Assembly (NCBI RefSeq): GCF_001909285.1
Contig: NZ_MRSV01000001.1
Span: forward strand, 701,331 to 765,330
Direction: 5' to 3'
Length of the DNA: 64,000 nt
Origin: Exiguobacterium profundum
Lineage (GTDB): Bacteria; Bacillota; Bacilli; Exiguobacteriales; Exiguobacteriaceae
This document shows, one piece after another, positions 1 through 64,000 of this stretch (positions within the stretch are counted from its first letter, which is position 1; every line of letters starts with the position of its first letter). The notes beneath the pieces were generated by a model, which saw only the letters and a list, made by a program, of their open reading frames with translations, made no database searches and was not told the origin of the DNA. A program made the translations under genes and the position numbers.

Positions 1-371
1 TGCCACCACTCGGTCTAGGTGAAATCGGTGGGATTGACTCGGGTCAGTTCTTCGTCGTCTTGACCGGTGGACTCATCGGGGTCGTCTTGATGCGATTCGC
101 AGCTCGGATTTTCGTCAAGTTGCTTCATCAGCGTCCGACACTTGAAACGGCCGCTTTCATCATCGTCGGTTGGGTCGGGGTCAAGTTGACGGTGCTCGTA
201 CTTGAACACCCTGGTTTCAAGGAATTGATTGCCGGAACACCATTCGAATTCATGGGACTCCCAGACGGGTTCGTCCACTCGACAGCTTGGACGATTTTCT
301 TCTGGTCGGTCATGGTCGGGATTGCGACATGGGGCTGGTTCTCATCGAAACCGACAGCGGTCAAACAATAA
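1..371 (+). CDS. TerC family integral membrane protein (C-terminal part)
   Basis: Only the last ~123 codons are present; the frame is open to the left edge of the window. The visible protein has three strongly hydrophobic segments and the TerC-type pattern of a TGG(L/I)IGVVLMRFAA stretch followed by a VGWVGVKL stretch, as in the B. subtilis YkoY/YceF group. Family members are multi-pass membrane proteins linked to metal (manganese) export or metallation of secreted enzymes. The stop is followed directly by a hairpin terminator shared with the convergent mtnD. The family is fairly certain; the transported ion cannot be told from this fragment. Confidence 0.82.
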   Translation, partial: PPLGLGEIGGIDSGQFFVVLTGGLIGVVLMRFAARIFVKLLHQRPTLETAAFIIVGWVGVKLTVLVLEHPGFKELIAGTPFEFMGLPDGFVHSTAWTIFFWSVMVGIATWGWFSSKPTAVKQ

Positions 372-376
372 AAAGT

Positions 377-407
377 GGTCTCTCGTTTTTAAGCGAGAGA
401 CCTTTTC
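377..407. terminator. Bidirectional terminator between terC-like gene and mtnD
   Basis: A 9-bp perfect stem (GGTCTCTCG at 377-385, CGAGAGACC at 394-402) has T residues on the plus side and A residues on the other side, so it can end transcription from both convergent genes. Confidence 0.85.
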
Positions 408-941
408 TTATGCAGTTACATTCTCTTTGTCGTAAATCGGTACCCAGCCTTCAGTCGTCACGAAAATACGAACGGCGACGACTTGGCGGTCTTCTTGTAA
501 TGTGAAGTAATGACGTGTGTTGACCGGCACGGAGATGAGATCACCTGGATTGAGTTCGATATTGAAGTATCCGCGTTCTGCATCGTCAATCGCAAAGATG
601 CCGTGACCACTGACGATGAAACGAACCTCGTCATCTGTATGATGATGCTCTTTTTGGAAGTTGATTAGCAGTTCATCTAAATTCGGTGTCGCATCGGATA
701 GCGAGATGACGTCAGCCGTCTTGTAGCCACGTCGTGCTGATACATCTTGAATCTCGTCACGGAACGTCGCCAAGATGGCTTCTTTGTCTTCGTCTGTCAG
801 TTGGTAATTTTCCTGAAGAGAAGCCGGTAACTTTGCGATGTCCCATGCTTCGTAAAGGATGTCTCGTGATTCTAAAAAGGCACGTACCTCTTGTTGGTCG
901 CTGACGCGTTCTTCTGTTTGTTGGAAATAAATCGTTGCCAT
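408..941 (-). CDS. mtnD: Acireductone dioxygenase
   Basis: Cupin enzyme of the methionine salvage pathway that oxidises acireductone with O2 to 2-keto-4-methylthiobutyrate and formate (iron form). The 177-residue length is typical. The metal ligands fit the family pattern H-x-H-x3-E then a distant His: His99, His101, Glu105 and His144. It is the last gene of the minus-strand mtnW-X-B-D operon, 13 bases after mtnB, and starts with ATG behind a GGAGG site. Expression should follow the SAM-I riboswitch at 3445-3543. It ends in the shared terminator at 377-407. Confidence 0.95.
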   Translation of the reverse strand: MATIYFQQTEERVSDQQEVRAFLESRDILYEAWDIAKLPASLQENYQLTDEDKEAILATFRDEIQDVSARRGYKTADVISLSDATPNLDELLINFQKEHHHTDDEVRFIVSGHGIFAIDDAERGYFNIELNPGDLISVPVNTRHYFTLQEDRQVVAVRIFVTTEGWVPIYDKENVTA

Positions 942-954
942 GTTGAATTCCTCC

Positions 955-1572
955 TTATGAATGGACGCCTAAGGCGCGTAATTTTAATGAATAGCTGAAC
1001 AAAAATTCATATGCTTCTAAATAACGTTTTGCCGCAGCTGGCGTCTCGCCCCAAACGGTGATTCCGTGGTTCCGAATGAGGACGGCACCGGCATCGCTTG
1101 TGACGTGTGTGGCGAAAGCGCGAGCGAGCATCGGGATATCCGCGTGGTTCTCGATAATCGGGATTCGTACACTGGCCGTCTCTTCCCAATAACCGAGCGC
1201 TTTGATGATTTCTTGACCTGTGAACGTAACATGACCTTTTGCAGCATACAGTTCCGAGATGACGTTATTGTCGACCGTATGCACGTGAAGCGAACATGTT
1301 GCGTTCGTATTGTTGAAGATATCGACATGTAACAACGTCTCAGCCGACGGTTTGCCTGTCTGCTCTCCAATCAATTGACCGGTCGCATCAACGAGGACGA
1401 AATCTTCATCGGTGCGCTTTCGTTTATCACGACCGCTTGCCGTCACAAGGAATGTCAATGGGTCATCTGATACGCGGATCGCCAGGTTCCCGCTCGTTCC
1501 GGGGAACCAGTCTCGTGCGGCGAGCTCGTCTTTAATGTCGGCAAGTTCTCCCCACCGTTCTTGCACAGTCAT
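955..1572 (-). CDS. mtnB: Methylthioribulose-1-phosphate dehydratase
   Basis: Class II aldolase-fold zinc enzyme that dehydrates 5-methylthioribulose-1-phosphate to 2,3-diketo-5-methylthiopentyl-1-phosphate, the substrate of MtnW. The 205-residue protein shows the GTSGN phosphate-binding loop (about 25-29), the LHVHT zinc pair His96/His98 and a third His in RNHG near 169. Its ATG shares four bases with the mtnX stop (ATGA), so the two are translationally coupled; a GGAG site lies within the end of mtnX. Confidence 0.95.
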
Positions 1573-2219
1573 ACGTTCACTCCTTTCATATGAGCTGAGA
1601 TATCGTAGAATGTCTCGAACGGAATATGTCGAATTCCTTCCGCATCACATAGCGAAATCAATTGCCCCCGTGCATACACGACGTCGGCACGTTTGGCGAT
1701 TTCAAAGTCGGTGACGGAGTCCCCGATGACAATCAACGTGTCGGTAGGTGAGACAATCTGTCGGGCAATCGTCGGCTTGCAGCATCCACAATCGTTCGAA
1801 CAATGGACATCGCATGTATGAGGCCAGGTGACGTGTGCCGTCTCTCCAGAGAAATCAACATGATTGCAGTAGATGTGTTCCGGTTCGACGTAACCTTCTA
1901 GAATCGGATGGACGAAAAAGTCCATTCCGCCACTGACGACATCAAATCGAAAGCCGCATGACTGTGTCTCCTGTAAAAACTCGATAAACCCTGGTCGAAA
2001 CGTTATGGTCGACTGAAGAAATTCACGGTACTTCAATTCCTGTTCACTCGGGAGCAAGCTGAACATCTGACCGACGCCTTCGCGAATGGAAAGCGTTTGG
2101 TTCAACACACCATCTTTAAGTTCGACCCATTCAGGTGGGGCGAAGCGTCGCATCAATGCGATGATGTTATCTTCTTCCGTGATGGTCCCGTCGAAATCAC
2201 AGATGACGTGCGTACTCAT
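1569..2219 (-). CDS. mtnX: 2-hydroxy-3-keto-5-methylthiopentenyl-1-phosphate phosphatase
   Basis: HAD-superfamily phosphatase that removes phosphate from the MtnW product to give acireductone. The catalytic DFDGT motif sits at residues 8-12 (Asp8 nucleophile, Asp10 acid/base), and a later [11 protein letters not shown] motif supplies the Mg-binding aspartates. A Cys-rich stretch near residue 140 (CSNDCGCC) is notable. I chose the ATG at 2219 because it forms an ATGA overlap with the mtnW stop; an in-frame start at 2231 would lie deeper inside mtnW. About 216 residues, the normal size. Confidence 0.93.
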
Positions 2220-3370
2220 CGTGCACCCCACGCATCTAAAGCAGTCGATAACGCATCGGTCTCGCTCGTCTTACCAATTGCTTGATCGATCGCTTGGCGG
2301 AACGCTCTCGCTCCGTCAGCCGCACCGTCTGGATGTCCGTGAATCCCACCACCCGCATTGATGACGACATCTGATCCGAAGTCACGAATCAAATCTGGTA
2401 CGAGTCCAGGATGGATTCCGGCAGACGGGACCGTCAGAATCGGTTTCGTCCAATGAGGTTCTGTCGCGTACGTCTGAATCTGTTGTGCCTCGTCTTTCGG
2501 TGTCGACAGTGAACCGTATGGCGACGGGAAGAGTGTCAAGTCTGCCCCGGCCAAGCGAATCAGTTTCCCGAACAGTAGGGAATGACGAACCGATCCGGTC
2601 AACGCTCCGGCAAAAGCGGGATGTGCCAAAATCGGGACATGAATCTCAGGATCTTTAGCGAGCTCGCGCAATGCGTCGAGCCCATACGTATATACGTTGA
2701 ATAAGAGTGCGGTCGCGCCTGCCTCAATCAATCGCTTCGCCTGGTCGCGTAAGGTGAAAACGGGTCCGCTCAACGTGACGGCGTATAGAACGGAGCGACC
2801 GGTCGTTTCTTTATGCTCCCGGATGACCGATGCCCCGATCCGTGCCCGTTCGAGCGACGGGGTGAGCGGATTGTCATATAGAATTTCATCGTCTTTGACG
2901 AGGTCGATGCTGCCTGCGAACTGGTCCCGGAGTTGTGTCGACAAAAAATCAAGGTCTCGTCCGATGACGCCTTTGAAGATGCTCATCGCGAGCGGGCGGT
3001 CGTGTACACGAAGGATGTCCCGGACCCCTTCAACTCCGAATGCGGCACCCGGAAAGTCCGGTGCGAGTTCCTCTGGAAGCGAGAGGTCGACAAGTTGAAC
3101 GCCTGGGTCGAGGGAGAGCTTACCGAATGTCGTCGTCAGAATGGACGAAAAGTCCGGTGTCACGTTATGTAGCGGGTAGCGAATCGAGAAGCGACTTGTC
3201 GTTTCTTGTTGGGACGTGGCGATGACCTCACCTCGGAACGCTTGCAGTTGATATTGTTCGAGATGGTTCAACTCGGTCCATGTCCCGACGGTCAGCTCAT
3301 GTGCGATTTTCTCAGCTACACGCTCGACGTGATCGGTATGTTTGATTTCATAAGTAGCGATGATTCCCAT
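2216..3370 (-). CDS. mtnW: 2,3-diketo-5-methylthiopentyl-1-phosphate enolase (RuBisCO-like protein)
   Basis: A RuBisCO-like protein that enolises diketo-methylthiopentyl-phosphate in methionine salvage; it is not a CO2-fixing RuBisCO. The 384-residue protein keeps the Mg/carbamate centre as KDDE at residues 159-162 (Lys159 would carry the carbamate) and the C-terminal phosphate loop with a GGGIHGHPDG motif. First gene of the minus-strand mtn operon. ATG at 3370 follows a GGAGGAACTT site. A SAM-I riboswitch and terminator precede it. Confidence 0.95.
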   Translation of the reverse strand: MGIIATYEIKHTDHVERVAEKIAHELTVGTWTELNHLEQYQLQAFRGEVIATSQQETTSRFSIRYPLHNVTPDFSSILTTTFGKLSLDPGVQLVDLSLPEELAPDFPGAAFGVEGVRDILRVHDRPLAMSIFKGVIGRDLDFLSTQLRDQFAGSIDLVKDDEILYDNPLTPSLERARIGASVIREHKETTGRSVLYAVTLSGPVFTLRDQAKRLIEAGATALLFNVYTYGLDALRELAKDPEIHVPILAHPAFAGALTGSVRHSLLFGKLIRLAGADLTLFPSPYGSLSTPKDEAQQIQTYATEPHWTKPILTVPSAGIHPGLVPDLIRDFGSDVVINAGGGIHGHPDGAADGARAFRQAIDQAIGKTSETDALSTALDAWGAR

Positions 3371-3387
3371 AAGTTCCTCCTTTCAGG

Positions 3388-3427
3388 TAAAAAAAAAAAT
3401 GACCTCATGCCAAGGCAAGAGGTCATT
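3388..3427 (-). terminator. Riboswitch-controlled terminator upstream of mtnW
   Basis: Read on the minus strand, an 8-bp stem (ATGACCTC at 3399-3406 with GAGGTCAT at 3419-3426) plus an inner TGCC/GGCA stem is followed by about ten U residues. It lies between the SAM aptamer and mtnW, the usual place for the expression platform of a transcription-terminating SAM-I riboswitch. Confidence 0.9.
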
Positions 3428-3444
3428 CAAAAAAACAATGAACT

Positions 3445-3543
3445 CTTATCTCTCAGCGTTAGCTGCAAGAATTAGCACCGTGCCATTTCTGGTCGGTTGC
3501 TGCGACATCATCGGGCTTGTCCCTCCGTCTGCTCTTGATAAGA
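3445..3543 (-). promoter_or_regulatory. SAM-I (S-box) riboswitch controlling mtnWXBD
   Basis: On the minus strand the segment starts CTTATCAAGAGCAG, then GGAGGGA, GCCCGATGATG, the CAGCAACC core, GGCACGGTGCTAATTC, and closes with GAGAGATAAG, which pairs with the 5' end. These are the conserved blocks of the SAM-I aptamer in order. High SAM should favour the terminator at 3388-3427 and shut the salvage operon. Confidence 0.95.
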
Positions 3544-3572
3544 ATAGTTGTGAAGTTGTGAAATTTAATTGA

Positions 3573-3601
3573 ATTTTTACATAGAATCGCTCACTCGTCA
3601 A
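3573..3601 (-). promoter_or_regulatory. Possible promoter for mtnWXBD
   Basis: On the minus strand TTGACG (3596-3601) lies 16-17 bases before a weak A-rich -10 region (TAAAAA/AAAAAT, 3573-3579). It sits about 25 bases upstream of the SAM aptamer, so position is right but the -10 match is poor. Confidence 0.35.
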
Positions 3602-3684
3602 TTCCTTTTTTTGAGAAAAATTGTTTAAAAATAATGTTTCTATATATGCGTGTCGAAAATAAGTGGGCGACTGAAAATAGAGGA

Positions 3685-3714
3685 TTGACAACTAGCATGC
3701 CTAGTCCGTAATAT
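3685..3714 (+). promoter_or_regulatory. Promoter for mtnKA and transporter operon
   Basis: A perfect -35 TTGACA (3685-3690) and a -10 TAATAT (3709-3714) are separated by 18 bases. Predicted start of transcription near 3721 is about 30 bases before the SAM-I aptamer. Confidence 0.75.
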
Positions 3715-3749
3715 TCGTCTCAACACGTCCAACACAATTACATCATTTA

Positions 3750-3852
3750 CTCTTATCGCGAGTTGGCAGAGGGAATTGGCCCTAAGACGCCGCAGCAACC
3801 GACCATTTGGCACGGTGCTACATCCACCAGACACATGTCTGAAAGATGAGAG
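3750..3852 (+). promoter_or_regulatory. SAM-I (S-box) riboswitch controlling mtnKA
   Basis: The segment begins CTCTTATCGCGAG, continues with CAGAGGGA, GGCCCTAAGACGCC, the GCAGCAACC core and GGCACGGTGCTACATCC, and ends GATGAGAG, which pairs back to the 5' end. It is the second SAM-I aptamer of the locus and faces away from the first. Confidence 0.95.
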
Positions 3853-3871
3853 GAACAACCATTTTGGGTGT

Positions 3872-3904
3872 GCCTCTTTCTCGCGGAGAAAGGGGCTTTT
3901 TTCA
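3872..3904 (+). terminator. Riboswitch-controlled terminator upstream of mtnK
   Basis: GCCTCTTTCTC (3872-3882) pairs with GAGAAAGGGGC (3886-3896), with one G-U pair, and is followed by six T residues. It is the expression platform of the SAM-I riboswitch just upstream. Confidence 0.9.
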
Positions 3905-3934
3905 TGCATAGATCCAAGAAAGGGGAAAATCATC

Positions 3935-5086
3935 ATGGCTTATGAGGCGTTTACAGAACAAAGTGTCGTCGAACACGTTCGACAGTTGGGGTTACTAGAA
4001 GAGGGGATTGCAGAATGTGAGGAGATTGGGGATGGCAATTTAAATCTCGTCTTTCGCATTCGTCAAGGAGAAACGTCATTGATTGTGAAACAAGCGTTGC
4101 CGTACGCAAAAGTCGTGGGAGAGAGTTGGCCGCTCACGCTTGACCGGTCGTGGATCGAACAACTGGCACTCCGTGAATTTTCTAAGGTCGTTCCTCAGTT
4201 CGTACCGGATGTACTCGGTAGCGACCGTGAACTCGCCTATACGATTTTGGAGGATCTGTCAGCGTTTGAGATTGTTCGGACGGGCTTCCTAAAAGGAGAG
4301 AGCTATCCGAATTTAGCCCGCCACGTCGGTACGTTTCTCGGTGAAACGTTGTTTGCGACGTCTGACTACGCGAACGGACCGCTCGTGAAGAAACAAAAAG
4401 AAAAAGAGTATTACAATCCAGAGCTATGCGATATCACGGAAAAGCTGATCTTCACCGACCCGTATCGCGATGCAGATTCGAATCAAATCGAAGCGGCCCT
4501 TCGTCCGGATGTGGAGCAACTGTGGTCAGACCTCGCCTTGAAAATTGAAGTGACGAAATTGAAGGTTGGGTTCGTGACCAAACATGAAGCGTTGCTACAT
4601 GGAGATTTACATACAGGAAGCATTTTTGCGACCCGTTTGGAAACGAAAATCATCGATCCTGAGTTTGCCTTTTACGGTCCGTTCGGCTTTGACATCGGTC
4701 AAATCATTGCCCATTTGGTGTTCTCAACGTATGCGCATCCGTTGAAACGATTCGAACGCTTCACAGAAGTGCTCACGGTCTGGGAGACGTTCGAAAAAAC
4801 GTTCCGTACCCGCTTTACACAGACGGTCGAGCCGTTCAACACAGTAGGATTCGTGGACGAACTGTTGCCATCCATTTTGAGCGATGCGATCGGCTACGCA
4901 GGTTGCGAATTGATTCGGCGGACGGTCGGTCTAGCTGGTGTCGCCGACTTAGAGACATTGCCGGATGACCTTCGCATCGAACGGAAACGCCACGCCCTAG
5001 AACTTGGTACGCGTCTCATCAAACAGCGTCATCAGATTCAATCGATCGATCAGCTGATCCCGGTCTTGTCGGAGGTGCGCGTATGA
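3935..5086 (+). CDS. mtnK: S-methyl-5-thioribose kinase
   Basis: Phosphorylates 5-methylthioribose to its 1-phosphate, the entry step of the salvage branch from methylthioribose. The 383-residue protein has the eukaryotic-kinase-like/APH fold: a GDGNLN loop at 32-37, the HGDLH catalytic motif at about 222-226 and an IDPEFAFYG metal motif after it. The frame is open further upstream to 3776 but that part lies inside the SAM riboswitch and terminator, so I use the ATG at 3935 behind AAAGGGG. It overlaps mtnA by four bases (ATGA). Confidence 0.95.
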   Translation: MAYEAFTEQSVVEHVRQLGLLEEGIAECEEIGDGNLNLVFRIRQGETSLIVKQALPYAKVVGESWPLTLDRSWIEQLALREFSKVVPQFVPDVLGSDRELAYTILEDLSAFEIVRTGFLKGESYPNLARHVGTFLGETLFATSDYANGPLVKKQKEKEYYNPELCDITEKLIFTDPYRDADSNQIEAALRPDVEQLWSDLALKIEVTKLKVGFVTKHEALLHGDLHTGSIFATRLETKIIDPEFAFYGPFGFDIGQIIAHLVFSTYAHPLKRFERFTEVLTVWETFEKTFRTRFTQTVEPFNTVGFVDELLPSILSDAIGYAGCELIRRTVGLAGVADLETLPDDLRIERKRHALELGTRLIKQRHQIQSIDQLIPVLSEVRV

Positions 5087-6117
5087 GTGTGCAAAGTATT
5101 CATTTCGATGCCGACACGGAAGTGTTGACGATTTTAGATCAGACGCTGTTGCCGCAAGAAGAGCGCTATGTCGAAGTGTTGACGCTCGAACAAGCCGAGC
5201 AGGCAATCAAGTCGCTTCAAGTTCGCGGTGCACCGGCCATCGCTTATTTCGGGGCGTTTGTCCTTGCGAAAGAAGCGTCACGTCTGCAAGACAATCCATA
5301 TTTTCATCTCCAATTGAATCAAGTCGGTCAACGGTTGATTGCGACAAGACCGACCGCGGTCAACTTACAGCATGTCATCGAATCACTCCTTCGACTGAAT
5401 GTGGGAGAGGACTTTGAACAGATTGCAAAAGCAATCAAGCAGCGTGCGATTGAAATCTTTGAACAAGACGTGGCTACGTATCGCACGATTGGGGAACATG
5501 CGCTCACCGTGTTACCCGCTGGTGGCAACGTATTGACGATTTGTAACGCCGGTGCCATCGCGACGTCACGATACGGTACCGCGCTCGCGCCGTTCTATGT
5601 CGGGAAAGAGCGTGGCATCCCGTTTCGGGTGTTCGCGTCCGAAACGCGACCGCTGCTTCAAGGAGCACGACTGACCGTATGGGAGCTCGACCGGGCAGAT
5701 ATCGATGTCACACTGATTACAGATAACATGGCGGCCTGGACCATCCAGACGAAACAAATCGATGCTATCATCGTCGGGGCGGACCGCATCACCCGTACCG
5801 GTCATACAGCGAATAAAATCGGAACACTTCAGCTTGCGATTTTGGCGAAGCATTACGGCATCCCATTCTATGTGGCTGCTCCGCATTCGACATTCGATTT
5901 AGAGGCAGATGACACGATTCAAATCGAAGAACGGGACGCGCATGAAGTGACCCATATCGGGGGACATCCGACGGCACTCGTCGGCATCACCGTCTTCAAT
6001 CCGGCGTTTGATGTGACACCACCCGAACTGATTACCGGTCTAATTACAGAGACAGGTGTGCTCGAACCGACTGAGTCGGTCATTGTAGAACATGTAGGAG
6101 GAAACACATATGTCTAA
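5083..6117 (+). CDS. mtnA: S-methyl-5-thioribose-1-phosphate isomerase
   Basis: Converts methylthioribose-1-phosphate (aldose) to methylthioribulose-1-phosphate (ketose), linking MtnK to MtnB. The 344-residue protein belongs to the eIF2B-like isomerases; the RGAPAIAYFGA segment near the start, the catalytic Cys154 in TICNAGAIA and Asp234 in VGADRIT are present. Overlaps mtnK by ATGA and the next gene by eight bases, so the whole plus-strand arm is one coupled operon. Confidence 0.95.
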   Translation: MSVQSIHFDADTEVLTILDQTLLPQEERYVEVLTLEQAEQAIKSLQVRGAPAIAYFGAFVLAKEASRLQDNPYFHLQLNQVGQRLIATRPTAVNLQHVIESLLRLNVGEDFEQIAKAIKQRAIEIFEQDVATYRTIGEHALTVLPAGGNVLTICNAGAIATSRYGTALAPFYVGKERGIPFRVFASETRPLLQGARLTVWELDRADIDVTLITDNMAAWTIQTKQIDAIIVGADRITRTGHTANKIGTLQLAILAKHYGIPFYVAAPHSTFDLEADDTIQIEERDAHEVTHIGGHPTALVGITVFNPAFDVTPPELITGLITETGVLEPTESVIVEHVGGNTYV

Positions 6118-7189
6118 AAAAATCATCTTCTTCCTGTTGACCGTCATCCTGGCACTTGCCGGATGCACGAATGAACAGGCTCAACCGAAAACGACTACGA
6201 CAACAAGTAAAACGGAAGCGAAAACCGTCAACGTCTCAAATGAGACGCTTCCGAAAAATCTAGAAGTCGCCCTCGTTATGCAGATGTCGATCGGGACGTT
6301 CTCTTCGCAGTATATCGAAGGGGTGACCGAGCAAGTCGAAGCGTTCGGTGGCAACGTGAAAGTGTATAATGCCGAAAATGATTTGTCGAAAATGGCGAGT
6401 TATGTCGATACGGCGACGACGCAAGGAGTCGATGTGATTTTGATTGACCACGGACGTGCCGATGCCTTGAAAGAACCGGTTCAACGGGCGCTCAACAAAG
6501 GCATCAAAGTCGTTGCATTCGATAACGATTTGACGAACGAAGGCGTGACGGTCATCGACCAAGATGATTATTCACTAGCATGGCGCTCGCTCAAAGCACT
6601 CGCGGAAGATTTGGACGGGGAAGGGAACATCGTCACGATTTGGGTCGGTGGATTCACCCCGATGGAACGTCGACATACGATTTATGACGCGTTCTTAAAA
6701 CGCTATCCCGGCATCCAGGAAGTCGCAAAGTTCGGTTCGGCGACGAACAACACGGCGCTCGATACGCAAAGCCAGATGGAGGCGATTTTGAAGAAGTACC
6801 CGGAAGGCGAAATTGATGCGGTGTTTGCGATGTGGGATGAGTTCGCAAAAGGGGCGAGCCGTGCCATCAAACAGGCAGGACGTGACGAGATTGCCGTCTA
6901 TGGAATTGATTTGAGTGACGAAGATTTACAACTTATGCAAGAAGAGGGAAGTCCGTGGAAAGTGACAGCTGCCACAGATCCAGCCGAAATCGGTCGCATT
7001 CAAGTCCGTTACGCTTATCAAAAAGTAGTCGGGGACGAAACGCCTTCCATTCATTCGGTCGACCCATATCTAGTGGATCGTGATGTCTTGCCGGACGAGG
7101 CTGTCACGATGGATGATCTTGGACAGTACGTTCCGGGTTGGGGCGAATCAAATGCGGCATGGTCGGATTGGATGAAGGAGACGGACTGA
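6110..7189 (+). CDS. Sugar-type ABC transporter substrate-binding lipoprotein (candidate methylthioribose binder)
   Basis: A 359-residue periplasmic-binding-protein (ribose RbsB-like, type 1) lipoprotein: short signal peptide with lipobox LAGC (Cys19), a T/K-rich linker, then the two-lobed domain with ALVMQMSIGTFSS near the start and IDHGRADALKEPV, DNDLT and WVGGFT segments typical of the family. It overlaps mtnA by eight bases and is followed by its ATPase and permease, so it should be expressed only when SAM is low. Methylthioribose is the obvious ligand from context, but the specificity is inferred; another pentose-like compound is possible. Confidence 0.85.
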   Translation: MSKKIIFFLLTVILALAGCTNEQAQPKTTTTTSKTEAKTVNVSNETLPKNLEVALVMQMSIGTFSSQYIEGVTEQVEAFGGNVKVYNAENDLSKMASYVDTATTQGVDVILIDHGRADALKEPVQRALNKGIKVVAFDNDLTNEGVTVIDQDDYSLAWRSLKALAEDLDGEGNIVTIWVGGFTPMERRHTIYDAFLKRYPGIQEVAKFGSATNNTALDTQSQMEAILKKYPEGEIDAVFAMWDEFAKGASRAIKQAGRDEIAVYGIDLSDEDLQLMQEEGSPWKVTAATDPAEIGRIQVRYAYQKVVGDETPSIHSVDPYLVDRDVLPDEAVTMDDLGQYVPGWGESNAAWSDWMKETD

Positions 7190-8562
7190 TGATTCACTTG
7201 GAACGAATCACGAAACAGTACGGTGACGTCACGGTGCTTGATCAACTGTCATTCAGTTTGAAGCCTGGAGACATTCATGGTCTCCTCGGTTTGAACGGGG
7301 CCGGTAAGAGTACCCTCATCAAACTGCTAAACGGAACGGTCGAACCGACGTCCGGCGAATTGTCCATTGATGGAAAACCAATCTGGCTCACACCAGCGGA
7401 AGCGATTCGTCATGGCATCATCACGGTATCGCAAGAAGTCGATGATGCGCTCTATTTGGACTTGCCTGTGTATGAGAATGTCCTTCCATGGCAGACGGTG
7501 AAATGGATTCGCCCGCAACGTTTGAAAGAGCGAGCGCAACGCGTGTTGTCCCGAGTCGGTTTAGAGGTCGATCCAACGATTCCAGCCGGTGAATACCCGC
7601 TCAGCGTGAAGCAGCGCCTTCTCATCGCCCGAGCACTCGAGAGCGATGCCAAGTATTTACTCCTCGACGAACCGACCGCTGCCTTATCGGAAACGGAGGC
7701 CGACGCCTTACTGGAATTGTTACAGAAGCTTGCGACAGAAGGAGTCGGAATTGTATTGGTCACGCATCGTTCAAACGAGCTCACACGGGTCACGTCGACC
7801 TCTACGTTTCTTCGAGACGGACGTGTTGTGTACGATGGACCGTACCAATCGCTCTCCTCGGAAGCGGTGCAGACATTTTTGAGTGGGACGACATTTGATG
7901 CAGTGTTAGAAAAGGCAGTGCCTGAAAATGAGATTTTCTTGTCTGCGCAGTTGCCCCTTCCACTCTTCCAATCTGACATTTCGATTGAAGCGTATCGCGG
8001 GGAAGTGCTCGGGATTGGTGGATTGACGGGAAGTGGGAAGACGGAACTGATGGAAGCATTGTTCGGTCTTTCTGGGATTCGTCAATCCATCACAATCGAG
8101 GGGAAAGAGCACGTGATCAAAGAACCGGCAGACGCCGTACGTTTAGGATTTGCACTCGTTCCAGAGGAGAGACGTCGTCATGGATTATTTTTAGACGAGA
8201 CGATTGAACGGAACGTGATTGCTGTCGCAGGAAAGACCGATGATGTCTCGGACGTATTGAAATCGCTTCGTGTCCGCTATGCGAACGTGAAACAACCGGT
8301 AAGTGAGCTGAGTGGCGGAAATCAGCAGAAGGTCGTCTTCAGCAAATGGTTGCTCGATGACCGAGACATCTATCTGCTCGACGAACCGACAAAAGGAATC
8401 GATATCGCAGCGAAACAAGACGTGTATGAACGCGTCATTGCACTCGCGAAACAAGGGAAGACCGTATTGTTCACGTCAAGTGAGCGACATGAACTCGAAC
8501 GGGTCGCCAATCGAATCGTTTGGCTCGACCGTGGACAAATTGTAGAGAAAGGAGGCGTGTAA
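7189..8562 (+). CDS. Sugar ABC transporter ATPase with two nucleotide-binding domains (RbsA-like)
   Basis: A 457-residue fused double ATPase. The first domain has Walker A GLNGAGKST (34-42), a degenerate signature LSVKQR and Walker B LLLDEPTAAL; the second has Walker A GLTGSGKTE (about 278-286), signature LSGGNQQK and Walker B YLLDEPTKGID. This arrangement is that of RbsA/MglA-type importers. Its ATG overlaps the preceding stop in TGATG (7187-7191), which is why I prefer 7189 to an upstream in-frame start at 7138. It energises the import of the substrate bound by the preceding lipoprotein. Confidence 0.9.
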   Translation: MIHLERITKQYGDVTVLDQLSFSLKPGDIHGLLGLNGAGKSTLIKLLNGTVEPTSGELSIDGKPIWLTPAEAIRHGIITVSQEVDDALYLDLPVYENVLPWQTVKWIRPQRLKERAQRVLSRVGLEVDPTIPAGEYPLSVKQRLLIARALESDAKYLLLDEPTAALSETEADALLELLQKLATEGVGIVLVTHRSNELTRVTSTSTFLRDGRVVYDGPYQSLSSEAVQTFLSGTTFDAVLEKAVPENEIFLSAQLPLPLFQSDISIEAYRGEVLGIGGLTGSGKTELMEALFGLSGIRQSITIEGKEHVIKEPADAVRLGFALVPEERRRHGLFLDETIERNVIAVAGKTDDVSDVLKSLRVRYANVKQPVSELSGGNQQKVVFSKWLLDDRDIYLLDEPTKGIDIAAKQDVYERVIALAKQGKTVLFTSSERHELERVANRIVWLDRGQIVEKGGV

Positions 8563-8563
8563 G

Positions 8564-9565
8564 ATGGCACAATTGGTGGTCAAGGAACGAAAACGAATCA
8601 GCGGTCATATCGGTCAGTATGGGACGTTACTCGCAATCCTTGGTTTGATTGCGGTCTTTACCGTGACGAACAATCAATTTCTGACGTATGCAAATTTTAG
8701 TGACATCATCAAATCGGTTTCAATCGTGTCGTTACTTGCCCTTGGCGTCACATTCTCGCTCATCGTAGGAGGATTTGACTTATCAGTCGGATCGACGGCG
8801 AGTCTTGCGACAATCGGGGCGGCAGCAACCCTCGTCCTTCATCGACAAGAGCTACTCGTCGCTCTGCTGATCCCACTTGCACTCGGGATTCTCGTCGGGC
8901 TGTTAAATGCGCTCGTCACAATCAAGTTTCGGTTGCCGGATTTACTAGCGACACTCGCCATCATGTACGTCATTAACGGGATTCAATTGACGTATACGAA
9001 AGGATTCTCGATTTATGACAACATGCCGATTGAAGGGGGGACGGCGCCAGGACGTTTCATTCCGTCGTTTCTATTCATCGGTCAAGGGACAATCGGTCCG
9101 ATTCCGTTCGTCGCCCTACTCATGCTGGTATTCTTTATCGGAGCGCATCTGTTCTTGACTTATACGCGGACTGGGCGTGAATTTTATTACATCGGATCGA
9201 ACGCCGAAGCGGCCCGTCGTTCTGGGATTGCCGTGAATCGCATTAAACTTTATGCCTACGTGCTCAGTGGGTTGTTTGCGGCCATCGGTGGGATCATTCT
9301 TGCATCTCGGATTGGGACTGGTCAGGTCTCGGCTGGGGCACCCCTCTTGATGGATGCCGTCGCGGCTGCTTACATTGGTTATGCTGTCTTCGGAACAGGG
9401 CGTCCGAACGTCATCGGAACATTGATTGGAGCTATTTTGATTGGGATTCTTCTAAACGGACTGACGATGTGGGATGTCCCGTATTATGCGCAAGACATCG
9501 TCAAAGGGACGATTCTCATCGGAGCGCTCGGTCTCTCATATATTCAAAAGAAGCAGCGGACATAA
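8564..9565 (+). CDS. Sugar ABC transporter permease (RbsC-like)
   Basis: A 333-residue, highly hydrophobic protein with eight or more predicted membrane segments, of the ribose/xylose permease type (BPD_transp_2). The conserved GGFDLSVGS segment (about 63-72) and the AARRSGI cytoplasmic loop that contacts the ATPase are visible. One base separates it from the ATPase stop. Last gene of the mtnKA operon; a terminator follows at 9568. Confidence 0.9.
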   Translation: MAQLVVKERKRISGHIGQYGTLLAILGLIAVFTVTNNQFLTYANFSDIIKSVSIVSLLALGVTFSLIVGGFDLSVGSTASLATIGAAATLVLHRQELLVALLIPLALGILVGLLNALVTIKFRLPDLLATLAIMYVINGIQLTYTKGFSIYDNMPIEGGTAPGRFIPSFLFIGQGTIGPIPFVALLMLVFFIGAHLFLTYTRTGREFYYIGSNAEAARRSGIAVNRIKLYAYVLSGLFAAIGGIILASRIGTGQVSAGAPLLMDAVAAAYIGYAVFGTGRPNVIGTLIGAILIGILLNGLTMWDVPYYAQDIVKGTILIGALGLSYIQKKQRT

Positions 9566-9567
9566 CG

Positions 9568-9597
9568 AAACCCCGGACATCAGTTGTTCGGGGTTTT
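9568..9597. terminator. Terminator after the mtnKA-transporter operon
   Basis: AAACCCCG (9568-9575) pairs with CGGGGTTT (9589-9596) followed by T residues; A residues on the other side let it serve the convergent GNAT gene as well. Confidence 0.85.
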
Positions 9598-10062
9598 GCT
9601 GTGTTCATGTGTCATCGAAAGAAAAGGATACACTCCACCGTTCGTCTCCTGCATAAATATTTCCTGTGGGGTGAAACCGAGCGATTCATATAAACGGATT
9701 GCTCGCTTGTTGAACGTGGCGACAGTAAGACACACATTGCAAGTCCCATATGTCGCATCAATCCAATTTAAAATCGATGTTAGAAATCGATATCCATTAC
9801 CGTTGCCCGTCAAATCAGGGCGCATGCCAAGACCGATGGTAACAGTTCCTGGTGATTCGAATTGTAACGTGACAAAGCCGATCATCTCATTCGTTTCAAG
9901 GACGGCGAACGTCGTGTCGCCCCGTTCATCTGCATCTAAAAATGAGGTGAGGTCTTCCTCGTCGGCGTCCATATTGTAAAACGCGTAGTCGCCTTCATAG
10001 CGCCACTCAAAGGCGATACGTTCTGCTTGCTCTTGGGTGAGTGGTTGAAACGTATAATTCAT
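9580..10062 (-). CDS. GNAT family N-acetyltransferase
   Basis: A 160-residue GNAT-fold protein. The acetyl-CoA site shows as GLGMRPDLTGNGNGYRF (about 97-113) in the beta4-alpha3 region, followed by VATFNKRAIRLYESLGF, the usual beta5/alpha4 element. Substrate unknown. ATG at 10062 follows GAGGAATTTCA. It stands alone, convergent to the transporter operon, and its 3' end runs into the shared terminator hairpin. Confidence 0.85.
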   Translation of the reverse strand: MNYTFQPLTQEQAERIAFEWRYEGDYAFYNMDADEEDLTSFLDADERGDTTFAVLETNEMIGFVTLQFESPGTVTIGLGMRPDLTGNGNGYRFLTSILNWIDATYGTCNVCLTVATFNKRAIRLYESLGFTPQEIFMQETNGGVYPFLSMTHEHSKTPNN

Positions 10063-10137
10063 TGAAATTCCTCGTCTCTGATGGAAGTGGTCGTGCTACA
10101 CTCAAATCGTATCATGAAAATAAAGGGAGGGGACAAG

Positions 10138-10518
10138 ATGGCAGTCAAGTTGGATATGATCGGCATCGTCGTGAAGGATATGAAGCGCTCACTCGATTTT
10201 TATCGTGCGCTCGGGTTTGAGATTCCGGAAGCGATGAATGGAGAAGCGCATGTGGAAATCGATGAGGGGGGCGTGCGTCTCGCGTTCGATACGGTGGAAG
10301 TGGCCGAATCGGTGTACGGGGAATGGAAACAGGCAGAAGGACATCGGATTGAGCTTGCCTTCTTATGTAAAAGTCGAGAGTCGCTGAATATTTTGTATGA
10401 TTCAGTCCTTGAACAAGGTTATGCGTCACACAAAGCACCGTGGGATGCGTTCTGGGGTCAACGTTACGCCATCCTGTACGATGCGGATGGGAATTTGATT
10501 AGTCTGTTCGCCTCATAA
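10138..10518 (+). CDS. VOC family (glyoxalase/bleomycin-resistance fold) protein
   Basis: A 126-residue single VOC module: VKLDMIGIVVKDMKRSLDF opening strand-helix, then a second beta-alpha-beta unit ending with YAILYDADGNLISLF. The family includes glyoxalase I, fosfomycin resistance proteins and antibiotic-binding proteins; no specific substrate can be given. I start at the ATG at 10138 behind GGGAGGGG; the frame is open to 10081 but without a ribosome site. Confidence 0.8.
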   Translation: MAVKLDMIGIVVKDMKRSLDFYRALGFEIPEAMNGEAHVEIDEGGVRLAFDTVEVAESVYGEWKQAEGHRIELAFLCKSRESLNILYDSVLEQGYASHKAPWDAFWGQRYAILYDADGNLISLFAS

Positions 10519-10519
10519 A

Positions 10520-10555
10520 AATAATCCCGGGCCATGTGGCTCGGGATTATTTTTT
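10520..10555. terminator. Bidirectional terminator between VOC gene and hxlR-type gene
   Basis: AATAATCCCG (10520-10529) and CGGGATTATT (10542-10551) form a 10-bp stem, with T residues downstream and A residues upstream. Confidence 0.88.
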
Positions 10556-10861
10556 GTCGTGGCACTCTCCCCATGAACAAAGGGCATTCATGGCGGGTTG
10601 CAGTCCGAGGGCGTCTTCGGTCAATGAATATTCGACGTGCAGGTGCTTCTCGGTCGAGTAGTCGACACGGTGAACCATGCCGAGCTGCTCGAGCTCGCGC
10701 AATTGGTCGGTCAACACTTTTCGGCTGACGTCCGGAATCGCTCGTTGAATATCAGAAAAACGAAGCGGTCCATCTTGAAGCGTGCAGTACACTTGGGGGC
10801 GCCATTTGCCGCCGATAATCTCAAGTGCGCGGTTGACGGGGAACGATGTGGTCATGTTCAA
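10547..10861 (-). CDS. HxlR family transcriptional regulator
   Basis: A 104-residue winged-helix protein with the HxlR signature: ALEIIGGKWRPQVYCTL, then RFSDIQRAIPDVSRKVLTDQLRELE as the recognition helix and wing. Family members are often redox- or aldehyde-responsive and control a neighbouring gene. It is divergent from the VOC/oxidoreductase pair at 10974-12448, with 112 bases between, which are its likely targets. Two ATGs (10861 and 10855) are possible; GAGGTT upstream does not decide between them. Confidence 0.88.
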   Translation of the reverse strand: MNMTTSFPVNRALEIIGGKWRPQVYCTLQDGPLRFSDIQRAIPDVSRKVLTDQLRELEQLGMVHRVDYSTEKHLHVEYSLTEDALGLQPAMNALCSWGECHDKK

Positions 10862-10877
10862 GGAACCTCACTTTCGG

Positions 10878-10899
10878 GTAGTTACTTCAATGTGCGTAC
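10878..10899. promoter_or_regulatory. Imperfect dyad, possible HxlR operator
   Basis: GTAGTTAC-TTCAAT-GTGCGTAC matches at 5 of 8 arm positions and lies in the divergent intergenic region between the HxlR gene and its likely target. HxlR proteins bind GTA/TAC-type dyads. Weak by itself; position is the main support. Confidence 0.35.
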
Positions 10900-10973
10900 T
10901 TTTTTTCTTGTTTTTATGACAGTATCTTATCGTTATCCGCTAAATAGAGAAAAAAAAAAGGAGTAGATGAAAC

Positions 10974-11465
10974 ATGACATATCCAAGAACATTTTCCCAC
11001 ATCGGTCTTTCTGTACCGAGCGTCGCTGAGGCCGTAAAATTTTATGAGGACGTGATGGGGTGGTATACGATTATGACACCATCAGACGTTGTCGAGGATG
11101 ATTCGCCAATCGGTGTGATGTGTACCGACGTCTTCGGACCGGGCTGGGGCAAATTCCGAATCGCTCATATGTCAACGGGAGACGGAATCGGGATTGAGTT
11201 GTTCGAATTCCCGAACAACGAAACACCAGAAGACAACTTCGAGTTTTGGAAGACAGGGATCTTCCACTACTGTGTACAAGACCCTGACATCGAAGGGCTC
11301 GTCGAGAAGATTGTCGCTCACGGCGGGAGACAACGGATGCCGATTCGTGAATACTACCCAGGTGAAAAACCGTACCGCATGGTGTACTGCGAAGATCCAT
11401 TCGGCAACCTCGTTGAAATTTATTCACACTCATACGAACTCACGTATTCGGAAGGAGCTTACTAA
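10974..11465 (+). CDS. VOC family protein (glyoxalase-like)
   Basis: A 163-residue VOC protein, with HIGLSVPSVAEAVKFYEDVMG at the N-terminus and YRMVYCEDPFGNLVEIYSH at the C-terminus; the His near 8, a Glu in IELFEF and the C-terminal Glu are candidate metal ligands. ATG follows AAAAGGAGTAG. It is transcribed divergently from the HxlR gene and is two bases from the oxidoreductase gene, suggesting an inducible detoxification pair. Substrate not known. Confidence 0.82.
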   Translation: MTYPRTFSHIGLSVPSVAEAVKFYEDVMGWYTIMTPSDVVEDDSPIGVMCTDVFGPGWGKFRIAHMSTGDGIGIELFEFPNNETPEDNFEFWKTGIFHYCVQDPDIEGLVEKIVAHGGRQRMPIREYYPGEKPYRMVYCEDPFGNLVEIYSHSYELTYSEGAY

Positions 11466-11467
11466 AC

Positions 11468-12448
11468 ATGAAAGCATGGCTACTCGATCAACCTGGTCTT
11501 GATCATCTGCATATTGGAGAAATCGACCGACCGACACCAGGAGCGGGAGAACTGTTGATTCGTGTCGAAGCGGTCGCCTTGAATCCGGTCGATTATAAAG
11601 TCGGATCAAATGGAAACCCGAATTGGTCATATCCACACATTCTCGGTGTCGACCTCGTCGGAGAAGTCGTTGAGGTCGGTTCGAGTATCGCCAACATCAT
11701 TACGGGTTCGCGTGTGGCTGTTCATACGGATCTTTCGAAATATGGGGGATTCGCCGAGTATACGGTCGTCGATGCCCGGGCGTGTGCGGTCGTTCCGCAA
11801 GGTGTAAGCGATGAGGCGGCGGCTTCTATCCTGTGTGCGGGGATGACAGCATATGAAGCGGTCATGCAGAAGCTGAACACGCGAGATAAGGAGACGATTC
11901 TCGTACACGCAGGAGCGGGCGGTGTCGGTGGATTTGCGATTCAGCTCGCAAAACGGCTCGGTCTGAAGGTATTCACGACGGCATCTCCTGAGAACGTTGA
12001 GTGGGTAGAATCACTCGGGGCGGACGTGGTGATTGATTATAACGTCGAGGACGTGACGTCACGGATCATGGAAGAAACAGATGGACGTGGTGTCGACCTG
12101 ATTTTGAATACAGTCGGACGAGACGTTGCGACAGCAGACCTAGATCGTCTCGCATTCAGCGGACACCTCGCCTACATCGCCGGGCCACCAGACATGACGA
12201 ACATGAAAGGCTTCACGTTATCTCCTTCGATTCACGAAGTGGCACTCGGGGCGGCGCATGCGAGCGAGGACGAACATGCGATTCGCAACTTGGCGTATAT
12301 GGCCGAAGAGATGATGAACTTGCTCGATGCAGGTGAACTGAACGATCTCGTCACAGAAGTGTTGTCGTTCGACCAATTGAAAGAAGGTCTCGAAAAACTA
12401 CAAACGCGAAAAGTGCGCGGTAAACTCATCGTCCGCATTCGCGACTGA
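11468..12448 (+). CDS. Zinc-less alcohol dehydrogenase/quinone-oxidoreductase family protein (MDR)
   Basis: A 326-residue medium-chain dehydrogenase/reductase. GroES-like N-terminal half (ALNPVDYKV, HILGVDLVGEVVEVG) is followed by a Rossmann domain with HAGAGGVGGFAIQLAKRLG (about 148-166) for NAD(P)H. The catalytic zinc Cys and His of true alcohol dehydrogenases are not apparent, pointing to the quinone/enone reductase branch. It is joined to the VOC gene with its GGAAGGAG site inside that gene's 3' end, and probably shares HxlR control. Confidence 0.85.
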   Translation: MKAWLLDQPGLDHLHIGEIDRPTPGAGELLIRVEAVALNPVDYKVGSNGNPNWSYPHILGVDLVGEVVEVGSSIANIITGSRVAVHTDLSKYGGFAEYTVVDARACAVVPQGVSDEAAASILCAGMTAYEAVMQKLNTRDKETILVHAGAGGVGGFAIQLAKRLGLKVFTTASPENVEWVESLGADVVIDYNVEDVTSRIMEETDGRGVDLILNTVGRDVATADLDRLAFSGHLAYIAGPPDMTNMKGFTLSPSIHEVALGAAHASEDEHAIRNLAYMAEEMMNLLDAGELNDLVTEVLSFDQLKEGLEKLQTRKVRGKLIVRIRD

Positions 12449-12456
12449 AGAGAGGA

Positions 12457-12484
12457 CTCCCTGTTATACTGACAGGGAGCTTAT
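12457..12484 (+). terminator. Weak terminator after oxidoreductase gene
   Basis: CTCCCTGT (12457-12464) pairs with ACAGGGAG (12472-12479), followed by CTTATTT. Confidence 0.6.
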
Positions 12485-12503
12485 TTGTCGAGGAGGGGAA
12501 AGA

Positions 12504-13562
12504 ATGGAGCGATTGGCAGACACGTATCGTCAGACGAACGTTCAATTGAGCGGTCACGGCAAACGGGAAGCCGGGGTATTGAAACGCGCATTTGAGCATG
12601 TGCGTGAAGATGAGCCGAGTGATCAGTATGGACAGGGGAAAACGATTCGACAGTTCGAAGAGAAGATGGCACAGGTTCTTGGGAAAGAGTCGGCAGTTTT
12701 CTTTCCAAGCGGTACGATGGCACAGCAGATTGCGCTACGCATTTGGTGTGATGAGACAGGGAAGAAAAAGGTCGCATATCACCCGCTGTGCCACCTTGAA
12801 ATTCATGAGCAGGATGGTTTAAAAGAGTTGCATCACATCGAACCGATTTTAGTGGGGGACGAAAACCGATTGATGACGCTCGAAGAGATTCAAGCGTTAC
12901 CGGACATCGCGTGTCTGTTGCTCGAACTGCCACAACGAGAAATCGGTGGGGAATTGCCGACGTTCGAGGAACTTGTGGCAATTCATGAACACTGTCGTGA
13001 GAAAGCGATTCATCTACATCTGGATGGTGCACGACTGTTCGAATCGCTTCCGTATTATGAAAAAGAGGCATCTGAGATTTGTGCGCTCTTTGATAGCGTA
13101 TACGTCTCGTTTTATAAAGGAATCGGTGGCATTGCCGGTGCCATCCTTGCTGGACCGAAGGCATTTTGTGACACGTCGAAAGTATGGAAGCGACGCTACG
13201 GTGGTGACTTGATCAGCTTATATCCATACATCCTGTCTGCGGATTATTATTATGAGCTACGAAAAGACAAGATGACCGAGTATCGAAACGAGGCCGTCCG
13301 CTTGGCAGCGCGCTTCAATGAACTCGATGGCGTGTGGACGACTCCACGCATCCCGGTCACGAATATGTTCCATCTTCATTTTCAAGGGGAGAAGGAAGAA
13401 ATTGGTGAGAAAATTGCGCGCATCCAAGAAGAAACAGAAGTAGGCATTACGGGGTATCTTGTTGAAAAAGACGGACACTGTTCAACCGAAGTAAGCATCG
13501 GAGATGCGTTTGAACGGATTACGCGAGAACAGCTTGATGGATTGTTTCGGCAGTTCAGATGA
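12504..13562 (+). CDS. Threonine aldolase/beta-eliminating lyase family PLP enzyme
   Basis: A 352-residue fold-type I PLP enzyme. Family marks are VFFPSGTMAQQIALR near 70, HLHLDGARLFE (about 172-182) that positions the cofactor ring, and Lys205 in SFYKGIGG as the Schiff-base lysine. Low-specificity threonine aldolases split threonine/allo-threonine to glycine and acetaldehyde; other members act on different beta-hydroxy amino acids. ATG at 12504 follows GAGGAGGGGAAAGA. It is monocistronic, with a hairpin on either side. Confidence 0.85.
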   Translation: MERLADTYRQTNVQLSGHGKREAGVLKRAFEHVREDEPSDQYGQGKTIRQFEEKMAQVLGKESAVFFPSGTMAQQIALRIWCDETGKKKVAYHPLCHLEIHEQDGLKELHHIEPILVGDENRLMTLEEIQALPDIACLLLELPQREIGGELPTFEELVAIHEHCREKAIHLHLDGARLFESLPYYEKEASEICALFDSVYVSFYKGIGGIAGAILAGPKAFCDTSKVWKRRYGGDLISLYPYILSADYYYELRKDKMTEYRNEAVRLAARFNELDGVWTTPRIPVTNMFHLHFQGEKEEIGEKIARIQEETEVGITGYLVEKDGHCSTEVSIGDAFERITREQLDGLFRQFR

Positions 13563-13570
13563 ATCAAAAT

Positions 13571-13606
13571 ATGCACCATTCCTTTTCGGGAACGGTGCAT
13601 GTTTTT
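13571..13606 (+). terminator. Terminator after aldolase-like gene
   Basis: ATGCACC-A-TTCC (13571-13582) pairs with GGAA-C-GGTGCAT (13589-13600) around a short loop, one mismatch, followed by six T residues. Confidence 0.85.
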
Positions 13607-14106
13607 TACTGGCTTACAATCGCTTCGAGACGATCGAGTTGGGAAGTGAACCCTTCGACAGCGCCCATTTCGACGACTTGTTGGAGAGCCTCTTCATTCG
13701 GGAATTCGGAGCGACTAATGAATAACGTGCCTTCCGATGTATCGAGAAATTCATTTGTGATCGTCATGACAGGCAAGTCCGGATTGACGTGTCCGTCCGC
13801 ATCCGAGAATGCATCCGTATAGACGATTCGGGAGTATGGATCGATGTCGATAAAGGTTGATTTGCCCCATGATTCCATACCATAAAAGTCACCTTGTTCT
13901 TTGTCGACACAAGTCATGCAATAATGCCAAATCCCCCCCGGTTTGAAGTCGAAGCTGTATACTTTCGTCTCCCATCCGGACGGTCCCCACCATTTCTCTA
14001 AATGTGCAGGTGTCGAGAATGCTTCAAATACAAGTTGGCGTGGTGCCTTGAACAGACGTTCCATAATCAATGTCGTGCCCTCTACATGTGATTTGACCGT
14101 ACTCAT
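13606..14106 (-). CDS. SRPBCC/AHSA1-domain protein
   Basis: A 166-residue START-like (Aha1 C-terminal-type) domain protein with the standard opening ERLFKAPRQLVFEAFSTPAHLEKWWGP split across residues 15-40, and a helix near the C-terminus. Such proteins bind small hydrophobic ligands; most have no known role. The ATG at 14106 overlaps the stop of the ArsR-type gene by four bases; the open frame continues to 14193 but inside that gene. The ArsR-AHSA1 pair is a very common operon, so the regulator is probably its controller. Confidence 0.88.
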   Translation of the reverse strand: MSTVKSHVEGTTLIMERLFKAPRQLVFEAFSTPAHLEKWWGPSGWETKVYSFDFKPGGIWHYCMTCVDKEQGDFYGMESWGKSTFIDIDPYSRIVYTDAFSDADGHVNPDLPVMTITNEFLDTSEGTLFISRSEFPNEEALQQVVEMGAVEGFTSQLDRLEAIVSQ

Positions 14107-14435
14107 GATCCATTCTCCTCTCGCTGTGACTCCGCTAAAAACGTCTCCAATCGATCGAGTCGCTCTGTTTCCCGAGCCATATAGGTCCGCCAAGCATCTA
14201 ACGGTTCGAGTGCTTGAGACTTGAGTGCATAACGTCTTCGATTGGCATCAATGGTTACTGTGACGAGACCTGCATCATACAGAATTCGCAAGTGCTTCGA
14301 TGTCTGCGGTTGACTGATCCCAAGCTGATTTGCCATCATTACGACCGTCCACTCTTGTTTCCGTAACAATTCGATCATCCGCAACCGGTTCGGGTCGGCT
14401 AACGCTTGAAACAAAGAAGCCAATCTCTCTTCCAT
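14103..14435 (-). CDS. ArsR family winged-helix regulator
   Basis: A 110-residue ArsR-type repressor: LFQALADPNRLRMIELL N-terminal helix, then MANQLGISQPQTSKHLRIL as the recognition helix. No CxC metal site is present in the recognition helix, so it is probably not a classical As/Cd sensor. It is translationally coupled to the AHSA1 gene. A perfect inverted repeat lies 25-48 bases upstream of its ATG, which suits autoregulation. Confidence 0.9.
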   Translation of the reverse strand: MEERLASLFQALADPNRLRMIELLRKQEWTVVMMANQLGISQPQTSKHLRILYDAGLVTVTIDANRRRYALKSQALEPLDAWRTYMARETERLDRLETFLAESQREENGS

Positions 14436-14459
14436 TTTTCGTCACCGTTCTCTTATTTT

Positions 14460-14499
14460 GAATATTCCCAATTAGGAATATTCTGAAACAGGAATACTC
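14460..14499 (-). promoter_or_regulatory. Probable operator of the ArsR-AHSA1 pair
   Basis: GAATATTCC (14460-14468) and GGAATATTC (14475-14483) form a perfect 9-bp inverted repeat with six bases between. A further half-site GGAATACTC lies at 14491-14499 and overlaps the end of gshF. Position just ahead of the ArsR-type gene suggests its binding site. Confidence 0.7.
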
Positions 14500-16789
14500 A
14501 ATATTTAAACAATAAATCAAGTAGCATCTCACCAATCGGTCGTTCTTTTCCTTCATAAGGAAAAGCGTGGATATGGATGGCGGGATTAAAATTCAATTCG
14601 ATGATACCGTATTCGATTTGCGCATCATCGAGAGAGGGAATCATCATATCGACACCACAGATGGTTGCCCCGACTGACTTAGCGGCATCGACAGCAATAC
14701 GCTTATAGATGTCAGAAATTTGATCCGTATAGTCGATACTATCTCCGCCGGTACTGATATTAGAGTTTTCGCGTAAGAAGACACGCTCATCGAGAGCGGG
14801 AATACTATCGGGGGTCTTGCCTTGAGCACGTAAAAATGAGATGACGACCTCGTCGATTTCGATTTTCTCGAGCGGTGTCTTGTATCCTTTTCCGCGTAAC
14901 GGGTCTTCATTTTTTGTCGCAACTTGTTGACGGATCGAAGAGGTGCCATCTCCAGTGACGTTCGCCGGGACACGATGGAGGATGCCCGCGACATCATCCC
15001 CGATGACGAGGAAGCGATATTCTTTTCCGGGTAAGAATGTCTCAAGTAAAACGACATCATCAAACGTTTTCGCATACTGAAATGCAGACAGTGCTTCCTC
15101 ATACGTCGCTCCGTCTTTAAAAATGTGAATACCGACTCCGAAGTTTGTAGACTTCGGCTTTAAGACGATGGGTTGTTTTGAAAATGAATGCCATGCCTGA
15201 GATAAATCCGATTCCTCTTGAAGTTCTATCCCTTCAGGGACACGAATGCCATGCTCTGCGAGTACAAACTTTGTCACCGTTTTATTCTCCATCATTAAGA
15301 CGGAAACATAATTGTCTTTTGATGTTTTCGTTGCCTGTTTGACGTATTCTTCGTGTTTGCCGTTTCGAATCCGAATGAACTGGTCAGAACGATCGATGAC
15401 ATCGACACGATAACCACGTTTAATTGCGGATTTCATTAAGATTTGAGTAGACAGTTCCAGGTCGGCATAACCGTGAATGCGAAAACGATTTACATAGGCG
15501 TCCTCATAAAAGTGTTCTGCTTGGGCGAGGGACCATGCGTGATAACCTGTCTCGATCATAATCGTCTTTAATCGGGAAGCGTACGTCCTGTCCACGTGAT
15601 CAATTTTTTCGCGTACAGCGGGAAAGACATCTTCGAAGCCGAGGTCATAGTGTGTGTTGAACGAATCGATGGCGTCGAGAAGTTCTGTCGCGTACGTGTG
15701 TAAAGGTATGGCGTAACCATCTCGAGTCAATATGCTTGCGGGAGACATGCCTTCTTTGGCGACACGTTGTTGATTATTGTACGCTTCAGCTTGCCAATCG
15801 ACATGAGATGTCTCCTCAGTAAAGGTCAAGTACAACAAAAACAGATGAAGGAACCGTAAATCTGAACGAGCAATTCCGGTCTTTTCAAACGGATTCAAAT
15901 CGATATTGCGAATTTCAATGTAATCGATACCGTGTGCCTCGAGTTGATTTAAGTCGTTACCACCTTTCGATGTTTTCAATCGGATAGGGGAGTAGAGTTC
16001 GTTCGGATTGGCAATCTCGCCTTTGGCAATGAACCATCTTACATCATCTATATAACTAGAGAGTGTCGCATAATTTGGATAAAGTGGTTCAACATTCGTA
16101 TACCCACAGTCGCTATTCCGATAGGACAATGCTTGTTTATTTGAAAAAGTGTCTACATGGAGCGCTTGCATCTGACTGACACATTGTTCTTCATAACTCA
16201 CATGAACGGCTGGTGTAGCACCGAGCAAATAGACGATGAGCCAACGCATTCGTAAATATTGACGAACTAACTTCAAATATAGGTGATCTTTGAAGTGTCG
16301 ATATTGTTCAGGGGATCCTTCGTATAATGCGGATAACATCTCATCGGAAAATGAAAAGTTGAAATGGATTCCAGAAATGAGTTGTTTTTTCGCACCATTT
16401 TTTTGGAGCAGATGCTCACGATAACGGCTAGCCTCTATTCCGGACACACCAAAATCAGCGAGTGGAATCGTACCACCTTCCGGCAAGGCACATGGCATCG
16501 ATTGTGGCCAAAGGCGTTCATCGCCTATGTTGAGCGCCGTAATATCGTAAAGCGTTTCTAAGAAATGATGTGCCGCCTCAATCGTCGGAAACGTCGGGGT
16601 GACAAGCTCAATTTGACTTTCAGAAAAGTCGGTCGTGATATATGGATGTGTCGCTTTATGACCGAGTGCTTTTGGATGCTTCGTAACAGCTAGTGTGCCT
16701 TCTGACGTGACTCGTAACATTTCTCGCTCGATGGCAAATTTTCCACTTGTGATGAGATGGTGGGGTAGTTGATTAAACTGCTTCTGCAA
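14498..16789 (-). CDS. gshF: Bifunctional glutamate-cysteine ligase/glutathione synthetase
   Basis: A 763-residue fusion that makes glutathione in two ATP-dependent steps. The N-terminal ~450 residues are the glutamate-cysteine ligase (FAIEREMLRV near 20, GIHFNFSFSDE near 140, YIEIRNIDLNPFEKTGI near 280). The C-terminal ~280 residues are an ATP-grasp domain like cyanophycin synthetase (LKPKSTNFGVGIHIF, ETFLPGKEYRFLVI, IIELNFNPAIHIHAFP). The start is TTG at 16789 behind AGGAAGTG, inside the 3' end of the MATE gene (17-base overlap). Such fusions are scattered in Firmicutes, including pathogens and Exiguobacterium-type bacteria. Confidence 0.93.
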   Translation of the reverse strand: MQKQFNQLPHHLITSGKFAIEREMLRVTSEGTLAVTKHPKALGHKATHPYITTDFSESQIELVTPTFPTIEAAHHFLETLYDITALNIGDERLWPQSMPCALPEGGTIPLADFGVSGIEASRYREHLLQKNGAKKQLISGIHFNFSFSDEMLSALYEGSPEQYRHFKDHLYLKLVRQYLRMRWLIVYLLGATPAVHVSYEEQCVSQMQALHVDTFSNKQALSYRNSDCGYTNVEPLYPNYATLSSYIDDVRWFIAKGEIANPNELYSPIRLKTSKGGNDLNQLEAHGIDYIEIRNIDLNPFEKTGIARSDLRFLHLFLLYLTFTEETSHVDWQAEAYNNQQRVAKEGMSPASILTRDGYAIPLHTYATELLDAIDSFNTHYDLGFEDVFPAVREKIDHVDRTYASRLKTIMIETGYHAWSLAQAEHFYEDAYVNRFRIHGYADLELSTQILMKSAIKRGYRVDVIDRSDQFIRIRNGKHEEYVKQATKTSKDNYVSVLMMENKTVTKFVLAEHGIRVPEGIELQEESDLSQAWHSFSKQPIVLKPKSTNFGVGIHIFKDGATYEEALSAFQYAKTFDDVVLLETFLPGKEYRFLVIGDDVAGILHRVPANVTGDGTSSIRQQVATKNEDPLRGKGYKTPLEKIEIDEVVISFLRAQGKTPDSIPALDERVFLRENSNISTGGDSIDYTDQISDIYKRIAVDAAKSVGATICGVDMMIPSLDDAQIEYGIIELNFNPAIHIHAFPYEGKERPIGEMLLDLLFKY

Positions 16790-18101
16790 GGGAAATCACT
16801 TCCTTTTTCGTTATTTTGACAAAGAGGGCAGAGACAAGCCCTTTTGTGATACTTGAGATGGCGATACTCCACCAGATAGCATCGATTCCGAGATAAGGAA
16901 AAAAAAAAAATGCGAGCGGGATACGGGCCACTGTGAAAATAATCGAGATGGTCGCGGGGATTTTCGGTAATCCGAGTCCTGAGAAGTATCCGTTTCCGAT
17001 CATTTCAATCGATGAGAAGACGAGCGAAATGCCGATAATTCGCAAGTAGCTCGCCCCAATTTCGATGGTTCGAACGTCATCGACGAATAGACCAATGAGT
17101 AAATCTGGGACGAATAAAAAGAACAACATAATGAATCCTGTGTAAACCATCCCGAGTCGGGTCGTTACCCGGTAACCTTCATAAACACGATCTACTTTTC
17201 GTGCCCCGAGGTTTTGACCGGTATAGCTAGCCATTGCTCCGTTCAAGCCACCAATCATCATGTAGGCAATCGATTCGATTTGAAGTCCGATGCGCTGTGC
17301 CGCAATCGCTTCCGTCCCGTATGAGCCAATCATGCGGGCAAGAAAAATACTGATTACCGTGAACAAAATCCTTTGGGTTGCCATCGGAAAACCAAGACGG
17401 ATGATTTCTTTATAGTCAGCTCGAGTCGGCTGAACGACTTCATCCCAATTGAATAATGTACGAGCGCGGTGCCAAAACAATCCGAACATCATGACGTTGG
17501 CGACAAGTGTTGCAAGAGCAGCCCCGATCACACCGAGTTGGAATGGATAAATGAAAATCGGGGAGAGAATCATATTGAGGATGACACCTGTCGCATTGAT
17601 TCGCATCGCTGTTGTCGTATTGCCATATGCACTGAATAGACGAGCAAACAGCAAATTAAAGAAAGAAAAGATGAGCATCGGCGCGCTGACGAACAAATAT
17701 TCATACGCAAGCTGCTCCACAGCGGGGGCACCCATATTCAAATAGCCGATGAGGGTATGACCGAATACAATTAGTAGTGAGGCGTACGAAAGACCGAGTG
17801 TTAGATTCAGACGCCTGCCGGCCCGGACATGACGCTGAACCGAATCGAGGTCACGTCTCCCAACAGCTTGTGATACTTTGATGCCGGCGCCAACGACAAT
17901 CAACGATTGAATCGCCTGTCCGAGCATGATATAAAAACTAGCTGCACCGATACTTGCCACAGCATCGCTCCCGAGCGCACCGACCCAAAACATGTCGACG
18001 AGACTATACGTAAATTGTAATAACGAGCTACCGACGAGCGGAAGGGCAAGAGCCAGAATGACGCGTTGCACGTTTCCAATCGTCAAATCGACGGTTTTCA
18101 C
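16773..18101 (-). CDS. MATE family efflux transporter
   Basis: A 442-residue, 12-segment Na+- or H+-coupled exporter of the MATE family. The pattern LALPLVGSSLLQFTYSLVDMFWVG and the mid-protein GFPMATQRILFTV repeat mark the two halves. I choose GTG at 18101 behind AAGGAG; the frame is open to 18206 but passes through the promoter and palindrome. It overlaps gshF, so the two are probably co-transcribed; export of glutathione conjugates is a conceivable but unproven link. Confidence 0.88.
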   Translation of the reverse strand: MKTVDLTIGNVQRVILALALPLVGSSLLQFTYSLVDMFWVGALGSDAVASIGAASFYIMLGQAIQSLIVVGAGIKVSQAVGRRDLDSVQRHVRAGRRLNLTLGLSYASLLIVFGHTLIGYLNMGAPAVEQLAYEYLFVSAPMLIFSFFNLLFARLFSAYGNTTTAMRINATGVILNMILSPIFIYPFQLGVIGAALATLVANVMMFGLFWHRARTLFNWDEVVQPTRADYKEIIRLGFPMATQRILFTVISIFLARMIGSYGTEAIAAQRIGLQIESIAYMMIGGLNGAMASYTGQNLGARKVDRVYEGYRVTTRLGMVYTGFIMLFFLFVPDLLIGLFVDDVRTIEIGASYLRIIGISLVFSSIEMIGNGYFSGLGLPKIPATISIIFTVARIPLAFFFFPYLGIDAIWWSIAISSITKGLVSALFVKITKKEVISLAEAV

Positions 18102-18124
18102 AAAGCAAGACTCCTTACATTCTT

Positions 18125-18172
18125 TATATAACCATTTAGTTATATATAAACACGGTGTAATAGAATTGGCAA
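18125..18172 (-). promoter_or_regulatory. Promoter and palindromic operator of the MATE gene
   Basis: On the minus strand TTGCCA (18167-18172), 17 bases, TTATAT (18144-18149) make a good promoter. An 8-bp perfect inverted repeat TATATAAC-N6-GTTATATA covers 18125-18146, overlapping the -10 and the start of transcription. That placement suits a MarR/TetR-type repressor not encoded next door. Confidence 0.6.
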
Positions 18173-18202
18173 TCATGATAGCCGAATCGATGAAAAATAG
18201 AC

Positions 18203-18232
18203 ACAAAAAAAGGAATTCGTGATGAATTCCTT
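18203..18232 (-). terminator. Terminator after the XRE-membrane pair
   Basis: AAGGAATTC (18210-18218) pairs with GAATTCCTT (18224-18232); the minus strand continues into about six U residues. It overlaps the last codons of the gene. Confidence 0.85.
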
Positions 18233-18698
18233 AATGTCGATAGACGCGAATCCAGGTCGTCATATAAACGAGTGTCGCGATGATCAATGTAGAAGCAAGG
18301 GCGTATATTGGATAGGCAGGGAGCGTCTCTTCAAATAACGGATAGAACATGAACGATCCCATAAGGATTGGGACTGAAATGCCGAACGAGACGTAGGCAG
18401 CTTTTGTCGCTTTCGCTGTGATGATTTGTTCACGCTCATCGACCTCACTGAACTCTGTCATCCGGACGGACCATTGGGCAAAGCTCAACTGTTTATTCGG
18501 CCGGGTGTTAAACGAATAGACTGTCCAAACGATGCCAAAAACAACGAGTAAAAGTAGTGGAAGTAGATTAAATTCAACTAAGAATCGGTCAGACTCGATG
18601 ACTGTTTTCGACATATCAGATAAAAACGAACTGAATAGAAAAGCCATCAGGACATACAGGATGATACTTGAAATAGATTGAATGACGACATGTTTCAT
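18231..18698 (-). CDS. Four-helix membrane protein of unknown function (partner of XRE regulator)
   Basis: A 155-residue protein with four predicted membrane helices (about 8-30, 42-66, 100-125, 130-152) and a charged segment between the second and third that contains SEVDEREQIITAKATKAAY. I do not recognise a precise family; small membrane proteins paired with a YozG/YgzD-like XRE regulator are common in Bacillales (DUF2178-like). It is coupled to the regulator by an ATGA overlap. Function unknown. Confidence 0.7.
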   Translation of the reverse strand: MKHVVIQSISSIILYVLMAFLFSSFLSDMSKTVIESDRFLVEFNLLPLLLLVVFGIVWTVYSFNTRPNKQLSFAQWSVRMTEFSEVDEREQIITAKATKAAYVSFGISVPILMGSFMFYPLFEETLPAYPIYALASTLIIATLVYMTTWIRVYRH

Positions 18699-18904
18699 TG
18701 TGATTCCTCCTCGATTGTGAATATAGATTCGACCGGTTCCTCAAACACCCTTGCGATGTGCATCGCCAGCATGAGCGACGGCGTGTAGCTGCCTTTCTCG
18801 AGCGAGATGATCGTCTGTCTCGTCACACCAACTTTTTCGGCCAGGTCTCCTTGGGTTAACTGGTGCCGGGCACGCAGTTCTTTCACGCGGTTGATCAATG
18901 GCAT
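18695..18904 (-). CDS. Small XRE-type helix-turn-helix regulator
   Basis: A 69-residue protein that is almost only the lambda-repressor-like HTH: NRVKELRARHQLTQGDLAEKV then GVTRQTIISLEKGSY as the recognition helix. It starts with ATG at 18904 behind GAGGTG. It forms a coupled pair with the membrane protein downstream. A perfect palindrome over its own -35 element suggests autoregulation. Confidence 0.9.
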   Translation of the reverse strand: MPLINRVKELRARHQLTQGDLAEKVGVTRQTIISLEKGSYTPSLMLAMHIARVFEEPVESIFTIEEESQ

Positions 18905-18934
18905 CGTGCCACCTCATTTCTAGTTTCTACCACT

Positions 18935-18964
18935 AGTGTAAAACAAACTTTACATAATGTAAAG
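18935..18964 (-). promoter_or_regulatory. Autoregulated promoter of the XRE gene
   Basis: On the minus strand TTTACA (18958-18963), 17 bases, TACACT (18935-18940). The -35 lies in a perfect 17-bp palindrome CTTTACAT-A-ATGTAAAG at 18948-18964, a likely operator for the regulator itself and perhaps for the divergent dioxygenase. Confidence 0.6.
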
Positions 18965-19023
18965 AGGACTTTACTCATTTGGGGATGATACAATAACGAT
19001 ATAGTCGAAAGGGGAGATGAGGG

Positions 19024-19956
19024 ATGAAGGTGATTAGTGGACAACATCACGTGTCAGCGATGACCGGGGATGCTAAGAAGAACTTGCGATTCTACAGGGA
19101 AATACTAGGGATGCGGCTCGTCAAAAAGACGGTTAACCAGGATGACCCATCGATGTATCACTTGTTCTATGCAGACGAGACGGGTACGCCTGGAACCGAT
19201 TTGACGTTCTTTGAGTTACCGTTTCTCGGACAGACGTATCGAGGGTCAAGCAGTATTTCTCGGACAGCACTCAGGGTGCCGGATGGAGCGCTCGCGTACT
19301 GGCAGGAGCGTTTTGACGCTTTCGATGTATCTTACGGAGAAATCGAGTTGGTTTTAGGAAGGGCGACCCTTTCGTTCGAAGATCATGAGGGTCAACGTCT
19401 CTGTCTTGTAGAAGGAGGGAGTGGGACACCTTGGAGCAAAGGTCCAGTGCCAACGGACCTCGGCATCTTCGGTCTCGGATTCAGTGAGTGGACGGTACGG
19501 CGGATTGACAAGACGGCACGGGTGCTGACAGAAGTGCTTGGCTATCGATATGTAACGACATTTGAACGGGATGGACATGACGTGCGTGTCTTTGAGACGG
19601 GCGAGGGTGGTGTGGCAACAGAGATTCATCTCGTCGATCGGCCGGATTTGCCATCGGAACGACCAGGGCGAGGGAGTGTGCATCATGTGGCGATTCGAGT
19701 GGAAGAAACAGACGATATGACGAAGTGGATCGAGAAGCTTGACGCACATGGAATCAGCCACTCTGGTCTTATTGACCGTTACTATTTTCAGTCGATTTAC
19801 TTCCGCGAACCGAGCGGAATCTTAGTGGAACTGGCAACAGATGAACCGGGATTTGCGATGGATGAACCGCTTGAGAGACTCGGAGAGCGATTAGCCTTGC
19901 CTCCGTTTCTTGAGTCAAAGCGAGCAGAAATCGAATCAAAACTAAAGTCTTTGTAA
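19024..19956 (+). CDS. Ring-cleaving dioxygenase (VOC superfamily, MhqA/MhqO-like)
   Basis: A 310-residue two-module extradiol-type dioxygenase. Each half is a VOC repeat: GQHHVSAMTGDAKKNLRFY at the start and VHHVAIRVEETDDMTKWI in the second half; a late Glu in GILVELATDEPGF completes a likely 2-His-1-Glu iron site. B. subtilis relatives (MhqA, MhqE, MhqO) detoxify quinones and hydroquinones. ATG at 19024 follows AAAGGGGAGATGAGGG. It is monocistronic and ends with a strong terminator. Confidence 0.85.
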   Translation: MKVISGQHHVSAMTGDAKKNLRFYREILGMRLVKKTVNQDDPSMYHLFYADETGTPGTDLTFFELPFLGQTYRGSSSISRTALRVPDGALAYWQERFDAFDVSYGEIELVLGRATLSFEDHEGQRLCLVEGGSGTPWSKGPVPTDLGIFGLGFSEWTVRRIDKTARVLTEVLGYRYVTTFERDGHDVRVFETGEGGVATEIHLVDRPDLPSERPGRGSVHHVAIRVEETDDMTKWIEKLDAHGISHSGLIDRYYFQSIYFREPSGILVELATDEPGFAMDEPLERLGERLALPPFLESKRAEIESKLKSL

Positions 19957-19960
19957 GCGG

Positions 19961-19995
19961 AAAACCCGACGGACCATTTCAGTCCGTCGGGTTTT
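19961..19995. terminator. Bidirectional terminator between dioxygenase and nsrR
   Basis: A perfect 14-bp stem: AAAACCCGACGGAC (19961-19974) and its complement at 19982-19995. It overlaps the 3' end of the convergent nsrR-type gene. Confidence 0.92.
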
Positions 19996-20419
19996 GTACG
20001 CCTAATAACATGGCGAGTTCGTTCGTTCGGTTGACGACGAGATCCGCAATCGTGTAACGATCGAGTACATGAAGAAACGCCAACATGGCTTCATTCAAAA
20101 CACCTCGTAAATCACAGGCAGGTGCGATGACGCATCGGCCTTCCCCGAAGCATTCCACGAGTTCGAACGGTTCCATCGTCCGAACGACTTCCCCTACATT
20201 GATGTCATCCATCGGTCGTGCGAGTCGAAAGCCGCCGCCTCGACCACGCACCGATTCCAAATAACCATGTTTCCCAAGCTCATATACGACCTTCATGACA
20301 TGGTTTTTGGAGATGTTATATTGGTCTGCCACTTCTTGAATCGTGACGAGCCGATGTGAAAACGTAGCGCTATACATCAACGTTCGCAGTGCGTAGTCAC
20401 ATGTTTGCGTGAGTCTCAT
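19979..20419 (-). CDS. nsrR: Rrf2-family nitric oxide-sensing repressor NsrR
   Basis: A 146-residue Rrf2 protein with winged-helix QEVADQYNISKNHVMKVVYELGK split over 28-50 and the [Fe-S] ligands Cys90, Cys96 and Cys102 in the loop after the dimer helix. In NsrR the cluster is destroyed by NO, releasing repression of hmp. The divergent hmp gene next door, with a matching AT-rich site, makes NsrR the best reading over IscR or CymR. Confidence 0.88.
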   Translation of the reverse strand: MRLTQTCDYALRTLMYSATFSHRLVTIQEVADQYNISKNHVMKVVYELGKHGYLESVRGRGGGFRLARPMDDINVGEVVRTMEPFELVECFGEGRCVIAPACDLRGVLNEAMLAFLHVLDRYTIADLVVNRTNELAMLLGVQNPTD

Positions 20420-20530
20420 CCATCATCACCTCTCGTTTCATTGTACAAGACAATAAAAAAAAGTGCGATTCGAACAAATGTGAAAGGGTGATGGCGAAAA
20501 TAAGTCAGAAACGTGAAATCTACTTTAAAC

Positions 20531-20573
20531 AAGTATTTAATATATTGCTTTAAAGTGACTTGACTCACATAAT
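20531..20573 (+). promoter_or_regulatory. hmp promoter with candidate NsrR site
   Basis: TTGCTT (20545-20550), 17 bases, CATAAT (20568-20573). Overlapping the -35 is AAGTATTTAATATATT (20531-20546), which fits most positions of the AT-rich NsrR-type site of Bacilli as I recall it. An outer repeat ACTTTAAA (20522-20529) / TTTAAAGT (20549-20556) frames it. Confidence 0.5.
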
Positions 20574-20605
20574 GAACGTGTACAAAACAAAAGGGGGAAA
20601 TTCAC

Positions 20606-21706
20606 ATGTTAGATCAACAAACGATTGAGATTGTAAAGGCGACGGCACCAGTTTTGAAAGAAAATGGTGTGACGATCACGAAGCATTTTTATCAACGAAT
20701 GTTTGAACAAAATCCAGAAGTTCGTCACTTCTTCAACCATACGAACCAAAAGCGAGGACGTCAGCCGGAAGCACTCGCGAACGCGGTCTATGCGGCTGCG
20801 CTTCATATCGACCGACTCGAAGCGATTCTTCCTGCCATCCAACCAGCACTTCATAAACATAAAAGTTTGAACATCCGCCCGGAGCATTATCCGATCGTTG
20901 GTGAGAACTTGCTTGCGGCGATTCAAGACGTACTCGGTGAAGCTGCAACACCTGACATCATCGATGCATGGGCAAAAGCTTACGGTGTGATTGCCGATGT
21001 CTTCATCTCACTCGAGAAAAAAATGTATGATGACGCGCCATGGGTCGGATTCAAACCGTTCGTCATCGAAGAAATCATAGTAGATACACCTGAAGTGAAA
21101 CGATTCCGTCTCGTCGCGAAAGATGGAGTTATTGGCACAGCCATCCCAGGACAATATGTCTCGGTTCAAGCGCGCATTGCAGGAGAGGACATCCTACATC
21201 ATCGTCAATATAGTGTCATCGAGACGACAGAGGACGGCTACTGGATTGCGCCGAAAGCGGAGGGACTCGTCTCAAACTGGCTTCATGAGCAGACGGTCGG
21301 AACAGAAGTCCCGATGAGCGCACCAGCAGGAGAATTCATCCTTGAAACGTCTGAACGTCCGCTCACACTCATCGCGGGAGGAATCGGGATTACGCCCCTC
21401 TTCAACATGGCGAAGACGGCACTCGAACAAGGACGTCCTGTCACGTTATTGCACGCGGTTCGGAGTATGGACCTTCGTCCACTCGGAGACGAACTCGATG
21501 AACTCGTGAAGGAAGGGCTTCATCTGCTCACACATGCAGATGACGTATCGGGTTGCATGAATAAGTCACACCTTGAGGAACTTGATGTGGAAGGGCATGA
21601 TGTTTATACGTGCGGACCGAATGCGATGATGGAAACGGTCGTTCGCGCTATTCCACAGGCACGATATGAATTTTTCGGACCGTCTGGAGTTCTTGCGACC
21701 AACTAA
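20606..21706 (+). CDS. hmp: Flavohemoglobin (nitric oxide dioxygenase)
   Basis: Oxidises NO to nitrate with O2 and NAD(P)H. Globin domain 1-140 carries Tyr29 (B10), Gln53 (E7) and proximal His85; the reductase part shows the FAD motif R200-QYS and the NAD-binding GGIGITP (about 258-264) and CGP motifs, ending FFGP. At 366 residues it is roughly 30 shorter than usual, the missing part lying in the NAD module between the HADDVSG and ELDVEGHDVY segments. All key motifs remain, so it is probably active. Divergent from nsrR. Confidence 0.93.
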   Translation: MLDQQTIEIVKATAPVLKENGVTITKHFYQRMFEQNPEVRHFFNHTNQKRGRQPEALANAVYAAALHIDRLEAILPAIQPALHKHKSLNIRPEHYPIVGENLLAAIQDVLGEAATPDIIDAWAKAYGVIADVFISLEKKMYDDAPWVGFKPFVIEEIIVDTPEVKRFRLVAKDGVIGTAIPGQYVSVQARIAGEDILHHRQYSVIETTEDGYWIAPKAEGLVSNWLHEQTVGTEVPMSAPAGEFILETSERPLTLIAGGIGITPLFNMAKTALEQGRPVTLLHAVRSMDLRPLGDELDELVKEGLHLLTHADDVSGCMNKSHLEELDVEGHDVYTCGPNAMMETVVRAIPQARYEFFGPSGVLATN

Positions 21707-21708
21707 AA

Positions 21709-21732
21709 AAGACGACTGGAAAAAGTCGTCTT
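21709..21732. terminator. Terminator after hmp
   Basis: AAGACGACT (21709-21717) pairs with AGTCGTCTT (21724-21732), with A residues before and TGATG after; stronger for the convergent minus-strand gene. Confidence 0.7.
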
Positions 21733-21747
21733 GATGCACAATATAGG

Positions 21748-22305
21748 TTATTCCGTAAGTTTACTTGAATGTATGACTTGTTTGTTGGCATCCAATGTTT
21801 CAAGTGACCACGAACCATCTGACGGTTGTGTTGTTTCAATGACATATGTCATGGTGTAGCTTTCAATTTCGGGATCGTTTACAAGAAAATCTTTTGAGAC
21901 ATCGTCACCGTTTAACCGTAAATAGACGACATCTTCCGGTCGCTCTTTAAGGTGAACACCGATGTACTCCATGTCTTCAACTCGAAGGATAACGAAATCA
22001 AAAGGCTGATTCGGCTCTGTTTGTTTCGTGACAGACCCTAAGTTCCCTGTTTCGACATCAATCTCAGCTAGACCGATGACGGAGCGGTCTTCATTTGTGT
22101 AAAAAGAGAGAACGGACTGTTCCATATTATGAATTTCAAACGTATACCAATTGTTCGTCGTCATATAACGATTCATTTCTTTTTCGGCATTTTCTTATGA
22201 GTCACCAGCCTGAATGTTAGTGTAGGTGTAAAGTCCGACACCGACTGCGATGGCTACGATGATGAGACCGGAAACGATTGTGAGTAAGATGATTCGCTTC
22301 GACAT
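21748..22305 (-). pseudogene. Membrane-anchored protein of unknown function, split by an in-frame TAA
   Basis: The intact frame would start at ATG 22305 behind an AGGAGG site, give one N-terminal membrane helix (SKRIILLTIVSGLIIVAIAV region), and continue into a soluble domain of about 150 residues. An in-frame TAA at 22195-22197 interrupts it after about 36 codons; the frame then stays open to 21748. The soluble part (rich in DVETGN, FVILRVEDMEYIG and EDVVYLRLNG strands) matches no family I know. The nearest internal ATG (22176) has no clear ribosome site. A CAA-to-TAA change would explain it. It could be a true pseudogene or a read error. Confidence 0.7.
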
Positions 22306-22334
22306 GATTGTTCCTCCTGACTTTTATAAATACG

Positions 22335-22375
22335 AACACCCCATGCTTCGCAAATGCGTGCATGGGGTGTTTGAT
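22335..22375 (-). terminator. Terminator after the DUF350 operon
   Basis: A 12-bp stem, AACACCCCATGC (22335-22346) with GCATGGGGTGTT (22360-22371); on the minus strand it is followed by CGTATTTATAAAAG, a weak U tract. Confidence 0.75.
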
Positions 22376-22788
22376 TAGTACGTCAAGCTCGCGGCGACGA
22401 TGATCCCGACGACGAGTGATGCGGCGAACAAGCTGAAACCGATGGCCATGTTGCCATTCTCGACTTCTTTTTCTAAATTCACGCCTGGTGTAAGGATGTA
22501 TTCAAACGTCCAGAACGCCAATACTTGGGCGGCGATACCGACGAGTCCCCAGATGAACGCATCGAGCAAGTTGACGCTGTTCGCCCAGACTGTATAAATG
22601 ACGATGGCGAGTCCTAGTGCTTTCCCCCAAAGTTTCAACGCGACAGCCATGTTGCCTTCTTTGATTAACTTGCGTTCCGAATATTTGGTCGTTAGTGCGA
22701 AGATGATGAGTCCCGCGAGAATGAGACCGAATCCTGTCCCGAGGTGGGCCAGGAAGCTTAAGATTGAATCGAGTGTGATGAATGTCAT
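22375..22788 (-). CDS. DUF350 family membrane protein (YjfL-like)
   Basis: A 137-residue protein with four predicted helices, repeating an ALxLWGKALGLAIVIY-like and GNMAIGFSLFAASLVVG-like half, the mark of DUF350. E. coli YjfL belongs here; no biochemical role is established. Start ATG at 22788 overlaps the ATP-grasp stop by four bases, so it is translationally coupled as the last of four genes. A frame extends to 22905 inside the ligase gene and is not used. Confidence 0.85.
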   Translation of the reverse strand: MTFITLDSILSFLAHLGTGFGLILAGLIIFALTTKYSERKLIKEGNMAVALKLWGKALGLAIVIYTVWANSVNLLDAFIWGLVGIAAQVLAFWTFEYILTPGVNLEKEVENGNMAIGFSLFAASLVVGIIVAASLTY

Positions 22789-24014
22789 GAGTTCGTCTCC
22801 TTTTGTATAGGTGTGCCAACGGCTAAGTAATAAGATTGGTTGTTCGTGATCATGCTGCCGGCGCGGACACCGAGTGCGGATGGGTGTCCGTTCAAGCAAA
22901 AACATCCGACCATGTAATGTGTCTCCATACGACCTTTGACGGTTGTCGTCATCCGTGTCGGGAGTTCGATGAACTGTTGGTACACGGCCGTTTCTTCCGC
23001 ATACGTCTGTAATGTTTCGCGATGAAACGGTTGACCATCTTTCGTATACAAGATGACGGAGTCCCCTTCACGTCCGAATGCCGGCTTTTTGACATAGTCC
23101 GATTCACCGAGAAACGGTGTGTCTTCTAAGTAAGTCGGTAAAAAATATGTTCCGATGATGTCGCGCTCGGCTTGATCGAATAGTGTCTCGGTCTCATACA
23201 ATTCCCAAATCAGCGCCTGTACGCCTTTCGATTGCATGAGAAACGCAGAGAGGGGATTGAGCAGTGACACGTATTTTTGTTGATCGAGTTCAAGTAACCG
23301 AATGCCAATTAAGTCTCCGTCTGGAGCCCGGTCGTCCACAAGGTGCTCAATCGGATATGTTTGGCGATATAAGATGTCAATTCGCTCACCCGATGGTGTG
23401 TAGACGCCGTCTTCGTCGACGAGTAAAGTGTGCAACGGTACGAATTCAGACGGTACGTCGAGCGTTTCTTGTAAAAATCGTGCCGTCCACTTGTCTTCGA
23501 TGTTATCATCATGTGCCGTAAAAACGATTTTCGGTGTGCCTTCTCGTTTGAGTCGATTCCACGCGGCGACGATCGCTTTCCGCAGCTCAATTTTCAGTTG
23601 GGGGGTGGCTTCCCTGTTCGGGTCGAGTAGACCAAACTCGGAAGCGACCACGCCGTTCACATCAAACAGCTCCTTAATGAAGGTCGGCGTATCTGCATTG
23701 AACTCCATCAACTTGAGTTGATCATCTTTCATGATCCAGTCGTAACGACCGATGATCGTCTCCTGCGGTATCGTCTTCTCCCGTAAGAACTGCAGACTCG
23801 CCTCAGGGTAACCAAGCAGTCGGAGCGTTTCGTCAGGTAGGGTGCGTAATAATTGATTCGTCTTCCGAAAAATCGAGTCAACCGCCTCGGTTGCCTCTCG
23901 GATAGAGGCAACCTGCGAGGCGGTCATCTCAAAACAATCATATAAGGCATATTCTTCATCGTTTAAATCGGGCCAAAAATAAGGGATTTGACTGTAAAGT
24001 TCGTCACGCGTCAT
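22785..24014 (-). CDS. Glutathionylspermidine synthase-like ATP-grasp ligase (YgiC/YjfC-like)
   Basis: A 409-residue member of the pre-ATP-grasp/GSPS family. Visible are IGRYDWIMKDDQLKLMEFNADTP split over 88-110 (substrate end, EFNADTP), KPAFGREGDSV (about 326-336, nucleotide-binding glycine loop with Lys), and the C-terminal VGCFCLNGHPSALGVRAG. Homologues form amide bonds; E. coli YgiC/YjfC are reported, as I recall, to lack true glutathionylspermidine synthetase activity, and the amidase domain of Gsp is absent here. Both junctions are ATGA overlaps. A role in modifying the neighbouring lipoprotein or a peptide is an inference. Confidence 0.85.
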   Translation of the reverse strand: MTRDELYSQIPYFWPDLNDEEYALYDCFEMTASQVASIREATEAVDSIFRKTNQLLRTLPDETLRLLGYPEASLQFLREKTIPQETIIGRYDWIMKDDQLKLMEFNADTPTFIKELFDVNGVVASEFGLLDPNREATPQLKIELRKAIVAAWNRLKREGTPKIVFTAHDDNIEDKWTARFLQETLDVPSEFVPLHTLLVDEDGVYTPSGERIDILYRQTYPIEHLVDDRAPDGDLIGIRLLELDQQKYVSLLNPLSAFLMQSKGVQALIWELYETETLFDQAERDIIGTYFLPTYLEDTPFLGESDYVKKPAFGREGDSVILYTKDGQPFHRETLQTYAEETAVYQQFIELPTRMTTTVKGRMETHYMVGCFCLNGHPSALGVRAGSMITNNQSYYLAVGTPIQKETNS

Positions 24015-24379
24015 CCGCCGAATCCACCTTTAGAGCCACTGCCGAGTCCAGATTTTGACGATCCTGAATTTGAGCCGTTCGATACGGCACCGGTCGCACC
24101 ACCGTTGGCTTTGTACGTCTTATACGACGAAGAGCTCTTCAACGCATTTTTTGAGCGGAATAGGCTACCGAGTAAGAAGTAGCTACCATAGTGCGGAGAG
24201 CGGTCGTCGTCACAATAATACGACTCGGTCTCGTCATCCCAGTCCCAATCGTCACATTCGTATCCGGTCGGTTCTTCCGGGAGTGCCGCCTCTTCATATT
24301 CATCCCCACCGCACGCGGCAAGGGAAGTGGTCAATACCGCAACGGATAGTCCGCTTAAAATTTTCTTGCTTGTCTTCAT
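24011..24379 (-). CDS. YgiB-like lipoprotein with Gly/Ser-rich tail
   Basis: A 122-residue secreted lipoprotein: signal peptide with lipobox LAAC (Cys23), an acidic middle (about 25-65) rich in Asp, Trp and Tyr with two Cys, then a ~40-residue tail made mostly of Gly, Ser, Asn and Lys that ends SKGGFGG. This layout and its place before a YgiC-type ligase recall E. coli YgiB/YjfM (DUF1190-like), though sequence identity looks low. It overlaps both neighbours by four bases. The tail looks like an exposed, flexible acceptor; its role is unknown. Confidence 0.65.
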   Translation of the reverse strand: MKTSKKILSGLSVAVLTTSLAACGGDEYEEAALPEEPTGYECDDWDWDDETESYYCDDDRSPHYGSYFLLGSLFRSKNALKSSSSYKTYKANGGATGAVSNGSNSGSSKSGLGSGSKGGFGG

Positions 24380-24834
24380 GTTGATTCCTCCAATTCATAA
24401 CCAGTCGGTGTGACGTAGATAACATACACACCACGATCTTCATCTGTTTCTGCTGAATCGCGCTCATATTCTTTACCGGCGACATACAAGTACTGGCTTC
24501 CGAGCATGGCGAGTGCATCAAGGTGGCGGTCGACGTAATAGGCTTCGAGTAATGGGTTGTCAAACCGGTCGTCTAGCGTGCGGATTTCGACTTTGATGTC
24601 GCTCGTTTCGTGCTTGTCCATCGGTCCCTCTGTATAGCGATCGACATAAATTAAAAAGTATTGATCGCCTTCAAGGGCAGACGAGCGTTGTTTGTAGGTC
24701 ATGCCGTCTTTGACGAAAAACTCACATTCACGACGAGCTAGCACTTCGTCTAAGCCGAGAGACGTGTAATGGTATAGTGGTTCGAACGATAATTCATTTT
24801 TATAGAGACGATACTCTAAGACGATGGAGTTCAT
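24376..24834 (-). CDS. Hypothetical protein, first gene of the ATP-grasp/DUF350 operon
   Basis: A 152-residue soluble protein without signal peptide or membrane helix. It alternates beta-type strands with acidic turns (VLEYRLYKNELSFEPL, YFLIYVDRYTEG, GVYVIYVTPTGYELEE). I do not recognise a family; by position it may correspond to the YjfK/DUF2491- or DUF4178-type proteins found in comparable clusters, but I cannot confirm this. ATG follows AAGGAAGG. It opens the four-gene coupled operon and is divergent from the K+ channel gene, 106 bases away. Confidence 0.6.
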   Translation of the reverse strand: MNSIVLEYRLYKNELSFEPLYHYTSLGLDEVLARRECEFFVKDGMTYKQRSSALEGDQYFLIYVDRYTEGPMDKHETSDIKVEIRTLDDRFDNPLLEAYYVDRHLDALAMLGSQYLYVAGKEYERDSAETDEDRGVYVIYVTPTGYELEEST

Positions 24835-24940
24835 AAGTCAGTCCTTCCTTTTTTCTTCTTTTTTGGAATCACCATCAAAATGGTTTCGTGAATCTTTTTG
24901 TGGTTACGTTTAGTATATAAGAGAGAAGGAGGGGGAAACA

Positions 24941-25960
24941 GTGCATATCTTATTTCGTGTGTGGAAAGGGTTAGCGAAATTATCATTTTTGAATGTCGTC
25001 TTAGCTTCGATTGGCATCATTATCTTAGGAACCGTGCTCGGTTATGTTTTAGAACCAGAGACATTCGGATCACTGTTTGATTCGTTCTGGTGGACGATGA
25101 CGACATTGACGACCGTCGGATACGGGGACTTTTATCCGTCCTCCGTGGCAGGGCGATGGCTCGGGATATTCTTATTCCTATTCGGGATTGGGATTATCGG
25201 GGCGTTGATTGGAAAATTGGTTGAAATCGGTGCGACGTTTCAACGGCTAAAACGGGAGGGAAGACTAGTGTATCGTGGAGAAGGACATTATGTGTATATC
25301 GGGTGGTCCCCGAAGACGAAGAAAGCAATCGATGAAGTGCTTAACTACGAACCGAAAGCAGAGATCGTATTGATTGATCAGTTAGTTGAGGAACCGTACG
25401 TGCACGATCAAGTTCACTTCGTATCAGGCGATGCTTCGGATGAAGCGGTATTGCTGCAAGCAAACGTCTTGAAGGCGCGACGCGTCGCGATTTTTGCGGA
25501 TGCCCGTATCACGGAGACGTTACTCGCCGATGGGAAGTCGTTATTAATCGCGTCAGCGGTCGAGGCACTCTCTTCTGAGTATCAGGTGGACTTGCACACG
25601 GTCGTCGAAGTGTGTGAAGAAAGAAATATCTCGAAATTTAAACACGTCCGCGTCGACGATTTTATTTTAGCGAACGACTCGGTCTCCCTCTTGATGGCAA
25701 AAGCGACGTTACAACCTGGAACGACAGCAATTTTCCGTCAGTTGTTGAGCAAACAGTCAGGTGGGAACATTCAAGCGTTGAAACCAAAAGTCGAGTGGCA
25801 GAATGTTCGACAAGCAAATACAGCGTTACTTGAATCAGGGGTGACACTCATCGCGGTCAATGACCGCTTGGATGTGGCGACGATGCTCGATTTGCCGCTT
25901 CAGGAAACAGACATGTTATATGTCGTCTGTCATGACGATGTATTTGAACGATTATCGTAA
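24941..25960 (+). CDS. Two-helix potassium channel with TrkA-N (RCK) domains
   Basis: A 339-residue channel: helix ~18-38, pore loop with selectivity filter TTVGYGD (57-63), second helix ~74-95, then two RCK-type lobes. The first lobe lacks a clean GxGxxG but has the YIGWSPKTKKAID turn and the LIDQ/VSGDASDEAVLLQA pattern. Resembles B. subtilis YugO, used in K+ signalling in biofilms. Starts with GTG behind AAGGAGGGGG. It is divergent from the ATP-grasp operon; such channels recur beside YgiC-type ligases, suggesting a functional link. Confidence 0.88.
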   Translation: MHILFRVWKGLAKLSFLNVVLASIGIIILGTVLGYVLEPETFGSLFDSFWWTMTTLTTVGYGDFYPSSVAGRWLGIFLFLFGIGIIGALIGKLVEIGATFQRLKREGRLVYRGEGHYVYIGWSPKTKKAIDEVLNYEPKAEIVLIDQLVEEPYVHDQVHFVSGDASDEAVLLQANVLKARRVAIFADARITETLLADGKSLLIASAVEALSSEYQVDLHTVVEVCEERNISKFKHVRVDDFILANDSVSLLMAKATLQPGTTAIFRQLLSKQSGGNIQALKPKVEWQNVRQANTALLESGVTLIAVNDRLDVATMLDLPLQETDMLYVVCHDDVFERLS

Positions 25961-25971
25961 GGAGTGAAACC

Positions 25972-27099
25972 ATGCATAACGGAACGTTTATCCGAAAGAT
26001 GACACGTATGCAAAACGTGCAACGGTGGGATGAATATGCCCCCCATTATCATGATAACGCAGCGAGTCATAGCTTTCGTGTCGCGGTCTTTAGCTTGATC
26101 GCGGCTTATGTGGAAAAAGAGAACGGACGTGAAGTCGATTTGCTCGATTTACTCGGGAAAGCCATTTTCCACGACATGAATGAAGTCCAGACGGGCCCGA
26201 TCATGCACCGGAAAAAAAAAGAACCGACCTTGATCGGTCACATCGAGCGTATGGAACGAACAGCGAGTCTCGGTCTTGTCGAGTTGCTGTCGCAATCATT
26301 ACGTCCTCACTTTCATCGTTTCGTGGTGGAAGCGGAAGATGATTCGTTCGAAGGTCGAATCGTGGACGGAATTGATTCGTTCGATGCGATGTTGTTCGTG
26401 CGACGAGAAGTCGCGCACGGCTCTCCGCACTTTGATGACAAGCTAGAAGAGATGAAAGCCGCACTCCGACATCATCCGATTGATTCGGTCCGCTGGCTGT
26501 TCGACCAGGTCGAGGCAGAAACGGATGTGTTGCGATTCATCGAGAACGTCATGCGGATGGATAGTGTCCGTCGCTGGAAAGGTCGCTTTAACACGATTGA
26601 CGACAACGATGCGATTCATGGTTTCCGGGCTGCCGCGCTCGGTATGTTCAGTGGGCTCTTAGAGCGTGAGAAGTACGACGTCGATGTCGATGTCGCCGAA
26701 CTCGTGGCTCGTCTTCTCTGTCACGATTTAGTTGAAGGGGTGACCGGAGACGTGCTCGGTCCAGTCAAACATTCGACGCAAGAGACGGGGGCTGCGTTTG
26801 AGGCATACGAGCGAGCGGAAAGTGAACGTCTGCTTGGACTGTTGCCTGAGTATATGCAACCGGCGTTCCGTCGATATATGGCTGACTCGAAAGACGATAC
26901 GTATGAGGGAATGCTCGTCGATATGATGGACAAGCTTGATGCGCTCATCAAGATGAACATGGAGCGGAAGATGAACGGGGCCGAGTATGAGGTCACGTAT
27001 CGCGAGCAGCTCCGTAAAGTCCAGATGCGATATGAGAATCCAAGCATGATTTTCTTCCTGGCGTATATCTTGCATGATTTAGACTATGTCACTAGTTAA
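25972..27099 (+). CDS. Tandem HD-domain protein (YfbR-like, duplicated)
   Basis: A 375-residue protein built of two similar halves, each an HD-hydrolase module. Half one has RMQNVQRWDEYAPHYHDN, His33, and His67-Asp68 in IFHDMNE; half two (from about 190) has RMDSVRRWKGRFNTIDDN, HGFRAAA and LLCHDLVEG. A distal Asp (IVDGIDSFDA; LVDMMDKLDA) is kept in both. Single-domain YfbR enzymes are 5'-deoxynucleotidases; substrate here is unknown. Eleven bases after the K+ channel stop and behind AAGGAG, so probably co-transcribed with it. Confidence 0.8.
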   Translation: MHNGTFIRKMTRMQNVQRWDEYAPHYHDNAASHSFRVAVFSLIAAYVEKENGREVDLLDLLGKAIFHDMNEVQTGPIMHRKKKEPTLIGHIERMERTASLGLVELLSQSLRPHFHRFVVEAEDDSFEGRIVDGIDSFDAMLFVRREVAHGSPHFDDKLEEMKAALRHHPIDSVRWLFDQVEAETDVLRFIENVMRMDSVRRWKGRFNTIDDNDAIHGFRAAALGMFSGLLEREKYDVDVDVAELVARLLCHDLVEGVTGDVLGPVKHSTQETGAAFEAYERAESERLLGLLPEYMQPAFRRYMADSKDDTYEGMLVDMMDKLDALIKMNMERKMNGAEYEVTYREQLRKVQMRYENPSMIFFLAYILHDLDYVTS

Positions 27100-27113
27100 A
27101 ACCGTTTATCTTG

Positions 27114-27147
27114 AAGTCGCATACCTAAAAGGGTGCGGCTTTTTTTA
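27114..27147 (+). terminator. Terminator after the tandem HD gene
   Basis: AAGTCGCA-type left arm from 27114 pairs (with G-U pairs) with TGCGGCTT ending near 27141, followed by seven T residues. Confidence 0.8.
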
Positions 27148-27156
27148 TTTCATTTA

Positions 27157-27216
27157 TTGACATATATCATTTAACGATATATATTGAGTATAAGAAATAT
27201 ATCATTCAATGATATA
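27157..27216 (+). promoter_or_regulatory. PadR-controlled promoter with two palindromes
   Basis: TTGACA (27157-27162), 17 bases, TATATT (27180-27185) is near-consensus. ATATATC-N7-GATATAT (27162-27182) fills the spacer, and TATATCATT-C-AATGATATA (27198-27216) is a perfect 19-bp palindrome downstream, just before the ribosome site. Two related ATATC/GATAT operators suggest autorepression by the PadR protein. Confidence 0.75.
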
Positions 27217-27228
27217 GGAGGTGGAAAG

Positions 27229-27561
27229 ATGCCGCGAACGGACTCATTAGAGTTAGGGGAACTGACGGATAGTATGTTTTATATTCTGTTGGCTCTCACG
27301 ACGCCGCGTCATGGCTATTTAGTCATGCAATTTGTCGAAGAGACCACGCGAGGGCGAATGCAAATTGGTCCGGCTTCGATGTATACGATTATCAAAAAGT
27401 TGTTGAACGCCGAACTGATTGAACCGATGGATGGGGACGGAAAGAAAAAGAACTATCGAATCACGAATAAAGGCCGCTCGATTTTAACGGATGATGTGAA
27501 GAGACGACAGGCGATGGTCGAAGATGCCTGTGCCATTTTGGATATGGAGGGATCAAGATGA
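27229..27561 (+). CDS. PadR family transcriptional regulator
   Basis: A 110-residue PadR winged-helix protein: MFYILLALTTPRHGYLVMQFVE split over 20-42, then GPASMYTIIKKLLNAELIE as the recognition helix and KKKNYRITNKGRSIL as the wing. ATG at 27229 follows TAGGAGG; the frame reaches back to 27184 but that part lies in the operator. It overlaps the DUF2812 gene by four bases. PadR-DUF2812 pairs are common in Firmicutes. Confidence 0.9.
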   Translation: MPRTDSLELGELTDSMFYILLALTTPRHGYLVMQFVEETTRGRMQIGPASMYTIIKKLLNAELIEPMDGDGKKKNYRITNKGRSILTDDVKRRQAMVEDACAILDMEGSR

Positions 27562-28085
27562 GACAAAAGTATATGTCGAGCTGGGGATTGGCGTTTGCTG
27601 AAGAGCGTGAGATGCGGAAACTAGAACGAATGGCGGCCAAGGGATGGCATTTGAAGAAGTTTGCCCCGCTAGGATACACGCTCGTTGAAGGGGAACCGGA
27701 AGACGTTCAGTATAGTTTGGACTATCGTACTCGTCCAGACGAAGACTACTTTGACCTGTTTGCGTCGAGCGGGTGGGAACATGTCACATCAACCGGGGAT
27801 GAGATTCATATTTTCAAAGGAGATCGAGATGCCAAGCCGATTTACTCGGATGTCGAAACAAAAAAAGAAAAATATCATGACATGGAGCGTCAGATGGGAA
27901 GAGCTGCGCTCATCCTAGGTATTTTATGGATTGCAATCTGTTCGTTGTTTCAGTTTGATTGGCCAACCGTTGTCGAGACAATATTGATTGGGATTCAACT
28001 ACTCGTGACAATCGGTCTCGTGTTTACAGGACTTCCGTACATCGGCTACCGTTTCAAACGCAAACGAATTAGCCGGGAAAGATGA
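27558..28085 (+). CDS. DUF2812 domain membrane protein
   Basis: A 175-residue protein. The N-terminal ~100 residues show the DUF2812 pattern (EEREMRKLERMAAKGWHL, YSLDYR, DYFDLFASSGWEHV); two membrane helices follow at about 115-135 and 140-162, ending in a basic tail. Coupled to padR by an ATGA overlap. PadR/DUF2812 pairs are sometimes linked to membrane stress or antibiotic response, but no function is assigned. Confidence 0.85.
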   Translation: MRQKYMSSWGLAFAEEREMRKLERMAAKGWHLKKFAPLGYTLVEGEPEDVQYSLDYRTRPDEDYFDLFASSGWEHVTSTGDEIHIFKGDRDAKPIYSDVETKKEKYHDMERQMGRAALILGILWIAICSLFQFDWPTVVETILIGIQLLVTIGLVFTGLPYIGYRFKRKRISRER

Positions 28086-28090
28086 CTAGG

Positions 28091-28115
28091 CGGATGGCAC
28101 AAGCCATCCGTCTTT
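28091..28115 (+). terminator. Terminator after DUF2812 gene
   Basis: CGGATGGC (28091-28098), four-base loop, GCCATCCG (28103-28110), then TCTTTGTTT. Confidence 0.8.
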
Positions 28116-28218
28116 GTTTCGTTCGACTGAACTATTCGAATGAGAAATAGTTAGGGAGAGAGAACTGTTTTTTAGTGTCTATTTATGCAACAAATTAAAA
28201 ATCATTCACAATAATTAA

Positions 28219-28232
28219 TGCAAGCGCTTTCA
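28219..28232. promoter_or_regulatory. Probable cre site (CcpA) upstream of amylase
   Basis: TGCAAGCGCTTTCA fits the catabolite-responsive element consensus TGWAANCGNTNWCA at all but one position. It lies 26-39 bases before the amylase start codon, so CcpA bound here would block transcription when glucose is present. Confidence 0.75.
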
Positions 28233-28254
28233 TTAACTATTTGAGGAGGAATGA

Positions 28255-29802
<1,548 letters not shown>

Positions 29803-29809
29803 ATCAGTT

Positions 29810-29850
29810 AGACTTGTCTCTAAAGATAGGGGCGAGTCTTTTTTCTTTTT
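29810..29850 (+). terminator. Terminator after amylase
   Basis: AGACTTGTCTCT (from 29810) pairs with AGGGGCGAGTCT (ending 29839) with G-U pairs, followed by a long T-rich run. Confidence 0.85.
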
Positions 29851-29876
29851 TTTCACCACATAAGTTTTATACGTGA

Positions 29877-29882
29877 TATAAT
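29877..29882 (+). promoter_or_regulatory. Possible -10 element for des, with a long leader
   Basis: A perfect TATAAT lies 122 bases before the desaturase start, but no good -35 is present, which would suit an activator-dependent promoter as for B. subtilis des. The transcript would have a 5' leader of about 115 bases. Confidence 0.35.
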
Positions 29883-30003
29883 GACCTAGTGTTAATTCTT
29901 GATAGGGAATACTTCCGATCCATGAATTCACATTGAACAACGTTGGTTGTTGGTTTTATCTATATTTTTGCGTTGTTTTTCTGTTGAATTCAAGGAGGTT
30001 GTT

Positions 30004-31017
30004 ATGAGTAAAGAAAAGATTGCCCAATTAAGAAAGCACGTCTCGCCGTTTGAAAAGTCCGATATTCGGATCAGTGTGCGGCAGATGATCAATACGATTT
30101 TACCGTTTCTCGTATCGTGGTTTTTAGCGTACCAACTACTAAGTGTCTCGATTTTCCTGACATTGCCGTTCACGTTGATTGCAGCAGGATTTGTCGTGCG
30201 GATGTTCATCATCTTCCATGACTGCACACACGGTTCATTCTTTAAAAATAAGAAAGCGAACGCGATTGTCGGAACCATTACAGGGGTCTTGACGTTATTT
30301 CCATACGAGAAGTGGAAACGAGAGCATGCGATTCATCATGCATCGAGTGGGAATTTGGATAAACGGGGTGTCGGCGACATCTGGGTCATGACGATTGAGG
30401 AGTATATCGAAGCGTCAAAATGGACTCGTCTAAAGTATCGCCTATATCGTCATCCGCTCGTTATGTTCGGTCTCGGACCACTTTGGCTTATTCTCGTCAC
30501 GAGTCGTTTCAACCGAAAGGACGCGCGGAAAAAAGAACGACAAAATACGTATCTCATCAATATTTCTCTCGTCGTCCTATATAGCGCGCTCATCTATCTG
30601 ATCGGTTGGCAAGCGTTCTTGATTGTACAAGGAACGACGATGTTCATCGCCGGTGTGCTCGGAATTTGGTTGTTCTATGTTCAGCATACGTTCGAAGATT
30701 CCTATTTTGAAGATGAGCAGGAATGGGATTATGTAAAGGCGGCCATCGAAGGAAGCTCGTATTACGAGTTGCCGAAAGTGCTTCAATGGGTGACGGGTAA
30801 TATCGGATTCCATCATGTCCACCATCTGAGTCCACGCGTGCCGAACTACCATCTAGAAAAAGCACATACGTCGACACCGCCGTTACAACGGGCGACGACA
30901 ATCGGACTGTTTTCAAGTTTGAAATCGTTACGCTACAAATTGTATGATGCGAACAACAAAACATTCGTCACGTTCCGAGAAGTGCGCCATCTGTTGCGCC
31001 GAGCGAATGCGGCATAA
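30004..31017 (+). CDS. des: Acyl-lipid desaturase (fatty acid desaturase)
   Basis: A 337-residue membrane di-iron desaturase that puts double bonds into membrane phospholipid acyl chains, mainly in the cold. The three His boxes are present: H72DCTH76, HAIHH (108-112) and HHVHH (about 271-275); four or so hydrophobic segments lie between. Like B. subtilis Des (delta-5). Start at 30004 after AAGGAGG; the frame opens at 29947 without a ribosome site. No DesK-DesR genes are adjacent. Confidence 0.92.
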   Translation: MSKEKIAQLRKHVSPFEKSDIRISVRQMINTILPFLVSWFLAYQLLSVSIFLTLPFTLIAAGFVVRMFIIFHDCTHGSFFKNKKANAIVGTITGVLTLFPYEKWKREHAIHHASSGNLDKRGVGDIWVMTIEEYIEASKWTRLKYRLYRHPLVMFGLGPLWLILVTSRFNRKDARKKERQNTYLINISLVVLYSALIYLIGWQAFLIVQGTTMFIAGVLGIWLFYVQHTFEDSYFEDEQEWDYVKAAIEGSSYYELPKVLQWVTGNIGFHHVHHLSPRVPNYHLEKAHTSTPPLQRATTIGLFSSLKSLRYKLYDANNKTFVTFREVRHLLRRANAA

Positions 31018-31055
31018 AAAAAGATTGTCCCTGATGAAAAGGGACAATCTTTTTA
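31017..31055. terminator. Bidirectional terminator between des and lipM
   Basis: AAGATTGTCCC (31021-31031) and GGGACAATCTT (31041-31051) form an 11-bp stem flanked by A and T runs on either side. Confidence 0.9.
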
Positions 31056-31883
31056 GCGTTTCCAGACCCATTCATCACTCTCGTACTTCTGGACGAGCAA
31101 ATCGATTTCGGCTTGCTGTTCTTTCGTGAAGACAAGCGGTTCGAACGTCAACGAAAAAGCGTCCTTGAAGCCGGTCTCGAATGCGTCCGCTACTTCGTCA
31201 AAGGAAACGAAACGATTTAACGTGTCGTTCAAGGCGACGGCTTTTTCGCTGAAGCGTGTTTTGGCTTCGTGTTTCTCCGTCTCATCCATCGCGAAACAGT
31301 CAAACAACACCTCATCATCGACGGAGAGAGGAATCGAACCATGTTGAAGTACGGCCCCTTGGTGGCGCACTTGTGCGCTACCCGCAATCTTCTTCCCGTC
31401 GACAGCAAGCTCATAGTATGAAGCAGCATCGAAGCAGACGGCCGATTTTGGTTTGCGGAGCGCTTCGCGATCCTCTTCCGTCAATGGCACCGAAAATTCG
31501 GCGGGGACGCCGAGTTCGTGATATCCGCGACGAACCCCTTCCGTGAGTAGGCGATAGCTCTCGATGATATTCGTCGGGAGGGCAGGGGTCGATTCGGGCA
31601 AGATGACGCTATACGTCAACTCATCCGCATGCAACACGGCACGTCCCCCTGTTAAGCGACGAACGACCGGAATATTGTTCGCTTTGAGGGCGTCCCGATC
31701 CAAGTCACGCGTCGCTCGCTGGAAACGTCCGACGCTGATTGCATGAGGTGCCCATGAATAAAAACGAAGCGTCGGTTTGAGTTCTCCCTTTGCGACCCAA
31801 TTGGCGATGGCTTCATCAATCGCCATATTTTTAGCCGGTGAAGTCGATTCAGTTCTAAGTAAGTGCCACGTCGTACCAGTCAT
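31053..31883 (-). CDS. lipM: Octanoyltransferase LipM (lipoate-protein ligase family)
   Basis: Moves octanoate from octanoyl-ACP to the glycine cleavage protein GcvH, the first step of lipoate assembly in Bacillus-type bacteria. A 276-residue BPL/LplA-fold protein with the RRLTGGRAVLH substrate loop (75-85), the acyl-thioester Cys150 in AVCFDAASYYEL and the Lys in VDGKKIAGSAQ. The Cys number is the same as in B. subtilis LipM. It follows lipA by 17 bases in one minus-strand operon. Confidence 0.9.
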   Translation of the reverse strand: MTGTTWHLLRTESTSPAKNMAIDEAIANWVAKGELKPTLRFYSWAPHAISVGRFQRATRDLDRDALKANNIPVVRRLTGGRAVLHADELTYSVILPESTPALPTNIIESYRLLTEGVRRGYHELGVPAEFSVPLTEEDREALRKPKSAVCFDAASYYELAVDGKKIAGSAQVRHQGAVLQHGSIPLSVDDEVLFDCFAMDETEKHEAKTRFSEKAVALNDTLNRFVSFDEVADAFETGFKDAFSLTFEPLVFTKEQQAEIDLLVQKYESDEWVWKR

Positions 31884-31900
31884 AATCTCTCTTCTTTCTG

Positions 31901-32797
31901 TTAGTCGATTGGCAACATCGTGTGGCGACGCGCCTTGTGTACTTGTTCATCCGCGTGGTATGACGAACGGACGAGTGGACCTGCCTCACAATGTGAGAAT
32001 CCTTTTGATAGAGCAATCTCTTTCAACTCGGCGAACTCGTCCGGATGGTAGTAACGTTCCACCTCGAGGTGTTTCTTCGTCGGCTGCAAGTATTGACCGA
32101 GCGTTAAGATGTCGACGTTGTGCGCGCGGAGGTCATCCATCGCTTCAATCAATTCCTCTTTCGTCTCCCCAAGCCCAACCATGATCGATGACTTCGTCGG
32201 GATATCTGGGTTCAATTCTTTCGAACGCTTCAAGAACTCGAGCGTGCGGTCATATGTTGCTTTCGCACGGACTCTCGGTGTGAGGCGACGGACTGTCTCT
32301 AAGTTATGGTTCATGATGTCAGGACCCGCATCGATCAACGTCTGCAAGGCAGAGAAGTCACCCATCATGTCTGACGGGAGCACCTCAATCGATGTCTCCG
32401 GGTTCATGGCGCGAACCGCGCGAACCGTTTCTGCGAAGACAGTAGCCCCGTAATCGTTCAAGTCGTCACGCGCGACAGCCGTGATGACGACGTGTTTCAA
32501 GTTCATAAGTCGAACCGATTCGGCGACACGCTTTGGCTCTTCCCAATCGAGCTCGTTCGGTTTCCCAGTCGTGACGGCACAAAAACGGCAAGCACGTGTA
32601 CAGATACTTCCAAGAATCATGAAGGTTGCGGTCCGACGTACCGCCCAACATTCATGAATGTTCGGACATTTCGCTTCCTCACATACCGTATGTAAATTTT
32701 TCTCGCGCATTTTCTTCTTTAGGCCGGTATACGTATCATTCGTGTTTAATTTAATCTTTAACCATTCCGGCTTACGTTTCAGTTCCCCTCTTGCCAC
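31901..32797 (-). CDS. lipA: Lipoyl synthase
   Basis: Radical-SAM enzyme that inserts two sulfurs into the octanoyl chain on GcvH or lipoyl domains. From the GTG at 32797 the protein is 298 residues. The auxiliary cluster uses C39xxxxC44xxxxxC50 and the radical-SAM cluster C66xxxC70xxC73 (ICTRACRFC). I choose the GTG at 32797 behind AAGGGGGAAA; the frame is open to 32902 but that part has the composition of intergenic DNA. First gene of the lipA-lipM operon. Confidence 0.93.
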
Positions 32798-32956
32798 AAT
32801 AATTTCCCCCTTTTTGTTTTTTTTTCTGTATCGAATTGAGTTTACCAAAAAACGAATCAAAAACGAACCACAGAAATTATTGGTTTTGCCAATACAGTTC
32901 ACTGTGTATCAAAACAGAAACATTGTTTCAAAATGGTTACGCTTTCACTTGAACAA
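32798..32956. other. AT-rich intergenic region upstream of lipA
   Basis: About 160 bases between the lipA start and the nagZ promoter, with homopolymer A/T tracts. It must hold the lipA promoter; I do not see a convincing -35/-10 pair and no other gene. Confidence 0.5.
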
Positions 32957-32985
32957 TTGTTTAAAAAAAGTGGAGTTGCTATACT
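32957..32985 (+). promoter_or_regulatory. Promoter of nagZ
   Basis: TTGTTT (32957-32962), 17-base spacer, TATACT (32980-32985). Predicted start near 32991 gives a leader of about 134 bases. Confidence 0.6.
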
Positions 32986-33018
32986 GTTGTTGACCACCTG
33001 AATAAGGACCAAATGTAA

Positions 33019-33081
33019 CTGATGCGATCAGGCATGGGGTGAACGAGCGTTGATGAGGCAACGCTTCTTCCTCCATGCCTT
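33019..33081 (+). promoter_or_regulatory. Structured 5' leader of nagZ
   Basis: Within the predicted nagZ leader, CTGAT-GCG-ATCAG (33019-33031) is followed by an alternative, larger structure: AGGCATGG (33030-33037) pairs with CCATGCCT (33073-33080), enclosing AGCGTTG (33046-33052) paired with CAACGCT (33059-33065). A short TTTT follows. It could be an attenuator, an mRNA-stabilising stem or a ligand-binding RNA; no known riboswitch class is recognised. Confidence 0.55.
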
Positions 33082-33124
33082 TTCGTTTGGGGGTCAGCCA
33101 AATTTGACTAAGGGGAGTGGGAAC

Positions 33125-35074
33125 ATGAACAAGGCACTGAATTGGACGGCAACACTCGGATTGACGACGGCATTGCTCGTCTCGTCGGTTCCAGCAGCAG
33201 ACGCGGTCGTGGCGGAAGGGACGCCGACGATGTCGATTGACCAGCGCGTCAACACGCAGCTAGAGTCGATGACGCTCGAACAAAAAATCGGGCAGATGAT
33301 CATGCCGGACTTCCGATTATGGAACGGGGCGAACCATACATCTCTTGCACCGGAAGTGGCGCGTGTCATCGATCGTTTCGATCTCGGTGGAGTGATATTG
33401 TTTGCGGAGAACGTGAAGGAAACGGAACAGACGACGAAACTCGTTCATGATTTGCAAGAAGTCGTGAAACAAGATGCCAGCAATGATGTCCCGTTATTCG
33501 TCACGATCGACCAAGAAGGTGGGATTGTGACACGACTTGGGACGGGAACGAATTTACCGGGGAATATGGCACTCGGGGCCACACGTAACAGTCAATATGC
33601 CTATGATGCAGGGGAAATCATCGGTTCTGAATTGAACGCACTCGGGGTAAACGTGAACTTCGGACCGGTACTTGACGTCAACAACAATCCGGGGAATCCG
33701 GTCATCGGCGTCCGTTCGTTCTCGAGCGACCCTGAACTAGTCGGGGAACTCGGTTCCGCGATGACACAAGGTATTCAAGACCAAGGTGTTGCAGCAACGG
33801 CGAAACATTTCCCAGGTCATGGCGATACGGCTGTCGACTCGCATTATGGGTTACCGGTTGTCGATAAATCACTCGACGAGTTGCGTGGTCTCGAGTTGTT
33901 ACCGTTCAAACGTGCCATCACAGAAGGGATCGACATGATCATGACGGCGCATATCGGGATGCCACAAATCGAGGACGAGGTCGTCGAATCAGAACGCGGC
34001 ACGTTCCCACTCCCGGCGACGCTTTCGGATGATGTCATCACGGGAGTGCTTCGTGAGGAACTCGGATATGAAGGAATCGTGGTGACCGACGCACTCAACA
34101 TGCAAGCCATCGCAGACAATTTTACGGAAGCAGAGGCGGTCATCAAGACGTTCGAAGCAGGGGTCGACATCGCGCTCATGCCGACGATTTTACGCTCGGA
34201 AGCAGATGTGATCAAACTCGAAGCAATCTTTGAGGAAGTCATTGCGGCAGTGAAGGATGGACGTTTATCGGAGGCGACCATCGATGAATCAGTGGAACGC
34301 ATTTTAAAACTGAAAGCGGAGCGTGGAATTTGGGGAGAAACGACGGACTCCACGACGCTCGAGATGAAGCTCGCAGAAGCGAATGCCACGGTAGGAAGCG
34401 CTGAGCATAAAGCGAAGGAACGTGAAATCGCGGAGGCGGCCGTCACTCTCGTGAAGAACGAGAAGAAGACGCTCCCATTAAAAACAAAAAAAGGAGACAC
34501 GGTGCTCGTCTTGTCGCCAGCGAAAGACCAAACGGATAGCATGGTGAAAACAATCAAGTCACTAGAAAAGAATGCAGGGAATATGAAAGACGTGAACGTC
34601 ATCACGGCCAACTACTCAGCATCAACGCCGCATCTAAATCAAAATCCGGCACTACGGCAACAAGTTGAGGCGGCTGACTATATCATCGTCGGTTCGAACG
34701 TGAACAACAGCGCGAAATTAAAACCGACATCAGCTGATCATTATGTACCGGCCGAAGTGTTCCGTTATGCAAATGAGACAGGGAAACAATCGGTTTTACT
34801 CAGTTTGCGCAACCCATACGACATTGCCGTTCAACCGGATGCCCCCGCACATCTCTTAATCTATGGATTCAAAGGCGATCCGAACGGTCCAGATTCGGAG
34901 GCGGGCAACTTGAAGTCGGCTGGTCCGAACTTACCGGCAGGCATTCGTGCCATCTTCGGTGAAGTGAAGCCACAAGGGAAGTTGCCGGTAGATGTACCGA
35001 AATTTGTGGACGGTGTATTCCAAGACGAAAATTACGCGCAGTTCGGTGATGGATTTAAAAACTGGAATCGCTAA
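33125..35074 (+). CDS. nagZ: Secreted beta-N-acetylglucosaminidase NagZ (GH3)
   Basis: A 649-residue exo-acting GH3 enzyme that takes GlcNAc from GlcNAc-MurNAc peptidoglycan fragments outside the cell. Signal peptide with likely cleavage after ADA (27). The unusual Asp-His catalytic dyad is present: Asp238-Ser-His240 in the KHFPGHGDTAVDSHYG region, with nucleophile Asp322 in VVTDALNM. A C-terminal GH3 domain follows. Start ATG 33125 behind AAGGGGAGTGG; the frame opens earlier, within the structured leader. Works with the murP-mupG-murQ block at 42572-45954. Confidence 0.92.
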   Translation: MNKALNWTATLGLTTALLVSSVPAADAVVAEGTPTMSIDQRVNTQLESMTLEQKIGQMIMPDFRLWNGANHTSLAPEVARVIDRFDLGGVILFAENVKETEQTTKLVHDLQEVVKQDASNDVPLFVTIDQEGGIVTRLGTGTNLPGNMALGATRNSQYAYDAGEIIGSELNALGVNVNFGPVLDVNNNPGNPVIGVRSFSSDPELVGELGSAMTQGIQDQGVAATAKHFPGHGDTAVDSHYGLPVVDKSLDELRGLELLPFKRAITEGIDMIMTAHIGMPQIEDEVVESERGTFPLPATLSDDVITGVLREELGYEGIVVTDALNMQAIADNFTEAEAVIKTFEAGVDIALMPTILRSEADVIKLEAIFEEVIAAVKDGRLSEATIDESVERILKLKAERGIWGETTDSTTLEMKLAEANATVGSAEHKAKEREIAEAAVTLVKNEKKTLPLKTKKGDTVLVLSPAKDQTDSMVKTIKSLEKNAGNMKDVNVITANYSASTPHLNQNPALRQQVEAADYIIVGSNVNNSAKLKPTSADHYVPAEVFRYANETGKQSVLLSLRNPYDIAVQPDAPAHLLIYGFKGDPNGPDSEAGNLKSAGPNLPAGIRAIFGEVKPQGKLPVDVPKFVDGVFQDENYAQFGDGFKNWNR

Positions 35075-35077
35075 ACG

Positions 35078-35116
35078 AAAATGAGCTCGCCCGAAAATCG
35101 GGAGAGCTCATTTTTT
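35078..35116. terminator. Bidirectional terminator between nagZ and degV-like gene
   Basis: AAAATGAGCTC (35078-35088) and GAGCTCATTTT (35104-35114), with inner CCCGA/TCGGG pairing. Confidence 0.9.
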
Positions 35117-35961
35117 CATGCCTCGAAATAGGCGATGACGAGTAGACCGGGACCGGTGTGGGCACCGATGGCAGACCCGACCAGTGTCTTCGTGATGTGC
35201 TTCGGTTCGAGATGTTCGCGGACCAACTTCTCGAACTGTTCGGCTTTTTCTAGGTCGTCACCATGACCGATGAAGAGGTCTCCGTTCTCGACGATCGACT
35301 TCGATTCGACTGTCCATTCGACCATCCGGCGCATGACCTTTTTATGACCACGCACCTTTTCAATCGGGACGAGCTTGCCGTCCTCAACCGTCAATAACGG
35401 TAAAATCGTCAACAAGTCTCCGATGAAAGCACTCGCCTTCGAGACACGTCCGCCCCGCATCAAATATTCGAGCGATTCGACCGTGAACAAGTGGCGGACT
35501 TTGCCGACGAGCGAAGTGGCATACTCGACCGTTTCTTCATACGTATGGTCTTGGCTATACGCTGCGACCGTTTTGACGAACAATGCCTGTCCGACAGAGG
35601 CGGTCCGTGTATCAAGAACCGTGAATGTACTGTCTGGGTATTCCTCTTTCAACATTTCGCCGACCATGACAGCGGTTTGGTATGTACCGGAGAGTTCTCC
35701 GGAGAAAGCAAGATATAAGAACGGGATTTCAGCCTCGAGATGCTGACGGAAACAGTGTTCGATTCGTGACGCCTCGATTTGGAACGTCTTTGGCGTCTTA
35801 CCCTGACGCATCGCATCGTATACTTCTTTCGGTTGAATCGTTTCGCCGTCTAAAAATTCTTCGTTGTCGATGATGACACCGAGCGGTAAAATTTCAAGAC
35901 CGTATTCGATGATTTGATCGTGTGTCAAATCGGCTCCGGTGTCTGTGATCAGTTTAAACAT
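35116..35961 (-). CDS. DegV family fatty-acid-binding protein
   Basis: A 281-residue EDD-fold protein of the DegV family (FakB-like), which holds a fatty acid for phosphorylation by FakA kinase. Marks are LITDTGADLT at the start, FSGELSGTYQTA near 88-100, VESLEYLMRGGRVSK near 165-180 and the C-terminal IGAHTGPGLL. Start ATG 35961 lies 11 bases after GGAG; a GTG at 35973 overlaps the lipL stop but sits on top of that site. Coupled to lipL, also an acyl-handling gene. Confidence 0.88.
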   Translation of the reverse strand: MFKLITDTGADLTHDQIIEYGLEILPLGVIIDNEEFLDGETIQPKEVYDAMRQGKTPKTFQIEASRIEHCFRQHLEAEIPFLYLAFSGELSGTYQTAVMVGEMLKEEYPDSTFTVLDTRTASVGQALFVKTVAAYSQDHTYEETVEYATSLVGKVRHLFTVESLEYLMRGGRVSKASAFIGDLLTILPLLTVEDGKLVPIEKVRGHKKVMRRMVEWTVESKSIVENGDLFIGHGDDLEKAEQFEKLVREHLEPKHITKTLVGSAIGAHTGPGLLVIAYFEA

Positions 35962-35969
35962 TGGATGAA

Positions 35970-36812
35970 TCACTCCTCTGTTAATTGTTGTTCAATGTCG
36001 CGTAACGGCTCATTCCGTTTCCACATGCGTTCGAGCTGACTTGCAAACATCGTTTGCTCGTCTGCCGTCAGTGTCGCGTTTTGGAGCGAACTGACAGTGG
36101 AAAGAACGCGGTAGGCTCGAGTGAGGACATCTTGCACGGTAAGCGGGATTCCAAGCAAGTCTTCAAGCGAAGCCATCGTTTCCGGTACAATGGTAGGGTA
36201 CGTGAATTTTGTCACTTCTCCTTGAATGGCAAGGTTGTAAAAGTCACGGATGATTTCAGCACGTGCGCTCCCGCTCTGTCTTACGCTCAAGTAAATTTGA
36301 ACGGCGACACCGCCACGGACGCGTCGTTGCGAAATCCCAGCGAACTTTTTGCCGTCGATCGACAAGTCGAAACTTCCAGGACAGTATGAGCCGACGACTT
36401 CACCTGGGACGATGTCATTCGTGACGTCTTGGAACATGTGTTGGATGAGCGAGGTCATAGCCTCATAGCCGCTGTCGATTTGAATCCCGTCCTTCTCTGG
36501 TAAAATTAAAGAAAGGTTGAGGACGTCATCGTCTAGCACCACGGCTAAACCGCCTGAGTTTCGGACGACGGGACGGAATCCATGTTCATGTAAGTAACGA
36601 ATTCCCTCTTTCAAATGAGGCAGCCGAGCATCCTGGATTCCGAGTACAATCGTATCGGTGTGCACCCATGCCCGCAAGACGGCACCTCGTTCTTGCGTTG
36701 ACGCACATAACGTATCATCAGTCGCAAACGATTGTTCCGCTTGAAACATCGTGCCAAGACTCGACTGATCGATGATGCGATAGCTCGGTTGTCGTAATAA
36801 TGGATGGATCAT
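35970..36812 (-). CDS. lipL: Octanoyl-[GcvH]:protein N-octanoyltransferase LipL
   Basis: Amidotransferase that moves the octanoyl or lipoyl chain from GcvH to E2 subunits of 2-oxoacid dehydrogenases. About 280 residues; RIIDQSSLG at 12-20, RNSGGLAVVLDD near 84-95, the thioester Cys144 in GSYCPGSFDLS and Lys in IDGKKFAGISQRR. Together with LipM and LipA it completes the Bacillus lipoate route. The AGGAGG nearest to it lies ~30 bases before ATG 36812; the frame continues to an ATG at 36851, so the exact N-terminus is uncertain. Confidence 0.87.
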   Translation of the reverse strand: MIHPLLRQPSYRIIDQSSLGTMFQAEQSFATDDTLCASTQERGAVLRAWVHTDTIVLGIQDARLPHLKEGIRYLHEHGFRPVVRNSGGLAVVLDDDVLNLSLILPEKDGIQIDSGYEAMTSLIQHMFQDVTNDIVPGEVVGSYCPGSFDLSIDGKKFAGISQRRVRGGVAVQIYLSVRQSGSARAEIIRDFYNLAIQGEVTKFTYPTIVPETMASLEDLLGIPLTVQDVLTRAYRVLSTVSSLQNATLTADEQTMFASQLERMWKRNEPLRDIEQQLTEE

Positions 36813-36919
36813 ATTTTTTAATTTTTTTTCACAAAAAATTTTCCTCCTCATTATAGCATGGAGGGAACGATTCGTTTGAAGTCGAATCTAGAACATAACG
36901 AAACGTAGGAGGGCATGTC

Positions 36920-38215
36920 ATGTACTCGTCTCGAGGACAACTATCTGGATCGAAAGTATTTAAGGATCCGGTACATCGATATATTTATGTTTACGATCAC
37001 CTCATTTGGGAGTTGATCAATACGAAAGAATTTCAGCGTTTGCGTCGTATCAAACAACTTGGAACGTCTTTTTTGTTTTTTTTTGGCGCGGAGCACACGC
37101 GATTTCATCACTCGCTCGGCGTATATGAAATCGCACGCCAGTTAATCGATCAGTTCCAACAGTATCCGGAATGGGACGACCGCGACCGTGAACTACTGTT
37201 GGCAGCAGCGCTCTTGCACGATGTCGGACACGGTCCATTCTCGCACGCGTTCGAGCACGTCTTTTCCGTTCGTCATGAAGTGTGGACGGAGCGCATCATT
37301 TTAGGGGAAACCGAAGTAAATAGGGTTTTATCTGAGATGGGTGTCGGGTTTGCCGAAGAAGTGGCCTCTATCATCAATAAGACGCATCCGAATCGCTTGA
37401 TCGTCAATATGCTCAGCTCACAGCTTGATGTCGACCGGATGGACTATTTGTTACGCGACGCTCACTTTGCGGGTGTCAGTTATGGAAAGTTTGATTTAGA
37501 ACGCATGTTGCGCGTCTTGCGTCCGGATGAAGACCAAGTCGTGGTCAAGCAGTCTGGGATGCATACGATTGAAGACTATATTATGCGTCGCTATCAAATG
37601 TATTGGCAAGTGTACCTTCATCCGGCGACACGGTCGAGCGATCTCCTCTTGAAAGCGATTCTTGAGCGGGCACAGGAGCTCTATGAGAGTGGCTATGAGT
37701 TTAACATGACGCCGAAACACTTTTTGCCGATCTTTGAACGCACCGGTATGTCACTCGAACAATATTTGAAATTGGATGAGACGGTCGTCTACTTCTATTT
37801 CCAAGAATGGATGGAAGAAGACGACGCGATTCTAGCCGATTTGGCGAGTCGATTCGTGAATCGCCGATTATTAAAATATAAGAACTTCCCGGAAGCGAAT
37901 CGTGTCCGTTATATGGAGCGCTTGCGACAGACGATGGAGACGATCGGGCTTCCACCAACATACTATCTGCTTGAAGATCAATTGAGTCAATTGCCATACG
38001 ATTTATATAAAGGACAAGGCAAATACGAGGGGATTTATCTACAGATGAATGACGGGGAGCGAAAAGAGATTTCAGAGGTCTCGATGCTCGTCCAGTCGAT
38101 TTTGAACTCGAGACAATCGGATGAAAAAATTTATTATCCGGAAGATGTGTTGTTGAATTTAAAAGATTATGCGAATGAAAAATCGTGGATTTTATCGACA
38201 TTGAAGGACGATTAA
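36920..38215 (+). CDS. HD-domain (d)NTP/nucleotide phosphohydrolase, YwfO-like
   Basis: A 431-residue HD protein of the dGTPase/SAMHD1-like group. Opening KVFKDPVHRYIYV, metal residues His64 (RFHHSLG), His100-Asp101 (LLHDVGHGPFSH) and a later Asp in DVDRMDYLLRD. B. subtilis YwfO is the closest type I know, and it also lies near lipL (YwfL), so the neighbourhood is conserved. Start ATG follows GTAGGAGGG. Substrate not certain; dNTP triphosphohydrolase is the likely activity. Confidence 0.88.
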   Translation: MYSSRGQLSGSKVFKDPVHRYIYVYDHLIWELINTKEFQRLRRIKQLGTSFLFFFGAEHTRFHHSLGVYEIARQLIDQFQQYPEWDDRDRELLLAAALLHDVGHGPFSHAFEHVFSVRHEVWTERIILGETEVNRVLSEMGVGFAEEVASIINKTHPNRLIVNMLSSQLDVDRMDYLLRDAHFAGVSYGKFDLERMLRVLRPDEDQVVVKQSGMHTIEDYIMRRYQMYWQVYLHPATRSSDLLLKAILERAQELYESGYEFNMTPKHFLPIFERTGMSLEQYLKLDETVVYFYFQEWMEEDDAILADLASRFVNRRLLKYKNFPEANRVRYMERLRQTMETIGLPPTYYLLEDQLSQLPYDLYKGQGKYEGIYLQMNDGERKEISEVSMLVQSILNSRQSDEKIYYPEDVLLNLKDYANEKSWILSTLKDD

Positions 38216-38237
38216 ACACGCAAAGGGGCGTGACACG

Positions 38238-39824
38238 ATGGAGATTGCGACACTGATTGGTGGAATCGGGATTTTTTTACTCGGGATGACGTTACTGACA
38301 GATACGCTCAAAAAATGGGCTGGTACACGATTGCGTCATCGGTTGAATCAATTCACCGACGGCTCTTTGTCAGGGGCGACTCTCGGCGCAATGCTGACGA
38401 CCCTGTTTCAATCTTCCTCGGTGACGACACTGATGACGATTGGGTTTGTGAGCGCGGGGCTTCTCACGTTCACGCAATCGTTACCTCTCGTAATTGGCGC
38501 AAACGTAGGCAGCGCGACGACGGGATGGATCATTGCCATCCTCGGCTATAACTTAGACGTGCGCCAGTTGTTTTTGCCGATCATTTGAATCGGGATGGCG
38601 TTTCGTCTATCCAGTCCGCATCTTCGCCGTGTGGGACTGTTGCTCGTCAGTATCGGGTTGATCTTTGTTGGGATTGGGACACTTCAAGAAGCGATGCGGG
38701 ATGTCGTCACGTTCTCGTTTGGCTCGGCCGGTGAGATGACCGTTCTGCATCAGGCACTTCTGATTGGAATCGGATTTATGATGACCGCCGTCCTTCAGTC
38801 ATCGACGATTGGACTCGTGCTAACGATGACGGCTCTCGCGACGGCGGCGATTTCACTCCCGCAAGCCGCTTATTTGGTGCTTGGTCAAAGTGCGGGGACG
38901 AGCCTCGTCGTGGCACTCGGTTCAATCGGAGGCTGGAAGTCAGCCCGACGCATTGTATTGGGGCATGCCATCTACCACGTGTCAATCGTCCTCATTGGAT
39001 GGCTGACGTTCCCCGTTCTCTTCGAGGTCGTCAATCGAGTAGCCGATTGGTTCAACTGGAACGACTTATTACGTCTCGCCTTATTCCATACGACATTCCA
39101 TCTACTAGGTGTGATCTTATTCCTACCATTTTATCAAACGTTCGCACGGCGATTACTGAAGTGGATTCCGAGTCGCTCCAAAAAATTGACACGTCTGCTC
39201 GATAAAAACATGTCACAACTCCCGACGGTCGCTCTTGAAGCGACACGACGCTCTTTACTTGAAATCGAACGATATTTAGGAAATGAGACGGAATTGCTTG
39301 TCCGAGAGGGACGTCTTCGTGAAGATGAATTGACGCTCGTCGACAAGACGTTGAGTGATGTCCGTGTCTTTTTGAGCACGATACGTCTTGAAGATGAAGG
39401 AAAGCAAAATGATTATGGCCAACATCTATCCCTCTTGCATACGATCGATCATCTGGAACGCTGGTTATATGTCTTGCGAGAAGTCGAACCGGTCCACGCA
39501 CTTCGGGACACCGACTTTTTAGCGGCACGAGAACTCGTATTGCATGAGCTTGACCTTGTGAATCAACTGAATCATCATACGCCACCAGAGGATTCGAAGC
39601 TGTGGAAACAGGCCTCAAAACAACTGGCGGAATATCGGAAAGCACATCGCTCGGAGCTGCTAGAAGAAACGGCGGCGAATCAGTTGGAGATGGACCAGAC
39701 GATACAAAAAGTACAAGTATTGCTCTGGCTCGACCGTATCGGCTACCACATTTGGCGAGCGACACGTCACTTGATTAAGCCGACCGTACCGAGTGAACGG
39801 TTCGACGTGAACCGAGAAGACTAG
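38238..39824 (+). pseudogene. Na+/phosphate cotransporter (NptA/YjbB-like) interrupted by an in-frame TGA
   Basis: The reading frame from ATG 38238 (behind AAAGGGGCGTG) to 39824 would encode a ~528-residue Na/Pi cotransporter with a C-terminal PhoU-like domain. The two diagnostic repeats are present, QSSSVTTLMTIG in the first part and QSSTIGLVLTM in the second. A TGA at 38586-38588 cuts it after 116 codons, between two membrane segments; the next codons stay in frame. Position suggests a Trp codon (TGG) lost by one G-to-A change. The second part has an ATG at 38595 but no ribosome site. True pseudogene, readthrough or read error cannot be separated here. Confidence 0.8.
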
Positions 39825-39827
39825 AAC

Positions 39828-39857
39828 AAAAAACGGACTCCATATCAGGAGTCCGTT
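39828..39857 (-). terminator. Terminator after the tautomerase gene
   Basis: AACGGACTCC (39832-39841) pairs with GGAGTCCGTT (39848-39857); the minus strand continues into U residues. Confidence 0.85.
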
Positions 39858-39863
39858 CGTCAC

Positions 39864-40052
39864 TTACTTCTTATCTGCGTGCATGACGCCGGCTTGTCCG
39901 TAATGTGTCGCATCCATCTCTTCGATGAAGACGGTGATGTTTTCTTTTGGCGCATTCGTCGTTTCGGAGACGGCATCCGTCACTTTTTCAATCAACGCGC
40001 GTTTTTGTTCCACGGTACGGCCCGGGAGCATTTTTACAGTTACATAAGGCAT
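39864..40052 (-). CDS. 4-oxalocrotonate tautomerase family protein (YwhB-like)
   Basis: A 62-residue tautomerase subunit; after Met removal the catalytic Pro is N-terminal (MPYVTVKMLPGRT). Members form hexamers and tautomerise 2-hydroxymuconate-type compounds. I choose ATG 40052 because the AGGAGG is seven bases away and it exposes Pro; an ATG two codons upstream is too close to it. Related to B. subtilis YwhB, whose genome neighbours YwhD, speE and speB also occur in this window. Confidence 0.88.
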   Translation of the reverse strand: MPYVTVKMLPGRTVEQKRALIEKVTDAVSETTNAPKENITVFIEEMDATHYGQAGVMHADKK

Positions 40053-40199
40053 GGTCATTCCTCCTTTGCTGAAGTCTCTTTCATTGTAGAGAATCCCCTT
40101 CCTCTAGAAAAGAAAATTCTCATCTACCTCGAAACATGAGCTCACTTTTACCGGATTTGGGGTAATAAACAAGACAGAGCGAATGTAGGAGGAATCGGG

Positions 40200-41054
40200 A
40201 TGAAGTGGAAAGGAAGACAACAGAGCCGGAACGTCGAGGATCGACGTGGGCGTAGCATCGGAGGGAAAGGGATTGCCGGGGTCGGAGGCGGTCTTGGGTT
40301 GATTCTCGTCATCGTTTTTACATTATTGAACGGGGGAAGCCCGACCGATCTCGTCAACAATATCGGACTCGGGGAACCTCAATCGGAGGGGACGTATACC
40401 GGAACGGCTCGTGAAGAGGAGATGGCAGATTTCGTAGCGGTTGTCTTAAAGGATACGGAAGAAGTGTGGACAGACATCTTCGCTGAAAATGGGATGACCT
40501 ATGAAGAGCCGACGCTCGTTCTATTTTCCGGACAGGTTGAATCCGCTTGTGGTATTGCCGGCTCCGCTGTGGGTCCGTTCTATTGTCCCGGCGACCAAAA
40601 ACTGTATATCGATTTGAGTTTTTATGATGAATTGAGTCAACGTTTCAATGCACCAGGGGATTTCGCGATGGCTTATGTTGTTGCCCATGAGGTCGGGCAT
40701 CATGTCCAAACGCTTCTCGGGACGACAGAAGAAATCATGCCGCTTCGTAACGAGATGAGCGAGACCGAATTCAATCGCTATCTCGTACGCTTCGAGTTGC
40801 AGGCAGATTACTATGCGGGCGTATGGGCCCATCACGCGCAAGGGTTAGGGTATCTTGAAGCGGGAGACGTGGAAGAAGCGATGAATGCCGCGCATCAGAT
40901 TGGCGATGACACGCTGCAGCGTCAGGCACGTGGATATGTGACACCAGACTCGTTCACGCATGGGACGTCGGAACAACGCATGCGGTGGTTCGAGAGAGGG
41001 TTTGAGAACGGATCGATTCAAGGTGGCGACACGTTCAATACGAACAACTTATAG
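40200..41054 (+). CDS. Membrane-anchored neutral zinc metallopeptidase (YpfJ family)
   Basis: A 284-residue protein with a basic N-terminus, one membrane helix (about 26-44) and an extracytoplasmic peptidase-like domain with HEVGHH at 163-168. Two Cys (near 117 and 129) in CGIAG...FYC are typical of the family. Function in bacteria is not established. Start behind GTAGGAGG. Its stop is inside the terminator hairpin at 41053. Confidence 0.87.
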   Translation: MKWKGRQQSRNVEDRRGRSIGGKGIAGVGGGLGLILVIVFTLLNGGSPTDLVNNIGLGEPQSEGTYTGTAREEEMADFVAVVLKDTEEVWTDIFAENGMTYEEPTLVLFSGQVESACGIAGSAVGPFYCPGDQKLYIDLSFYDELSQRFNAPGDFAMAYVVAHEVGHHVQTLLGTTEEIMPLRNEMSETEFNRYLVRFELQADYYAGVWAHHAQGLGYLEAGDVEEAMNAAHQIGDDTLQRQARGYVTPDSFTHGTSEQRMRWFERGFENGSIQGGDTFNTNNL

Positions 41055-41079
41055 ATCGGGCGCCTGCTCGATCTTTTTA
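41053..41079 (+). terminator. Terminator after zinc peptidase gene
   Basis: AGATCGGGC (41053-41061) pairs with GCTCGATCT (41066-41074), then TTTT; it overlaps the stop codon. Confidence 0.8.
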
Positions 41080-41084
41080 GGTGA

Positions 41085-41114
41085 TTGGAATATGTGGAAG
41101 GAATCCGCTATCAT
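41085..41114 (+). promoter_or_regulatory. Promoter of the RpiR/MurR gene
   Basis: TTGGAA (41085-41090), 18-base spacer, TATCAT (41109-41114); predicted start about 28 bases before the start codon. Confidence 0.55.
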
Positions 41115-41148
41115 AAAAGAACAACAGTTGCAGGAAGGGGATGACCAA

Positions 41149-41997
41149 ATGGAATCCTTACTTACGAAAATTGATTTAGCGAAAGAGGATATGACAGCGG
41201 TCGAAAAGAAGATCGCCGACTATATTTTGTCCCATTCAACACTCATTCCAAACATGACGACAAAAGAGCTTGCCCAAAAGACGGATGTGTCCGAGGCGAG
41301 TATCGTTCGCTTCGCTCGAGTCGTCGGAATTGATAGTTTTAAAGCGTTCAAGCTTGCGCTCGTGAAAGACTTGGCTGTCACGGAGACGACGCTGACGGAC
41401 TTTAACGTCCTCCAGCAAAAAGACACGCCGTATGACTCGTTCAAAAAAGTCATCCATGTGAACAAGGCGGCAATCGAGGCGTGCGCCGAAGCGATGGATA
41501 AACGAGAACTTGAACATGCAGTGGACCTGTTCGCTCGCGCGAACCGCGTCATCTTTTACGGGGTCGGTGGGTCTTCGACTGCGGCAATCGATGCGCAATA
41601 TAAGTTTACGAAGCTGGGATATGCGGCCACGACCTCTCCCGATTTTCATTATATGTTGTCGCTGATCCCGCATTTAGGAAAGTCTGATGTATTCGTCGCA
41701 ATCAGCACGTCAGGACGAACGAAAGATGTGCTCGAGCTCGTCCGAATTGAGAAAAAGAAACGTGTTCCGGTCATCGCCATCACTAACCTCGACAAATCAC
41801 CGCTTTACCGAGAAGCGGACGTTCGACTCTGTACACCGAACGTCGAGAGCGACTTCCGAATCGCGAGCATCGCCTCACGGATGACACAATTGACGATTGT
41901 CGATACGTTATATATGGGACTCCTCCACCGGAAGGGAGAAGGGTTGATTGATCGGTACGCAGAAGCCCGTGATGAGATGGTGAAACTACGCCGATGA
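41149..41997 (+). CDS. RpiR/MurR family transcriptional regulator
   Basis: A 282-residue regulator: N-terminal HTH (TTKELAQKTDVSEASIVRFARVVG, about 39-62) and C-terminal SIS sugar-phosphate domain (VIFYGVGGSSTAAIDA, AISTSGRTKDVLELV). It precedes the MurNAc-recycling genes, so MurNAc-6-phosphate is the likely effector (MurR). I start at ATG 41149 behind GGAAGGGG; the frame is open far upstream inside the peptidase gene. Overlaps the GNAT gene by four bases. Confidence 0.87.
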   Translation: MESLLTKIDLAKEDMTAVEKKIADYILSHSTLIPNMTTKELAQKTDVSEASIVRFARVVGIDSFKAFKLALVKDLAVTETTLTDFNVLQQKDTPYDSFKKVIHVNKAAIEACAEAMDKRELEHAVDLFARANRVIFYGVGGSSTAAIDAQYKFTKLGYAATTSPDFHYMLSLIPHLGKSDVFVAISTSGRTKDVLELVRIEKKKRVPVIAITNLDKSPLYREADVRLCTPNVESDFRIASIASRMTQLTIVDTLYMGLLHRKGEGLIDRYAEARDEMVKLRR

Positions 41998-42461
41998 TTC
42001 AACCTTATACGGCTCAAGATCGTCAAGAATTGCAACGCTTTTTGATGGACCTGCGCACATTCGCAAGATTGAATGAACAGACAGTCGAGATGTTTCGTGA
42101 CGAGAACGTGGCAGATTTTGAAGAAGAAGGTACCATTAGCCTGATTTTTCGTGAAGAAGAGCGAATCGTGGCAATCGCCGACCTCTTAAAAAAACATCCG
42201 ATCGATGGCTCGCTTTGGCTTGGTTTGTTCGTTGTCGAAGAATCTCTCCATGGGACAGGTTTGGCGCAAACGTTGTATGAACAATTGGAAGACCAATATA
42301 TGCGCCCGTATCAAATGGAGTTTCGGTTAGGCGTGCTTCCTCATAATGTTAGAGCTCGCCGATTTTGGGAGCGAAACGGATACGTGTATGAGAAGGATTC
42401 GATCACGAATAAAGGAACACGCGTGCACGTAAAGAAAAAACGACTCATTCGTTCAGAGTGA
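41994..42461 (+). CDS. GNAT family N-acetyltransferase
   Basis: A 155-residue GNAT protein. The acetyl-CoA region is LFVVEESLHGTGLAQTLYEQL (about 80-100) followed by VLPHNVRARRFWERNGYVYE. It is coupled to the MurR-type regulator by an ATGA overlap and sits before murQ, so a role in cell-wall sugar or amino-sugar metabolism is possible; the substrate is unknown. Confidence 0.83.
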   Translation: MIQPYTAQDRQELQRFLMDLRTFARLNEQTVEMFRDENVADFEEEGTISLIFREEERIVAIADLLKKHPIDGSLWLGLFVVEESLHGTGLAQTLYEQLEDQYMRPYQMEFRLGVLPHNVRARRFWERNGYVYEKDSITNKGTRVHVKKKRLIRSE

Positions 42462-42481
42462 GTTTTTCTTTAAAGTTTATT

Positions 42482-42530
42482 TGAAATTAAATTTCATAAA
42501 AATTAAATTATAAATTGACTTTAAATTTCA
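42482..42530 (+). promoter_or_regulatory. Two candidate MurR operators before murQ
   Basis: TGAAATT-A-AATTTCA (42482-42496) is a perfect 7-1-7 dyad. A second, TGACTTT-A-AATTTCA (42516-42530), has the same layout with two changes and overlaps a TTGACT -35 (42515-42520); a TACGAT 16 bases later could be the -10. The dyad centres are 34 bases apart. Confidence 0.65.
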
Positions 42531-42571
42531 ATATAGTACGATGAAATCATAGAGAAGAAAGGATGGTGGCG

Positions 42572-43456
42572 ATGCTAGATAAACTGGCTACAGAAAGACG
42601 GAATGAACGAACGATGCACCTGGACGAGATGTCGATTGAGGAACGATTGGCGATTATGAATGCAGAGGATCATAAAGTTCCTCAAGTGATTCAAGAGCAA
42701 CTTCCGGTCATCACAAAAGTCGTGGAGCGAGTCATCGCATCCTTTCGTAAAGGCGGTCGCCTGATTTATATCGGTGCGGGCACGAGTGGACGTTTAGGGA
42801 TTTTAGACGCAGCGGAGTGTGTGCCAACTTTTGGAGTATCACCCAATCAAGTCATCGGACTGATTGCCGGCGGCGAACGCGCGCTCATTCAAGCCGTTGA
42901 GGGAGCAGAAGACAGTAAGGAATTGGCGGTCACAGATTTGAAAGCGCTTCATTTGACGGCAGAGGATACAGTCGTTGGGATTGCAGCGAGCGGTCGAACG
43001 CCATATGTGGTCGGAGGTCTCGATTACGCACGAGAACTCGGTGCCACAACAGCTTCAATTTCATGTAATCGCGATGCAGTCATCAGTCGACATGCGGATT
43101 ACCCGATTGAAGTGGAAACGGGACCGGAAGTACTGACCGGTTCAACGAGATTGAAGGCGGGAACAGCACAGAAACTTGTCCTCAACATGATTTCGACGAC
43201 GTCGATGATTGGAGTAGGGAAAGTGTATCAAAACTTGATGGTTGATGTGCAACCGACGAATGAAAAGCTAGAAGTGCGTGCCAAGCGGATGATTGCAGAA
43301 GCGACAGGGGTCAACATGGAAATGGCCGCGCGTTATTTTGCTTCATCCAAGGGGCACGTCAAAACGGCGATTGTCATGATTTTAGCGGACGTCTCTTATG
43401 AGGAGGCTGTCAAACGATTAGAGCGCGCGAACGGATTCGTCCGCGAGGCGCTATAA
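42572..43456 (+). CDS. murQ: N-acetylmuramic acid 6-phosphate etherase
   Basis: Cleaves the lactyl ether of MurNAc-6-phosphate to GlcNAc-6-phosphate and D-lactate. A 294-residue SIS-domain protein; LIYIGAGTSGRLGILDAAECVPTFG spans about 68-92 in pieces, and VGIAASGRTPYVVGGL follows. ATG at 42572 behind AAAGGATGG. Followed after 13 bases by the MurNAc PTS gene. Confidence 0.94.
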   Translation: MLDKLATERRNERTMHLDEMSIEERLAIMNAEDHKVPQVIQEQLPVITKVVERVIASFRKGGRLIYIGAGTSGRLGILDAAECVPTFGVSPNQVIGLIAGGERALIQAVEGAEDSKELAVTDLKALHLTAEDTVVGIAASGRTPYVVGGLDYARELGATTASISCNRDAVISRHADYPIEVETGPEVLTGSTRLKAGTAQKLVLNMISTTSMIGVGKVYQNLMVDVQPTNEKLEVRAKRMIAEATGVNMEMAARYFASSKGHVKTAIVMILADVSYEEAVKRLERANGFVREAL

Positions 43457-43469
43457 GGGGGAAATCGAG

Positions 43470-44843
43470 ATGAAGAAAGAAGAGGTTTTAGCACGGGATA
43501 TCCTCGCACATGTCGGGGGGAAAGAGAACATCCGTCAACTCGCGCATTGTATGACACGTGTTCGACTGACGCTGAAAGATGGAACAAAGGCAGACATTGA
43601 CGCATTGAAAAAGATTGACGGGGTCATGGGTGTCATCAATGATGAGACGCTGCAAATCGTCGTCGGCCCAGGTACTGTGAATCGGGTCGCGGATTATATG
43701 AGTCATGAGACAGGGCTCGCAATCGGGGAAGAGTCGGTTGATGCGAACCTGACGTTAGAGGAGCGTGCGGCAATCGAACGCAAGAAGGTGAAAGAAAAAC
43801 AAAAGTCACCGTTCAAACGATTTCTTCGTCGCCTCGGGAATATCTTCATTCCGCTCATTCCGGGACTTGTCGCATCGGGGATCATTAACGGGGCAGCGAA
43901 CTTTGCCGTCAACGCCGGCGTCGACCGGACGGAGACATGGATGCAGATTCTACTCGTGCTCGGTAGCACGGTCTTCGCGTACTTAGCCATCCTTGTCGGT
44001 TGGAACACGGCAAAAGAGTTTGGAGGAACGCCGGTACTCGGGGCGATTGCCGGGGGGATCCTGTTCAACCCGCTTCTCGCGGACATCGTCATTTATGGGG
44101 AGCCGCTCGTCGTCGGGCGTGGTGGATTATTCGGTGTTATTTTTGCCGGTTGGCTCATGACGTATATCGAGAAGCACATTCGTCGCTTCATGCCGGTATC
44201 CATTGATATTATTTTCACACCACTCTTTACAGTCTTGATCGTTGGATTTACTGCTTTATATGCAATAATGCCGGTCGCTGGCGTATTGTCAGACGGTATC
44301 ATGCGAGGAATCAATGCGACGCTTGAATTCGGGGGACCTGTCGCAGGGGCACTCTTGGCCGGATTCTTCTTACCGCTTGTCATGGTCGGATTGCATCACG
44401 GTTTGACGCCAATCCATTTGGAACTGTTGAACACGGTCGGAACAACGGCCCTTCTCCCAATCTTGGCGATGGCCGGGGCGGGTCAAGTCGGTGCAGCGCT
44501 TGCAATCTTTGTGAAGACGCGCAACCCACGCCTTCGCAATATTATCAAAGGGGCCATTCCGGTAGGTTTCCTTGGAATCGGGGAACCGCTCCTGTATGGT
44601 GTCACGCTTCCGCTCGGACGTCCCTTCTTGACAGCGTGTCTGGGGGCCGCGGTCGGTGGTGCCTTCCAAGCGACAATGAAGACAGCGGCGCTCGGGGTTG
44701 GTGTTTCCGGTCTATCGCTCACACCATTGATTGATAATGGCATGTATTTGACGTACATTGCCGGACTATTGATTTCATATACGGCAGGCTTCCTGTTTAC
44801 TTATTTCTTCGGTTTCAAAGAAGAGATGGCAGACGGGATTTAA
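43470..44843 (+). CDS. murP: PTS EIIBC, N-acetylmuramic acid type (MurP)
   Basis: A 457-residue glucose-family PTS permease: EIIB domain (1-~90) with the phosphorylated Cys27 in LAHCMTRVRLTL, then ten or so membrane segments of EIIC with GLHHGLTPIH and IPVGFLGIGEPLLYGV. No EIIA domain is fused, as in MurP, so a shared EIIA is needed. Beside murQ and mupG, it probably imports and phosphorylates MurNAc or MurNAc-GlcNAc. Confidence 0.9.
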   Translation: MKKEEVLARDILAHVGGKENIRQLAHCMTRVRLTLKDGTKADIDALKKIDGVMGVINDETLQIVVGPGTVNRVADYMSHETGLAIGEESVDANLTLEERAAIERKKVKEKQKSPFKRFLRRLGNIFIPLIPGLVASGIINGAANFAVNAGVDRTETWMQILLVLGSTVFAYLAILVGWNTAKEFGGTPVLGAIAGGILFNPLLADIVIYGEPLVVGRGGLFGVIFAGWLMTYIEKHIRRFMPVSIDIIFTPLFTVLIVGFTALYAIMPVAGVLSDGIMRGINATLEFGGPVAGALLAGFFLPLVMVGLHHGLTPIHLELLNTVGTTALLPILAMAGAGQVGAALAIFVKTRNPRLRNIIKGAIPVGFLGIGEPLLYGVTLPLGRPFLTACLGAAVGGAFQATMKTAALGVGVSGLSLTPLIDNGMYLTYIAGLLISYTAGFLFTYFFGFKEEMADGI

Positions 44844-44849
44844 TAAAAA

Positions 44850-44880
44850 AAAGATGGCTCCAGTCGAGTCATCTTTTTCT
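44850..44880 (+). terminator. Hairpin between murP and mupG
   Basis: AAGATGGCT (44851-44859) pairs with AGTCATCTT (44867-44875, one G-U) followed by TTTCT. It may lower mupG expression relative to murP rather than end the operon fully. Confidence 0.7.
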
Positions 44881-44904
44881 CTACTTTTGGAAAGGTGGAT
44901 TCAT

Positions 44905-45954
44905 ATGAGAGGGATTTCAGTGTACTTAGGCGATGAACTGACACTTGATTCGATGGCTTGGATGGAACGCATGCGAGAGGCAGGGTTTACGAGCATCTTC
45001 ACGTCGCTCCATATTCCGGAAGACGATCCGACAACTTATACGGAACGACTTCAGCAATTAGGTGCGTTGGCAAGTCGTCTAAAGATGGAACTCGTGGCGG
45101 ATATCGCTCCATCGTCTCTACAGGCACTCGGTAAGACTTGGGATGATGCTCATGCGCTGTTGGAGTGGGGTGTCACCGGGTTACGTGTTGACTATGGTGT
45201 CACACCGAAACAAGTGGCGGATTTATCACGACATATGATGGTCGCCCTCAATGCGAGTACGCTCACGGAAGCAGAGCTTGAAGAGATGCTACGACAAGGG
45301 CTACGACGTGAGCATGTCGAAGCGTGGCATAACTTTTATCCCCGTCCGGAAACAGGACTCGAGCGTTCTTGGTTTGATGAAAGAAACGCCTGGTTACATG
45401 CGCAAGGAATACGGGTACAAGCATTCATCCCTGGAGATGAACGGTTACGTGGTCCCCTTCATGAGACATTACCGACACTCGAGATGCACCGCCACCAATC
45501 TCCGTTTTCGTGTTATATCGATTTACAAGCGACGGTCGATCGAATCTTGATTGGAGATCCGTGTATATCCAATCAGACGATGCGACAGTTTCGGGAGTAC
45601 GACGAGGGCGTCATCGTTCTTCGAGCGACCACACGAAATCATGATGATTCGGTTCCAACCAGTCACACGAATCGGATGGACCCAGCCCGGGACGTCATCC
45701 GTTCGGTCGAATCGAGAGCGTATGGACGACCTGGGGACCATTTGATTCAACCGCGAGATACAGAAGAGCGAGTGCTCGGTAGTATCACGATGGACAATGA
45801 ACGTTACGGTCGTTATGCAGGGGAACTGCAAATAACGAAGCGGGATTTGCCGGCAGATGAGCGCGTCAATGTCATCGGAAGGATCATTGAAGAAGATCGT
45901 TCATTAATCCAACAGATCGGTCCAGGGGGACGCTTCCAAATCGAGTGGGTGTGA
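44905..45954 (+). CDS. mupG: MupG-type 6-phospho-N-acetylmuramidase (DUF871)
   Basis: A 349-residue protein: TIM-barrel N-terminal part (ISVYLGDELTLDSMAWMERM, FTSLHIPEDD, WGVTGLRVDYG, WHNFYPRPETGL) and a small C-terminal domain with RDTEERVLGSITMDNERYGRY. MupG splits MurNAc-6-phosphate-GlcNAc inside the cell after PTS import. It follows murP. Start ATG 44905 behind AAAGGTGG; earlier in-frame codons lie in the terminator. Confidence 0.88.
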   Translation: MRGISVYLGDELTLDSMAWMERMREAGFTSIFTSLHIPEDDPTTYTERLQQLGALASRLKMELVADIAPSSLQALGKTWDDAHALLEWGVTGLRVDYGVTPKQVADLSRHMMVALNASTLTEAELEEMLRQGLRREHVEAWHNFYPRPETGLERSWFDERNAWLHAQGIRVQAFIPGDERLRGPLHETLPTLEMHRHQSPFSCYIDLQATVDRILIGDPCISNQTMRQFREYDEGVIVLRATTRNHDDSVPTSHTNRMDPARDVIRSVESRAYGRPGDHLIQPRDTEERVLGSITMDNERYGRYAGELQITKRDLPADERVNVIGRIIEEDRSLIQQIGPGGRFQIEWV

Positions 45955-46009
45955 CTCAGGATTGCCACCATCCTATATCATTGTGTACAGTAGAGAGGGA
46001 GGGTGGAAC

Positions 46010-46513
46010 ATGAAAGACATTAATTTTAATATTATTTCAGACGATGCGACGGACGGACACGGTGGTTTTGGTGTCGGTTCGCTTAGTTTAAATAACATGT
46101 CTCCGGTCATCATCGATGTCGAAGAAGGCGTTGCAACAATCGATATGGGAGCGATGCACGCCAAGTCTGCCATCGAGAAACGGATTAAGTTTTTGACGGA
46201 CCCGGAAGCGGTACCGAACGGGAAACCGTATTGGATCGTGTGGGTGACGGTCGGTCGAAAACCGGAAGGCTTTTATTATGGCGGTGTCGCGGCATGTGAC
46301 ATGTTAGTTGACGTGGAAGCGAGACGGGGTTATAAATTATTACCGTATCACGTTAATCAAATGGATAAATCGTTAAAGGGTCGGATTTTAATCGACATGA
46401 TGGACGCTCCGTCCCGCGACGTTTTAGCGAACTTCTTACAAGAACATCGCCCTGAGATTTGGGCGAACTCGACTGAACTTCATGCAGAGCTCGAGCGTGT
46501 AGACGCTGAGTAA
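46010..46513 (+). CDS. YwhD family protein
   Basis: A 167-residue cytosolic protein closely resembling B. subtilis YwhD: FNIISDDATDGHGGFGVGSL near the start, IEKRIKFLTDPEAVPNGKPYW in the middle, LLPYHVNQMDKSLKGRI after. No function is established for the family. ATG behind GAGGGAGGG. Its relatives in B. subtilis lie with ywhB and speE/speB genes that are also in this window, though dispersed. Confidence 0.87.
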   Translation: MKDINFNIISDDATDGHGGFGVGSLSLNNMSPVIIDVEEGVATIDMGAMHAKSAIEKRIKFLTDPEAVPNGKPYWIVWVTVGRKPEGFYYGGVAACDMLVDVEARRGYKLLPYHVNQMDKSLKGRILIDMMDAPSRDVLANFLQEHRPEIWANSTELHAELERVDAE

Positions 46514-46548
46514 AAAGATTGGACGAATTTTCGTCTCCAATCTTTTTT
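46513..46548 (+). terminator. Terminator after ywhD-like gene
   Basis: AAAAGATTGGA (46513-46523) pairs with TCCAATCTTTT (46536-46546), with an inner GACG/CGTC stem, then T residues. Confidence 0.9.
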
Positions 46549-46606
46549 GTTTCAAGTTTTTGGGAATTTCAAGAGAATTTGTAACTGAAGAGATATTCAG
46601 TTGTAA

Positions 46607-46636
46607 TTGTATGAAAATTCAGTATTATGATATACT
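46607..46636 (+). promoter_or_regulatory. Promoter of the dicarboxylate/glutamate symporter gene
   Basis: TTGTAT (46607-46612), 18-base spacer, TATACT (46631-46636). Confidence 0.5.
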
Positions 46637-46669
46637 GACTACATTGTGAAAAAAAGAAAGGGTGATACG

Positions 46670-47947
46670 ATGAGCGAAACGAAAAAAATCTTAATCGGTC
46701 TCGCGCTAGGTGTTGTTGTTGGTCTCGGATTGGCGGGCTTGCCGGATAATGTTTATGAGATTGTGAATCCGTATATTTTATCTCCGGTCGGAACGATCTT
46801 TTTGAATTTAATTAAAATGTTAGTCGTACCGATTGTCTTCTTCTCAATTATTTTAGGCGTCATGGGTCTCGGGGACCCGAAAGAACTAGGTCGAGTCGGG
46901 TCGAAGTCGATTCTGTTCTTCTTAGCGACGACAGCGCTCGCGATCATGTTAGCGATGGGTGTTGCATCCGTCTTACAGCCAGGGGAGCGTGGGGACTTCC
47001 AAACGACAGGTCTTGAATTTGAATCAACAGCGACCGAGGAATCGTCTAATATCGTACAGACATTCGTCAATATGATTCCAACGAATCCGATTACGGCGCT
47101 CGCTGAAGGAAACATGCTTCAAATCATCGTCTTTGCTGCATTGATTGGGTTTGCGCTGATTGCCCTCGGGGACAAGGCGAAAACGTGGCGTCAATTCGTC
47201 AAACAAGGCGATCGCATTATGATGTACTTGATTCATCTTGTGATGAAGCTCGCTCCATACGGCGCATTCGCATTGATTGCTTCTGCAATCGGAGGCATCG
47301 GTCTCGACGCGGTTGTCGCAATGGCGTGGTATATGATTGCCGTCGTCTTGACGCTATTCTTACATGCAACGATTGTCTACGGGGCAGCGGTTTACTTCAT
47401 CGGGAAGATGAGCCCAGTCTTCTTCTTCAAGAACTTCTATGAGGCGATGACGTTCGCGTTCTCGACTTCTTCGTCAAATGCGACGCTTCCAGTATCGATG
47501 GAAGTCGCACAGAAAAAACTCGGTGTGCCGCGTTCGATTTCGTCGTTCGTACAGCCACTTGGGGCAACGGTCAACATGGACGGAACAGCGATCATGCAAG
47601 GGGTTGCGACGATTTTCATCGCGCAAGTGTTCGCTTCTGACTTAACAATGACTCAGTTGTTGACGGTCGTCATCACAGCGGTCCTCGCTTCGATCGGGAC
47701 AGCGGGTGTACCGGGAGTCGGACTTGTCATGCTTGCGCTCGTCCTTCAGTCAGTCAACTTACCGGTAGAGGGAATCGCTCTCATTATCGGAGTAGACCGT
47801 ATTCTTGATATGCTTCGCACATCAGTCAACATCACGGGGGATGCGGCATGTGCGGTTGTCGTTTCGAAATTGGAAGAAAAACATTTACCACCAGTCGACG
47901 AAGACTCGTGGGATGAAGCCGGTGCAACCTCTTCATCATCGCTATGA
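46670..47947 (+). CDS. Dicarboxylate/amino acid:cation symporter (DAACS, GltP/GltT type)
   Basis: A 425-residue Na+- or H+-coupled importer of glutamate/aspartate or C4-dicarboxylates. Family marks: FAFSTSSSNATLPVS (serine-rich hairpin, about 268-282), PLGATVNMDGTAI (about 300-312), and the late AGVPGVGLVML and VDRILDMLRTSVNITGDA. Eight membrane helices with two re-entrant loops are expected. Start 46670 behind AAAGGGTG. Exact substrate cannot be set. Confidence 0.92.
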   Translation: MSETKKILIGLALGVVVGLGLAGLPDNVYEIVNPYILSPVGTIFLNLIKMLVVPIVFFSIILGVMGLGDPKELGRVGSKSILFFLATTALAIMLAMGVASVLQPGERGDFQTTGLEFESTATEESSNIVQTFVNMIPTNPITALAEGNMLQIIVFAALIGFALIALGDKAKTWRQFVKQGDRIMMYLIHLVMKLAPYGAFALIASAIGGIGLDAVVAMAWYMIAVVLTLFLHATIVYGAAVYFIGKMSPVFFFKNFYEAMTFAFSTSSSNATLPVSMEVAQKKLGVPRSISSFVQPLGATVNMDGTAIMQGVATIFIAQVFASDLTMTQLLTVVITAVLASIGTAGVPGVGLVMLALVLQSVNLPVEGIALIIGVDRILDMLRTSVNITGDAACAVVVSKLEEKHLPPVDEDSWDEAGATSSSSL

Positions 47948-47954
47948 TATAGTA

Positions 47955-47988
47955 AAGGACCATGACGACATGTCATGGTCCTTATTTT
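47955..47988 (+). terminator. Terminator after symporter gene
   Basis: A 12-bp stem, AAGGACCATGAC (47955-47966) with GTCATGGTCCTT (47972-47983), followed by ATTTTG. Confidence 0.85.
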
Positions 47989-48010
47989 GTGAATAGAAAG
48001 AGTGATTGTT

Positions 48011-48544
48011 ATGGAATGGGAACTGCTCCCGCTCCCTTTATTTTTGATGATCAGTATTTTACTGAATAGTGTGATTGCGGTCGCCGGTGTCCTCCCTAGT
48101 GCTTTTTTGACAGCCATCAATGTGAGTGTCCTCGGTCTCGTGCCGGGCATCCTCGTATCGATTGTCGGGGAAGCAGTTGGCGCCGTCGTGAGTTTCATCC
48201 TTTATCGGAAAGCCCTACACCGTTATGTTTCCCCGAATGGTAGCCGATTTCAACGGCTTCGGGAGTCCGAAGGAGCCGAGGCTTGGTTTCTCGTCCTCGG
48301 GATGCGTCTTATGCCATTCGTTCCTTCTGGTCTCGTCACGTTATCGGCGGCGTTCAGTCGCATGACGCTCGCCTCGTTCGCAGTAGCAAGTACGATTGGA
48401 AAGATTCCTGCCTTGATTATGGAAGGACTGGCGGTGACGGCAGCGATGCAGTTAACGATTGGATGGCAATTGTTTTTAGTTGGTGTCGTCGCCATGACGT
48501 ATCTTGTTTGGCGAATGCGTCAAAGGAGTGGCGAGAAAATGTGA
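48011..48544 (+). CDS. VTT-domain (DedA/TVP38-like) membrane protein
   Basis: A 177-residue protein with about five hydrophobic segments and the VTT/SNARE-assoc pattern: VGEAVGAVVSFILYRK (about 52-68), then GMRLMPFVPSGLVTLSAAFSRM (about 98-120), the F/R-x3-P and G-x-x-x motif. Related DedA proteins are lipid scramblases or flippases. Its last 25 bases overlap the end of the convergent cardiolipin synthase gene. Confidence 0.8.
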   Translation: MEWELLPLPLFLMISILLNSVIAVAGVLPSAFLTAINVSVLGLVPGILVSIVGEAVGAVVSFILYRKALHRYVSPNGSRFQRLRESEGAEAWFLVLGMRLMPFVPSGLVTLSAAFSRMTLASFAVASTIGKIPALIMEGLAVTAAMQLTIGWQLFLVGVVAMTYLVWRMRQRSGEKM

Positions 48545-50040
48545 CAAAACGCTTCGACGAAACGTTTGCCGGTCGTCTTTTTCCGCAACATGGTCCAATC
48601 GATTAAAATGGATTCTTCAAAGTCCTTCAGGAATGCCTCGTGCAGTTCTTGAATGGATGTAGTATCGAATTGGGCAATCATCATCTCGTGGTTTAGAAAC
48701 ATACTACGAAAATCGAAGTTGGCTGACCCGACGAGGGCAACTTTGCCATCAATCAGTAGTGTTTTCGCATGGATAAAATGGCGATTGTATTTATAAATTT
48801 TGATATTGCGCTTCAACAATTGTTCAAAATAATACTCGGTCGCATGGAAGCTGAACCATTCGTCTCCTTTGCCCGGTACGACGATTCGGACATCGATGCC
48901 ACTACGACCTGCGACTTCAAGAATGGCCAATAGTTCAGGTGGGGGGACAAGGTATGGGGTGGTGAGCCAAATCGATTCTTTGGCATCCATCAACAGACGC
49001 ATGAGTCCATCGCGAATCGTGACGTCTTTACCAGGCGATGTGACGAGTAGTTGTGTCGCACCGTTTTGCCCTTTCGGTTCATTCACAAAGTACTGAGAGA
49101 GGTGCTCTTCATCTGCGAACAGATCCCATGTTTCATCACTCGTCCCTTGTCCTGCATATAGCCAGTTCTCGACAAAGAGCTGTTGCAATTCTCGGACGAG
49201 CGGACCTTCAAGACGGAGATGGGTGTCACGCCAAAAACCGAGTGTATCATTCTTCCCAAGATATTCATCCCCGACATTCAACCCGCCTGTTAGCGCGATT
49301 CGCCCATCCACGACAATCAGTTTTTGATGGTTGCGGAAGTTGGCGTTAAACACCAGGTACGGATGCAAAACGGGGTCGAACGCCTGAACGTGGACACGGG
49401 ACTCCCGTAACGGTTGGATAAACTCTTCCCCGATTTCTTGGCTACCGAGTCCGTCATACAGAAAGCGGACAATGACATTTTCATTCGATTTTTGAATGAG
49501 GGTTTCTCTAACTTTTAACGAAATGTCATCCGTCCGAAAGAGGTAGTATTGGATGTGGATATGATCGGTTGCACTGTTGATGGCGTCTAACAATGCATCA
49601 AATTTCTGTTCACCATTGACGAGTAGTTTAGTCGAAGTATGACCATCGGCACCGGATGCGCCTAATTTTTCGAGTGTCTGTGTCAACGGGTAAGACGACA
49701 CAATATCAGGCGAAGTTTCAATTTTCTCGCTTTCGATTGCTTGCCGTAGCATCCGGATCTCTGATGACGTTCGTTTGAAGCGTCGATGACGGCGTGGCGT
49801 ACGGCCAAACATGACCCATGCCAAGACACCGATGAATGGAATGAAGAAGACGGTCAGTAACCAGGCGAGCTTCCCTTGAGGTTGTACTTGGTCAAATAGA
49901 ATTTGCCATCCGACGACGAGCGGTGCGATGATGGCGATTCCAATTAATATAGGAATAAGGACGTCGAGCCAGAACAAGAGACCGATAAGCAAGATGACAC
50001 TGATCACCATGATGATCAGTTGAATTACGCGACGTTTCAA
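48520..50040 (-). CDS. cls: Cardiolipin synthase (phospholipase D type)
   Basis: Makes cardiolipin from two phosphatidylglycerols. From the chosen TTG at 50040 about 506 residues: two N-terminal membrane helices and two HKD motifs, NHQKLIVVDG and FIHAKTLLIDG, each H-x-K-x4-D. Start choice: AAGGTGG lies eight bases before TTG 50040, whereas the tandem GTG codons at 50049-50052 overlap that site. The gene ends tail-to-tail with the VTT gene. Two membrane-lipid genes lie side by side. Confidence 0.92.
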   Translation of the reverse strand: MKRRVIQLIIMVISVILLIGLLFWLDVLIPILIGIAIIAPLVVGWQILFDQVQPQGKLAWLLTVFFIPFIGVLAWVMFGRTPRRHRRFKRTSSEIRMLRQAIESEKIETSPDIVSSYPLTQTLEKLGASGADGHTSTKLLVNGEQKFDALLDAINSATDHIHIQYYLFRTDDISLKVRETLIQKSNENVIVRFLYDGLGSQEIGEEFIQPLRESRVHVQAFDPVLHPYLVFNANFRNHQKLIVVDGRIALTGGLNVGDEYLGKNDTLGFWRDTHLRLEGPLVRELQQLFVENWLYAGQGTSDETWDLFADEEHLSQYFVNEPKGQNGATQLLVTSPGKDVTIRDGLMRLLMDAKESIWLTTPYLVPPPELLAILEVAGRSGIDVRIVVPGKGDEWFSFHATEYYFEQLLKRNIKIYKYNRHFIHAKTLLIDGKVALVGSANFDFRSMFLNHEMMIAQFDTTSIQELHEAFLKDFEESILIDWTMLRKKTTGKRFVEAFCHIFSPLL

Positions 50041-50076
50041 AGGAAACACCACCTTTCTATATTTCGATGAACGATG

Positions 50077-50106
50077 AAAACGAGGGGGAATTCCCCCTCG
50101 TTTTTT
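50077..50106. terminator. Terminator between membrane-protein gene and cls
   Basis: CGAGGGGG-AATT-CCCCCTCG (50081-50100) is a perfect palindromic hairpin flanked by AAAA and TTTTTT; it ends the minus-strand gene at 50105. Confidence 0.85.
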
Positions 50107-50455
50107 AGTACACGCTGTTCAAAACAGCATTGATTTCGTCCGCATAACGAACGAAGAAGTACACATTCACTGCGAGAGAGAACAAGACGAGGAAGAGACC
50201 AAACTGTGCTTTGACCCGATTCCGATTCCAATAGTAGAAGACGGACAAGAGCACTGCCAGTCCTACGAATAGAGCGATGACTTCAACGATTCCCCAGACG
50301 ATATCCTTGGACAAAAACATGTCGACGATTGTCATGACGACATAAATGAAGACGACAATCCCCATAATCACGACTAAAATAGCTAAAATGATGCTAATCC
50401 AATCCGAACTAACTGCGTCAATTAGGTTTTCAATGGCCATTTCATATTCGCTCAC
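50105..50455 (-). CDS. Small membrane protein of unknown function
   Basis: A 116-residue protein with three predicted helices (about 20-48, 52-78, 84-105) and short charged loops; no family recognised. It starts with GTG at 50455, seven bases after AGGAGG, and is followed by a terminator. It lies between the CLC channel and cls genes on the same strand. Function unknown. Confidence 0.7.
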   Translation of the reverse strand: MSEYEMAIENLIDAVSSDWISIILAILVVIMGIVVFIYVVMTIVDMFLSKDIVWGIVEVIALFVGLAVLLSVFYYWNRNRVKAQFGLFLVLFSLAVNVYFFVRYADEINAVLNSVY

Positions 50456-50520
50456 AACCGTTCCTCCTTTCGAGAGAGTGCATAACTATTCATCTCTTAC
50501 CCTTTTTTCATTTTTTTTAA

Positions 50521-51705
50521 TCAAGCTTTCGCTGGTGAATGGATGAACGATGGAAGTGGAATTTTTGAAACGATTGCAACGACTGCGAATACATAGAGCC
50601 AACTATTCGGAGGAAAAAAGAGAACGAGTAGTACGATAATAGCCAGCGGTTGTCGCATCGCCGTCGCCAGTAAGGCGCTCGTCGTCAAGACGACGGAAAA
50701 TGTCATATCGATGTCAAACAGTAAACTGAAGAAGTAACCGAGCATGAAAAAAAAAAAAAGAAGAGGATAGATGTGCCCACCACGCCAACCAGTCGCTAAA
50801 CAGAATGCGGTAAAAAGCAGTTTCAGTACACTAAATAAGAGAAGGGTATAGAGAGGAATCAGTCGCCACTCGTCGATATACTCAAGAATAGTTTCTTCTC
50901 CGGAGAAGAGGAGGTCCGGATAAAGAAGAGCCATGATCCCGATTCCGACTCCACCGAGCGTTGTAAGCAATAAGATTGGTATGTTTGAAAAAAGTCGCAT
51001 CAATGCATGTTCACTCACCAAATAAAGCCAGCCGAGAACCATGCCGCCAAGAACAATCAATAACATCGTCCAATCGATCTGGACACTTTCAATCGCAGGG
51101 AACTTAATGATGAACGGGGGACGCTCATCCAGTTGGTTCAATAAATAAAACGTCCCAATCCCGGCGAGTGTCGCCAGAAGGTTTAGCATCGGTTGTTTCT
51201 TCTGCTCGTTCTCCTCAGCAGCAATCGCACCAAATAGTGGCGCGTTGAAGACAATCCCGAGCACGACGGCATGACCGACTTCTTGTAATTCACCTAACTC
51301 TTGACGAACATAGCGGATTCGCTCGGAGAACCATGTCGTGAGTCCGCCGACGATGCCGACGAGCGCGGCCTCAGGACCGAGGCTTGCACCTCCGATGAGA
51401 ACGAGGAGGGCGGTCAATGTTGTGAATCCAATCAAGCGATAGTCGATACGACCGGTATCTTTTCGTTCTTCCATCACTTCTGGCATGAGACGAGGCATTT
51501 GCCCATACCGACGTTGCAACAGACCGATGCTTACACCAGCGATGACCGGTACGAGAAACAGATAAAACGGAATATCAAATTGCTCAGGTACCGTATGCCA
51601 TACAACGTGAATCCCTTTATAAACGACGGACAAGAAAAGCCAACTTACTAAACCGATGATGATTCCTAGTACGATTGCATAGCCACTGACAATCCATGAC
51701 TTCAT
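50521..51705 (-). CDS. CLC family chloride channel/transporter-like protein
   Basis: A 394-residue polytopic protein with the CLC helix pattern. GGASLGPEAALVGIVGG (about 106-122) resembles the anion-binding GxxGPE loop, and GWRGGHIYPLLF (about 322-333) the second one. Many residues of the classic GSGIP filter are altered and the length is at the short end, so ion and mechanism (channel or antiporter) are uncertain. ATG 51705 follows AAGAGGTGG. A long A/T homopolymer occurs near 50745-50760. Confidence 0.8.
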   Translation of the reverse strand: MKSWIVSGYAIVLGIIIGLVSWLFLSVVYKGIHVVWHTVPEQFDIPFYLFLVPVIAGVSIGLLQRRYGQMPRLMPEVMEERKDTGRIDYRLIGFTTLTALLVLIGGASLGPEAALVGIVGGLTTWFSERIRYVRQELGELQEVGHAVVLGIVFNAPLFGAIAAEENEQKKQPMLNLLATLAGIGTFYLLNQLDERPPFIIKFPAIESVQIDWTMLLIVLGGMVLGWLYLVSEHALMRLFSNIPILLLTTLGGVGIGIMALLYPDLLFSGEETILEYIDEWRLIPLYTLLLFSVLKLLFTAFCLATGWRGGHIYPLLFFFFMLGYFFSLLFDIDMTFSVVLTTSALLATAMRQPLAIIVLLVLFFPPNSWLYVFAVVAIVSKIPLPSFIHSPAKA

Positions 51706-51825
51706 CTACATATCCACCTCTTTCGCTCCCGTCAACCTTCTATAATATGCTATCTCCTGAACATCTCTGAACGAAACCTAAAAGTAGATGAAACAATAAG
51801 GAAGTGATCATAAGGGACCGGTAAA

Positions 51826-51865
51826 TGAAAAAACACGGGATGACGACGAAGTCGATTCCTGTGCT
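51826..51865 (-). terminator. Terminator after the EAL gene
   Basis: CACGGGA (51834-51840) pairs with TCCTGTG (51857-51863) around an inner CGAC-GAA-GTCG stem; the minus strand ends in a run of six U residues. Confidence 0.8.
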
Positions 51866-51880
51866 TTTGAAAGTGATGAC

Positions 51881-52819
51881 TTATGCGATTTCAATCTTGT
51901 ATTGATTGGCAGGGGCCGGTTTTCCGAAGAAATATCCTTGCGCTAAATCGAATCCGAGCTCACGACAGACATCTGCCTCTTCCATACGTTCTACTCCTTC
52001 AGCAAGAAGGGTGATGCCCATCGAATGGGTTAACGCACGCACTTGTTTGAGGAAAGCGCGTTTTTCAGCGTCTTCATCACAAAACGAGATATAGGAACGG
52101 TCAATTTTGACATAGTCCGGTTCGAGCCGCTTCAACATATCGATTGTCGAGAAGCCTGCCCCGACATCGTCTAATGCTACTTTCATCCCTCGCTTTTTAT
52201 ATGTCGAATACACGTGTTGGAGATGATCCACGTCATGTACCTTCTCCGTCTCCACGACTTCAAAGATAAAGCGGTCCGGGCTGAGGTCATATCGGTCAAT
52301 GATGTCAAACGTGTGCTGGAGACAATAGTCCGGGTTATAAATGGTCGAAGGTAAGAAGTTGATGAACGTCTTTTGCTGAGGAGCAACGGCTTCAAACGTT
52401 GCTTTGATTGCTTCCGCGCGGGCACGTTGATCGAGTTTCGAATGGAGACCGAAACGGTTTGCCGTCCGGAATAGGTCACCAGGTGAAATGTTGGCGCTAC
52501 TGCGGAGGAGCGCTTCATATCCGAACGTTTCCGTTGAATCGAGGAAGATGATCGGTTGGAGGTGACTCTCGAACGTGCCGTGCTGAATCTGTTCAATGAT
52601 GTGCCGATGCGCAAGCTGATCTTTTAGTGCTTCGACCTCGAGCGGAGGCGTCTGACTTTTCGAGTTATAATCGACACAGTAAACCGTTCCTTCCGCATGC
52701 AGAAGGAGCGTATCGAGTTCTTCAAACGTTTTGTAAGAGTATTCCTTGAATTTCGTGACGAGTGTTCCTTGAGCAATCAAAGGAATTGTTGTGTTACAAG
52801 AAGCACAGGGTGACCACAT
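51881..52819 (-). CDS. EAL-domain protein (c-di-GMP phosphodiesterase type)
   Basis: A 312-residue cytosolic protein. Residues ~70-310 form an EAL domain: EALLR at 102-106, [33 protein letters not shown] (catalytic Asp pair, with Val for the usual Phe), VKIDRSY, LLAEGVE and QGYFFGKP. The N-terminal ~60 residues hold C5-x2-C8 and C48, a small possible metal- or redox-binding segment. Active-site acids seem intact, so c-di-GMP breakdown is likely; sensor role of the N-terminus is a guess. Confidence 0.87.
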
Positions 52820-53020
52820 ACTATTCCACCTTTCGATTCAGAATTGGTTCAATCAGTATATCGGCAACGTCTCACAAAAAACTCACATTCAAGACCGATT
52901 CCGAAAAAAAATCGTGCAAAATGGGTACAGGTTTTGTATACTTCCTATCGTATGATTAAGAAGCGCCTCAAAACGCCACTCGCATACGAACAACTTTTTG
53001 AACAGAAAGGGGTTCTATCG

Positions 53021-53860
53021 ATGGACCAAAAATTAAAGTTATGGTTTACGGAGCACCAAACAGAAGATTACGGAATTACGTTCCGTGTAAACCACGTTTA
53101 TGAGAGCGAACAAACGGAGTTTCAACGACTAGAGATGGTCGAAACGGACGAGTTCGGAACGATGTTGTTACTTGACGGGATGGTCATGACGACGGATAAG
53201 GACGAATTCGTCTATCACGAGATGGTCGCACACGTCCCACTCTTTACACACCCGAATCCGAAGCATGTGCTCGTAGTCGGTGGGGGAGATGGCGGTGTCA
53301 TCCGTGAAATTATGAAACACCCATCAGTAGAAAAAGCAGTTCTCGTGGATATCGACGGGAAAGTCATTGAATATTCGAAGAAATACTTACCAAATATTGC
53401 GGGTGAGCTCGATAACCCGCGTGTTGAAGTCATCGTCGGTGACGGATTCATGCATATCGCGAAGTCAGAAAACGAGTACGACGTCATCATGGTCGACTCG
53501 ACTGAACCGGTCGGACCAGCAGCCAACCTCTTCACAAAAGGTTTCTATGCAGGGATTTCAAAAGCGCTCAAAGAGGATGGCATCTTTGTGGCTCAAACGG
53601 ATAACCCATGGTTCACACCAGAACTCATCCAAACGGTTCAACGTGACGTGAAGGAAATCTTCCCAATCACGAAGTTGTACACAGCAAACGTACCAACGTA
53701 CCCGAGTGGCATGTGGACGTTCACGATCGGTTCGAAGAAATACGACCCGGAACAAGTATCAGCTGAGCGGTTCCATGACATCGAAACGAAGTACTATACG
53801 CCGAAGCTTCACAATGCAGCGTTCGTTCTTCCGAAATTCGTGGAGGACTTAACAAAATGA
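53021..53860 (+). CDS. speE: Spermidine synthase
   Basis: Transfers aminopropyl from decarboxylated SAM to putrescine, producing spermidine and 5'-methylthioadenosine, the starting compound of the mtn pathway in this window. A 279-residue protein with [13 protein letters not shown] (SAM pocket), [18 protein letters not shown] and [10 protein letters not shown]. Start ATG 53021 behind AAAGGGG; an upstream open stretch from 52844 lacks a ribosome site. Overlaps speB by ATGA. Confidence 0.95.
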
Positions 53861-54738
53861 TTAAGCGTTTCGATGAAGCCTACTCAGGTAAAGTGTTTAT
53901 CGCCAGCCTCCCAGAGGTGACAGAGGCGAAGACGGTTCTTTACGGGATGCCGATGGACTGGACAGTCAGCTTCCGTCCAGGCTCGCGTTTCGGTCCGAAC
54001 CGGATTCGTGAAGTATCGATTGGACTCGAGGAATATAGCCCGTATTTAGACGGTGACTTGGCTGATGCCGCGGTGTACGATGCAGGAGATATCCCGCTTC
54101 CATTCGGGAACGCACCGAAGTCGCTCGATATGATCGAGGCGTTCGTCAAAGATGTCGTCAAAGCAGGCAAGTTCCCACTCGGCATGGGCGGTGAGCACCT
54201 TGTCACATGGCCGATCATCAAAGCGATGCATGACGTTTACGGCAACGACTTTGTCATCCTCCACTTGGATGCGCATACGGACCTTCGAGATGAGTATGAA
54301 GGCGAGCCGCTCTCACACTCGACTCCGCTCAAAAAAGCGGCAAACTTGATTGGACCATCGAACTGCTATTCGTTCGGAATCCGTTCAGGGATGAAAGAAG
54401 AGTTTGAGTGGGCTCGTGAAGTCGGCTACAACATGCATCAATTTGAAGTGATCGAACCACTCAAACGCGTCTTACCGACACTCGCTGGCAAAAAAGTATA
54501 CGTCACGATCGACATCGACGTCCTCGACCCGTCAGCGGCACCAGGGACAGGGACGCAAGAAATCGGTGGCATCTCAACGAAAGAATTGCTCGAAGCGGTA
54601 CATGCCATTGCAAACGCAGACCTCGACATCATCGGTGCAGACCTTGTCGAAGTGTCACCGGCATACGATCAGTCAGATATGACTGCCATCGCAGCAGCTA
54701 AGATTCTTCGTGAGATGATGATTGGATTCGTGAAGTAA
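53857..54738 (+). CDS. speB: Agmatinase
   Basis: Hydrolyses agmatine to putrescine and urea, feeding SpeE. A 293-residue ureohydrolase: GGEHLVTWP, the Mn ligands in [10 protein letters not shown] and in [10 protein letters not shown], and [11 protein letters not shown]. Coupled to speE by a four-base overlap, as in B. subtilis. The DUF2294 gene begins directly at its stop. Confidence 0.95.
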
Positions 54739-55098
54739 ATGCGGAAAAAGGGTCAGCTGGAAATGGAACTGAGCGCTCGGATTACCCAATGGGAGAAAGA
54801 ATATTTGGGTCGCGGGTCATTGACGTGTAAGGCAGACCTGCTTCGAGACCTCGCCATCGTCACACTCCAAGGCGTGTTGACGCCGGCCGAGTATGATTTG
54901 GCTACCAAGTCTTCAGGTCGCGAGCAATTGAAGAAATATCGCAACAATCTCGTCGAATCAGGGCGGAGTCAACTCGAAACAATTGTCGAACAAGTACTCG
55001 GTCGTTCGATTATCTCGCTCCATACGGACATCAGTACGAAAACAGGGGAGCGTCTCATCGTGTTTCGTCTAGATGCCCCTTGGGATCAAACCGATTGA
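54739..55098 (+). CDS. DUF2294 family protein
   Basis: A 119-residue small protein with KGQLEMELSARITQWEKEYLGRGS at the start, the DUF2294 pattern, and a C-terminal GRSIISLHTDISTKTGERLIVF. No known function, though the family is widespread in Bacilli and cyanobacteria, sometimes near bicarbonate or Na+ transport genes. Its ATG directly abuts the speB stop. The -35 of the next promoter lies over its stop codon. Confidence 0.8.
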   Translation: MRKKGQLEMELSARITQWEKEYLGRGSLTCKADLLRDLAIVTLQGVLTPAEYDLATKSSGREQLKKYRNNLVESGRSQLETIVEQVLGRSIISLHTDISTKTGERLIVFRLDAPWDQTD

Positions 55099-55123
55099 CA
55101 ATGAAACGCCACCTTCTTAAAAT
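55095..55123 (+). promoter_or_regulatory. Strong promoter of the sbtA-like leader
   Basis: TTGACA (55095-55100), 17-base spacer (55101-55117), TAAAAT (55118-55123). Predicted start near 55130. Confidence 0.75.
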
Positions 55124-55129
55124 GAAAGG

Positions 55130-55297
55130 CAGAGACGTATAGAGAATCGACTGGACGAGTCAAGATGAAGCGTGCTTTCGAAATCTTGTTACGGAGCTAC
55201 TGACCAATTCAATAAACCGACAGTTGTCGGCCTGACGGAGCGATTATTCGAGCCGTCGGCATACAGCGCACGCCTTCTTTAGGTGTGCGCTTTTTTG
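55130..55297 (+). promoter_or_regulatory. Structured leader RNA upstream of the SbtA-like transporter, unassigned class
   Basis: About 165 bases with, in order: GACT-N5-AGTC near 55149-55162; CAAGAT (55161-55166) with ATCTTG (55183-55188) enclosing GCGTGC; CCGAC-AGTT-GTCGG (about 55217-55230); GACGG/CCGTC (55234-55257); and a terminator (55266-55292). The motif ACGGAGC occurs twice (55191-55197, 55235-55241). GCGTGC (55170-55175) can pair with GCACGC (55268-55273) in the terminator's left arm, a possible antiterminator. I recognise no T-box, cobalamin, lysine, glycine, c-di-GMP or c-di-AMP signature. Confidence 0.6.
55266..55297 (+). terminator. Terminator before the SbtA-like gene
   Basis: GCGCACGCC (55266-55274) pairs with GGTGTGCGC (55282-55290), followed by six T residues, upstream of the transporter's ribosome site. 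Confidence 0.9.
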
Positions 55298-55316
55298 TCG
55301 CCAAGGAGGAAGATGT

Positions 55317-56273
55317 ATGGAATTGTTTTTATTTTTATTGACGAGCGCCCCGGTACTACTGTTTGTGACGGGCGTTATCGCCGCAGTCGGAAAATCAAAC
55401 TTAAAGATCCCGGATTCATTGAGTACGACGCTCAATATTTACTTACTGCTTGCTATCGGACTGAAGGGAGGTATGGGACTCGCCTCGGTATCTTTTGAAG
55501 ACATCGCATTACCGCTGACCGTGACGCTGTTGATTGGGATTTTGCTACCGCTTCTCGCATTCTATGTCGGAGGAATGTTCAAATTCTCATTCCCTGAGCG
55601 AATTGCCATGGCTGCGACGTTCGGCTCGGTGTCACTCGTCACCTATGTAGCAGCATCGACACAGCTCGAGCGTCTCGGGATTGCGTACGAGCCGTTCATG
55701 ACAACACTAGTCGTCGTCCTTGAAATTCCCGGCCTGATTGTGGCGTTACTGTTGTATAATCAGACACACATGATGGGAATCACGGCTACGTCAGGGAAGG
55801 CGAACTCTCTATCGGTGTTGCGGGAGAGTTTGTTCTCGAAAAGTATCCTCTTGATGTTTGCAGGTCTGATTGTTGGACTGGTGACACCAGACGCCACACC
55901 GCTCAAACCATTTTTCGTCGACTTTTTCCCGGGCGTTTTACTCTTATTCTTACTAGGTCTAGGAATGAAAGTCGGACAGCAGTTGAAAACGGTCCCGTCA
56001 TATGGACTAAAATTTATGATGATGGGGATGGTGTTTCCGTTAGTCGGAGCACTTGTCGGCTTTATTGCAGCGGGGATTGCCAATTTATCTGACGGCGGAA
56101 CGATCCTCTTGATGACACTCGCAGCGAGTGGGTCGTATATCGCCGCTCCCGCCATGTTACAAGCCTCGGTCCCAGAAGCGAAACCATCATTTTATTTGAC
56201 CCTTTCGCTAGCTGTCACGTTCCCGTTCAACCTGTTAGTTGGAATCCCGCTATACATTGCGATCGTCACATGA
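55317..56273 (+). CDS. SbtA-like sodium-dependent bicarbonate transporter family permease (DUF897)
   Basis: A 318-residue protein with about ten hydrophobic segments. IYLLLAIGLKGGMGLASV (about 39-56) and the inverted repeat-like ILLLMTLAASGSYIAAPAAM region near 260-280 match the SbtA/DUF897 family, whose cyanobacterial member takes up bicarbonate with Na+. Substrate in Firmicutes is not proven. ATG 55317, seven bases after AAGGAGG. Controlled by the leader RNA just upstream. Confidence 0.82.
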   Translation: MELFLFLLTSAPVLLFVTGVIAAVGKSNLKIPDSLSTTLNIYLLLAIGLKGGMGLASVSFEDIALPLTVTLLIGILLPLLAFYVGGMFKFSFPERIAMAATFGSVSLVTYVAASTQLERLGIAYEPFMTTLVVVLEIPGLIVALLLYNQTHMMGITATSGKANSLSVLRESLFSKSILLMFAGLIVGLVTPDATPLKPFFVDFFPGVLLLFLLGLGMKVGQQLKTVPSYGLKFMMMGMVFPLVGALVGFIAAGIANLSDGGTILLMTLAASGSYIAAPAMLQASVPEAKPSFYLTLSLAVTFPFNLLVGIPLYIAIVT

Positions 56274-56274
56274 A

Positions 56275-56308
56275 AAAAGCGTCGACTCGAAAAGAGTCGG
56301 CGCTTTTT
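56275..56308 (+). terminator. Terminator after SbtA-like gene
   Basis: AAAGCGTCGACTC (56276-56288) pairs with GAGTCGGCGCTTT (56294-56306, one G-U), followed by T residues. Confidence 0.9.
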
Positions 56309-56329
56309 GTATGAGTTCATCTGTATGGA

Positions 56330-57082
56330 TTACTGTTTTACTTTTTGTTCCTTTTTACATTTTAAAGCAGCCGTCCAGCTTCCGAATAAGGCATTGATTG
56401 TCGATGTACTTGGAACATTTCGACCTTCGGCCCATTTCCGGTAGTGGAGGATACTAAAATGTGGTAGTTCTGTTTTGGCTAACTGCAAGGCATCAATGAC
56501 ATCTTCCTCATCCCATTTACGTTTCGGAGGAGCGATATCCAAGACAAATAGCGCATAGCTCCATGATCCGTATTTGCGAGCGATTGTCGCTACCGTCGGA
56601 TAGCCTTTTTCCTGTGCCCTTACGGCGTAATGTTGGGACGTGAGACGCTCTAACTTTTCGGAGGCTTCAATCAAGGCTTGAATGATCCGTTCTTCATTGT
56701 TCCGTACCGTTGTCGTTTGAAGCTTGGCTTCACGTAACGCATTCGACCACGAACCGAACCGGCTGCTGATCAGCGTCAAAGAAGGGGCTTGCGAGATTTT
56801 TGCCCAGGCACGATACGTTTGGCTCGTGAAGAGTTCAAGTTCTTCTGAGGCCTCAATCAGTGCGGTCAAAATATCTTCATCTGAATAATAACGATACAAC
56901 ATCTTAATCTCCGCCGCTTGAACGGCTTCCCGCCAAGAACCAAATTTGTAAATCACGGTCGATAGGGAGGGGACGTCTTTGTTTCGGGCCCATAGTGTGT
57001 ACTGTTTTGTGTCAAATTCTTCAAGTTCATTCGCTGCTTGTCTTAGGCATGAGAGGATCTGTTGCTCTGTCCATCGTTTCAT
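56330..57082 (-). CDS. Protein of four tandem homing-endonuclease-associated repeats
   Basis: A 250-residue basic protein made of four copies of a ~55-residue unit, each with a helix A(x)nEL, a Y-x-x-W/R-A segment, P-(S/T)-x-x-T-I and F/YGSW-x-x-A(L/V): GSWREAV, GSWSNAL, GSWSYAL and GSWTAAL close the four. This is the HNH-associated repeat (PF18780-like), thought to bind DNA. No HNH, GIY-YIG or LAGLIDADG nuclease is fused or adjacent. Start ATG 57082 after AAGGAG. Probably a DNA-binding protein of unknown target. Confidence 0.8.
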   Translation of the reverse strand: MKRWTEQQILSCLRQAANELEEFDTKQYTLWARNKDVPSLSTVIYKFGSWREAVQAAEIKMLYRYYSDEDILTALIEASEELELFTSQTYRAWAKISQAPSLTLISSRFGSWSNALREAKLQTTTVRNNEERIIQALIEASEKLERLTSQHYAVRAQEKGYPTVATIARKYGSWSYALFVLDIAPPKRKWDEEDVIDALQLAKTELPHFSILHYRKWAEGRNVPSTSTINALFGSWTAALKCKKEQKVKQ

Positions 57083-57109
57083 CGTGATGTCTCTCCTTTT
57101 CAGAAGCAA

Positions 57110-57404
57110 GTCGTGGCTTCAAAGGTCATGGTGTGGTTAAACAATGGTGGTCCTGAAGGAAAGCTAGAATATGTGTCCGGTGACGAGATATGAAAAGGGA
57201 GGAACCTGAATCGATTGACTACTTTGGGAGAATGCGACATTCGCAAAATCTCAAAGTGAAAATAATCCAAATGTCCTACCTTCTACTTCCCATAATACCC
57301 ATATAAATTAAAAATATTCACAAAAGAAAGTAAAAACTCATTACACATTTGTTAAACCGTTTCATGACGAAATGTCATTCGTATCAAAAAGCTATTCTTT
57401 TCTT
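57110..57404. other. Long AT-rich intergenic region before the polysaccharide cluster
   Basis: About 300 bases without a convincing coding frame. It holds A/T-rich tracts (57290-57350) and a dyad ATGAC-GAAAT-GTCAT (57364-57378) ahead of the likely promoter at 57405. No terminator is clear. The dyad may be an operator for the cluster. Confidence 0.5.
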
Positions 57405-57433
57405 TTGGATTGTGAATCTTGAACGGGTACTTA
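57405..57433 (+). promoter_or_regulatory. Possible promoter of the polysaccharide cluster
   Basis: TTGGAT (57405-57410), 17-base spacer, TACTTA (57428-57433). Confidence 0.4.
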
Positions 57434-57478
57434 TCTAGCATCAACTCGAAGCTGATTGGGATGGAAGGTGGTGAAAGG

Positions 57479-59389
57479 ATGAGTACTCCAACTGTTCGGT
57501 CTCCCATTGATCAAAAAAATGCGCTCTTGATGTTACTCGATATCACAATTGCAGGGCTCGCGATTTTCGTGACGTTTGACCTATTCTTTGCAAATGATCC
57601 GACGGTAACATCTGACCCGCTAGATTTGATCACGATCCTCGGATTGAAGACGCTCGTTCTTCTCATTTTAGGATGGGTGACTCGGGTATACCGAATCGAC
57701 TGGCGATACGGATCGATGCGTGAATTGCAATTACTGGCGATTGTGTTGGTCATGAGTGACACGTTCGTCTTATTCGCATCATACGTATTATTGGATGGCT
57801 TTTCCTATCAAGCAATTTTTATTCAAAGCTTACTCGCATTTAACGGAATGTTATTTATCCGACTCGTCGCTAGGACACGATCGTTTTTCCGATTTCACTC
57901 ACCGGTGTCGAATGGAAAAGCTACCTTGGTTATCGGTGGTGGGGAATCGGGTCAAAAAATCATTAAAGAACTGAAAGAGCATCGAACGAATGTGCTGCAT
58001 GTGGTCGGGGTGTTGGATGATAATCCATTGCTTCACCGTCTCTACATTCACGGGACACCGGTCATCGGTTCAATCGATTTATTAGAACGCAAAATTGAAG
58101 AGCTGAATATCGAAGTGGTTGTGTTGGCCATTCCTTCTCTTCCATACGGAAATCGAGTACAACTTTTGAAACGAATTGAGAAGACAGGCGTCGAATCCCA
58201 TGCACTGCCAATGCTTGCGGAACTCGCATCCGGAAAAGTCTCATTAAATGAAATTCGAGAAGTGGCCATCGAAGATTTGCTCGGCCGTGAACCGGTTCAG
58301 CTCGATGTTTCGGAGATTTCTCAAACGTTGAGTGGATTAACCATTTTCATCTCCGGTGCAGGAGGCTCGATTGGTTCAGAGCTTTGCCGTCAATTGATGA
58401 AATTCAATCCTGGCAAACTCATCCTGTTTGGACATGGCGAGAATAGCATATATGCAATCGATCGCGAACTCCGCTTACTCGGGTCTGATACAGAGATTTG
58501 TCCCGTCATCGGTGACGTCCAAGACCGGGCGCGGGTGATGGAAGTGTTTGATCAGTATCGACCGGACGTTGTCTATCATGCGGCAGCTCACAAGCACGTT
58601 CCGCTCATGGAAGACAATCCGAGAGAAGCAGTGAAAAACAATATTTACGGAACGAAGAATATGGTCGAAGCCGCCGATTTCTTTGAAGTGAAGCGGTTCG
58701 TCATGATCTCTACGGATAAGGCGGTCAATCCGACGAACGTGATGGGTGCCACGAAACGAGTAGCAGAAATGATTGTCCAACAGCAGGCTCGCCACAGCAA
58801 AACGACATTCTCGGTCGTTCGTTTCGGCAACGTCTTAGGAAGTCGTGGCTCCGTCGTTCCGCTCTTTAAAGAACAAATTCAACGGGGCGGACCCATTACG
58901 GTGACGCATCCAGAGATGACCCGATACTTTATGACCATCCCAGAAGCGAGTCGCCTCGTCATTCAAGCGAGCGTGCGCGCAAATGGGGGCGAAGTGTTCG
59001 TACTAGATATGGGGAATCCCGTCAAAATTGTGGACTTGGCGAAACGGATGATTACACTGAGCGGTTTCACCCTCGAACAAATCCCGATTCATTTCAGTGG
59101 CATTCGTCCTGGTGAGAAGCTGTTCGAAGAACTGCTCGCAACGAGCGAACATACGAATCAAGTATATGAAAAGATTTTCGTCGGTTGTACAAGACCCTTT
59201 AAATCGGTTGATCCGATTTTGAAAACGATTGAATATCTACTCGATCAATCGAATGGACTCACTTCTTTCTTGTTGTTTGTCGCAAACAACGAACTGCCAG
59301 AAGAAGTGATGGAAAGTATTTTTGCGCCACAATTCGAACCGGTACGCATGCGAGTCAACGAGTCAACGCAAAGGAGGAAGTCGTTATGA
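57479..59389 (+). CDS. Polysaccharide biosynthesis NDP-sugar epimerase/dehydratase (EpsC/CapD/WbpM-like)
   Basis: A 636-residue membrane enzyme: four N-terminal membrane helices (about 12-125), a CoA-binding-like Rossmann lobe with VIGGGESGQKII, and a C-terminal SDR domain with ISGAGGSIGSELCRQL (about 300), and the variant catalytic motif STDKAVNPTNVMGATK (STDKAxxPxxxMGxxK) of UDP-GlcNAc 4,6-dehydratases. Makes a precursor such as UDP-bacillosamine or QuiNAc type for exopolysaccharide. Start 57479 behind AAGGTGGTGAAAGG. Overlaps the next gene by ATGA. Confidence 0.9.
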   Translation: MSTPTVRSPIDQKNALLMLLDITIAGLAIFVTFDLFFANDPTVTSDPLDLITILGLKTLVLLILGWVTRVYRIDWRYGSMRELQLLAIVLVMSDTFVLFASYVLLDGFSYQAIFIQSLLAFNGMLFIRLVARTRSFFRFHSPVSNGKATLVIGGGESGQKIIKELKEHRTNVLHVVGVLDDNPLLHRLYIHGTPVIGSIDLLERKIEELNIEVVVLAIPSLPYGNRVQLLKRIEKTGVESHALPMLAELASGKVSLNEIREVAIEDLLGREPVQLDVSEISQTLSGLTIFISGAGGSIGSELCRQLMKFNPGKLILFGHGENSIYAIDRELRLLGSDTEICPVIGDVQDRARVMEVFDQYRPDVVYHAAAHKHVPLMEDNPREAVKNNIYGTKNMVEAADFFEVKRFVMISTDKAVNPTNVMGATKRVAEMIVQQQARHSKTTFSVVRFGNVLGSRGSVVPLFKEQIQRGGPITVTHPEMTRYFMTIPEASRLVIQASVRANGGEVFVLDMGNPVKIVDLAKRMITLSGFTLEQIPIHFSGIRPGEKLFEELLATSEHTNQVYEKIFVGCTRPFKSVDPILKTIEYLLDQSNGLTSFLLFVANNELPEEVMESIFAPQFEPVRMRVNESTQRRKSL

Positions 59390-60414
59390 AAAAAATAGTT
59401 CTCGTGACCGGAGTGGCCGGGTTCATTGGTTTCCATCTAGCTCGACGGTTGCTAAAAGAAGGACATCATGTCATCGGAATCGATGTGGTCAATGATTATT
59501 ACGATCCGAGATTAAAAGAATCAAGACTTCATGTGTTGACGCATCCTCGCTTCAAACTCTATCGTGATGCCCTCGAAAATAAGATGGCAATCACGCGTGT
59601 CTTCGAAAAAAACCAACCCCAAGTCGTGGTCAATTTGGCGGCTCAGGCCGGTGTACGCTACAGTCTAGAAAATCCAGATGCTTATATTCAATCCAATATC
59701 GTTGGTTTCTTGAACATCTTGGAGGCTTGTCGCTTCTATCCAGTAGAGCAATTGATTTATGCCTCATCTAGCTCGGTTTACGGATCAAATCAGGCGATGC
59801 CATTTTCCGAACAACACCCGGTCGATCATCCGCTATCCTTGTATGCGGCTTCGAAGAAGGCGAATGAGTTGATGGCTCATACGTACAGCCATTTGTTCGG
59901 TCTAAAAACGACGGGGTTGCGATTCTTTAGCGTCTATGGGCCATGGGGGCGTCCCGATATGGCACTTTACAAATTTACGGAGGCGATTTTAAAAGGCGAA
60001 CCAATCGATGTATACAACTATGGTGAGATGGAACGAGATTTCACATACATCGACGACATCATCGAGTCGATTGTCCGACTTATGGATATCGCACCGTTGG
60101 CAGATGAGGAGTTTGACTATGAACATCCTCTACCTGACCGGAGTGACGTTCCGTTTCGTGTCTATAACATTGGAAATCAGCAACCGGTATCCTTGATGGA
60201 CTTTATTCGGACGATCGAAGAGCGAGTCGGGAAAAAGGCCATCCTCCGCTTGTTACCACTTCAGGCGGGAGATGTACCCGCGAGTTTTGCAGATTCCTCC
60301 TCTTTGTATGAATCGATTGACTTTCAACCACAGACGTCGATTCGCGATGGCGTAAACGCGTTTATCGACTGGTACATCGCCTATCATCAAGTGTTGAAGG
60401 AGGGCATCGAGTAA
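59386..60414 (+). CDS. NAD-dependent epimerase, UDP-glucuronate 4-epimerase type
   Basis: A 342-residue extended SDR: VTGVAGFIGFHLARRLL (NAD loop at 7-23), Y-x3-K as YAASKKANE (about 150-158) with upstream Ser cluster ASSSSVYG, and RFFSVYGPWGRPDMALY. The GPWGRPDMA segment is the hallmark of UDP-GlcA 4-epimerases (CapI/LpsL) giving UDP-galacturonate. It fits with the nucleotide-sugar dehydrogenase downstream. Coupled on both sides: ATGA with the previous gene, TAATG with the next. Confidence 0.88.
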   Translation: MKKIVLVTGVAGFIGFHLARRLLKEGHHVIGIDVVNDYYDPRLKESRLHVLTHPRFKLYRDALENKMAITRVFEKNQPQVVVNLAAQAGVRYSLENPDAYIQSNIVGFLNILEACRFYPVEQLIYASSSSVYGSNQAMPFSEQHPVDHPLSLYAASKKANELMAHTYSHLFGLKTTGLRFFSVYGPWGRPDMALYKFTEAILKGEPIDVYNYGEMERDFTYIDDIIESIVRLMDIAPLADEEFDYEHPLPDRSDVPFRVYNIGNQQPVSLMDFIRTIEERVGKKAILRLLPLQAGDVPASFADSSSLYESIDFQPQTSIRDGVNAFIDWYIAYHQVLKEGIE

Positions 60415-61757
60415 TGGGGATTTTACAGGATCGGATTTATGCACACTCACCGATTCGCCTCCAAAATTGGCTGGTTTCCTTATATGGAATCAAGTTATAT
60501 CGGGAGCGATACGGTCAGTATTATGAGCAGGAATTGGAGCGACTGAGACGTGCTCCAAATGAAGCGTCACCTGATGCAAAACTCAATCATTTGAATCAAT
60601 TCCTACAGTTTTGTAATCAACACAACGTGTACTATCAGCGACTCTTCAAAAAACACGGGGTTACCTTACCCTTAAAGAGCTTAGAAGACTTTAAGCGGAT
60701 TCCCCCTTTGGAGAAAGAGACGCTTCGAACGGATGAGACCATCTTTTCTAACCTTCATGCCCCGATCATCGGCATGACGGGCGGGACGACGGGTAAATCG
60801 ATTCAGGTTCGTTTCACCGAATACGATTATCAAATGCGAATGGCGCATCTCGATTTTTTTAAAGAACAACATGGTTTTCGCCGTGGGATGAAGCGAGCTA
60901 GTTTTACAGGACGGATGATTTGTCCAGGTAATCAAAAGAATGCGGTGTATTGGCGGTATAATGCCCCGATGAAGCAAATGCTCTACTCGGTCGTGCATTC
61001 GAATCCGACGACGATTCCACACTACATCGATTCGTTGAACGAATTTCAACCGGCCGCACTCGACGGTTCACCTTCCGATATGATTGAAATCGCAAAATAT
61101 TTGAAAACCCATCAAAAGACATTATCGTTCCGACCGGTGGCTTTATTTCCGACCTCGGAGACGCTCACACCATCCGGACGCTTGTTGTTAGAAGAGATGT
61201 TCCAAGCGCCGGTTTACGATCAATATGCTTCTTCGGAAGGGGCTCCTATCGTTACGGAGTGTGAGTGCGGGAAGATGCACTTACGCCCTGAGATGGGAAT
61301 CATCGAGACGGATGCATTTGGAGAGGCGCTCGTCACCAGTTTCACGACGCACGGAACACCGCTGATTCGCTACCGCATTGGCGATCGGATGACCCTCAGT
61401 GAAGCGATGTGTCCATGTGGTCGACAGGACACCATTATCGAGTCAATCGATGGTCGTCAAATGAACTATGTTGAGACGCCGGAAGGCTATAAGGTGTTTG
61501 AAGGAGATTTGACCGCAGCGGTCGGCGTGCTACCGAACTCTATTATTCAAATTCAAGTGTTGCAACACAAAATAGACGAAATTGAGATGCTGTACGTGAA
61601 GGATGAAGCACGATTTGAGCCTGAACATGAAGTCGCGCTCCAAAAAGAAGTCGAGCGTCTGTTTACTTCACGAATGAAAGTTCTTTTACGAGATGTGAAA
61701 AGCATCAAGAAAGAAAAGAACGGAAAAGTCCGAGTCGTGAAACGACTCTACACTTAG
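60414..61757 (+). CDS. CapK-like/phenylacetate-CoA ligase family protein, copy 1
   Basis: A 447-residue member of the ANL-type adenylating superfamily found in capsule clusters (CapK). Signature GMTGGTTGKSIQVRFT (about 119-134) is the P-loop-like motif, [16 protein letters not shown] a core motif, and [13 protein letters not shown] the hinge. A C-x-C near 281 and a CPCG at about 330 are further motifs. Probably activates an acid or amino acid for attachment to the polysaccharide; the substrate is unknown. ATG shares one base with the previous stop. Confidence 0.8.
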   Translation: MGILQDRIYAHSPIRLQNWLVSLYGIKLYRERYGQYYEQELERLRRAPNEASPDAKLNHLNQFLQFCNQHNVYYQRLFKKHGVTLPLKSLEDFKRIPPLEKETLRTDETIFSNLHAPIIGMTGGTTGKSIQVRFTEYDYQMRMAHLDFFKEQHGFRRGMKRASFTGRMICPGNQKNAVYWRYNAPMKQMLYSVVHSNPTTIPHYIDSLNEFQPAALDGSPSDMIEIAKYLKTHQKTLSFRPVALFPTSETLTPSGRLLLEEMFQAPVYDQYASSEGAPIVTECECGKMHLRPEMGIIETDAFGEALVTSFTTHGTPLIRYRIGDRMTLSEAMCPCGRQDTIIESIDGRQMNYVETPEGYKVFEGDLTAAVGVLPNSIIQIQVLQHKIDEIEMLYVKDEARFEPEHEVALQKEVERLFTSRMKVLLRDVKSIKKEKNGKVRVVKRLYT

Positions 61758-61774
61758 CGAGAGGAGACTACACC

Positions 61775-63127
61775 ATGGCAGGGTTTGCGCTTCGTGATTT
61801 ATACATGAAATCACCGATTCGATTACAACAATGGATGACGACATTGTATGGAATGAAACTATGGCAAGAACGGTATGGACGCACATATGAGCGTGAGTTA
61901 GTCATTTTAGCCAATCGTCCCAAAGATGGGGCAGTCGTTGCAGCCGATCAATTGAAGCGACTCAATGCGTTTCTCGAATTTTGTGCGACGAACAATGCAT
62001 ATTATCAAAAACTGTTTGAAGAAAACGAGATTGTTCTTCCCCTCCAATCGATGGAAGAGTTGAAGCGCATCCCGATCCTCGAAAAAGAAACAGTTCGAAA
62101 AAATCCGGACATCCATTCTAACATCAAAACAGACATTCTTGGTCGAACCGGTGGAACGACAGGGACGTCCTTGCAAGTCCATTTCACGAAAGAAGACTAT
62201 CAAAGACGTATGGCCCACGTTGACTTTTTCAAAGCGCATCACGGGTTTACCAGAGGAATGAAACGAGCGAGTTTCACAGGACGGAAAATTTGTAATCCGA
62301 ATCAAGAAAAACCTGTATTTTGGCGCTACAATCGACCGCTCAATCAGATGCTGTTCTCGCTCTATCATGTCAATCCTCAGACTATCCCTCATTACATCGA
62401 CGCATTAAATCGATTCAAACCAATTGTATTAGACAGTGCACCGTCTGCCATGATTGAAATCGCAAAATACATCAAAGAGAATCAGATCCCACTTGAATTT
62501 CAATTAATGGCTATTTTTCCGACAGCCGAAACGATTACGCCTCAAGGAAGAGCCATCTTAGAAGAGGCGTTTAATGCCCCGGTCTTTGATCAGTACGCGT
62601 CTTCTGAGGGGGCACCGATTTTAACGGAATGTACCCATGGGAATATGCATCTCCACCACGAAACAGGCGTGATCGAGTCGTATGGGGATCACGAAGAAAT
62701 TTTAGTGACGAGTTTTACGACCCATGGGACACCGCTCGTCCGTTACCGGATTGGCGATCGGATGAAAATTGGAGAGGGGACATGTGCTTGTGGACAGGGA
62801 GGAACGTTCGTCACTTCCATTGAGGGACGCGAAAGCAATTATGTACTCACCCCAAACAAAAAAAAAATCTATGAAGGGGATTTGACGACCGTTGTCCGAG
62901 TGTTACCCAACTCGGTCATCCAAACGCAATATCGGCAACATGATTTGTATCATATCGAACTAAAATACGTCCCGGATCTTGAACGCTTCAAGCCAGAACA
63001 TGAAGAGATTATGAGGAGCGAGCTTGAACTACTGTTCGGTAAAGAGGTCGTGATTACGTTGACCCCCGTGCAATCAATTCCTCGGGGACCGAATGGAAAA
63101 GTCATTGTGATTGATAAAACCGCATAA
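61775..63127 (+). CDS. CapK-like/phenylacetate-CoA ligase family protein, copy 2
   Basis: A 450-residue paralogue of the preceding gene: the same [16 protein letters not shown] motif, [29 protein letters not shown] and a conserved N-terminus ([11 protein letters not shown] compared with HSPIRLQNWL), with about 60% identity by eye. Seventeen bases separate them; ATG behind AGAGGAG. The tandem pair suggests duplication with possible division of substrates, or a heteromeric enzyme. Confidence 0.8.
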
Positions 63128-63153
63128 TTCCGAATCTCAGGAGGCAGATGGAC

Positions 63154-64000
63154 ATGGATAAACTCATCTCAGAATCACGTACAACACAAAAAACCATTGC
63201 CAATCGTCACGTAGCTGTAGTCGGATTAGGATATGTCGGACTCCCTGTCGCTGTTGCGCTAGGTGGCGTAGGAGACGTCATCGGAGTAGACATCAATGAA
63301 ACGCGTATCAATGAGCTTACCCTTCATCTCGACAGCACGCGAGAAGTTGAATCAGTAGACCTTGAGCAAGCAGCGGTCTTATATACGACGGATGTCGCCA
63401 AACTTGAAGAGGCGGATTTCATTATCGTGGCTGTGCCGACACCCATCAATGATCAAAATCAACCAGATCTAGGACCGATTTGTAGCGCGACTCGTGCTGT
63501 TGGAGCGCATTTGCGACCGGGCACGATTGTCGTATACGAATCTACGGTCTATCCGGGACTGACAGAGGAAGAGTGTATCCCATTACTTGAAAAAACATCG
63601 GGTCTCCGGGCCGGGATTGATTTTAAAGTCGGCTACTCTCCAGAACGAATCAATCCGGGCGACCGTGAGCATACATTCCGCACAATCAAAAAAGTCGTAG
63701 CTGCCGAGGATGAAGAAACACTCGATGTGGTAGCGGCTGTTTATGAGACGGTAGTCGATGCCGGGGTTCATCGCGCTTCCTCGATTAAAGTGGCTGAGGC
63801 GGCCAAAGTGATCGAGAATACACAGCGAGATTTGAACATCGCGTTGATGAATGAATTGGCCATCATCTTCGATCGCATGAACATCGATACGCTCGAGGTG
63901 TTAGAGGCTGCCGGGACGAAATGGAACTTCCTAAACTTCCGGCCAGGTCTAGTCGGTGGACATTGTATCGGCGTCGACCCATTCTATTTGACGATGAAGT
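63154..64000 (+). CDS. Nucleotide-sugar dehydrogenase (UDP-GlcNAc/UDP-hexuronate type), truncated by window end
   Basis: 282 codons are visible. [16 protein letters not shown] (about 22-37) is the NAD-binding loop, [10 protein letters not shown] and SPERINPGD are family motifs, and [12 protein letters not shown] near the right edge contains the catalytic Cys. The [12 protein letters not shown] form is that of the WbpA/WbpO/VipA group that oxidises UDP-GlcNAc or UDP-GalNAc, though UDP-glucose cannot be excluded. ATG 63154 is nine bases from AGGAGG; an ATG at 63148 is too close to it. Runs off the window at 64000. Confidence 0.9.

Follow-up and report, generated by a model that had tools for sequence, protein, structure and literature searches.

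Within the window, a stretch of 64,000 nucleotides of the Exiguobacterium profundum genome, we found a minus-strand operon of four genes encoding, in order, a 152-aa protein, a lipoprotein, an ATP-grasp ligase of the GSP_synth type, and a DUF350 protein. A gene for a predicted K+ channel lies on the opposite strand, divergent from the operon. The features are:

22375–22788, minus strand: membrane protein of the DUF350 (YjfL) type, 137 aa, encoded by the fourth operon gene (PF03994, E 2.3e-36)
22785–24014, minus strand: GSP_synth-type ATP-grasp ligase, 409 aa (PF03738, E 2.1e-54)
24011–24379, minus strand: lipoprotein, 122 aa, presumed ligase substrate (alignment A2 and co-occurrence with the ligase)
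24014–24055, minus strand: codons of the C-terminal tail of the lipoprotein, residues 109–122 (best conserved region of alignment A2)
24376–24834, minus strand: 152-aa protein (U152), first gene of the operon (family restricted to ligase-positive genomes)
24835–24940, no strand: intergenic region that the K+ channel gene shares with the operon (divergent layout)
24941–25960, plus strand: two-TM K+ channel with an RCK (TrkA_N) domain, 339 aa, GTG start (PF07885, PF02254)

All five genes, the three ATGA overlaps joining the four minus-strand genes (4 nt each, at 22785–22788, 24011–24014, and 24376–24379), and the divergent channel gene were confirmed as given in the preliminary description. The overlaps suggest translational coupling and nothing further, so that the "fixed stoichiometry" read from them does not follow. 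The DUF350 reading frame listed from 22905 most likely starts too early, the gene start being the ATG at 22788, with AAAGGAG upstream; the protein scores 125 bits against PF03994 (cut-off 26). The intergenic region is partly conserved within the genus, and a promoter scan of it returned sigma-70-like sites not above chance. A role of the gene set in phage defence was rejected, as PADLOC returned no phage-defence match.

A putative peptide-polyamine ligase

The ligase reaches 185.6 bits against PF03738 (curated cut-off 29.3), and neither an amidase domain nor a signal peptide was seen in its sequence. Its closest matches are YjfC, Gss, and YgiC of E. coli, and its AF2 model (pLDDT 94.9) has the YjfC/YgiC fold, with YjfC as best PDB match (7uk6, E 2e-24, TM 0.74/0.77) and 7uk8 at E 1.9e-21. 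Nine positions that we take to be catalytic, chosen partly with regard to the Gss structures (R90, D92, E104, N106, K263, K310, R315, Q346, and R384), are all identical to the aligned residues of E. coli Gss (R316, D318, E330, N332, K498, K533, R538, Q568, and R598). The enzyme is nevertheless no bifunctional glutathionylspermidine synthetase/amidase: it scores 55.7 bits against the Gss equivalog NF007801, far below the cut-off of 882, and its 409 residues lack the amidase part. RefSeq names both YgiC and YjfC peptide--spermidine ligases, with no protein substrate named there, and such an activity is cited in PMC12568646. The texts consulted yielded no physiological protein substrate for YgiC/YjfC. 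The window enzyme is a putative peptide-polyamine ligase of the YgiC/YjfC type. The earlier suggestion that a polyamine-like group is attached is strengthened by these RefSeq names and by the presence of speD and speE in the same genome.

A conserved Gly/Ser tail on the neighbouring lipoprotein

The lipoprotein has its lipobox cysteine at position 23, two further conserved cysteines (Cys42 and Cys56) with an Asp-rich motif, and a Gly/Ser tail, residues 109–122 of which read K-S-G-L-G-S-G-S-K-G-G-F-G-G-COOH. In alignment A2 (36 homologues) C23, C42, C56, G111, and G113 are invariant, and the tail columns are the best conserved part. No Pfam family matches this lipoprotein; PF06693 (DUF1190) was matched by 1 of the 36 homologues (E 0.02) and not by the window protein, leaving an assignment to DUF1190 unsupported by Pfam. 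A lipobox together with a C-terminal G-x-G...GG tail beside the ligase is also found in YgiB and YjfM, a shared trait that is not proof of homology: YgiB (...RGGFGES...SMGG) precedes YgiC, and YjfM (...RGGYGRSSSARGHWGG) precedes YjfC. Tail peptides ending in ...KSGLGSGSKGGFGG and ...RGGYGRSSSARGHWGG were named as candidate ligase substrates.

We then defined a tail as G-hydrophobic-G within the last 45 residues, with a G/S-rich end. Among mixed loci, it was found in 57 of 127 ORFs adjacent to the ligase versus 15 of 4498 other ORFs, and 7 of these 15 encode proteins of this very kind, only a little more distant from the ligase; a tailed ORF lies directly upstream of the ligase in 57 of 71 such loci. 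A later, mostly actinobacterial sample gave 77 of 77 loci (control 10/2806). The background in other ORFs is ∼0.35%. The exported protein adjoining the ligase ends [RK][GS]G[FIL]G...GG-COOH: in the pooled consensus (n = 137 loci beside the ligase), the first position is R or K in 115, the hydrophobic one is F/I/L in 126, and the final two residues are GG in 103, about a quarter of the tails (31/137) ending in Ser rather than Gly. No tailed ORF occurred near E. coli gss, the glutathione-using control (0/58), and an Azospirillum homologue whose catalytic residues are absent lacks the tailed neighbour too.

The tail is kept beside the ligase in five bacterial phyla while the remainder of the protein diverges, which makes it a candidate protein substrate for the enzyme; that it is the substrate we consider likely. 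The conserved tail also lends sequence support to the earlier idea that the ligase may act on the lipoprotein. To call the bodies of the tailed proteins wholly unrelated would be too strong, since 123 of the 137 join one loose single-linkage cluster; these are possibly distantly homologous, and the tail could therefore have been inherited for a reason unrelated to the ligase.

Co-occurrence of the operon genes and a new two-half family

In a sample of 399 Bacilli genomes, 170 of which carry the ligase, all 138 matches of the 152-aa family and all 136 strong matches of the lipoprotein family fall in ligase-positive genomes (Fisher p ∼1e-75, shared ancestry left uncorrected). The co-occurrence of the two families with the ligase is not due to chance. 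The ligase was found in 37 of 37 sampled genomes of the family to which the window belongs, and DUF350 frequently adjoins the same genes in our neighbourhood survey. Survey and co-occurrence together show the set to be kept elsewhere.

The 152-aa protein, predicted to be cytosolic, consists of two repeated beta-beta-alpha-beta-beta-beta halves (AF2 model pLDDT 92.4), which hhalign relates to each other with a probability of 98% (E 9e-14). Neither it nor 33 family members matched Pfam. A profile of 33 sequences aligned to the single sequence of E. coli YjfK gave a probability of 0.1%, and identity with DUF2491/YjfK was rejected as the similarity is undetectable. No known full-length fold was recognised, Foldseek giving nothing convincing (best E 1.7e-3, TM 0.23) and VIA-align 2 only Z <5, with single halves matching beta-grasp-like pieces, which proves nothing. 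A Paenibacillus-like protein of 75 aa aligned to half of the family (probability 35%, E 4e-4), and this is only suggestive of its being a single half. The first gene, left unassigned previously, thus belongs to a new, duplicated family specific to this operon, with no detectable similarity to YjfK.

The K+ channel: partner or neighbour

With its selectivity filter TVGYGD (25112–25129, invariant in 8 sequences), Ion_trans_2 (PF07885, E 1.9e-16), and TrkA_N (PF02254, E 8.6e-7) domains, the plus-strand gene is predicted to encode an RCK-type two-TM K+ channel; MthK is its best sequence match in the PDB (E 2e-18). The channel gene lies near the ligase in 19 of 19 congeners. Among the ligase-positive Bacilli genomes it does so in 38 of 170, from 6 families, and a channel-containing version of the module also occurs in Rhizobium. 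In one genome the channel alone carries an internal deletion, and joint loss with DUF350 is ruled out there, DUF350 being intact.

The channel could be an uncoupled neighbour, kept by shared regulation or descent, a reading that we find somewhat doubtful and that is compatible with our best explanation for the operon. It is favoured by the 132 of 170 ligase-positive genomes in which no channel lies near the ligase, and by 48 further channel matches located elsewhere in such genomes. Against it, the adjacency recurs in six Bacilli families and in Rhizobium and is published in PMC11237479; moreover, with no more than three Ion_trans_2 genes in this genome, the probability that they would be adjacent by chance is roughly 0.2%. 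Functional coupling of the module to the channel may be proposed, tentatively. The effect on K+ flux suggested earlier sits poorly with an association seen in only 38 of 170 genomes, and a K+ signalling role for the gene set is at most a hypothesis.

Proposed mechanism and alternatives

Our best explanation, to which we give a probability of about 60%, is an enzyme-substrate pair in which the ligase joins an amine, most likely spermidine, to the tail of the prolipoprotein. The cytosolic ATP-grasp ligase would activate the prolipoprotein, translated along with it, at its C-terminal carboxylate, the K-S-G-L-G-x(7)-G-G tail serving as recognition and acceptor site, and would attach the amine there; for the identity of this amine as a polyamine we see even odds. 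Gss acts on the glycine carboxylate of glutathione, and the reaction would be the same chemistry transferred to a protein tail. SUMO and ubiquitin, whose Gly-Gly carboxylates become conjugated to spermidine, provide a precedent (PMC12270671); in that paper the mass value used for spermidine is +127.147 Da. As the acceptor is lipidated and exported and the ligase looks cytosolic, the modification would have to precede or accompany export, and we infer that it happens before. Once tagged, the lipoprotein would be exported and lipidated, its tail, flexible and positively charged, then being exposed on the outer side of the membrane. DUF350 might be a dedicated membrane partner and the 152-aa protein a dedicated cytosolic regulator or adaptor, both guesses. 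A K+ channel joins the module in Exiguobacterium and in certain other lineages, so the modified lipoprotein probably acts in a response to envelope or ion stress.

The ligase might instead make a small soluble, Gss-like peptide-polyamine conjugate, the lipoprotein being separate and its tail a docking or regulatory element. We consider this unlikely, even though the best-known members, Gss and trypanothione synthetase, use glutathione with an identical fold and the RefSeq names specify no protein substrate: Gss itself has no tailed neighbour, the tail is kept beside the ligase across five phyla despite diverging protein bodies, and a free C-terminal carboxylate after Gly-Gly resembles an acceptor more than a dock. 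Less probable still is a structural or sorting tail that binds the cell wall, DUF350, or some other component of the envelope while the ligase modifies something else. In its favour, Gly/Ser-rich tails are common as linkers and DUF350 often adjoins these genes, but several loci (L043–L047) have tail and ligase with neither DUF350 nor K+ channel detected nearby, and the precise [RK]GG[FIL]G with a Gly-Gly or Gly-Ser end exceeds the needs of a linker.

Returning to the enzyme-substrate pair, the product of the window gene set is most likely a lipoprotein at the cell surface on which the neighbouring enzyme has placed a polyamine, at the Gly-Gly tail. A broader scheme, to which we give slightly less than even odds, is that at least five phyla use a dedicated C-terminal Gly-Gly/Gly-Ser polyamination of a surface protein, the genes for ligase and tailed substrate being adjacent, and that in some lineages the polyamine-tipped tail acts on a partner K+ channel, for instance by blocking its pore from a tether or by sensing charge. 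If the adjoining Gly-Gly-tailed protein is the substrate, widespread "unknown" lipoproteins and ligases would gain a biochemical function, namely to polyaminate surface proteins at their C-termini. For the operons with polyamine genes and K+ channels already in the literature, this would supply a testable mechanism, and for the 152-aa family a defined context. The idea is immediately testable in E. coli K-12 via YgiB and YjfM.

Comparison with known systems

The likeness to the E. coli ygiBC and yjf (yjfIJKLMC) loci, proposed in the preliminary description, holds for fold, catalytic residues, and gene content, including DUF350 (yjfL in E. coli) and a lipobox-bearing protein ending ...GG[FY]G...GG immediately upstream of the ligase. 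Unlike these E. coli loci, the window locus has neither PspA (yjfJ) nor YjfI, its 152-aa protein is not detectably YjfK/DUF2491, its lipoprotein is not DUF1190 by Pfam, and it has an added K+ channel gene. With Gss (PDB 2io7–2ioa) the ligase shares the ATP-grasp fold and the nine checked residues, but not the N-terminal amidase, and the Gss gene lacks a tailed neighbour. The SUMO- and ubiquitin-spermidine conjugates (PMC12270671) resemble the modification proposed for the window lipoprotein in carrying a polyamine on a protein C-terminal Gly-Gly carboxylate, but are eukaryotic and made by E1/E2 enzymes, and we claim no homology.

The PSP-linked "third group" operon (Ravi et al., 2024, PMC11237479) likewise has a GSPS-like ATP-grasp ligase, DUF350, a lipoprotein, and a K+ channel with a ligand-sensing domain. 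The channel, presented earlier as a peculiarity of the locus, is less unusual than it seemed, as versions with a channel are described in that paper and occur in Rhizobium. Channel-containing modules having thus been published, the window locus is a variant. It differs in lacking CesT/Tir-PspA, DUF2491, DUF1190, and an adjacent AdoMet decarboxylase. A Pfam scan of ten window genes (20.6–28.1 kb) found neither the CesT/Tir-PspA dyad nor DUF4247/DUF2617 or the band-7 substitute, and on this ground the locus was not classed as a third-group operon. The third-group section of the paper does not name the 152-aa family as a partner, nor does it mention the C-terminal tail. What is new at the window locus is that it does without PspA/CesT nearby and carries the new duplicated 152-aa family.

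Locus organization and protein families

All five genes of the set claimed in the preliminary description, four on the minus strand and a divergent potassium channel gene, are present in the window, and each adjoining pair of minus-strand genes does share four bases (ATGA overlaps):

24376-24834, minus strand: 152-aa protein, first of the four minus-strand genes
24011-24379, minus strand: lipoprotein
22785-24014, minus strand: GSP_synth-type ATP-grasp ligase
22375-22788, minus strand: DUF350 protein
24941-25960, plus strand: K+ channel, starting 106 bases from the minus-strand set

Based on Pfam, the genes outside this set (a flavohaemoglobin-like protein, a tandem YfbR-like HD protein, a PadR regulator and DUF2812) look unrelated. 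The tandem YfbR-like protein, a single protein with two 5'-deoxynucleotidase HD domains, is encoded directly 3' of the channel (25972-27099, plus strand), a position kept in 7/7 sampled genomes of the genus. Just past the DUF350 gene, a gene of ~186 codons (21748-22305, minus strand) has its reading frame interrupted by TAA at codon 37, a point at which the frame stays open in a close relative (L039); this may indicate a pseudogene or a sequencing error.

The ligase aligns with E. coli Gss, YgiC and YjfC, and is identical to Gss at all nine catalytic or ligand positions compared (R316, D318, E330, N332, K498, K533, R538, Q568, R598). Its AlphaFold model (pLDDT 94.9) best matches the structure of YjfC (7uk6), followed by Gss and YgiC. 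RefSeq names YgiC and YjfC peptide--spermidine ligases, an activity that PMC12568646 traces to Pederick 2023. According to PMC12506659, Gss activity of YgiC was ruled out by Sui 2012. The 2.9 Mb genome encodes both AdoMet decarboxylase and spermidine synthase, the latter (PF01564, E 7e-78) at ~53204-53740 on the plus strand, ~29 kb from the locus, and the former elsewhere in the genome.

The 152-aa protein has no relative in Pfam, NCBIfam or PDB. Its confident AlphaFold model (pLDDT 92.4) consists of two like halves, which hhalign also matches to each other (probability 98%, E 9e-14), and E83, D131 and R134 are invariant among 33 homologues. Identity with YjfK (DUF2491) was rejected, no similarity being detectable. 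A 75-aa protein of Paenibacillus-like genomes may, tentatively, represent a single half of this family.

Conservation of the gene set

The ligase domain PF03738 is present in 37/37 sampled genomes of the same family, 45/61 relatives and 170/399 Bacilli genomes. In 60 ligase neighbourhoods of 5 to 16 kb, profiles of the window proteins showed that many families repeat the arrangement 152-aa protein, lipoprotein, ligase, DUF350, bearing out conservation of the set. Among the 399 Bacilli genomes, the 152-aa family (138 full matches) and the lipoprotein family (136 strong matches) occur only where the ligase does (Fisher p near 1e-75, a value that ignores shared ancestry). One genome carries two ligase genes around DUF350 (L114, 5452-8480: lipoprotein, ligase, DUF350, ligase), with a tailed gene directly upstream of the first only.

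The K+ channel is clearly an optional member, lying at most 6 kb from the ligase in 38 of these Bacilli genomes: 19/19 of the genus and 19 from five other families. Since the Exiguobacterium profundum genome has only three Ion_trans_2 genes in all, chance adjacency is unlikely. Some K+ channels are blocked by polyamines, and a functional link between the tail/ligase module and the channel is plausible. In a congener (G013; L048, 8804-9331) residues 136-287 of the channel, which make up most of its RCK domain, are missing, and the operon is otherwise intact.

A Gly/Ser-rich tail encoded upstream of the ligase

The only invariant residues in 36 homologues of the lipoprotein are the lipobox Cys23, Cys42, Cys56 and, in the tail, Gly111 and Gly113. 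E. coli YgiB (...TRGGFGES...SSRSMGG) and YjfM (...SRGGYGRSSSARGHWGG) are likewise encoded directly upstream of their ligase genes, and Bacilli whose ligase neighbour falls outside the lipoprotein family usually have a small exported protein with a similar end in the same place.

A protein counted as tailed when G-[FILVMYW]-G occurred among its last 45 residues, its final residue was G or S, and G/S made up 6 or more of its last 15. In 71 loci from Bacilli, plasmids of Pseudomonadota, Actinomycetota and Cyanobacteriota, and E. coli, a tailed ORF lay directly upstream of the ligase in 57 (57/127 adjacent ORFs versus 15/4498 others, 7 of these 15 being the same kind of protein slightly farther away). 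A second set of 80 loci, almost all of them actinobacterial and one from an Acidobacteriota MAG, served to test this on new data: a tail lay directly upstream in 77/77 with enough flank (control ORFs, 10/2806), the allowed gap to the ligase match being at most 600 bases versus 200 in the first sample. In the pooled tails, [RK][GS]G[FIL]G is followed, after a median of 9 residues, by GG (103), GS (21) or SS (8). Neither the glutathione-using Gss nor an Azospirillum homologue (L162) that has lost the catalytic residues has a tailed neighbour, which is consistent with the tail being the ligase substrate. One tailed lipoprotein (L160, 4263-4769) is labelled 'tRNA-dihydrouridine synthase' in PLSDB, probably a mis-annotation.

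Proposed mechanism and comparison with known systems

Because the Gss catalytic residues are kept and a protein ending in Gly-Gly or Gly-Ser is encoded directly before the ligase in five phyla, ligation to a protein C-terminus is the simplest reading. Following the precedent of Gss, which attaches spermidine to glutathione through the glycine carboxylate, the ligase would act likewise on the C-terminus of the tailed protein encoded directly before it, with the conserved element that precedes the Gly-Gly or Gly-Ser end as putative recognition site. Such a linkage has precedent in eukaryotes, where SUMO and ubiquitin are conjugated to spermidine at a C-terminus of this kind (PMC12270671). Synthesis of the tail comes last, and the lipoprotein and ligase are here probably translated in a coupled manner, so modification could occur in the cytosol ahead of export; it would yield a surface lipoprotein whose flexible tail carries extra positive charge at its tip. 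Overall, the observations of the preliminary description are confirmed and its interpretation is supported in part only.

The operon passage of Ravi et al. 2024 (PMC11237479) describes operons combining a GSPS-like ATP-grasp ligase, a K+ channel, DUF350, DUF1190, DUF2491 and, in some, PspA, and connects these operons with polyamine metabolism and envelope stress; a Rhizobium locus (L154) exemplifies this type. That passage makes no mention of the C-terminal tail, and our full-text searches, whose scope excluded Pederick 2023, Sui 2012, Iyer 2009 and Li 2019, returned no proposal of the tail as substrate. The tail offers a direct and cheap way to test a protein substrate for the YgiC/YjfC-type ligase family. 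Compared with the operons in that passage (PMC11237479), the set described here is a Bacilli variant without PspA/CesT, and has its own lipoprotein family (122 aa in the window) and the 152-aa family.
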